From NCBI GenBank assembly GCA_902801795.1, contig CADCJQ010000007.1, positions 1-32,815 on the forward strand: a stretch of DNA of 32,815 nt, in the 5' to 3' direction. Positions 1 to 32,815 of this stretch are shown piece after piece (the stretch's first letter is position 1; each line of letters starts with the position of its first letter). Origin of the DNA: an uncultured Erysipelotrichaceae bacterium. GTDB taxonomy: Bacteria > Bacillota_I > Bacilli_A > RF39 > UBA660. The notes below the pieces were generated by a model. That model searched no databases, was not told the DNA's origin, and worked only from the letters and a program-made list of their open reading frames with translations. The position numbers were made by a program, and so were the translations under genes.

Positions 1-1
1 A

Positions 2-358
2 GCATTAAAATCATTTGTTTTAAAAGACATGGATAATTTTCTTAAACAATTAGGTCAAGGGTTTGCGTATATGGCTAATGAATATAAAATAATGATAGGC
101 AAAAAGCCAAATTACATAGATATGTTGCTTTATAATGCTATTTATAATTGTTATGTGGTTGTTGAATTAAAAGTAATTGAATCAAATAAAAATCATTTAG
201 GACAAATACAAGTATATATGAATTATATTGATAAATGGGTAAAAAATAATAATCAAAATAAAACAATTGGCATTATTGTCTGTCGTAAAGATGATAAATA
301 CTTAATTGAATATTCATCTGATGAAAGAATAAGAATAACTACTTATGAGTTAGTTTAA
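2..358 (+). CDS. 3' part of a DUF1016/YhcG-type PD-(D/E)XK nuclease gene (5' end off window)
   Basis: The frame is open from base 2, so the ATG at 29 is internal and the gene begins outside the window. The visible part matches the C-terminal nuclease domain of DUF1016 (YhcG) proteins: a GQGFAY segment, then YIDMLLY carrying the metal-binding Asp, VVVELK carrying the Glu-x-Lys pair, a GQIQVYM helix and TIGIIVC. These proteins are predicted DNA nucleases often found near restriction-modification or phage-defence genes. The protein stops right after TTYELV, about 10 to 25 residues sooner than I recall for relatives, so the tail may be trimmed. Family call is firm; biological role is unknown. Confidence 0.8.
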   Translation, partial: ALKSFVLKDMDNFLKQLGQGFAYMANEYKIMIGKKPNYIDMLLYNAIYNCYVVVELKVIESNKNHLGQIQVYMNYIDKWVKNNNQNKTIGIIVCRKDDKYLIEYSSDERIRITTYELV

Positions 359-377
359 ATAAAATATATATGTAAAA

Positions 378-407
378 TTCATACTTTATCTTTCTCCATA
401 ATATAAT
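378..407 (+). promoter_or_regulatory. Promoter close to the flippase start (near-leaderless)
   Basis: A perfect TATAAT lies at 402-407, only 5 bases before the ATG at 413. A weak -35 (TTCATA, 378-383, 4 of 6 matches) sits 18 bases upstream. Transcription would begin at or within a base or two of the start codon, and no Shine-Dalgarno sequence is present. Confidence 0.45.
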
Positions 408-412
408 TTACT

Positions 413-1708
413 ATGAAAGAAAAATTTATTAAAAGTAGTATTATCTTAATTATTGGTGGTGCTTTAACGAAAATATTAGGTATTGTAATACGAATGGTTA
501 TGTCAAGAGTTGCTACTATTGAAACGATTGGCTTATATATGCTAGTTCTTCCAACATTTTCTTTAATGATGGCCATTAGTCAATTAGGTTTTTCCAAAGG
601 AATTAGCAAACTAGTAAGTGAAAACAAATATCAAAGTAAGAAATTATTATTTTCCATTTTACCACTTTCGATGTTAATCAATATTTCCTTAACAATTTTT
701 TTAGTATTTACAAGTAGATTTATTGCAGAACATCTCTTGCATAACAGTGATGCTTATCTTCCCCTTCTTTCCATTAGTTTAGTTTTACCATTTGATTCTT
801 TATCAAGCATTTTGCGAGGATTCTTCTTTGGAAAAGAAAAGATGACTCCTCATGTCATAAGTCATCTGGCTGAACAAGTAATAAGACTTTTGTTAATGTT
901 CTTAGTAATACCACATTTTAAAAAATATGGAACCATTATTGCAACAACTTCCTTAATTGTTATCAACGTAATGTCAGAAATCGCTTCAAGTCTTGTATTA
1001 ATTTTCTTTTTGCCAAAAAGATTTACGATAAAAAAAATTGATTTAAAACCCAGTTATCATTATATCAAAAATGTTTTAGATATTTCTATTCCAACTACCG
1101 CAACTAGAATTCTTGGTAATATTGGCTATTTTCTTGAACCAATTATTCTTTCTTTTGTTTTATTAAATATTGGATACAACACTTCTTATATTACAACCGA
1201 ATATGGTATTATAACAGCCTTTGTTATGCCATTACTGTTACTTCCTAGTTTCTTTACTACGGCGATTAGTAACGCCATGTTTCCTATTATCGCAAGAGAA
1301 TATTCAAAAAAAAACAATCTTTATATTAAGAAAAAACTTCAACAAGCGATTATGTTTTCCCTCATCATTTGTTTTTTCTCCATAACATTTATCAATTTGT
1401 TCCCTGAATTTTTATTAAAATTCTTTTATAAAACCGATTTAGGGGTTAACTACTTACGCTTTTTAAGCCCTACTTTTATTTTATATTCTCTAGAAGCTCC
1501 CTTAGCTAGTTTTTTAGAAGCTACTAATCATGCTAAAGATGTTATGAAAGATAATTTAATTGGTATTATCATAAAAACCATTCTTTTATTTCTTTTATCT
1601 TATTTAAAAATTGGTTTATATGGTTTGTTAATTGCAATGATTTTCAATATTTTAATTGTTACCATTCGCCACAATTTACATGTTAAAAAAGTCCTAAACA
1701 AAAATTAA
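413..1708 (+). CDS. Polytopic flippase, SpoVB/MurJ-like (MOP superfamily)
   Basis: A 431-residue, highly hydrophobic protein with about 12 membrane segments. The N-terminus (SSIILIIGGALTKILGI, then a conserved Arg, then a TIGLYMLVLP-type segment) is typical of the SpoVB / polysaccharide-transport branch of the MOP flippases, which move lipid-linked saccharides across the membrane. It is shorter than B. subtilis SpoVB (about 518). ATG 413 is the first start after an in-frame stop at 404-406, and there is no ribosome-binding site, so initiation is probably leaderless. It could serve peptidoglycan, spore cortex or another surface glycan; with sporulation genes elsewhere in the window a SpoVB role is possible but unproven. 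Confidence 0.82.
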   Translation: MKEKFIKSSIILIIGGALTKILGIVIRMVMSRVATIETIGLYMLVLPTFSLMMAISQLGFSKGISKLVSENKYQSKKLLFSILPLSMLINISLTIFLVFTSRFIAEHLLHNSDAYLPLLSISLVLPFDSLSSILRGFFFGKEKMTPHVISHLAEQVIRLLLMFLVIPHFKKYGTIIATTSLIVINVMSEIASSLVLIFFLPKRFTIKKIDLKPSYHYIKNVLDISIPTTATRILGNIGYFLEPIILSFVLLNIGYNTSYITTEYGIITAFVMPLLLLPSFFTTAISNAMFPIIAREYSKKNNLYIKKKLQQAIMFSLIICFFSITFINLFPEFLLKFFYKTDLGVNYLRFLSPTFILYSLEAPLASFLEATNHAKDVMKDNLIGIIIKTILLFLLSYLKIGLYGLLIAMIFNILIVTIRHNLHVKKVLNKN

Positions 1709-1730
1709 GAGCAGCAGACTGTTCTTAATT
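1703..1730 (+). terminator. Hairpin at the flippase stop codon
   Basis: AATTAAGA and TCTTAATT pair around an inner CAG/CTG stem, with the stop codon inside the 5' arm. The T-tract after it is broken (attaccttatttc), so it may be a weak terminator. Confidence 0.5.
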
Positions 1731-1861
1731 ATTACCTTATTTCTATTTTAACGTCTTTCTTTTTAAAAGCAATCACTATTTTATTAACATGATATTCTTT
1801 CACTTCTATGTTATAAACCATGCAAGATTTCTATATTTAAATCAAATGCTTATCTACATTA

Positions 1862-2008
1862 TCAGTAATCATAAAGTGAAAACGAAGGACGAAGCCCATT
1901 CGTATTGTTCACGTTGTTTTTGAAGTTAGAAGGCGACAAAGACCAGAAAAACCCCAAACGAACACTACCAACAAGACTCCCTATAAAACGACGTAATCCT
2001 AAGTTAAT
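1862..2008 (-). pseudogene. Relic or shortened copy of the surface-protein C-terminal module
   Basis: On the minus strand this stretch reads without a stop as about 48 codons including WSLSPSNF and NGLRPSFSL, ending in TGA at 1864-1862. It matches the end of the neighbouring surface-protein gene in two blocks: 17 identical bases (1946-1930 versus 2459-2443) and 14 identical bases plus tttcactt (1897-1874 versus 2356-2333). Between the blocks it is 54 bases, exactly 18 codons, shorter than the gene and rich in AAC codons. No start or ribosome site was seen. It lies downstream of the gene in the same orientation, where a template repeat of a diversity-generating retroelement usually sits, but third-base differences at non-adenine sites argue against an intact template. 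A decayed paralogue is the simpler reading. Confidence 0.6.
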
Positions 2009-2104
2009 CTATATTAATAGTTTAACCCATATATTAAAATATCTATATATTCTAACAAATGAATATATTTAATATCATAACACTTTTTTAATTTTTTAGA
2101 AGCT

Positions 2105-2241
2105 CTCACATCTTGCTTAACCGCAAGATGTGAGATTACCTTTTCGTACTTATTTTCCTTTTCGCTATATCTTCTCCGAGCCACAAAAGGGTTTTCGTGG
2201 CTCTCCTTTTTCTCACTTTTCTCAAGCCCACATTCATGTGG
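2105..2241. other. Cluster of three hairpins in the 1709-2269 gene-free stretch
   Basis: Three inverted repeats follow one another. (1) 2105-2116 with 2123-2134: a perfect 12-bp stem, CTCACATCTTGC, with a 6-base loop. (2) 2178-2184 with 2197-2203: GAGCCAC/GTGGCTC, extended by AAAA/TTTT with one bulged base, followed on the plus strand by tcctttttctc, so possibly a plus-strand terminator. (3) 2228-2232 with 2237-2241: CCACA/TGTGG with a 4-base loop. None carries a T-run typical of a minus-strand terminator for the surface-protein gene. Apart from these and the relic at 1862-2008, I see no gene in 1731-2269; a short open stretch on the minus strand around 1740-1830 is not convincing. Confidence 0.6.
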
Positions 2242-2269
2242 TGTGTGAAACTTACTCTTTCGTTTTAGT

Positions 2270-4669
2270 TTAGCTTATCAAGTATGGAGATGCACTAGTT
2301 CCATCACCACTAACTACAGGCGTTCCAGGTTTAAGTGAAACGGAAGGACGAAGCCCGTTAGTACTGCTCACACTGCCGTACGGCAATAGACCCGACGAAG
2401 CCACGCGGAACTCATTGACGTAACCTTTGTAGTGGAAGGAGTAAGGCGACAAAGACCAGTAGAATTGACCCGTATTTAAATAAAATCCGCTACTACTTCC
2501 TGCTAATCCTCCTGCCAATACTATTTCATCTTCTGTTAGCATTGCTACTGGATAGGTTAATTTTTGATTTCCTTTTTGACTACTTACTGTAAATGCATCA
2601 TTTTTATTTACACACCCTAAACTTGGTTGATTTTTTACTGTACTTGTTCCACTTGCATAGTTACTTCTTTCATGTGCTCCATATAATAATGAAGACTCTT
2701 TATAATCACTTCCCCATGCTCCGGTTTCTGACCATCCATTATATCTTCCTATACTTCGATCATTACACCATATTGTATCTTCTAGTTTTCCTGTGTAACT
2801 TGTCATATTCGCTAGATACCATGCATCTATTTGGGTTTTTGCATTTGACGGATTGGTATTTCTTTGCATTTTTTCTATTGCTTCTTCTATTCCATCTCCT
2901 CCTGTTAAGGTTATGTAATATTGTGTGGTTCCATTTACATAATACACATATCTTAACTCTGTACATGTTGCATTGGCATCAGGATTATTACAACTATAAT
3001 GATGCGTTGCATTTGGCTCTGTTTCTGTTGCGTTCGTTAATTTATAATTTGTTCCATCACTTGTAAATCCGCTTCCAAATTTTGCTCCACTTATCCATCC
3101 TGTTGTATTATATGTGTATACATCTCCCCACATATATCCTACATAGGCTGGCGAATTACTTAGATTTGGATTTGTTCCTGAAAATGCAAATGTATTTGTA
3201 CTATTTAATGTGATTTGTGATGCCGTTCCAGTGTTATCACATCCATTGGAAGTAAGCAAATCTCCTTTACCTATCATTTGAATTTTTAATATGGTTGGAT
3301 CTTCACTTGATGCAGATCCCGAATAAGTAAATTTTACTATATTATCCGCTGTTAGCGTTCCATATGTATAAGACCAATTAATATTAGTTCCTCCGCTTCC
3401 GCCATAGTCGCCTAAACTACTTCCGTTGTCTTTAAAAACCGACCAACTTCCGCCTCCACTTGAAGTGAATGTACCACTTAATTGAAAAATATAATTATCC
3501 CCTGCTGGAACTTTAAAACTCAATTCTAAACTTCCGCTTACATGGTTAGCATTCCAACTATTATCTGTTGAATTAAACGTCCATACACCTGTATTTGTTC
3601 CATCAGTATTTGTTTGAACGTTATATTTATCCAAAGACAAAAATACTTTTTCATAAACTGGTCCTGTTTCTCCATTATATATAAGTTTTACTCCTCCAGT
3701 ATCTGTTGTTCTTACTGCTTTCCAACAAATATTATTGAATACTACATTATTGTTTTCTACTGCACCACGATAATAATATACTGGATATGAACCTGATACA
3801 TTTTGGGTTCCTGCTCTTAAATATACTCCTCTTGTATTATCCCAATCTGATGTTTTAGAAAAATCTACTCCTTGTTCTGTATCTACTCCTAAACTTTCAC
3901 TGGCCATTATATCACTAAGTGATCCTTTTACCCATATTCCTTCATTGGCTTCTACTTTTACTTGGAAACTAACTCCACTAGAATTTAGTGAATTCCATTC
4001 ACTTGTTGACATATAGGTTTTATTACCTACATTTGTTTCATCTGGTGTATCTGTTATCATCATTTTACTTGCATCAAAATAGGCTTTAATAGTAATTTTA
4101 CCATTTATAGAATTATCTGTATTAGTAGCATCAGGAGCAATATATCCTACTAACATCATTTGGTCTCCTACTAATGTATCTCCTACTAATTTCTTGTAGT
4201 GTGATGTAGTATAACTATCTCTATTTGTAAAATAACTTGCATCAGCAGTTCCTAAATTGTCATTAGCTCCATTTCCGTTAGTTCCTACTTGTACATCTAA
4301 ACTAATTGGTACTTGTACTGGTTTTCCATTTGATGTAATAGTTGTAACAGAATTAGTACTTGAAACTAAATATTCTACTCCTTCGCTATAAGTATTCTTA
4401 CCTGTTATAACAACTTCTACTGTCCCAATATTATCAGTATCATTATTTGTTATTAATCCATTACCATCCCTTGTTATAGTTACTGGAAAAGCATTTGTTA
4501 AATTAATACTATTTCCCTGTGTAAAATTAAATTCTATATCCCCTAATCTTAAGGTATTAACTGCACCATTTCTTGTATAGTTAAAGAATGAATAAGCTAT
4601 TCCACCTATTAATCCTACTAATACAAATATTCCAATAGCAATTAAAAAATTTTGTCTTTTTTCATTCAT
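2270..4669 (-). CDS. Large membrane-anchored surface protein with lectin-like (FGE/C-type-lectin-type) C-terminus
   Basis: A 799-residue protein. The ATG at 4669 is chosen because a strong GAGGAG site lies 7 to 9 bases upstream; a longer reading from 4714 would need TTG. Residues about 6-27 form one membrane helix with no lipobox or LPXTG, so the rest should face outward. Then follow β-rich segments (residues about 30-230), a CWKAVRTTDTGGVKLIYN-type motif near residue 313, an inserted Gly/Ser/Thr-rich β-sandwich-like part, and a C-terminal module (from about residue 588) with LTEDEIVLAGG, WSLSP and GLRPSVSL motifs. This module resembles the lectin-like folds at the ends of formylglycine-enzyme-like and DGR target proteins. 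Ligand unknown. The last coding region uses codons unlike the remainder. Confidence 0.75.
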   Translation of the reverse strand: MNEKRQNFLIAIGIFVLVGLIGGIAYSFFNYTRNGAVNTLRLGDIEFNFTQGNSINLTNAFPVTITRDGNGLITNNDTDNIGTVEVVITGKNTYSEGVEYLVSSTNSVTTITSNGKPVQVPISLDVQVGTNGNGANDNLGTADASYFTNRDSYTTSHYKKLVGDTLVGDQMMLVGYIAPDATNTDNSINGKITIKAYFDASKMMITDTPDETNVGNKTYMSTSEWNSLNSSGVSFQVKVEANEGIWVKGSLSDIMASESLGVDTEQGVDFSKTSDWDNTRGVYLRAGTQNVSGSYPVYYYRGAVENNNVVFNNICWKAVRTTDTGGVKLIYNGETGPVYEKVFLSLDKYNVQTNTDGTNTGVWTFNSTDNSWNANHVSGSLELSFKVPAGDNYIFQLSGTFTSSGGGSWSVFKDNGSSLGDYGGSGGTNINWSYTYGTLTADNIVKFTYSGSASSEDPTILKIQMIGKGDLLTSNGCDNTGTASQITLNSTNTFAFSGTNPNLSNSPAYVGYMWGDVYTYNTTGWISGAKFGSGFTSDGTNYKLTNATETEPNATHHYSCNNPDANATCTELRYVYYVNGTTQYYITLTGGDGIEEAIEKMQRNTNPSNAKTQIDAWYLANMTSYTGKLEDTIWCNDRSIGRYNGWSETGAWGSDYKESSLLYGAHERSNYASGTSTVKNQPSLGCVNKNDAFTVSSQKGNQKLTYPVAMLTEDEIVLAGGLAGSSSGFYLNTGQFYWSLSPYSFHYKGYVNEFRVASSGLLPYGSVSSTNGLRPSVSLKPGTPVVSGDGTSASPYLIS
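2333..2464 (-). other. GC-ending, DGR-variable-region-like 3' segment of the surface-protein gene
   Basis: Reading in gene direction, codons from the FYW of FYWSLSP to GLRPSVSL switch from the AT-ending use seen elsewhere to many NNC codons: TTC, TAC, TCC, CAC, CGC, GGC, AGC, AAC and GTC, 16 in 44 codons. Surface-type residues (Tyr, Ser, His, Arg, Gly, Asn) sit between fixed motifs WSLSP and GLRPS. In diversity-generating retroelements AAC template codons mutate at adenines to give NNC, so this is the expected look of a variable region. No reverse transcriptase or matching template was found here; the annotation is a pattern, not a proven function. Confidence 0.4.
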
Positions 4670-4770
4670 TATTTTCTCTCCTCTCATAATAATTTTTTTA
4701 ATTTGTTTATCCAATTTTTTATTTATATTTTACGAATCATCATAATACATTAGCCTAGATAAACATCCTA

Positions 4771-4831
<61 letters not shown>

Positions 4832-4860
4832 AGGATACAGGATGAGTTTTTTCTTGTCAA
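4832..4860 (-). promoter_or_regulatory. Predicted promoter of the surface-protein gene
   Basis: A perfect TTGACA (4860-4855) and TATCCT (4837-4832, 4 of 6 matches) are separated by 17 bases. The expected start point, near 4825, falls inside the (AGAC)15 tract. Confidence 0.55.
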
Positions 4861-4912
4861 CACTTTTATCACTTTTTTCTACTTTTTTATTAATTATTTA
4901 TCGCTTTAATTT

Positions 4913-4960
4913 TTAAATTCTATAACACTCATAAATGCAATATCTTAAAAAATCTTTCAT
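4913..4960 (-). CDS. Possible 15-residue peptide gene (leader peptide or small peptide)
   Basis: An ATG at 4960 is preceded by an excellent GGGAGGT site (4975-4969) with 8-base spacing and by a plausible promoter at 5033-5004. It encodes MKDFLRYCIYECYRI, then TAA. The two cysteines and aromatic residues are notable, but 15 codons give little statistical support. I see no terminator between it and the surface-protein promoter, so it could be a translated leader for that gene, a separate micro-peptide, or chance. Apart from it, its promoter and the repeat, nothing else was found in 4670-5175, and no clear leuS terminator. Confidence 0.35.
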   Translation of the reverse strand: MKDFLRYCIYECYRI

Positions 4961-5003
4961 TGCTTTTTACCTCCCATTATTACTTTTTTTGTTATAGCGA
5001 GTA

Positions 5004-5033
5004 CTTATAATATTATTAGCTATTAATCGTCAA
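5004..5033 (-). promoter_or_regulatory. Predicted promoter upstream of the 15-codon ORF
   Basis: TTGACG (5033-5028) and TATAAG (5009-5004), each 5 of 6 matches, lie 18 bases apart. The expected start near 4997 leaves a leader of about 37 bases. Confidence 0.45.
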
Positions 5034-5175
5034 TATCTTTTCTCATATCATTACACTAAAAATTGTATCACAACTTTATCTTTTTGGAAAGAATTATAGA
5101 CTTATTTTTTATCAAAATTCATAAAAAGAAAGATATAACAGGACAAATATCCCATTATACCTTTTCTTCTAATCA

Positions 5176-7566
5176 TTATTTAACAACTATATTAACTAGT
5201 TTTTTAGGAACAACGATAATTTTCACTATTTCTTTTCCTTCAATATTCGCTAAAACATTAGGAATAAGTTTTGCTTTTTCTTTCATTTCATCTTCCGTTG
5301 TATTAGTAGAAACTTCTACTTTACCACGTACCTTACCATTAACCTGAACAACCATTTCAAAATTTTCTTCTTTCGTTAATTCTTCTTGATATGCTGGCCA
5401 TGGCTCATTAGCGATTGTTTTGTGATGACCTAACATTTCCCATAATTCTTCAGTAATATGTGGACATACGGGATTTAATAGTTTAACAAAACCTTCCATA
5501 TATTTTTTAGGTAATTTCGTTTCTTTATAACAAGCATTAACAAAAATCATTAAACTACTAATTGCTGTATTAATTGAAATGTTTTCATAATCATTAGTTA
5601 CCTTCTTAACTGTTTGATGATATATTTTCTCTAAGTTTTTATTATCTTCATCAAGGATATTACCCTCTGAAATCATCCGATATACTCTTTCAAGAAAACG
5701 ACGACTTCCATTAACACCTTCACTATTCCAAGGTTTATCAGCTTCAAGTGGTCCCATAAACATTTCATAAAGACGTAAAGTATCAGCACCATATTCTTTA
5801 ACGATATCAGATGGATTAACAACGTATTCTGGGAATCTTTTGCCCATTTTAATTCCATTACTTCCTAAAATCATTCCTTGATGAACTAATTTTTTAAATG
5901 GTTCTCGGCATGGCACTAATCCTTTATCATATAAGTAATTATTCCACATTCTTGAATATAATAAATGTCCTACCGCATGTTCAGGTCCTCCGATATAAAG
6001 ATCTACTGGCATCCAATGCTCTAATAATTTTTTATCTGCAAATTCTTTTTCATTATGTGGATCAATATATCTTAAGAAATACCATGATGATCCTGCAGAA
6101 CCAGGCATCGTATTTGTTTCTCTTATACCATGGACACCATTAATAGTAACGTTTTTCCATTCTGTGGCATTCTCAAGAGGTGCCCTGCCATTATGCGCTT
6201 TATAATCATCCATTAATGGTAATAAAAGTGGTAATTCATCATCACTTAAACTTACACAATCTCCATTATCTAAATAGACAATTGGTACTGGTTCACCCCA
6301 ATATCTTTGACGAGCAAAAATCCATTCACGTAAACGATAATTTATTTTCTTTGTACCAATCTTCTGACTTTCCAAATATTCTATCATCTTATTAATAGCA
6401 TCATCTTTATTTAAGCCATTTAAAAATTCCGAATTAATATGTATGCCATCACCAGTATAGGCTTCTTCTAAAATATTACCCCCTGAAATAACTGGAATTA
6501 TTTCAATATCAAATTTCTTTGCAAAAGCATAATCACGTTCATCATGAGCAGGTACAGCCATAATAGCGCCAGTTCCATAACTTGTTAAAACATAATCGCT
6601 AATCCAAATAGGAATTTTTTTATTATTTACAGGATTAATTGCATAACTTCCAGTAAAAACACCCGTTTTATCTTTATTTAAATCCGTTCTTTCTAATTCA
6701 CTTTTCTTTTTACATTCTTCTTGATAATTTAAAACAAGTTCTTTTTGTTCTTCTGTAGTTATTTCATTAACAATAGGATGTTCTGGTGATAAAACACAAT
6801 ATGTAGCCCCAAATAAAGTATCGCACCTAGTTGTAAAAACAGTAAATGATAAATCAGTATCAGCCACTTTAAAATCTATCTCAGCTCCTATACTTTTACC
6901 AATCCAATTTCTTTGAATTTCTTTAGTAGATTCTGGCCAATCTAATTCATCAAGTCCTTCAAGTAACCTTTCAGCATACTTTGGAATATCAATAACCCAT
7001 TGACGCATATTTTTACGAACAACAGGATATCCACCTCTTTCACTCTTACCATCAATTACTTCATCATTAGAAAGTACAGTTCCTAATTCTTCACACCAAT
7101 TAACTGGCATATCAACACATTTAGCAAGATTATCTTCAAACAACTGTTTAAATATCCATTGTGTCCATTTATAATAACTTGGATCACTTGTTGATATTTC
7201 TCTATCCCAATCATATGAAAAACCTAACATTTTAAGTTGTTCTCTAAATGTTTTAATATTTTGATTGGTAAACACACTAGGATTATTCCCTGTTTTAATA
7301 GCGTATTGTTCTGCTGGTAATCCAAAAGAATCATAACCCATCGGATGTAATACATTATATCCTTGCATTTTCTTCATTCTTGATATAACATCAGTTGCTG
7401 TATATCCCTCAGGATGTCCTGCATGAAGTCCTACACCACTAGGATATGGAAACATATCTAAAGCATAAAACTTAGGTTTTGAAAAATCCCATATATCTGT
7501 TTTAAATGTTTTATTTTTTTCCCAATATTCCTGCCATTTTTTTTCAATTTCCAAATGATTATACAT
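5176..7566 (-). CDS. leuS: Leucyl-tRNA synthetase
   Basis: A 796-residue class I synthetase that charges tRNA-Leu. The HIGH-type signature is HAGH in [12 protein letters not shown] (residues about 40-51). The inserted CP1 editing domain is present, with TTRCDTLFG and [15 protein letters not shown], so proofreading of mischarged tRNA is expected. The KMSKS loop reads KMGKR ([14 protein letters not shown], near residue 572), keeping both lysines but replacing the serine with glycine. The C-terminus contains the tRNA-binding fold ending in [10 protein letters not shown] and further. Start at 7566 follows AAGGAGG. It sits alone behind a leucine T-box, so expression should rise when charged tRNA-Leu falls. 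Confidence 0.97.
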
Positions 7567-7777
7567 AATATCCTCCTTAAAATTAAAAAAGCCATAAACC
7601 TAAGGACGAATAACCGTGGTACCACCTTAGTTCATGACTTTCATGCACTTATCATTATAACGGATTTACCCGCTTCAATCTGGAAACAAGTTCAATTATT
7701 CTTCTTATCTTTTTCCATCAACCAAAGACTTTCTTAAAAAAAGAAATAACCTACTACTTCTCCATCAACTTGAATAT
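7567..7777 (-). promoter_or_regulatory. T-box leader of leuS (leucine, CUU specifier)
   Basis: The minus strand contains the T-box sequence AAGGTGGTACCACGG (7628-7614). A terminator stem, CTAAGG (7630-7625) with CCTTAG (7605-7600), is followed by a short stem and T-run (7590-7585). Upstream is a GAACTT segment with CTT at 7690-7688, in the usual GAA-codon context of a specifier loop, matching leucine. Uncharged tRNA-Leu should pair with the specifier and T-box bulge and prevent termination. Confidence 0.9.
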
Positions 7778-7783
7778 GCTTAA

Positions 7784-7812
7784 ATATTACCACATTATTT
7801 ACATTATGTCAA
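7784..7812 (-). promoter_or_regulatory. leuS T-box promoter
   Basis: TTGACA (7812-7807), a 17-base spacer, and TAATAT (7789-7784) preceded by TGG, an extended -10. The start would be near 7777. It is divergent from the promoter at 7833-7862. Confidence 0.7.
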
Positions 7813-7832
7813 TTTTTTTAACTAATATTTCA

Positions 7833-7862
7833 TTGACAATTAATAATATTTTTTCTTATAAT
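7833..7862 (+). promoter_or_regulatory. Promoter of the polytopic membrane protein gene
   Basis: Perfect TTGACA (7833-7838) and TATAAT (7857-7862), 18 bases apart. The start near 7869 leaves a leader of only about 9 bases, so the true start codon must be 7878 and not one of the upstream in-frame ATGs. Confidence 0.8.
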
Positions 7863-7877
7863 GAAGATGGTGATAAT

Positions 7878-9353
7878 ATGAAAGATAAAACAATAATTAA
7901 ACTTAAATATATCATTTGTTTTCTTGGAATCATTTCAATATCACTTTATATAATTAATAGAGTTTTTATTCAAAATGATGTTTTTTTTGATATTAAAACT
8001 GGAGAAAATATTATACAATATGGTATTGATTTTCAAGATCACTTTAGTTTTATTCCCAATTTAAGGTATCTGTATCATCATTTTCTATATGATATTATTT
8101 TCTTTTTAACATATCAGAAATTTGGTTTTTCTATGATTAAATATTTCTTTTTCTTTTTTATTACATTATTGGGATTTACCATCTTTAATATTAACAAAAA
8201 GCATAATAAAAGTATACTATTTAATACATTGATAACAGCACTTACTTTATACCTTGCCATACCTTTTCTTCAGGCTAGAGTTCAAACAATAACATTTACA
8301 TTATTATTCTTAGAAGTATATTATTGGGAAAAATTATATAATGACGGAAACATAAAAAACACTTTGATAATTATTATTTTAGCGATTTTAGTAGTTAACC
8401 TGCATATGCCGATTTGGATTATGACTATTATTCTATCCTTACCCTTTTTAGTAGAATGTATACTTGCGGATATTTCTAAAAAACAAATAATAATCAAACC
8501 TAAAAATAAAAAAATTATTATTATAACCTTTATTTTACTATTTTTATCAGGTCTAATGTCTCCATTTAAACTATATCCTTACACCTTTTTTATAAATTCT
8601 TTAAAAACATCCGCTTATGATATTATCCTAGAAATGCAAAAAACAAATATTTTACAATACAAATACCAATTAATTCTGTTTCTTTCATCTTTCATTTTAT
8701 GCTATTTTAAAATAGCAAAAATAAAAATTCATGATTGGCTTTTGATTATAGGATTATTTATCCTTGGTACTCTTGCTCGTCGTCACATGGCATATATCAC
8801 TATTTTTCTTCCTACGATATTAAACAAATCAATTAATTATAATTTCTTTAAAAAGAAAATTATGTTAAAAGATGTGCTATTTAAAAACAAATATATTATA
8901 ATATCTTGTTTATGTATAATAATCATTATCTTATCAAATAATTTAATACGAAACTATCATGATTTTAAAAAGAAAGATTTTGAATATGAAATAATACATC
9001 GTTATCCATTAAAGATAGTTGATTATTTGCATAAAAATGTTGATTTTAATAATCGTACCCCTTTCTTTAATAAAATGAATTATGGCAGTTACCTTGCTTT
9101 ATACGATATTCCAATATTTGTTGATACACGAATGGAAGTATATATTAAAGAATTTAATGGTGGTCAAGACATTATAACAGATTATCTTGATGCATGTGAT
9201 GAAAATAAATATCTAAATATTTTTTCTAAATATAAGTTTGAATATGCTATAACTTATTTTAAAGATACTGTCTATAATTTTTTAAGTAAAGATAATAATT
9301 TTACGCTTTTATTTGAAGATGAACAATATGCGCTTTTTAAAAGAAATACATAA
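7878..9353 (+). CDS. Polytopic membrane protein, GT-C glycosyltransferase-like
   Basis: A 491-residue protein with about 10 membrane helices in the first 360 residues and a soluble C-terminal part. The start at 7878 is supported by the consensus promoter just upstream and by GGTGAT 3 bases before the ATG. After the first helix comes FFDIKTGENIIQYGIDFQDH, then a LYHHFLYD segment. This layout (acidic loop after helix 1, then a Tyr/His-rich loop) is seen in GT-C-fold lipid-phosphosugar glycosyltransferases and in uncharacterised membrane proteins related to them. The C-terminal FVDTRMEVYIKEFNGG is also shared by such proteins, as I recall. Donor, acceptor and even enzymatic activity are unproven. 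Confidence 0.6.
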   Translation: MKDKTIIKLKYIICFLGIISISLYIINRVFIQNDVFFDIKTGENIIQYGIDFQDHFSFIPNLRYLYHHFLYDIIFFLTYQKFGFSMIKYFFFFFITLLGFTIFNINKKHNKSILFNTLITALTLYLAIPFLQARVQTITFTLLFLEVYYWEKLYNDGNIKNTLIIIILAILVVNLHMPIWIMTIILSLPFLVECILADISKKQIIIKPKNKKIIIITFILLFLSGLMSPFKLYPYTFFINSLKTSAYDIILEMQKTNILQYKYQLILFLSSFILCYFKIAKIKIHDWLLIIGLFILGTLARRHMAYITIFLPTILNKSINYNFFKKKIMLKDVLFKNKYIIISCLCIIIIILSNNLIRNYHDFKKKDFEYEIIHRYPLKIVDYLHKNVDFNNRTPFFNKMNYGSYLALYDIPIFVDTRMEVYIKEFNGGQDIITDYLDACDENKYLNIFSKYKFEYAITYFKDTVYNFLSKDNNFTLLFEDEQYALFKRNT

Positions 9354-9414
9354 ATTACTAACAAATAACAATTATTTGCCGATAAAAGTAATATGACATT
9401 TTTTGAGAAAACTC

Positions 9415-9443
9415 TTGATATTTAAAAAAAATTGTTATATAAT
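9415..9443 (+). promoter_or_regulatory. tRNA-Arg promoter
   Basis: TTGATA (9415-9420), a 17-base spacer, and TATAAT (9438-9443). The start would be near 9450, about 7 bases before the mature tRNA. Confidence 0.8.
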
Positions 9444-9456
9444 ACTTCTATCAGTT

Positions 9457-9533
<77 letters not shown>

Positions 9534-9543
9534 TTTATGAAAT

Positions 9544-9570
9544 AAAACTTGGAAAATATCCAAGTTTTTT
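9544..9570 (+). terminator. Terminator after tRNA-Arg (also placed to end gerM transcripts)
   Basis: A 10-bp stem, AAAACTTGGA/TCCAAGTTTT, with loop AAATA and trailing T's. The A-rich 5' arm could also terminate the convergent minus-strand gene ending at 9580. Confidence 0.9.
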
Positions 9571-9579
9571 CTTTATCTT

Positions 9580-10488
9580 TTATCTACTTTTTATTGTTAA
9601 AATATGATTATTTTGTATAAAAACAACTTTTTCAATATTTGTTGATTCTAAAATAGAACTTGCAAGTGTATAAATAACTTCTTCTTCTAATGGTTCAAAC
9701 GAGAAATCAAGAATATTTGCAAAACTAAGAGTTACCATATTACTTTTTAATTCATAATTTTCCAATTTTACTTTTTCATTTAGATAACTCATTAAATTAG
9801 TTTCAGATAAATAATTATTTTTTAAGTTATCAATAATAATTTTAACTTTATCATCTTTGGAATTAACATATTTTGTTACAGGAACGTAATATTTATTACT
9901 ATCCTTCTCTTCATAATAATATAAAACTACTTTTTGAACATCATTCATTGTAGTTATATCATATTCTTTATTAATACCAAAATCTTTAGTTAAAATATCG
10001 TCTAATTTAATATTTGTTTTAGGAAGAGTTTTCAATGGAACACCATCAATAAGTAATTTAATTCCTTTAATTTCCTTAAAATTTAATAAACTAAAAACAA
10101 GACTTTCAATAACTTTTTCTTCTAAATTTTCATTAATATTTAGAAGTTCTTTATTAAAATTAATAGTTAATATGCCATTATCTAAGACCATTTCATTTAT
10201 ATTGGTATTATTAGGAAGTATTCCTCGTAAACCACTATAGTGTTTATTACCAGATTTTAAAGTATTAATAACTACAGGTATACTATCCATTAAATTATCT
10301 TTAACAACAATAGATACTTCTAGTAAATAATCATTGTCATCTAATAAATAAACCGAAGAAAGATTAGTTTGATATTCTACTTTAATATTAGAAATATTTT
10401 TATTTATGGTAAAACTTGATATTACAAATAAAATAAAAACAATCATTGTTGTAAAATATATTTTTCGAAGAATCTTTTGTCTTAGCAT
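9580..10488 (-). CDS. gerM: GerM-like protein with two GerMN domains
   Basis: A 302-residue protein with an N-terminal membrane helix (residues about 12-28) and two repeats of the GerMN fold (residues about 40-155 and 190-295). The second begins VVLYYYEEKDSNKYYVPVTKYV, a typical GerMN opening. In B. subtilis GerM is a sporulation lipoprotein needed for assembly of the SpoIIIAH-SpoIIQ zone between mother cell and forespore. Here no lipobox cysteine is present, so it is probably held by an uncleaved helix. The start has GAGGTG 4 bases upstream. Its position with spoIIIAH and gerE homologues strengthens the call. Confidence 0.8.
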   Translation of the reverse strand: MLRQKILRKIYFTTMIVFILFVISSFTINKNISNIKVEYQTNLSSVYLLDDNDYLLEVSIVVKDNLMDSIPVVINTLKSGNKHYSGLRGILPNNTNINEMVLDNGILTINFNKELLNINENLEEKVIESLVFSLLNFKEIKGIKLLIDGVPLKTLPKTNIKLDDILTKDFGINKEYDITTMNDVQKVVLYYYEEKDSNKYYVPVTKYVNSKDDKVKIIIDNLKNNYLSETNLMSYLNEKVKLENYELKSNMVTLSFANILDFSFEPLEEEVIYTLASSILESTNIEKVVFIQNNHILTIKSR

Positions 10489-10511
10489 AATACACCTCTA
10501 TACAATATATG

Positions 10512-10537
10512 AAAAATCGTACTTAAATAGTACGATT
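10512..10537 (-). terminator. Intrinsic terminator between gerE and gerM
   Basis: On the minus strand AATCGTAC (10537-10530) and GTACGATT (10522-10515) pair, followed by a run of T's (10516-10512). It overlaps the gerE stop codon, so gerM may be attenuated or separately transcribed. Confidence 0.75.
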
Positions 10538-10742
10538 ATAACGAAATCTCATTTAATTTAATTAATTCAACAACAGCAGATGCTCTTCCTTTAACACCTA
10601 GTTTTTGCATAGTATTTGATATATGATTACGAACAGTTTTTTCACTTATATTTAAAAATTCAGCAATCTCTTTAGTTGTTTTATTTTTTGTAAGAAGAGT
10701 GAAGATTTCTTTTTCTCTTCCCGTTAATACACTTTTATACAT
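10536..10742 (-). CDS. gerE: GerE-like LuxR-type sporulation regulator
   Basis: A 68-residue protein made only of the LuxR/GerE helix-turn-helix. LTGREKEIFTLL, then TTKEIAEFLNISEKTVRNHI and NTMQKLGVKGRASAVVEL are almost identical to my memory of B. subtilis GerE (74 residues), including the VKGR(S/A)xAVVEL end that separates GerE from other LuxR proteins. GerE binds DNA in the mother cell late in sporulation and adjusts the σK regulon, including coat genes. AAGGAG lies before the ATG. Neighbours are spoIIIAH- and gerM-like genes. Confidence 0.9.
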   Translation of the reverse strand: MYKSVLTGREKEIFTLLTKNKTTKEIAEFLNISEKTVRNHISNTMQKLGVKGRASAVVELIKLNEISL

Positions 10743-10766
10743 ATAATACTCCTTATAATTCCAATG

Positions 10767-10793
10767 TATTATATGTACAAAACAATATTGTGT
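10767..10793 (-). promoter_or_regulatory. Possible σK-type promoter of gerE
   Basis: CATATAATA (10775-10767) fits the σK -10 consensus CATANNNTA, with AC (10793-10792) 16 bases upstream as a σK -35 core. B. subtilis gerE is σK-dependent. The same site contains TATAAT, so an ordinary σA promoter cannot be ruled out. Confidence 0.35.
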
Positions 10794-11311
10794 TACGCTT
10801 TAAAACTTACCGAAATATACATATTATCATAATCTTTTTCAATTAAACTCATTATTTTGACGGCTAAATTAGTATCATGTTTTTCGCTATTAATAACAAC
10901 TTCTATAACATCATCCTTTACTTTAACAAAACAATCATAACCAAATTCATTTTTTATTTTCTTTTCGATATCGCTTTCCATCGTTTCAATTTTATTCATA
11001 ATTTTTATTTCTTCATAAACATTATTCTTTTCTTCAGCTGATAAATTTTTATCAATCAACTTAGCATTTAATTCTGTCATTAATTTAGTTCTTTCATCTT
11101 GCAAAACACTTTTCATAGTTTCAACAACACTTGTGTTAGTAATTGATACATCAATTTCTTCTTTACTAACTGTTTTTTCCTTTTCATCACCTTGTAAATA
11201 CGAGCTATTGGTTGTTAGTAAAAGTTCATTTGGCATTGTTACATAGTAAACACTTAATACTAAAATAAGACTAGTTAATGTTAAAAAAATAAGTCCTTGT
11301 TTATTAATCAC
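10793..11311 (-). CDS. spoIIIAH: SpoIIIAH-like sporulation channel protein
   Basis: About 172 residues from GTG 11311, which has GGTGAT 3 bases upstream; ATG 11323 gives 4 more residues but no ribosome site. The N-terminus NKQGLIFLTLTSLILVLSVYY matches the conserved SpoIIIAH anchor (B. subtilis has a KKQTVWLLTMLSLVVVLSVYY-type segment). A coiled-coil linker (residues about 60-110) and a small αβ ring-forming domain follow. SpoIIIAH, in the mother-cell membrane, pairs with forespore SpoIIQ to build a channel between the two cells. It lies outside a spoIIIA operon here, next to gerE and gerM homologues. Confidence 0.8.
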   Translation of the reverse strand: MINKQGLIFLTLTSLILVLSVYYVTMPNELLLTTNSSYLQGDEKEKTVSKEEIDVSITNTSVVETMKSVLQDERTKLMTELNAKLIDKNLSAEEKNNVYEEIKIMNKIETMESDIEKKIKNEFGYDCFVKVKDDVIEVVINSEKHDTNLAVKIMSLIEKDYDNMYISVSFKA

Positions 11312-11342
11312 TCTATCACCCATTAAAGAATATTAGGAGATA

Positions 11343-11371
11343 TTTAAAAATATACCAAAAAATGATATAAT
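11343..11371 (+). promoter_or_regulatory. nfuA promoter
   Basis: TATAAT at 11366-11371, with a weak TTTAAA -35 (11343-11348) at 17-base spacing. A GAGGTGA site follows, ahead of the ATG at 11388. Confidence 0.55.
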
Positions 11372-11387
11372 ATTTTCGAGGTGAATT

Positions 11388-11606
11388 ATGGAAAAAAAAA
11401 TAAATGATGTTTTAGATAAATTACGTCCCTTTTTAATAAGTGAAGGTGGCGATGTTGAATTTATTAAATATGAGGATGGTATTTGTTATATTAAATTTAT
11501 TGGTGCTTGCGAGGAATGTCCATTAAATAGTTTTACGCTAGATGAAGGTATTAAAGAGGCACTTATTAATGAAATACCCGAAATTATTGACGTTAAACTT
11601 GTCTAA
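11388..11606 (+). CDS. nfuA: NifU-like scaffold (NFU domain) protein
   Basis: A 72-residue protein that is a lone NifU C-terminal domain. LRPFLISEGGDVEFI is the typical opening and GACEECPLNSFTLDEGI contains the CxxC that holds a bridging iron-sulfur cluster. It probably passes Fe-S clusters to target enzymes, working with the SUF system, which is not in this window. GAGGTGA precedes the ATG. It has its own promoter and terminator, so it is likely monocistronic. Confidence 0.9.
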   Translation: MEKKINDVLDKLRPFLISEGGDVEFIKYEDGICYIKFIGACEECPLNSFTLDEGIKEALINEIPEIIDVKLV

Positions 11607-11626
11607 TTTATCAAAAATTGTCGATT

Positions 11627-11654
11627 AAATCTATTTATTTAATAGATTTTTTTT
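11627..11654 (+). terminator. nfuA terminator
   Basis: A 9-bp stem, AAATCTATT/AATAGATTT, with a 5-base loop, ends in eight T's. Confidence 0.85.
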
Positions 11655-11677
11655 CATATATTTTATTGGTGATAGAA

Positions 11678-13591
11678 ATGTTTTCAAGAAAAATAAATAG
11701 TCGAATTAAAATCTTTCTTATTTTCTTTCTTTTTTGTTTTTTTGTAATAATAGCTCGTGTAATATATGTAGAACTTTTTGAATACCAAAAATTATATTCT
11801 TTAGCAAATGATCTTTGGAGTCGAGACCTTCCTATTGAAGGTGATCGAGGCTTAATACTTGACCGGAATGGTGTTGTTCTTGCGGATAACATTACAACTA
11901 CATCGCTTGTCTTAATTCCAAGTCAAATAAAAAATAAAGATGAAGTAAGTAATAATTTAGCCAATATTTTAGGAATTACAAAAGAAGAAATGGATAAACA
12001 TGTAAAAAAAGAAACAAGTATTGAACGTGTTCACCCAGAAGGAAGGAGATTAAGTTATGAAATTGCTGATAAAATTGAAAGTTTAAAATATGATGGTGTT
12101 TATTTAGTTCGTGAATCTAAAAGATACTACCCCTATGGAGAGCTTTTATCACATGTTTTAGGTTATGTAGGAATTGATAATCAAGGATTATCTGGAATAG
12201 AACTTATGTATGATGAATATTTAAAAGGCGAAAGTGGTGCTATTAAATATTTTAGTGATGCTAAAGGAAATAAACTTAATTTATCAGAAATATATTTAGA
12301 ATCATCCAAAGGAATGAATGTTTACTTAACAATTGATATTAATATACAACTTGCTTTAGAACGTGAACTTAATAATGCCGAAAGTACTTTAGAACCTGAC
12401 CATAGCCTAGGAATTGTTATTGATCCTAATACTGGAGAAATCTTGGCAATGGCATCCCGTCCTACCTTTAACCCTAATACATATCAAAACTTTGCTGTTG
12501 AAGTTTTAAATCGTAATTTACCTATTTGGATGACATATGAGCCTGGTTCAACCTTTAAAATAATTACCATGAGCAGTGCTGTAGAGGAAAAAGCCATTGA
12601 TATTTTTAATGATACCTTTTATGATTCCGGAAGTGTTCATATAAATGGAACTCGTATCGGTTGTTGGAAAAGTGGTGGTCACGGAATGCAAACATTTCTT
12701 CAAGTATTAGAAAATTCATGCAACCCTGGTTTTGTAAAATTAGGACAAATGTTAGGAAAAGAAAAACTTTTTTCTTATTTTAATTTGTTTGGCTTTGGTG
12801 AAAAAACTGGAATTGACCTTAATGGTGAAAGTAAAGGAATTATGTTTAAATTAGATCGTGTTGGTGAACTTGAACTTGTTACATCAGCTTTTGGTCAAGG
12901 AATAAGCGTTACCCCTATTCAACAAGTAACAGCAGTATCTAGTGTAGTAAATGGTGGAAACTTATATGAACCTTTTATTGTTAAAAGTGTGAATGAAAGT
13001 TCCTCTGGAAGTATTATTATTGAAAACAATTCAATATTAAAGAGACAAACTATTAGTAAAGAAACAAGTGATATAATGCGTTATTCTTTAGAAAGTGTTG
13101 TAGCTCGTGGTGGAGGACATTATGCATATATTGATGGATACCGTATTGGTGGTAAAACTGGTACTGCTCAAAAAGTTAAAGATGGAAGATACATGGTCAA
13201 CAATTATATAATGAGTTTTATGTCTATTGTTCCTGCGAATGATCCCAAGGCTGTTTTTTACTTAGCCATTGATAATCCTAAACATACTGCCCTTTTATCA
13301 AGCCATACAACTGCACCTATTGCAAGAAGAGTTTTGTTAGATATCATTAATGCATTAAAAATACCAAGACAAGAAGGAGAAATCGAAAGCATCCAAAATT
13401 GGGATGATCCAGTATATTATAAAGTACCAAATGTTATTGGAATGACTAAAAAAGAAGCTGAAAAAGCACTATTTTATTATAATATTCAATATGCCGGTAA
13501 AGGAAATATTATTATTTCTCAAACTCCAGAAGCTGGAACTTCTCTTGAAATGAACAGTTCCGTACGTGTTTTATTAGGTGAAAAAGAATAA
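11678..13591 (+). CDS. spoVD: Class B penicillin-binding protein, SpoVD/FtsI-like, with one PASTA domain
   Basis: A 638-residue peptidoglycan transpeptidase. The ATG at 11678 is chosen for GGTGAT 4 bases upstream and because the membrane helix (residues about 10-28) then starts the protein; a TTG 60 bases earlier lies before the nfuA terminator. The dimerisation domain has RGLILDRNG. The transpeptidase motifs are STFK (Ser291 nucleophile), SCN (347-349) and KTG (493-495). One C-terminal PASTA domain (about 580-636) starts VPNVIGMTKKEAE. Length and the single PASTA fit SpoVD, the spore-cortex paralogue of the division enzyme. FtsI/PBP2 cannot be excluded, as it lies outside a dcw cluster. Confidence 0.88.
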   Translation: MFSRKINSRIKIFLIFFLFCFFVIIARVIYVELFEYQKLYSLANDLWSRDLPIEGDRGLILDRNGVVLADNITTTSLVLIPSQIKNKDEVSNNLANILGITKEEMDKHVKKETSIERVHPEGRRLSYEIADKIESLKYDGVYLVRESKRYYPYGELLSHVLGYVGIDNQGLSGIELMYDEYLKGESGAIKYFSDAKGNKLNLSEIYLESSKGMNVYLTIDINIQLALERELNNAESTLEPDHSLGIVIDPNTGEILAMASRPTFNPNTYQNFAVEVLNRNLPIWMTYEPGSTFKIITMSSAVEEKAIDIFNDTFYDSGSVHINGTRIGCWKSGGHGMQTFLQVLENSCNPGFVKLGQMLGKEKLFSYFNLFGFGEKTGIDLNGESKGIMFKLDRVGELELVTSAFGQGISVTPIQQVTAVSSVVNGGNLYEPFIVKSVNESSSGSIIIENNSILKRQTISKETSDIMRYSLESVVARGGGHYAYIDGYRIGGKTGTAQKVKDGRYMVNNYIMSFMSIVPANDPKAVFYLAIDNPKHTALLSSHTTAPIARRVLLDIINALKIPRQEGEIESIQNWDDPVYYKVPNVIGMTKKEAEKALFYYNIQYAGKGNIIISQTPEAGTSLEMNSSVRVLLGEKE

Positions 13592-13626
13592 TTTTATTAT
13601 AATTTGTTAACAGTGTAAAAAAATGT

Positions 13627-13655
13627 TTGCATTTTATAAATACTTTTGCTATAAT
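13627..13655 (+). promoter_or_regulatory. Promoter of the tRNA-Cys/tRNA-Gly unit
   Basis: TTGCAT (13627-13632), a 17-base spacer and TATAAT (13650-13655). The start near 13662 leaves a leader of about 70 bases before tRNA-Cys. Confidence 0.75.
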
Positions 13656-13688
13656 TATACATGTATGTGATTTATTCATATATTTGAA

Positions 13689-13717
13689 GGAATTCAAAAT
13701 TATATATTTTGAATTCC
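13689..13717 (+). other. Perfect 12-bp hairpin in the tRNA leader
   Basis: GGAATTCAAAAT and ATTTTGAATTCC pair perfectly around TATAT. No T-run follows, so it is not a normal terminator; it may be an RNase processing site in the tRNA precursor. Confidence 0.7.
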
Positions 13718-13732
13718 AAAACTCCTATGTAA

Positions 13733-13806
13733 GGGGTCATAGCCAAGTGGTAAGGCAGTGGACTGCAACTCCTTGATCGGCGGTTCAAATCCGTCTGGCC
13801 CCTCCA
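13733..13806 (+). tRNA. tRNA-Cys (GCA)
   Basis: Acceptor GGGGTCA pairs with TGGCCCC, the anticodon loop is CTGCAAC (GCA), the T-loop is TTCAAAT, and CCA is encoded. One anticodon-stem pair is a T-T mismatch. Confidence 0.95.
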
Positions 13807-13816
13807 ATTTATTTTT

Positions 13817-13891
13817 GTAGCTGTAGTTTAGTGGCTCGAATTTGACCTTGCCAAGGTTAGGACGCGGGTTCGATTCCCGTCAGCTACTCCA
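13817..13891 (+). tRNA. tRNA-Gly (GCC)
   Basis: Acceptor GTAGCTG pairs with CAGCTAC, the anticodon loop is TTGCCAA (GCC), the T-loop is TTCGATT, and CCA is encoded. It lies 10 bases after tRNA-Cys in the same transcript. Confidence 0.96.
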
Positions 13892-13900
13892 TTTGAAAAC

Positions 13901-13934
13901 AACTTACAAACTACTAAAAGTTTGTAAGTTTTTC
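13901..13934 (+). terminator. Terminator of the tRNA pair
   Basis: A 12-bp stem, AACTTACAAACT/AGTTTGTAAGTT, with loop ACTAAA followed by T's. Confidence 0.92.
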
Positions 13935-13985
13935 TTTTACCATTAAAAGTTTACCAAGATATGTTTAATTATAAAATTACAATAG

Positions 13986-14027
13986 AAAAAGAGTTAAATG
14001 AGTCAGATTTCATTACAACTCTTTTTT
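13986..14027 (-). terminator. Terminator of the envelope operon ending at 14031
   Basis: AAAAAGAGTT (13986-13995) and AACTCTTTTT (14017-14026) pair, with an inner AATGA/TCATT stem. The arms end in T's on either strand, so it may work in both directions. Confidence 0.85.
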
Positions 14028-14030
14028 ATT

Positions 14031-14558
14031 TTACTCAATTTTTAAATTTTCCATATATTCAATAAAATGATAATTATTAAATAACGTTTGAGATTCATTA
14101 TAAAATCTTTCTACTTTTAAACGTAACATATTACAGGTATTATTAATCTCTTCTTGTTCTAAAGTTGCTGTTGAAAACTCTTTATTACACGAAAAGGTTC
14201 CTGAATTATAATCACCTTTAAATATTACATTAATTTTATCACTATATTCAACACGATAATTATAATATAAATCTTGATTTTTAAAATCATATGTTTGATT
14301 AAGCATTGATTCTACATTAGTATTATAATCATCAACTTTTTGACTAAAAGTATAATCGGCAACACTAAAATAATAAGTTGTTGTTGCTGATTCATTTCTA
14401 ATTAAAAGGGTTCGATCATACATATCTTCTTGATATCCCATATCTAATAAATAATTTTTAATTTGTTCTTCTTTAGAAGGAGAAAATAATTGATATAAAA
14501 GAAATACTAATACTACAACTAAGGCAAAAATAATAATCCGTTGATAAAATTTATCCAT
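14031..14558 (-). CDS. Single-pass membrane protein of unknown function
   Basis: A 175-residue protein with one N-terminal helix (residues about 8-26) and a soluble, acidic, probably external domain. Its two cysteines (FSCNKEF and NNTCNML) could form a disulfide. I do not recognise the family. Its GGGGAGG site overlaps the end of the upstream gene, and only 2 bases separate the stop of that gene from this start, so the two are translationally linked. It probably works with the hydrolase-like membrane protein encoded just before it. Confidence 0.75.
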   Translation of the reverse strand: MDKFYQRIIIFALVVVLVFLLYQLFSPSKEEQIKNYLLDMGYQEDMYDRTLLIRNESATTTYYFSVADYTFSQKVDDYNTNVESMLNQTYDFKNQDLYYNYRVEYSDKINVIFKGDYNSGTFSCNKEFSTATLEQEEINNTCNMLRLKVERFYNESQTLFNNYHFIEYMENLKIE

Positions 14559-14560
14559 AA

Positions 14561-15595
14561 TTACCTCCCCATACTCTCTACTCTTTGTCTTGCATTAATG
14601 GTATAGCCAAAAGGGTCACTATTGCTTGTTGGAAATGAATGAAATACCCAATAATTAGTCTTTTCATTTCGCATATAATATGTATATACTTTTGTATAAT
14701 CTTTAATATAATTAGAACGATTTTTTATTTGATCCATTGTAGTATAATCTATTCCATTGGTATTTATTTTACAAATATCACCTTTTGAAACAGCACCACA
14801 AGCATGTGCTGTACTACAATTCATACAATCATGTTCATTAACATAAAATGGTAGCGTTCGATTTCCATTAACTAGAACATCTCTTACAGCATTCAAGTAT
14901 GCAGTAGAACAGGTACTATTATCCATATGATCTGCTGCATGGGCAAACCATCCACTATTTCTTACATAATTATATAAACCATTTTGATAGAATTTACTTT
15001 TTGAACTTAATAATTCATAAAGATTAGCCATAAGTGAGGCCTCCGCTTTAGCTCCAAGAATACTTCCTTGTTCAGCCTTAGCAACACCACATAATCCTCT
15101 TAATTCACGATCGGATAATCGATATCTTTGACCTAAATAAAGTGCTGATGTATCATCAATAACATTATTTTTTCTTGCCTCTTCCAACAACTTTTGTGCT
15201 TGATCCCATTGAGCTTTTTGAATAGCAGCATTGTCTTGAACCTTCTTGCTTTCATTTTTCAACTCATTTTTAGCTTCCGCAAGACGTTCAAAATATCCAA
15301 TATTATCTAAAGTAGTTAAACAATATGGATAATCTGGTCGATTTCCTCCTCCCACTTCAACTAATTTCAATACCAAATTAACAAAAATTGGTGACAGAAA
15401 GACAATAATGGCTGCAATAATTCTTTTAATGCTTAATTCTTTTATTTGCTTACTATCAGGATTTAGAATATGATGATACACATCAATCATTAATTTTACA
15501 ATTAAAGCAATAGGTACAACAATTCTTATTACATTAATTCCTGTATATAAAAGGCGTAAAATTTTTAATAAAATAAGATTCTCACATATATCCAT
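14561..15595 (-). CDS. Membrane-anchored SleB-like cell-wall hydrolase fused to a VirB2/TrbC-like two-helix segment
   Basis: About 344 residues from ATG 15595, preceded by AAGGAAG; an ATG 18 bases earlier lacks a ribosome site. Residues about 12-85 hold two hydrophobic helices with a basic loop (IRIVVPIALIVKLMIDV and IIAAIIVFLSPIFVNLVL), an arrangement also seen in VirB2/TrbC-like proteins of Gram-positives. A charged coiled coil follows (about 105-150). The C-terminal domain, with LRGLCGVAKAEQGS, AEASLMANLYEL and RTLPFYVNEHDC, resembles the cell-wall hydrolase family of SleB/CwlJ; the Glu in AKAEQGS fits the catalytic residue. Several cysteines suggest disulfides outside the cell. Domain assignment rests on motif memory and is moderate. 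Confidence 0.6.
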   Translation of the reverse strand: MDICENLILLKILRLLYTGINVIRIVVPIALIVKLMIDVYHHILNPDSKQIKELSIKRIIAAIIVFLSPIFVNLVLKLVEVGGGNRPDYPYCLTTLDNIGYFERLAEAKNELKNESKKVQDNAAIQKAQWDQAQKLLEEARKNNVIDDTSALYLGQRYRLSDRELRGLCGVAKAEQGSILGAKAEASLMANLYELLSSKSKFYQNGLYNYVRNSGWFAHAADHMDNSTCSTAYLNAVRDVLVNGNRTLPFYVNEHDCMNCSTAHACGAVSKGDICKINTNGIDYTTMDQIKNRSNYIKDYTKVYTYYMRNEKTNYWVFHSFPTSNSDPFGYTINARQRVESMGR

Positions 15596-15669
15596 ATTCT
15601 CAACTTCCTTCATTTAATTATAATAAAATTATATCACAATTGATTAATAAAGCCAAACATTTTAAATAA

Positions 15670-15701
15670 AAACCTTGCTTCAATATTTAGAAACAAGGTT
15701 T
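15670..15701 (-). terminator. rpsU terminator
   Basis: The minus strand reads AAACCTTG...CAAGGTTT with an inner GTTTC/GAAGC pairing and T's after it, 4 bases beyond the rpsU stop. Confidence 0.85.
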
Positions 15702-15704
15702 AAA

Positions 15705-15896
15705 TTAATCTCTATTTTTTTCACGTTTACGAGAATTTTTGATTCCAGCTTTCTTAGCTTCACGTCTTTTAATTCCTGGTTTATCATAAGCTTCTCTTTT
15801 TTTTATTTCTGAAGGGATGCCATCTCTTGCTACTTTTTGTTTAAATTTTCTTAAAGCACCATCTAGATTACCATTCTTAACAGCTACATGTGTCAT
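15705..15896 (-). CDS. rpsU: Ribosomal protein bS21
   Basis: A 63-residue, strongly basic protein. VKNGNLDGALRKFKQKV and the Lys/Arg-rich tail (IKRREAKKAGIKNSRKR) are typical of bS21, which binds the 30S platform near the anti-Shine-Dalgarno end of 16S rRNA and helps initiation. The ATG at 15896 has AGGGAGGGAG just upstream; a longer reading would run back into the promoter. It is monocistronic, between its own promoter and terminator. Confidence 0.96.
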   Translation of the reverse strand: MTHVAVKNGNLDGALRKFKQKVARDGIPSEIKKREAYDKPGIKRREAKKAGIKNSRKREKNRD

Positions 15897-15930
15897 TTTT
15901 CTCCCTCCCTTCAACTTCAAAATCAAATAA

Positions 15931-15959
15931 ATTATAACAAAAGTTTTTATATTTGACAA
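15931..15959 (-). promoter_or_regulatory. rpsU promoter
   Basis: TTGTCA (15959-15954), a 17-base spacer, and TATAAT (15936-15931) with an extended TG motif before it. Confidence 0.85.
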
Positions 15960-16124
15960 TATTTTTTATTTCTTTTTTTACTTTTTTTATAAAAATACAT
16001 AAATTATTGATAAAAAACATTTCATTATTAATTATTTAATCATTTTTTGTAGCAAAAAGAACTGATAAAAATAAATACTTTTCTTTAGTGTTTTTTCTCT
16101 ATATTATTTTGTAACATATAAATT

Positions 16125-16283
16125 TTAACAAATTAAATTATATAGTCCTCGAAAAAAAGTACCAAGGTATATGCCTAAATTATAAAGTGCTTGCACAACA
16201 TAATTTATTATCACTATACATAAAAAACTAAGAAAAAACAATAATATTCCCTTACTAATTTTAATTAAAAAAATTTTATTCAT
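16125..16283 (-). CDS. Small membrane protein coupled to the bacteriocin peptide gene (candidate immunity protein)
   Basis: A 52-residue ORF, MNKIFLIKISKGILLFFLSF onward, with a long hydrophobic segment (residues about 12-32) and an ending of GTFFRGLYNLIC. Its ATG shares a base with the TAA of the preceding bacteriocin gene (TAATG), the arrangement of translational coupling. There is no double-glycine leader. Small hydrophobic proteins right after class II bacteriocin genes are often immunity proteins, which is my preferred reading. The C-terminal half (NY-x3-A-, IY-L-G, final Cys) loosely echoes the preceding peptide, so it may instead be a third related peptide. Confidence 0.6.
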   Translation of the reverse strand: MNKIFLIKISKGILLFFLSFLCIVIINYVVQALYNLGIYLGTFFRGLYNLIC

Positions 16284-16447
16284 TAAAAACTGCATACATT
16301 TCCGCTGGCAATTCGTCTTATTGCACCTCCAAAACCGCGTCCAACATCATAAATAGTTTTTACTGCAGTTGATAAATAATTAAGAAATGTTGCTCCAAGA
16401 CTTTCTCCACCTGTTACTTTAACCATTTCATTATCATTTACAATCAT
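16283..16447 (-). CDS. Bacteriocin-like peptide with double-glycine leader (peptide 2)
   Basis: A 54-residue precursor. The ATG at 16447 is set by TAAGGAGG just upstream. The leader MIVNDNEMVKVTGG ends in the Gly-Gly cut by C39-peptidase exporters. The mature peptide would have 40 residues, beginning ESLGATFLNY, with a GRGFGGAIRR stretch (GxxxG) and one cysteine near the end (NVCSF). GxxxG motifs in paired peptides are typical of class IIb bacteriocins, which insert together into a target membrane. The exporter with C39 domain lies upstream in the same operon. Activity and partner use are inferred. Confidence 0.8.
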   Translation of the reverse strand: MIVNDNEMVKVTGGESLGATFLNYLSTAVKTIYDVGRGFGGAIRRIASGNVCSF

Positions 16448-16458
16448 TTTCTTCCTCC

Positions 16459-16599
16459 TTAACTCCGACATTTTTCCGGCCTTGCAATACCATCAATTAC
16501 TCCCGCAACAAAAGTCACTAAAAGAGAAATACCTGCAATTGCCCATCCAGTAATACCACCATTAATATTTTTTAATTCTTCATCTTTTAATTTTTTCAT
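16459..16599 (-). CDS. Bacteriocin-like peptide with double-glycine leader (peptide 1)
   Basis: A 46-residue precursor whose ATG directly follows the TAA of the accessory gene, with AAAGGAG inside that gene's end. The leader MKKLKDEELKNINGG is a textbook double-glycine leader with the LxNIxGG ending. The mature 31-residue peptide starts ITGWAIAGIS, is hydrophobic, holds GVIDG (GxxxG) and ends ARPEKCRS with one cysteine. It resembles Blp / lactobin-cerein class II peptides as I remember them. Peptide 2 begins 11 bases downstream, consistent with a two-peptide bacteriocin. Confidence 0.82.
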   Translation of the reverse strand: MKKLKDEELKNINGGITGWAIAGISLLVTFVAGVIDGIARPEKCRS

Positions 16600-17010
16600 T
16601 TAAACTCCTTTAACAATTCTAATAATATAATTCATAAAACTTTCATTATCCAAATAAACTTTACATGTTTTCGTATTTACTAATAAGTCAATAGGAAAAT
16701 GAATATTTACCAAATATATCATATTTTTTTCTTCAATTTTATCTATATCAAAATCATAACTAATGTCATCAATATAAAGTTTTTTACTTTCCTTTATAAT
16801 GTCTAAATTTTCATTATCAACTATAATATACGCATTTTTAGTATCAATAAACTCTAATTGATTTACATAATATCTCTGTTTTTTTATTACCAACAATAAA
16901 ATAATTATTAAAACAATAACTAATACAACTATTACTATGTATTTATAGCATTGTTTTTTTGTTTCAAAGTAATCATCATGAAATATTGGATTATCATTCA
17001 TCTTAACCAT
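16600..17010 (-). CDS. Short membrane accessory protein of the bacteriocin exporter
   Basis: About 136 residues from ATG 17010, whose GGAGGTGA site lies inside the exporter gene; the two genes overlap by 8 bases. One long helix (residues about 22-43, IVIVVLVIVLIIILLLVI) is followed by a β-rich external domain of about 90 residues. Its place between exporter and peptides fits the HlyD/BlpB-type accessory subunit, but those are usually over 400 residues, with a coiled coil absent here. It may be a reduced accessory or an unrelated immunity or processing factor; the sequence alone does not decide. Confidence 0.65.
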   Translation of the reverse strand: MVKMNDNPIFHDDYFETKKQCYKYIVIVVLVIVLIIILLLVIKKQRYYVNQLEFIDTKNAYIIVDNENLDIIKESKKLYIDDISYDFDIDKIEEKNMIYLVNIHFPIDLLVNTKTCKVYLDNESFMNYIIRIVKGV

Positions 17011-19084
17011 TTTTTCTTTCACCTCCAAATTCAATTATTTGATTGAATAAATCCATATTACTTTTTCGATGACTTACAATAATAAATGTTTTATCTTTAT
17101 AAATACTAAAAAGATATTTTAAAATATTTCTTTCTTTATTAATATCAAGAGAGCTAAAAGTTTCATCATAAATATAAATATTACTATATCCAATTAAACT
17201 TCTCGCAATTAAAATTCTTCCCTTTTCTCCGCCAGAAATATTTTCTCCATTATTTTCAATTAAATAATTAAAACCTAAACTACTTTTACTAACAATTTCA
17301 TCTATATAAAGATTTTTGGCTAATTCTAAAAACTTCTTATAAGGTATTTTACGCCCTAACGTAATATTTTCATAAACTGTATCTGTATATAAATATTCAT
17401 TTTGTGAAATATAACAAATATTATTACGTAAAGAATAAATATCAATTTTCTTCAAATCAAATCCATCGATAGTAATATTACCAGTATAATTATTATCTAA
17501 ATATTTAATTAACAGTTTAATTAAAGTACTTTTACCACTACCACTTTCACTACATACTAAAACTTTATTACCTTCCTTTATTTCTAAAGAAAGATTATTT
17601 AAAACATAATCTACTCCATTATATGAATAACTAACATTACTAATATCAATTCTTCCCTGCAAATATCTGATGTTAGTATTTTCATTATATAAAATTTTTT
17701 CTTGTGGAATATTATATATTTCCTTAACTCTCTTTACTGATTCTTTAGTATTTTGATATAACAAAGACAAATCAAGAATATTTTTTATTGGCTCAATTAA
17801 ATAATTTGAAAGTGTAATAAAGGTAATTAAAGAATTAATTGAAAAATTACCTTCTTTAATAATTAAAGCACCTTGATATAAAATTAGCAAATTTCCAACT
17901 GTTAAAATACTATTTTTAAAGAAATTAAGATAACTCATTTTTTTAATTATTTCTTTTTTATTATTATTAAAATTAGTATATTTATTATAAAATCTCTTAC
18001 ATATATACTTTTGCAATGATAAATTTTTAATAGTTTCAAAAGATGCTAATGTTTCAACCAAATAATTATTTACAGAACTAGATTCTTGATAGTTTTCTCG
18101 AATATTATTTTTTAATAATTTATTACCTAACACTGTAATATTAACATACAAAAATAAGATAATAATAATTATTAAAGATAATGAAAAGTTCAAATTAATC
18201 ATAACAATAAAAATAGCAATTGCCAATATTAAATCAACAAAAACTCCAATAATAAAATTACTAAGTAAATCTTTAAGATTACCAAGGTCATTAATTCTTG
18301 TTAATAAGTCACCATTAGTATGATTTTTAAAATATAGATAAGGAAGATTAATGATATGATGATATATTTTATTTACAAGATGATTGTCCAAGAAAAAAGA
18401 AAGGTTATTTAAAAGAAATTGGCGAAATAAATTTACAATATATTTTATAATTATTAAAGAAAATAATATAACAAAAATAGTAAAAATATTATTTGAAGAA
18501 ATCATATTTAATTCATTAAATAATAATTTAAAATTATACGAATTAAAAATATTTAATAATGTATAAAATAAAGAAAGAAAAAGAATAATAATACCAATTA
18601 TCTTATATTTAGATAAGATGTTAATTACATCGTCAAAGAAGTTATTATTAATTATTATCTTAGGAATAGACTGTTTTGGTTTTAGGACAATGTAATAATT
18701 AGTTGTTAAATTCATAAAATTAGAAAAAGAAAAGAAAATATAACCTCTTGCGGGATCCATCACAAGAATTTTATCTTTTTTTAAATCTATTTTATAAATG
18801 ACAACAAAATGATTATATTTTTTATCTATTGATATATGTGCAATTACTGGTAATAATTCTTTTTTCAAATTCTTAATTTTACCTTTTAAACCATATGCTT
18901 CAAAACCTAATTCTCTTGCTGTTCTTAAAATATTAATTGCATTAACACCACTATTAGTTGTCTTAGTTAATTCTCTTAAATACTCTTTAGAGACATTACC
19001 ATTATAATATTTAATTATTGATAATAAAGAACATACGCCGCAATCTTTTTGATCATCTTGTAAGATACAATATTTGTCACTCAT
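17003..19084 (-). CDS. Bacteriocin ABC exporter with C39 peptidase domain
   Basis: A 693-residue peptidase-containing ABC transporter that removes double-glycine leaders and exports the mature peptides. The N-terminal C39 domain has QDDQKDCGVCSLL (Cys15 nucleophile), His92 in KYNHFVVI and Asp110 in VMDPARG, a complete triad. Six membrane helices follow (about 160-440). The ATPase domain has Walker A ESGSGKST, signature ISGGEKGR, Walker B IYIYDETFSSLD and the H-loop IIVSHR. GGGAGG precedes ATG 19084. It heads the operon with the accessory and peptide genes and is divergent from the LexA-like regulator. Length matches the family (about 700). Confidence 0.95.
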   Translation of the reverse strand: MSDKYCILQDDQKDCGVCSLLSIIKYYNGNVSKEYLRELTKTTNSGVNAINILRTARELGFEAYGLKGKIKNLKKELLPVIAHISIDKKYNHFVVIYKIDLKKDKILVMDPARGYIFFSFSNFMNLTTNYYIVLKPKQSIPKIIINNNFFDDVINILSKYKIIGIIILFLSLFYTLLNIFNSYNFKLLFNELNMISSNNIFTIFVILFSLIIIKYIVNLFRQFLLNNLSFFLDNHLVNKIYHHIINLPYLYFKNHTNGDLLTRINDLGNLKDLLSNFIIGVFVDLILAIAIFIVMINLNFSLSLIIIIILFLYVNITVLGNKLLKNNIRENYQESSSVNNYLVETLASFETIKNLSLQKYICKRFYNKYTNFNNNKKEIIKKMSYLNFFKNSILTVGNLLILYQGALIIKEGNFSINSLITFITLSNYLIEPIKNILDLSLLYQNTKESVKRVKEIYNIPQEKILYNENTNIRYLQGRIDISNVSYSYNGVDYVLNNLSLEIKEGNKVLVCSESGSGKSTLIKLLIKYLDNNYTGNITIDGFDLKKIDIYSLRNNICYISQNEYLYTDTVYENITLGRKIPYKKFLELAKNLYIDEIVSKSSLGFNYLIENNGENISGGEKGRILIARSLIGYSNIYIYDETFSSLDINKERNILKYLFSIYKDKTFIIVSHRKSNMDLFNQIIEFGGERKNG

Positions 19085-19181
19085 TCATCCTCCCATAAAT
19101 AAGATTATCGGATTATTTAAAAAAAACATTATTTTTTTTAAAATTTTTTTAGTCTTTATTTTTAAGGGAAAACTTTAAATC

Positions 19182-19204
19182 AGTATAGCAAACATTTGTT
19201 TACA
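19182..19204. promoter_or_regulatory. Divergent promoter region with SOS-box-like palindrome
   Basis: AAACATTTGTTT (19190-19201) is a near-palindrome close to the Gram-positive LexA box (GAACATATGTTC). On the minus strand it lies 2 bases upstream of TATACT (19187-19182), the probable -10 of the bacteriocin operon. On the plus strand its end overlaps TTTACA (19199-19204), a likely -35 of the LexA-like gene. One bound repressor could shut both promoters. Confidence 0.55.
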
Positions 19205-19263
19205 TAAAACTTGAATAATATTTATACATGTGTAATAATATAAATAATTTACAAGGAGATTTC

Positions 19264-19809
19264 ATGAGTGAAAAGCAAAAAAAAGTTTTAGATGAAATAA
19301 TTAAATATTATGAAAATAATAATTCAATGCCAACCATTCGTTATTTGCAAAAAGAACTACATTATAAATCAACTAAAACAGTATATAATCATTTACAACA
19401 ACTCGAAAAAAAGAATTATTTAAAACGAAATGAAAACAACAAATTAGTAGTAAATAACATTAGTATGAAATATCAAGATGGAATAAAAACAATTAATATT
19501 TTAAATAGTACTCAAAAAATATCATTAATTATAGAAAAAAACAAGGAATATATAGGTTTTATCCTTGAAAACAATTATTTTATAGATATGCATTTAATGA
19601 AAAATGATATTTTAATTATTGAAAAAAACAAAAAAATTAAGAATAATCAACTTGGATTATTTATTATTGATAAAAAATATCGTATTATGAAATATTTCTA
19701 TCAAGATGGTTTTCATATTTTAAAAGATAGCGAACAAATTATTCTCAATAAAATAAAGTTAATTGGAACCGTTATTATGGTTGAAAGACAAATAAAAAAT
19801 GATAAGTAA
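19264..19809 (+). CDS. LexA-like repressor lacking the S24 protease serine
   Basis: A 181-residue protein starting at ATG 19264 after AAGGAGAT. Residues 3-65 are a LexA-type winged helix: KQKKVLDEI, MPTIRYLQKEL, then STKTVYNHLQQLEKKNYL. The rest aligns to the LexA S24 fold: DILIIEKN matches the GDLVIV segment and IMKYFYQDG keeps the lysine (Lys143). The catalytic serine position is Tyr105 (ENNYF in place of GDSM), and no Ala-Gly cleavage site is visible between domains, so RecA-stimulated self-cleavage is unlikely. It is divergent from the bacteriocin operon with a LexA-box-like site between, so it probably controls that operon and itself. What would relieve repression is unknown. Confidence 0.75.
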   Translation: MSEKQKKVLDEIIKYYENNNSMPTIRYLQKELHYKSTKTVYNHLQQLEKKNYLKRNENNKLVVNNISMKYQDGIKTINILNSTQKISLIIEKNKEYIGFILENNYFIDMHLMKNDILIIEKNKKIKNNQLGLFIIDKKYRIMKYFYQDGFHILKDSEQIILNKIKLIGTVIMVERQIKNDK

Positions 19810-19827
19810 TTATTACCTATCATTTTT
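19795..19827. terminator. Bidirectional terminator between lexA-like gene and polC
   Basis: AAAAATGATA (19795-19804) pairs with TATCATTTTT (19818-19827), with GTAAT/ATTAC inside. A's and T's on the two sides suit both converging genes. Confidence 0.9.
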
Positions 19828-19834
19828 ATCTTTT

Positions 19835-22800
19835 CTAAAATAATGATAACTGACTTGATTCGGGAAGTCCATCTAAAATATGCATTTCTCTTAATTTATC
19901 AATTAAGGTGCCACTAACTTTAGCGCGATTTTGTAATTCTTCAATGCTAAGAAATGGCTTTTTTTCACGTTCTTCAACTATTAGATTAGCAACAGTCTCT
20001 CCTAAACCATCAATTGTTCTAAATGGTGGAATTAAATGGTTCGTTCCATTAACAACAAATTTTTTCGAATCAGATTTTTCAAGACTAATTGGATCAAAAA
20101 TAATACCTCTTGCGGTTGCTTCACGACATATTCTAAGACATCCTAAAACACTAGTTTCCTTATTACTTGCTTCAAATCCTTTATTTTCTAAATCAATAAT
20201 TCTTTTGGTAATAGCATCATATCCTTTAATCATGACATCAACATCAAAATCACTTTCTCGAATGGAAAAATAAGCAGCATAATAATTAATTGGTTGATAA
20301 ACTTTAAACCAAGCAATACGCATAGCACTCATAACATAAGCACAAGCATGAGCTTTAGGAAACATATACTGAATTTTTTCACAAGAATCAATATACCATG
20401 ATACAATACCCGCTTCTTGCATTTTAGCCTTCCACATGGCCCAACCTTCACGATCTTTTCTAGCTTTTCCCTTACGAACAAATTCCATAATTTTAAAAGC
20501 ATCTTTGGGTTTCATTCCGTGGTTAGATAAATATAACATAATATCGTCACGACAACCAATAACTTCCTTAAATTCACAGACTTTGTCTTCAATCAATTTC
20601 TCAGCATTGCCACTCCATACATCGGTTCCATGAGATAATCCTGATATTTTAACCATATCGCCAAATGTTTCAGGCTTTGCTTTAACAAGCATATTAATGA
20701 CAAAGTTAGTTCCCATTTCTGGTAAACCTAGTGTTCCCGTTTCACAATCAATTTGTTCGGGTTTTAATCCTAAAGCATCAGGACTTCTTAATAAACTAAG
20801 AACTTTAGGATCGCTATTAGGTAATGTGGTTACATCTATTCCCGATAAATCTTGTAACATTCTTAAAATAGTTGGATCATCGTGACCAAGTATATCAAGT
20901 TTTAAAACATCTTGATCAATAGCGTGATAATCAAAATGCGTTGTTCGCCATGCGGCTGTTAATTCATCAGCAGGATATTGAAATGGTGTAAAATCAAAAA
21001 CATCCATATAACTTGGGATAACAACAATACCACCAGGATGTTGACCAGTTGTCCTTTTAACACCTGTACATCCTTTAGCCAAACGTTCTATTTCGGCTGG
21101 ATGAACATTATCAATTCCTTTTTTTTCAAAATAACCTTTAACAAAACCATATGCCGTTTTTTCCGCAACAGTACCAATTGTTCCCGCACGATAAACATTA
21201 TCTTCTCCAAAAATAACTTTCGTATAAGCATGAGCTGACGCTTGATTATCTCCAGAGAAATTTAAATCAATATCAGGAACTTTATCAGCATTAAAACCTA
21301 AGAAAGTCGCAAATGGCATATCTTGTCCTTCTTTAGACATCATTTCGCCACAATTAGGGCATACTTTATCAGGAAGATCATAACCACTTGCAGAATAATT
21401 AATCGAAAGTGGTGTTTTACCATCATCCTCAGTAAAAATACTTGTTTTACATTTTTTACACAAATAATGTGCTGGCAATGGGTTTACCTCAGTTATTCCC
21501 ATCATTGTTGCTACAAAACTAGAACCTACTGATCCACGGGAACCAACAAGATAACCTTCATCATTGGAATGCTTAACGAGTTTTTGGGCAATAAGGTAAA
21601 TAACGTCAAAACCTCCACCAATAATACCACCTAATAATTTCTTTGTTTCTAGTTCTAAAGCCTTATCATCACCTAAAATTTTAGTAGCATTATCTTTTTC
21701 TTCAGGAATTTCCAGTTTCTTTTCAAAATCACTTTTAACATAGTCTTTCGTTAATTTAAATACTCTATCATATCCATCCTTAACAATTTCTCCTAAAGTT
21801 TTATAAAATAATTCCTTATCATCATTACCAGGATATAATCTTGCTGTTTCAAGACGTGTTAATTCCATAATTTTATCGCCATACAATTCTTGAGCAATAC
21901 GTTCTTCAATTAAATGAGGAAGTGGATCACCATACATACTATGAGCCTTATTATAGACCATATCATAAACATCTTCCCTACTACGATCAAATTTAGGTGA
22001 AAAAGGTATTCCTCCAGTATCAATTATTACTTCTACTTCTTCAACCATATCTGCAATTTTCCTAGGATTATCAATAACCAATTTATGAACTAAATCATCA
22101 TCATTTAAAAATTCAAAATCACTCAACATCTCCTTAGTTGTTCGAAAATGCATAGAAGGTATTTCAGTAATATCTTTTTTAGCAAGAGGATGTAACCCTC
22201 CTCCAGGATTTTTTTGATTAATAATTATCTCGCGATAAATCTTATCTTCTCTTGTCATATGATGCACATCGCCTGTTGCTACAATTATTTTTCCTGATTC
22301 TTCTGTTAAACGAATAATTTTCTTTAAATGATTTTCAAGTTCCTCTTCATTTAGAAAATCTCCCGTTTGTAAAAGATGAATATAACATTCTGGTGGCTGT
22401 ATTTCAACATAATCATAAAAGCCAATAATATCACGCATTTCTTCATCACTTTTACTACGTGATTCAATAAATACTTCACTTTCATAACAACCACTACCAA
22501 CTAAAATTCCTTCACGAAGACTTTCAAGTTCACTACGTAAGATTCTCGCTCCACGATAAAAATGCTTCGTATTCGCAATTGAAATAATCTTAAATAAATT
22601 TTTTAAGCCTTTCTTGTTTTTAACTAATAAATTAATATGATAGTTACGACCAATTTTATGAATATCTTCTTTATTAACAAGTTTATCCAAATCTTTAATT
22701 GTAATAATATTAATACTTGCAAGTCGTTTCATCATCTTATGAAAAACAAGAGCGGTTGCTAAAGCATCATAATCCCCTCGATGGTGTGATTCTTCATCAA

Positions 22801-24472
22801 ATTCTACGCCATAACGTTTAGTAATTGCTGATAAGCCATGACGCGATGAATCTTGATCAAGTAACCTTGATAATGCAAGCGTATCGATTACCGTATTTTG
22901 ATATTCTCCTAAAGAATATTTTTTATAAGCCATTTCTAAGAAACTCGTATCAAATTTAGCATTATGAGCAACCATCGGTAATGTACCCGTCCATTTAATA
23001 AATTCTTTGACTGCTTCTTCTTCACAAGGACAATCACTAACCATTTCATTAGTAATACTAGTAACATTTGTAATTCTTTCACTAATAGGATTGGGTGGTT
23101 TAATCAACATATCAAATTTATCAATTATTTCACCATCTTTTAATTTAACAGCTCCAATTTCAATTATCGAATCACCATTAGCAGCATTAAAACCTGTCGT
23201 TTCAAAGTCAAATACCACATACTCATTTTCAAGTAAAACACTTTCATCTTCTCTTTTTACAATTTCAATGTTATCATCAACAATAATTAATTCGGTTCCA
23301 TAGATTACTTTAAAATGTTCTTCCTTTGGTTTTCCTTTATTATAGCCAGTTACGGTACTATAAGCAATTGGAAAAGCCTGACAACCATTATGGTCAGTAA
23401 TAGCAATTGCTTTATGTCCCCATTTAATTGCTTGATTAACAATATCAATAGTATGTTTTCCTAAATCGAGTCCTGTTACCCCATCCATACCACTCATCAT
23501 TGTATGTGAATGTAATTCAATTCTTTTTTCTTCAGCATCGTCCATTATTTCATTTTTTTGACGATTAGAATAATTTATACTTTGAATATTAAATACTAAA
23601 TCTCCTCGAGAAAATTGATCTGCTTTCGTATATCCAAAAAACTTAAACCATTTCCCTTCTTTTAAAGTACTTAAATACTTTTCATATTCATCTTTATTTT
23701 TGGTAAATATTTTAGCATAAATACTATTAGTATAATCCGTTATTTTAAGAGTTAAAATTTTATAATCACTTTTCGTTGACTCAAATCCTTCAACACCAAA
23801 TATCTCTGCTTCAATCGCTAAATCATTATCTTCTCCAACAATCGAATCAATTGTCCTAATTTCTTCTTCAATTAATTTTCCATAAAAAACTCTTTCATCA
23901 TTAACCGTTTCATATTTCTTAGGTTTTGGTCCATAAAAATTAGGTTTTGTATTAGACGTTGTTATTTCTTGAGGTACTTCTACCTTAACTTTTAAATCTT
24001 TATTAATTTGTTGTTCAACTTTTGTACGATTAAATTCATTAACCATAACATTAATTTTTTTAAATCCCATTAAAGACATTACTTCATTAATTTTTTCAAT
24101 ATCTTCCTTACATTGATGTTCTTCACTAGTATTATTAAGTTCAATATAATAACTATTGTAATTACTTTTTAATCTTTCTTTTAAAAAAGCTAAATCACAA
24201 AAATTAGTAGCATAATCATAACACTCACGTATATAAGTAAAATCTTCTTTTAAGGTATCAATTTCAAGTACACATTGTGTACTAAAAAAAGTATCTAAAT
24301 ATTTATTTAATAGTAAATAAATATTTAATTTTAATGGCACATCTTGTTCTAAAATAATACGCATTTTGCTTTTATTAACTTTAACACGTTTTAAGGAACT
24401 CTTTAAAAAAGAAGAATATTCTTCTTCTGGAAAATTTATTGTCTTTAATAATTCTTCTAATTTCTTATCCAT
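19835..24472 (-). CDS. polC: DNA polymerase III α subunit, PolC type
   Basis: A 1545-residue replicative polymerase of low-GC Gram-positives. In order: N-terminal domain, OB fold (about 220-310), PHP domain starting ELHSHTMMSGMDG (about 320) and split by the proofreading exonuclease (YVVFDFETTG near 420, HRGDYDA later), a zinc-binding CKKCK...CPNCGE (about 1005-1040), the catalytic PDIDLNFSGD (about 1069) and a helix-hairpin-helix C-terminus. It is about 100 residues longer than B. subtilis PolC (1437), with no obvious foreign domain. AGGAG precedes ATG 24472. Gene order with the 285-residue unknown gene 8 bases upstream suggests co-transcription. Confidence 0.97.
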   Translation of the reverse strand: MDKKLEELLKTINFPEEEYSSFLKSSLKRVKVNKSKMRIILEQDVPLKLNIYLLLNKYLDTFFSTQCVLEIDTLKEDFTYIRECYDYATNFCDLAFLKERLKSNYNSYYIELNNTSEEHQCKEDIEKINEVMSLMGFKKINVMVNEFNRTKVEQQINKDLKVKVEVPQEITTSNTKPNFYGPKPKKYETVNDERVFYGKLIEEEIRTIDSIVGEDNDLAIEAEIFGVEGFESTKSDYKILTLKITDYTNSIYAKIFTKNKDEYEKYLSTLKEGKWFKFFGYTKADQFSRGDLVFNIQSINYSNRQKNEIMDDAEEKRIELHSHTMMSGMDGVTGLDLGKHTIDIVNQAIKWGHKAIAITDHNGCQAFPIAYSTVTGYNKGKPKEEHFKVIYGTELIIVDDNIEIVKREDESVLLENEYVVFDFETTGFNAANGDSIIEIGAVKLKDGEIIDKFDMLIKPPNPISERITNVTSITNEMVSDCPCEEEAVKEFIKWTGTLPMVAHNAKFDTSFLEMAYKKYSLGEYQNTVIDTLALSRLLDQDSSRHGLSAITKRYGVEFDEESHHRGDYDALATALVFHKMMKRLASINIITIKDLDKLVNKEDIHKIGRNYHINLLVKNKKGLKNLFKIISIANTKHFYRGARILRSELESLREGILVGSGCYESEVFIESRSKSDEEMRDIIGFYDYVEIQPPECYIHLLQTGDFLNEEELENHLKKIIRLTEESGKIIVATGDVHHMTREDKIYREIIINQKNPGGGLHPLAKKDITEIPSMHFRTTKEMLSDFEFLNDDDLVHKLVIDNPRKIADMVEEVEVIIDTGGIPFSPKFDRSREDVYDMVYNKAHSMYGDPLPHLIEERIAQELYGDKIMELTRLETARLYPGNDDKELFYKTLGEIVKDGYDRVFKLTKDYVKSDFEKKLEIPEEKDNATKILGDDKALELETKKLLGGIIGGGFDVIYLIAQKLVKHSNDEGYLVGSRGSVGSSFVATMMGITEVNPLPAHYLCKKCKTSIFTEDDGKTPLSINYSASGYDLPDKVCPNCGEMMSKEGQDMPFATFLGFNADKVPDIDLNFSGDNQASAHAYTKVIFGEDNVYRAGTIGTVAEKTAYGFVKGYFEKKGIDNVHPAEIERLAKGCTGVKRTTGQHPGGIVVIPSYMDVFDFTPFQYPADELTAAWRTTHFDYHAIDQDVLKLDILGHDDPTILRMLQDLSGIDVTTLPNSDPKVLSLLRSPDALGLKPEQIDCETGTLGLPEMGTNFVINMLVKAKPETFGDMVKISGLSHGTDVWSGNAEKLIEDKVCEFKEVIGCRDDIMLYLSNHGMKPKDAFKIMEFVRKGKARKDREGWAMWKAKMQEAGIVSWYIDSCEKIQYMFPKAHACAYVMSAMRIAWFKVYQPINYYAAYFSIRESDFDVDVMIKGYDAITKRIIDLENKGFEASNKETSVLGCLRICREATARGIIFDPISLEKSDSKKFVVNGTNHLIPPFRTIDGLGETVANLIVEEREKKPFLSIEELQNRAKVSGTLIDKLREMHILDGLPESSQLSLF

Positions 24473-24480
24473 AAATACTC

Positions 24481-25338
24481 CTATAAAATTTCAATTTCTT
24501 CTTCTTGTTCAATTTTCATAATATTATTTAATTTTAAAATATTACGACTATTCTTTATACAATACTCTATAAAAGATTTTATATTAAGTTTTTTGATACT
24601 TTTATCTAATGGATACTTTTCTAAATCAAATCCTATACGATCATCAATCATTTTATTTAACATCGCTTCTTTATCATTATATCCAAGATACATTAACCAA
24701 AAAGGATAAATTTGTCTTTTGATTAATTTAAGAGTGGGATCTCCTAACTCGTATGTTGAATTCTTACTTATTTTTTTACCTATTTCATTAATTATTGATA
24801 ATTCTAAAATGGAATTAACTATCTCTTTATTATTTTGATAATCAATACTATTTTTTAAAATTCCTCGCGTCACAATTGTTAAAATTAAAGTTAAGACATC
24901 ATATTTATCTTTTTCGCTTCCCCATACTAAACTATTAAACTCATCTTGATAATCATTTATTTCTAACCTAGGATGAATAATAAAAACATTAATTACATCA
25001 GGATAAGAAATTCTTAAAATATCTTTTATGTGTTCATTAATTTCTAAACTATTATTTTCCCATAGTTTTATGATATTATTACGATGTTTTATCGTTTCCT
25101 TTTTTAATGATTTAAACAAATTACTTGTTAAAACCGCATTATATAAAATATCATTATCTGGTATAAAATCTTTACCATATTTTATTATTTCACTACGGTC
25201 TTTATAACAAAAATTATATTCCTTTTTATATTTAGCATATAAAGTTCTTTTAAATTTATCAATTTCTTTTGAAAGCGATGCCCCATACAATAAGTACCAT
25301 GCTAATAAATAATCATTTACATTTATATCTAAGTTCAT
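24481..25338 (-). CDS. Unknown 285-residue protein upstream of polC
   Basis: The ATG at 25338 is chosen for TAGGTGA just upstream; a GTG 9 bases earlier is part of that site. The protein is soluble, lysine/asparagine-rich and mostly helical, with no membrane segment, signal or motif that I recognise. It has WYLLYGAS near the N-terminus and a RQIYPFWLMYLGYNDKE segment. It ends 8 bases before polC in the same direction, so the two are probably one operon, but this does not reveal its job. Confidence 0.7.
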   Translation of the reverse strand: MNLDINVNDYLLAWYLLYGASLSKEIDKFKRTLYAKYKKEYNFCYKDRSEIIKYGKDFIPDNDILYNAVLTSNLFKSLKKETIKHRNNIIKLWENNSLEINEHIKDILRISYPDVINVFIIHPRLEINDYQDEFNSLVWGSEKDKYDVLTLILTIVTRGILKNSIDYQNNKEIVNSILELSIINEIGKKISKNSTYELGDPTLKLIKRQIYPFWLMYLGYNDKEAMLNKMIDDRIGFDLEKYPLDKSIKKLNIKSFIEYCIKNSRNILKLNNIMKIEQEEEIEIL

Positions 25339-25422
25339 TTTATTCACCTACTCAACATATATATAATATCATAATCGAAAATTAAAATAAAGAATATTGA
25401 ATTAACTTTACAAAGAAATTTT

Positions 25423-25456
25423 AAAAAGTAGAAGAATCTTTTTCTCCTACTTTTTT
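25423..25456 (-). terminator. holA terminator
   Basis: On the minus strand GTAGGAGAA pairs with TTCTTCTAC around AAAGA, extended by A/T pairs and ending in T's, just after the holA stop. Confidence 0.85.
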
Positions 25457-25459
25457 TTA

Positions 25460-26389
25460 TTATAAACTAGCAATAAATACCGGAAAAACAATTTCATCAA
25501 TACATTTACCCGTTTTAAGTTCCTCATCCATAATCGCTAATTTATGTAAATAACTTAATAATTCACTCTCTTTATATTTATCAATTTTATACCTTATTGC
25601 CATTACTTGCTTAGGATTTTTTAATTTAAGTTTATCGGCAATTTCTTCATTAGACAAATTTCTTAATATTTTAACTTGATATATTAAACGAATTTGATTT
25701 GCTAAGGCAATAAAAATACGAAAAACATCTTCTCCATAATTAACCATATTATTATAAATAGACAAACTTTTTTCTTTATTCTTAGTAATAATAGCATCTA
25801 TTAAATTAAATATATTATTATCAATTTTTTTAATAACTATTAAATCTATATCTTTATTTGTAATCTCTTTTTCATCAAATTTTAATTCTAGTAATTTATC
25901 AATTTCATTATTAATACGATCAAGGTCAGTCCCGGTATTTTCTAATAAATAATTTATGGTAGCCATATTAATTTTATAACCACTAAATTTTTCTTTAACA
26001 AACTTTGTTAAATCAATATCCATATTTATACATTGACAAGTTTTCTTTAATAATTTAACAACATTTTTTTTAGAATCACCTTTGGTACATGAAATAATCA
26101 ATATATTATTAGGATTAGGATTATTTAAGTACTTTGTTAATACATCAATATTATGTTCAATTTCACATTTAGATGTTGTTAGAAAGGTTGCATTTTTACA
26201 ATAAACAACCTTTCTTTCATTAAAAAATCCATATGTATCCAAGTCTAAAATAGCATCAGAAACATTAACTTCATCCATATCATAAGTAATTAATTCGCTA
26301 TCAGGTACGTGATTGTTATCTAATATCTCTTTAACTTTTAATTCTAATAATTTATGAGATTCTCCCTCAAGAAAATATAAATTATTCAT
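25460..26389 (-). CDS. holA: DNA polymerase III δ subunit
   Basis: A 309-residue clamp-loader subunit that opens the β sliding clamp. The opening NNLYFLEGES-HKLLELKVKEI, DTYGFFNERKVVYCKNATF and the segment TGTDLDRINNEIDKLLEL fit the HolA/YqeN fold of three domains; the C-terminal collar domain (about 200-309) includes IFIALANQIRLIYQVKIL. It starts inside the end of alaS (8-base overlap at 26389-26382), with AAGGG upstream, so it is translationally linked to alaS. Confidence 0.9.
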   Translation of the reverse strand: MNNLYFLEGESHKLLELKVKEILDNNHVPDSELITYDMDEVNVSDAILDLDTYGFFNERKVVYCKNATFLTTSKCEIEHNIDVLTKYLNNPNPNNILIISCTKGDSKKNVVKLLKKTCQCINMDIDLTKFVKEKFSGYKINMATINYLLENTGTDLDRINNEIDKLLELKFDEKEITNKDIDLIVIKKIDNNIFNLIDAIITKNKEKSLSIYNNMVNYGEDVFRIFIALANQIRLIYQVKILRNLSNEEIADKLKLKNPKQVMAIRYKIDKYKESELLSYLHKLAIMDEELKTGKCIDEIVFPVFIASL

Positions 26390-29066
26390 TCTCAATATCC
26401 CTTATAATTTTTTGGAAAATATTGTCAATTTCAGATAATGTTTTACCAGCACCTTGAGCAAATTTAGGACTACCACCACCATTTCCTAATGATTTAATGG
26501 AAGCTTCTTTAACAACATTTCCAGCATTAATTGTAGAATTACTTCTTGCTAGAAAATTCACACTATCACCATTAATATTAGCAAGCAAAATAAAGATATT
26601 TTGATATTTATTAGCCAAATTATCCATTACCTGTTTAAGGGAATTAATATCCATATCCTCTACTTTCTTAAGTAAAATATTTTTTCCCTTAACTACTTGA
26701 AAATCTTCTTCTAAATTAGATAATGAACTAACAAGTTTCTCTTCTTTTAATTTACGATACTCTTTTTCAAGATTTTTTACATCTTCTGTTATTGTATTAA
26801 GAGTATTTTTTAAAGTAATAATATCTTTATATGAATCAACTTCACTTGATGGTATTTCTATTTTATAATTTAACTTAATACCTTCATTTTTGGCTTCACT
26901 TAAAATACTTTTGGCTTTTATTGACAACTTAACAATTTCATCATTATATGTTTTAGAATATTCTAATAACTTTTCTTGACGACGATCTTTAGTGGCAGCC
27001 TCAATACGATAAATATTACTTCCCTTACTAACAAGAGATAAAATACTAAATTTTTGAATATCACCTGTATTTTTAACATGTGTTCCACCACATAATTCCT
27101 TAGAGCCATCAAATTCTACAAGTCGTACAACATCACCATATTTTTCATTAAATAAAGCCATAACTTCATTTTTATCAATTTCATCAATTTTCTTTAATGT
27201 TGTTACACGTTTTATTTTATCTTTAATCATTTCATTAACTTTATCTTCAACTTTAATTAGCTCTTCATCATTTATTTTAACTGGACAATTAAAGTCAAAT
27301 CTTAAAGTTTCATCATCAACACGACTTCCATTTTGAGCAATAGAATTATTAACTAAGTTTCTTAAGGCATATTGAAGTAAATGAACTGATGAATGATTAG
27401 CCTCAATACATTTTCTTCTTGTTTCATCAACTATTTCTTCACATTCACCACGTTTAACAACACCTGATAACACTTTTATTTTATGGATATTTTGACCATT
27501 TGGAGCCTTAAAAACATCTAATACACGAGCCTTAAAAGTGTTTGAAAGAATCATTCCAGTATCATTAACTTGACCACCACCAGTTGCATAAAAACATGTT
27601 TTATCTAAAATAGCATAACCTTCTTTATTTATTTTATCAACAATGTTGTCATTTTCAATTAAATCTATGATATTACCTTTTAGTTTATATTTATCATAAA
27701 CAAACTCACTCTTTTTATCATATTTTAATAATAATTCATTTTGGGAATTCATTGCATTTTCATGATGAGTATTATTTTTTGATAATTCTTTTTGCTTTTG
27801 CATATAAGAATCAAATTCATCTTTATCAGTCGTAAAGCCTTTTTCATTTAAATATTCTAGTGTTAACTCAAAAGGAAAGCCATAAGTATCATATAATTTA
27901 AAGGCATCCATACCACTTATTTTATTATCAAGAGATTCATCCATTAATTCATATAACTTTTTTTCTCCTTGTACAAGTGTTTTATTAAATAATTCTTCTT
28001 CTTGCATAATTAAGGCTTTAACATGTACTTGTTTTTCTTCTAAATATGGATAAACATCTTTCATATTATTAACAACACTATCAACTAATTTATACATAAA
28101 TAATCCTGTTAAGCCTAATTTTTTACCATAACGAACACTACGACGCAATAATCTTCTTAAAATGTAGCCTCTTCCAAAGTTTTCAAAAGTAGCTCCATCA
28201 GAAAGGGCAAATGTAAGCGCTCTTATATGATCTGCTAAAACTTTAAATTCCATTGAACCATCATACATTACTCCTGACATTTCTTCAATTTGATTAATAA
28301 TAGGCAAAAACAAATCCGTATCAAAATTAGAGTCAGCATCTTGGAAGATACATGCCCAACGTTCTAAACCTGCTCCGGTATCAATATTTTTATTAGGAAG
28401 TTCTTTATATTCACTACGTTTTTTTCCTTCTTCACTATTATATTGACTAAATACATTATTCCAAATTTCAACAAAACGTTCATTATCATCGCCATTTTTA
28501 AATTTTTCTAGCGCATCCCCATTTGGATCATACTTACTTCCACGATCAAAGAATATTTCTGTATCAGGACCACATGGGCCAGGACCTATTTCCCAAAAAT
28601 TATCCGAAAGTTTTATAATATGACTAGAAAGCATCCCCATTTTTTCCCATTTTGCAATTGTTTGTTCATCATCAGGGAAAACCGTTACATAAAGTTTTTC
28701 TTTAGGAATAGCAAACCATTCTTCTCCTGTTAAAAGTGTATAAGCGAATTCAATAGCTTCTTCTTTAAAATAATCGCCAATGGAGAAATTTCCCATCATT
28801 TCAAAGAAAGTATGATGACGCCTTGTTACACCAACATTTTCAATATCATTTGTACGAATACATTTTTGAATATTAGTAAGACGCTTAGAAACTGGTACTT
28901 CACTACCATCAAAATAACGTTTTAAAGGTGTTACACCAGCATTAATCCATAATAATGTATCATCATCTTTTGGTATTAAATTAGCCGATGGAACAATTAA
29001 ATGCCCTCTTTCACTAAAATATTTTAACCACATTTCTCGTATTTCACGACTTGTCATTCTTCTCAT
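26382..29066 (-). CDS. alaS: Alanyl-tRNA synthetase
   Basis: A full-length 894-residue class II synthetase that charges tRNA-Ala. The catalytic core has HHTFFEMMGNFSIGDYFKEEA (motif 2 region) and GAGLERWACIFQ. The editing domain has HSSVHLLQYALR (HxxxH) and CGGTHVKNTGDI (CxxxH), so the zinc site that removes Ser and Gly errors is intact. The C-terminal DHHA1-type end has NGGGSPKFAQGAG. The ATG at 29066 has GTGAGG 6 to 7 bases upstream. It sits behind an alanine T-box and overlaps holA, which would share this control. Confidence 0.97.
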   Translation of the reverse strand: MRRMTSREIREMWLKYFSERGHLIVPSANLIPKDDDTLLWINAGVTPLKRYFDGSEVPVSKRLTNIQKCIRTNDIENVGVTRRHHTFFEMMGNFSIGDYFKEEAIEFAYTLLTGEEWFAIPKEKLYVTVFPDDEQTIAKWEKMGMLSSHIIKLSDNFWEIGPGPCGPDTEIFFDRGSKYDPNGDALEKFKNGDDNERFVEIWNNVFSQYNSEEGKKRSEYKELPNKNIDTGAGLERWACIFQDADSNFDTDLFLPIINQIEEMSGVMYDGSMEFKVLADHIRALTFALSDGATFENFGRGYILRRLLRRSVRYGKKLGLTGLFMYKLVDSVVNNMKDVYPYLEEKQVHVKALIMQEEELFNKTLVQGEKKLYELMDESLDNKISGMDAFKLYDTYGFPFELTLEYLNEKGFTTDKDEFDSYMQKQKELSKNNTHHENAMNSQNELLLKYDKKSEFVYDKYKLKGNIIDLIENDNIVDKINKEGYAILDKTCFYATGGGQVNDTGMILSNTFKARVLDVFKAPNGQNIHKIKVLSGVVKRGECEEIVDETRRKCIEANHSSVHLLQYALRNLVNNSIAQNGSRVDDETLRFDFNCPVKINDEELIKVEDKVNEMIKDKIKRVTTLKKIDEIDKNEVMALFNEKYGDVVRLVEFDGSKELCGGTHVKNTGDIQKFSILSLVSKGSNIYRIEAATKDRRQEKLLEYSKTYNDEIVKLSIKAKSILSEAKNEGIKLNYKIEIPSSEVDSYKDIITLKNTLNTITEDVKNLEKEYRKLKEEKLVSSLSNLEEDFQVVKGKNILLKKVEDMDINSLKQVMDNLANKYQNIFILLANINGDSVNFLARSNSTINAGNVVKEASIKSLGNGGGSPKFAQGAGKTLSEIDNIFQKIIRDIENE

Positions 29067-29273
29067 AATTAACCTCACTTTTTTTGTATAAAAAAGACCC
29101 TATAGGAGTGAAATATCACGGTACCATCCTACTTCGGTCTTAATTTAAATAACGGTCATCCCGATTCTATTATACTAAGATAGCCTTCATTTAATTTTTG
29201 TGTTAATTTTTCACCAAGCATTAACTCTCTATAAGCAAAAATTAAACTACTCCTTCCAAGCAATAGATTTAAC
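29067..29273 (-). promoter_or_regulatory. T-box leader of alaS (alanine, GCU specifier)
   Basis: The minus strand carries the T-box AGGATGGTACCGTG (29130-29117), followed by TCCTA and GGGTCTTTTTT terminator elements. Upstream is ATGAAGGCTATC with GCT at 29184-29182 in specifier context, matching alanine. Confidence 0.9.
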
Positions 29274-29279
29274 TACTCT

Positions 29280-29285
29280 ATTATA
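29280..29285 (-). promoter_or_regulatory. alaS T-box promoter (extended -10)
   Basis: TATAAT on the minus strand preceded by TGC gives an extended -10. No good -35 is seen. The start would be near 29273. Confidence 0.6.
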
Positions 29286-29312
29286 GCATACTTTTACCAA
29301 AATAAAGCATTT

Positions 29313-30488
29313 TTATTCATTTTTTAAAAACTTTAAATAGTTTTCATATACTTCTTTTATTTTATCATCCCAATTTTTATATAAATCACGATAAGCATTT
29401 TCACTTACTTCACTTAATAACTTCTTATCTTTGACAATTTTAATAATTCTATCAGCATAAAGTGATACATCATTTTCTTCAATAAAACCATTAACATTAT
29501 CTATTACGGTAGATGTTGTAGCTGCTCCCTTTAAAAATAATACTGGTGTTTTTTGCGATGCTGCTTCTATTTGAACAATACTAGATGCATCATAAAGAGA
29601 TGGAAACAAGAATAAATCTGCTCGCACATAATATTTAGAAAGTAATACACGATCCGTTATTTTACCACATAAAGTAATATCTTCTTCCAAATTATTTCTT
29701 TTTATTCGCTTTCTTAATTCTTCCTCATCTTGACCAGTTCCTACAAATAACATTTTAAAATCTAAATTTGGTTCTTTTTCTTTGACTATCTTTAAAGCAT
29801 CAACAATAAAAAAGATGTTTTTCAAATTATTTAGTCTTCCAACAAAAATAAAAACTATTTTACCTTCAAGATGTTCTTGCTTATCAATATAATGATACGC
29901 TTCTTGATAATTATCTACTGGTAACATTTCAGTAGCATTATTCATTACTTTAGGTAATGTTTTATAACCATAATCTTCGTAAAAAATACGAGCCACTTCT
30001 TTATTTACTGCCCAACATTCATCACATTTATTAAAAACTTTAATTAATTGCATATTTAAGGTATTCGCAACTTTTTCATTTTTAACAGCTCTTATAAAAT
30101 CTTGTCTAAATTGACTATGCATTGTTCCAATAACCGGAATATGATGCTTTTTAGCATACCTTATTCCGGCTTCTCCAATAGTAAAAGGAGAATGAATATG
30201 AACAATATCCAAATGATATTTTTTTAATATCTTATTAAAATTTGTATCCATCTTAGGCATTGGCAATGAATAATCAATAAAAGGAACTTTTATAGAACGA
30301 CACCTTACAACATCATAATTAAACTTCGTATCATCTATTTGCATATTTAAATAACGTGGTGCAAAAACAATAACCTTGGCATATTTAGATAGACGTTTAG
30401 CATAATTATCAACAACAATCGCCACACCATCCATCATTGGTAAAAAAGAATCTGTAAATAATCCTATCGTGATTTTTTTCTTTTCCAT
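29313..30488 (-). CDS. GT4 family glycosyltransferase, likely glycolipid synthase
   Basis: A 391-residue GT-B protein. The N-terminal domain has IGLFTDSFLPMMDGVAIVV and HIHSPFTIGEAG. The C-terminal nucleotide-sugar half has FVFVGR-type IFVGRLNNLKN, then FVGTGQDEEEL and FPSLYDASSIVQIEAAS. In the last, the first acid of the usual E-x7-E motif is Asp. It resembles the diacylglycerol glucosyltransferases of Bacillota and Acholeplasma (alMGS type), which make the glycolipid anchor of lipoteichoic acid. The LtaS-like gene 25 bases upstream in the same operon supports that role. Sugar and lipid are inferred. GGAGGT lies 11 to 12 bases before the ATG, a longish spacing. Confidence 0.85.
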   Translation of the reverse strand: MEKKKITIGLFTDSFLPMMDGVAIVVDNYAKRLSKYAKVIVFAPRYLNMQIDDTKFNYDVVRCRSIKVPFIDYSLPMPKMDTNFNKILKKYHLDIVHIHSPFTIGEAGIRYAKKHHIPVIGTMHSQFRQDFIRAVKNEKVANTLNMQLIKVFNKCDECWAVNKEVARIFYEDYGYKTLPKVMNNATEMLPVDNYQEAYHYIDKQEHLEGKIVFIFVGRLNNLKNIFFIVDALKIVKEKEPNLDFKMLFVGTGQDEEELRKRIKRNNLEEDITLCGKITDRVLLSKYYVRADLFLFPSLYDASSIVQIEAASQKTPVLFLKGAATTSTVIDNVNGFIEENDVSLYADRIIKIVKDKKLLSEVSENAYRDLYKNWDDKIKEVYENYLKFLKNE

Positions 30489-30513
30489 TATTTAATAAAA
30501 CCTCCAACCTCTT

Positions 30514-32472
30514 CTATTTTAATAAATAATTATAATAATCATTTTTTATAATTAATCTTCCAATCATTAAGCGATTTTTTACTAAATTATTAATTTCTGT
30601 AACATAATCTTCAGAAACATCTCCTACTTTTTCAAATTTAGAATTATTAGCATAATATGTACCTTTATCCGTTATCCAACTACGATTATTAAAGATGACT
30701 AACCCAGAATCCGTTGATAAAATATCTCTTCCAGTAAACAATCTGGAATCATAATTTATACCAAATAAATTATAAACTGTTGGTAAGACATCACTTGACA
30801 TACATGGCTTTTCAATATGAATATCTTTAACTTTATTATTCCATAAAATTAAAGCATTATGATTAACTTCAACAACACTATCACGTTTATATGTTGAAAG
30901 TGAGTTAATATCTGATAAAGCAAGTTTATAAGGATAATGATCAGCTAGTAAAACAATTACTGTATTATCAAGTTTTCCTGCCTTATCTAATTCATCAATT
31001 AAATATTCTAGAGCTTTATCTAATTCTATTTGTGTTGCTACATAGGCTTTAGCATTACTTGATACATTCATATTTTCGACTAATTTTCTATTTTTATATG
31101 CCATACTATTATCACTAAAATTATATTGGAAATGTCCTGATACTGTCATATAATATGCAAGAAAAGGTTTTTCACTATCAATATAATCATTAATAGTTGC
31201 TTTCATCATTTCTAAATCACTCTGCGGCCACATATTACAATTCATTCTTTTTTCCATACCATTTTTACATCCTATATAATTCGTAAAACCTTGTGATTTT
31301 AAATATTTATGACGATCTTGAAAACCATACCAGTTATTATGATATGCAAAAGTTTCATATCCAAGTTCTTGATATTTCGTTGCAAGGCCATTAGGAAAAT
31401 AATTTTTACCACTACGCCATTTTGTTAAAATACTAGAATCAGGATAAAGACCAGTTAATGCTTGAAATTCTCCTCCAATAGTTGATAATGTATTTGGTGT
31501 ATAATATTTATCAAAAATAAAGCCACTATGTGTTAATTTATAAAGCGTTGGTGTTAATTCTTCACTTACCGCAATTTCAGAAAAACTTTCAGCAACAATA
31601 TATATCAAGTTATGATTTTTAAATAAGCCAGTATAATTATTTTGTTCCGTACCATTTTCATTTTCCATATATGAATTAATTGTCTTAATTTCATTATTAC
31701 TAGTTTCTTTATCAAACTTTATATTATCATCAATGTTTTTATCATATTTAATAATAGTTTCAATTTCTTTTACTTCTTCTTTTTTATTATTATTAATAAT
31801 TAATTTTTCATCAAACCCAAAAATACTACGATGAATATCTAATAAATATGCATTATTAACTCCCAATTTAGAGATATTTAATGCGGTATAATTAACATCA
31901 TGATATAACATATAAGTACCATTATCTATTCCCTTAGTTGTATTCATATGAATTAAATAAAATCCCATTGAAAAACATAAAATAATAAAGTAGACAAAAT
32001 AATTTTTTAAACTATTTCTAATAAGTTTTAATTTTTTACCATTAATTAAATACAAAATAAATGGTAAAAACAATAATATTATATAAAAGATATTACTAAA
32101 TATTGCCGAAATCGTTTCTTTCCAAAAACTTTCTAACTGATCTCCTAATCCCATCATATTAAAAGAAAAAAAGGTTTTAAAAACATTATAAAAAACTAAC
32201 TGAATACTAAATAAAAATCCTTCAATTGCTAAAATAATACTTGTTATAATACGATTTATTTTACTATTAAAAATTCCTGATACAATACATAAACAAGAAG
32301 ATAGTATCACAGTATATACAAAAATATTAATTATTCCTTCTTTTTCAAAACTATCAAATATTGAAAAAGCAAAAACACATTCTAAAAATAAGATACTTCC
32401 AAAAAACAAAGCAAATCTTTTTAATATATTACCTATTTTTAACCATTTAATAAAATCTTTTATTTTTTTCAT
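30514..32472 (-). CDS. ltaS: LtaS-family lipoteichoic acid synthase
   Basis: A 652-residue membrane sulfatase-fold enzyme. Five N-terminal helices lie within residues about 15-180, then a linker rich in Asn/Glu/Lys (about 215-270), then the extracellular catalytic domain. Motifs include IYIVAESF (metal-binding Glu), NTLSTIGGEF (nucleophile Thr region), MTVSGHFQY and LLADHYPY. Such enzymes polymerise glycerol phosphate from phosphatidylglycerol onto a glycolipid; the exact polymer is inferred. ATG 32472 is preceded by GGTG and, upstream, an extended -10 TGTTATACT (minus strand). It is followed by the GT4 gene, suggesting an LTA anchor-plus-polymer operon. Confidence 0.9.
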   Translation of the reverse strand: MKKIKDFIKWLKIGNILKRFALFFGSILFLECVFAFSIFDSFEKEGIINIFVYTVILSSCLCIVSGIFNSKINRIITSIILAIEGFLFSIQLVFYNVFKTFFSFNMMGLGDQLESFWKETISAIFSNIFYIILLFLPFILYLINGKKLKLIRNSLKNYFVYFIILCFSMGFYLIHMNTTKGIDNGTYMLYHDVNYTALNISKLGVNNAYLLDIHRSIFGFDEKLIINNNKKEEVKEIETIIKYDKNIDDNIKFDKETSNNEIKTINSYMENENGTEQNNYTGLFKNHNLIYIVAESFSEIAVSEELTPTLYKLTHSGFIFDKYYTPNTLSTIGGEFQALTGLYPDSSILTKWRSGKNYFPNGLATKYQELGYETFAYHNNWYGFQDRHKYLKSQGFTNYIGCKNGMEKRMNCNMWPQSDLEMMKATINDYIDSEKPFLAYYMTVSGHFQYNFSDNSMAYKNRKLVENMNVSSNAKAYVATQIELDKALEYLIDELDKAGKLDNTVIVLLADHYPYKLALSDINSLSTYKRDSVVEVNHNALILWNNKVKDIHIEKPCMSSDVLPTVYNLFGINYDSRLFTGRDILSTDSGLVIFNNRSWITDKGTYYANNSKFEKVGDVSEDYVTEINNLVKNRLMIGRLIIKNDYYNYLLK

Positions 32473-32574
32473 ACAACACCACTATTAAAGTATAACACAT
32501 ATTTTGATAAATTCATATTTTTTCTTCATAAATTTTAGAATATTAATATAATTTTTAAAATCTTCTTCAAATGC

Positions 32575-32603
32575 AAAAAAAATAGCTAGTAAGTGCTAAC
32601 TAT
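32575..32603 (-). terminator. Minus-strand terminator with no known gene upstream
   Basis: On the minus strand ATAGTTAG (32603-32596) and CTAGCTAT (32589-32582) pair around CACTTA and run into eight T's. A second hairpin, GTAGC/GCTAC (32640-32626), lies just before it. No ORF leads into it, so it may end a small RNA or a transcript from beyond the window. The rest of 32473-32733 shows nothing I recognise. Confidence 0.6.
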
Positions 32604-32733
32604 CTAAATAACAAATTTGGTGCCTGTAGCCGACAGCTACTGAACACATTAACCTCATTTCATTACAATTACAATTCTACTCTTGTTTTTAAAATAAGTA
32701 AACAACTTTATAATCAATGTTAAACCTTTTTTA

Positions 32734-32771
32734 AAATGTCCCATTTTGATTTTTTAGAAATGTCCCATTTT
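32734..32771. repeat. Tandem palindromic repeats, possible mobile-element end or operator pair
   Basis: AAATGTCCCATTTT occurs twice, perfectly (32734-32747 and 32758-32771), with a 24-base period. Each copy is itself a palindrome, (A)AAATG-TCC-CATTT(T). Repeated TGTCCC-type ends occur on some insertion sequences, from memory, so the edge of an element may be here; a two-site operator is the alternative. Confidence 0.7.
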
Positions 32772-32781
32772 AATGTATAAT
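32752..32781 (+). promoter_or_regulatory. Promoter at the window end, leading into an unseen gene
   Basis: TATAAT at 32776-32781, with TTTAGA (about 32753-32758, 4 of 6) at 17-base spacing, overlapping the second palindromic repeat. An ATG at 32795 opens a frame that runs off the window, and GAGGTG follows it, so the true start of the next gene may lie just outside. Confidence 0.45.
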
Positions 32782-32815
32782 ACATCTCGAAGAAATGAGG
32801 TGTATTTTTTTTGAA

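Follow-up and report, generated by a model that had tools for sequence, protein, structure and literature searches.

Diversity-generating retroelements (DGRs) are reverse transcriptase (RT) systems that rewrite binding proteins. Thiohalocapsa (PMC10907252), Treponema denticola (PMC4891356) and cyanobacteria (PMC7517822) provide known cases of remote targets and degenerate loci. In Thiohalocapsa PB-PSB1 (Dore 2024, PMC10907252), targets are dispersed, loci without an RT or a template occur beside complete ones, and activity in trans has been proposed for some. In T. denticola (Nimkulrat 2016, PMC4891356), remote targets, including one whose variable region (VR) fits a non-resident template type, were interpreted as what is left of core systems since lost. 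The remote variable proteins of cyanobacteria (Vallota-Eastman 2020, PMC7517822) are likewise dispersed and carry the VR at the 3' end, and cis signals such as cruciforms have been suggested for these targets. In BPP-1, homing requires a hairpin with a GAAA loop, the phage consensus being GRNA (Guo 2011, PMC3240598). Remote targets escape surveys that are anchored on the RT locus, a limit stated by Roux 2021 (PMC8144416).

The locus described here resembles all of these systems. It lies on contig C7 of a 1.51-Mb MAG that is 71% complete; the whole stretch of DNA analyzed, 32,815 nucleotides, is hereafter the window. Positions 2333-2458 are very probably the VR of a remote DGR target, and of DGR origin, because in position, codon composition, fixed ends, homing-site sequence, and post-target hairpin they match DGR targets, while RT and the accessory protein Avd are encoded on another contig. 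What began as a codon oddity is thereby documented as a remote DGR target, in a lineage of uncultured gut Bacilli in which DGRs are common. To it are added a family-specific hairpin and a template repeat (TR) relic beside the target.

Codon switch and variable region of the target gene

The target gene was called as an ORF of 814 aa starting at TTG (2270-4714, minus strand) and aligned (A1) with its paralog, the RT-adjacent target of the same genome on contig C3. Read from the sequence, its likely start is an ATG at 4669 preceded by a GGAG Shine-Dalgarno motif, giving a product of probably 799 aa with an N-terminal membrane anchor and a C-terminal variable domain. The first-pass annotation had pointed to a switch to NNC codons between the motifs WSLSP and GLRPS near the 3' end of the gene, at 2333-2464, and codon statistics bear it out. 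NNC codons make up 13 of 29 codons between the two motifs vs. 51 of 775 in the rest of the gene (Fisher p = 3.9e-8), with a GC3 of 0.69 vs. 0.14, and no other stretch of equal length within the gene has more than 8. Several codons of the segment end in NNT, NNG, or NNA (GGT, AAA, CTA, CCG). The coordinates were also correct, the variable core spanning 2333-2458.

About 11 paralogous targets are dispersed over contigs C3, C4, C7, C11, C14, C20, C41, and C54, and the NNC peak occurs at the same location in 8 paralogs, making nine targets with the window gene. Horizontal acquisition of a GC-richer stretch, or its retention by codon selection, with no diversification mechanism, would account for the sharp change in GC3. 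However, the change falls at the same position in nine targets and always between the same fixed motifs, DGR flanking signals accompany most of the nine, and the template/variable relation on C3 speaks against it as well; we consider this origin extremely improbable.

Supported by NNC/GC3 statistics, a shared 14-mer, and adenine bias against a proxy template, the VR (2333-2458, minus strand) extends from TGGTCTTTGTCGCC to the homing-site-like CCGTTTCACTT (2333-2343). The 14-mer is common to seven VRs of the genome at the DNA level, despite the divergence of the surrounding genes. CGTTTCACTT is the VR-type end of the window VR, where templates show TTTTC or similar. For the adenine test, the template at L118, from a related species, served as proxy for the window VR's own, in an alignment that did not favor adenines: at codon positions 1 and 2, 21 of 37 adenines were changed vs. 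3 of 27 other bases (p = 1.6e-4), and the bias was equaled in 2 of 500 codon shuffles.

Changes in the VRs fall on positions 1 and 2 of codons that were formerly AAC or AAT, and no blocks are shared within the variable core. Both observations argue against recombination (gene conversion) among dispersed paralogs or with a partial copy, independent of reverse transcription and akin to silent-cassette antigenic variation, as does the presence of a DGR hairpin and homing-site sequence. The roughly 11 paralogs, whose block ends are nearly identical, and the partial copy adjoining the gene would suit such exchange; as the sole explanation we judge it improbable, though gene conversion could act in addition to the DGR.

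AlphaFold2 modeled the last 300 residues, together with 42 relatives, with a pLDDT of 91.8. Foldseek gave no clear PDB match for the predicted C-terminal domain. Among the six matches listed by VIA, several C-type lectin domains scored weakly (Z 2.2-2.7), and the best was an IgA peptidase (Z 6.9). The likeness of the predicted variable domain to the C-type lectin fold, the fold of the cyanobacterial proteins (PMC7517822), is suggestive only.

At the other end of the gene, a perfect (AGAC)15 tract (4771-4830) lies directly behind a sigma-70-like promoter (TTGACA/TATCCT, 4832-4860). The equivalent place of an RT-adjacent target in another species holds (AGAC)12 (L164:2705), and the paralog on C11 a single unit. 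The tract could render expression of the target gene phase-variable.

Hairpins downstream of the target gene

Many DGR targets of this family carry, directly past the stop codon, a hairpin with a stem of free sequence and the tip GAAA-ACCC-TTTC. It is found at the RT-adjacent targets L056, L060, L062, L118, L127, and L164, slightly altered at the C3 target, and also at remote targets. The window gene is among the latter: its hairpin, GAGCCACGAAA-ACCC-TTTTGTGGCTC (2176-2205, minus strand), was identified by covariance model R1, covariation, and DNA folding (-9.6 kcal/mol, z -4.7). Stem covariation scored 0.63, compared with 0.19 in shuffled alignments and at most 0.15 in slid controls. In the genome, R1 found 8 copies (E < 1e-4), each immediately 3' of a target; the window hairpin matched at 40.8 bits, with R1 built partly from this very copy. 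Since copies in this genome formed part of the training set, matches outside it provide the independent test, and all five of these that have upstream sequence follow VR-type genes (G004:C90, G001:C10, and three in G051). The three G051 targets with the hairpin family are L198, L200, and L201, and an RT search of G051 gave no match at E 1e-10. The post-target hairpin is missing at the targets on C54, C41, and C4:35.7k, and an Rfam search of the hairpin region returned nothing fitting.

Like the hairpin/cruciform of BPP-1 and other phages (PMC3240598), this element sits just downstream of the VR and combines a stem of free sequence with a conserved 4-nt loop. In contrast to the GRNA loops on 7-10 bp GC-rich stems described there, here ACCC stands between fixed GAAA and TTTC. 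Because the ACCC loop is unlike phage loops, a functional role is predicted from position and covariation, and we regard the hairpin as a candidate target-recognition element. Cyanobacterial targets were linked to a resident template through TR identity (PMC7517822), whereas here the link is a covarying hairpin family, which offers a means to find remote targets that RT-locus-tied surveys miss.

A second hairpin with a 13-bp stem (2102-2135, minus strand; DNA fold -13.9 kcal/mol, z -7.5) likewise follows several paralog targets. Between the two, CGAAAAGG (2157-2165) is conserved downstream of the first hairpin in most WSLSP targets; its complementarity to the CCTTTT/CCCTTTT of that hairpin makes a pseudoknot possible.

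A complete DGR on contig C3 and the search for a matching template

The first-pass annotation had proposed that an RT elsewhere in the genome may serve the gene, and had suggested looking for a repeat differing from the VR only at template adenines. The RT, whose absence would have refuted that proposal, was found; no template whose differences from the window VR are confined to adenines was present in the 71% complete assembly. The genome's one complete DGR, on C3, comprises target, template repeat, Avd, and RT, with the target gene and an Avd-like ORF upstream of the RT and the template repeat between target and Avd. Its template and variable repeats mismatch at 21 template adenines and nowhere else over 70 nt. 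The RT is the genome's single RVT_1 match (PF00078, above cut-off) and matches the PHROG reverse transcriptase family at 1.6e-75; its IGAMTSQ motif presumably fits the DGR-type signature. Avd matches the PHROG "Avd protein of DGR" at 8e-8, with bAvd and NCBIfam Avd matches below curated cut-offs. An RT is present in 70 of 145 family genomes sampled, and adenine-biased TR/VR pairs occur at the RT loci of many family genomes, several having no other mismatch. Residues 359-404, in the C-terminal part of the C3 RT (L001:1267-2742), additionally match MutS domain I (PF01624, E 1e-6, above cut-off); a mismatch-recognition-like part fused to a DGR RT would be unusual.

Together, the RT in the genome, the homing-site sequence, the post-target hairpin, and a template relic close by uphold the earlier reading of the gene as a DGR target. 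The C3 template was rejected as template of the window VR: core and 3' end differ, and it fits its own C3 target. An exact-pattern search of GTDB genomes and viral contigs found no intact WSLSP-type template. Some remote VRs of Thiohalocapsa PB-PSB1 match an intact template elsewhere at all non-adenine sites, and reads show diversification there (PMC10907252); for the window VR, this assembly holds no matching intact template.

The window gene may nevertheless be active in trans, with an intact WSLSP-type template in genome sequence missing from the assembly and this and the other WSLSP targets rewritten by the C3 RT/Avd or by a second, unassembled RT. Such activity is a sharper form of the remote-target explanation and does not contradict it. 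The 71% completeness of the genome leaves room for it, the 14-mer is identical in seven VRs at the DNA level among diverged genes, and diversification in trans has been reported for Thiohalocapsa (PMC10907252). Against it, five incomplete congeneric genomes (this one and four others, one of them 94% complete) contain no intact WSLSP-type template, and the sole local template is shortened and has no spacer. We therefore treat ongoing activity in trans as a real possibility while leaning slightly against it.

Template relic and proposed cassette decay

A partial second copy of the VR, which the first-pass annotation had not noticed, was found by repeat search at 1874-1951, 320 bp downstream. Within it, at 1874-1945 (minus strand), this relic of a WSLSP-type template repeat, TGGTCTTTGTCGCCTTCTAACTTCAAAAACAACGTGAACAATACGAATGGGCTTCGTCCTTCGTTTTCACTT, has the fixed ends of the window VR type, asparagine codons within, and a template-type 3' end, CGTTTTCACTT, which contrasts with the CCGTTTCACTT of the window VR just as the two ends contrast in intact TR/VR pairs of the family. 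It is the sole non-VR copy of the VR 14-mer in the five congeneric genomes. The relic is short by about 54 nt of core, where intact templates have repeated AACAACAACAATG, and differs from the window VR at some non-adenine sites; on both counts it was rejected as a full current template. It is preceded by a template leader, TTAAAC..TTAACTTAGGATTACGTC (1990-2025, minus strand), identified by pattern search, common to the intact C3 template and C20, and also present at intact DGRs of the family. Many intact templates are followed 3' by the spacer GAAACAGAT..CTATGGA; it is missing downstream of the relic, and neither Avd nor an RT lies beside it. In the accessible part of the T. denticola report (PMC4891356), no relic and leader are described beside a remote target.

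Since whole cassettes show the same succession of target, hairpin, leader, and template, decay of a cassette is the simplest reading of the window locus, and we infer this step from the arrangement of its parts. The locus would once have been complete, with target, hairpin, leader, TR, Avd, and RT, and would have lost Avd, RT, and the template spacer, the TR being shortened by deletion between AAC repeats. It would thus capture a stage of decay at which the relic still adjoins its target. At C20 and G002:C19 the leader follows the target with no template behind it (L043:2442-2477; L045 near 2163-2213), which looks like a later stage of the same loss. Transposons drove decay in Thiohalocapsa PB-PSB1 (PMC10907252); none were seen here.

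Diversification would have proceeded by reverse transcription of a template RNA rich in AAC/AAT, errors at its adenines giving rise to the VR, with the cDNA then written into the gene's 3' end under the guidance of the CGTTTCACTT site and the hairpin. With its TR shortened and spacer lost, the locus's own template can no longer regenerate a full-length VR. To keep diversifying, the gene would depend on an intact template of this type at another site, perhaps in the 29% of the genome that is missing, for use by the C3 RT/Avd or another RT. As the relic is shortened and without RT or Avd, and no intact template was found in the genomes and contigs searched, the window gene is a remote, probably orphaned DGR target. 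A wider and more speculative proposal, toward which we are somewhat skeptical, is that a single RT/Avd serves a genus-wide network of about ten dispersed surface proteins, recognized through the shared ACCC-loop hairpin, targets spreading as whole cassettes and then losing RT, Avd, and template stepwise. If true, the hairpin would be a tag for DGR targets that have neither an RT nor a template close by.

The window also holds, at 2-358, the C-terminal part of a YhcG-type PDDEXK nuclease gene truncated by the contig start, and YhcG-like fragments also lie close to targets in L085 and L200.
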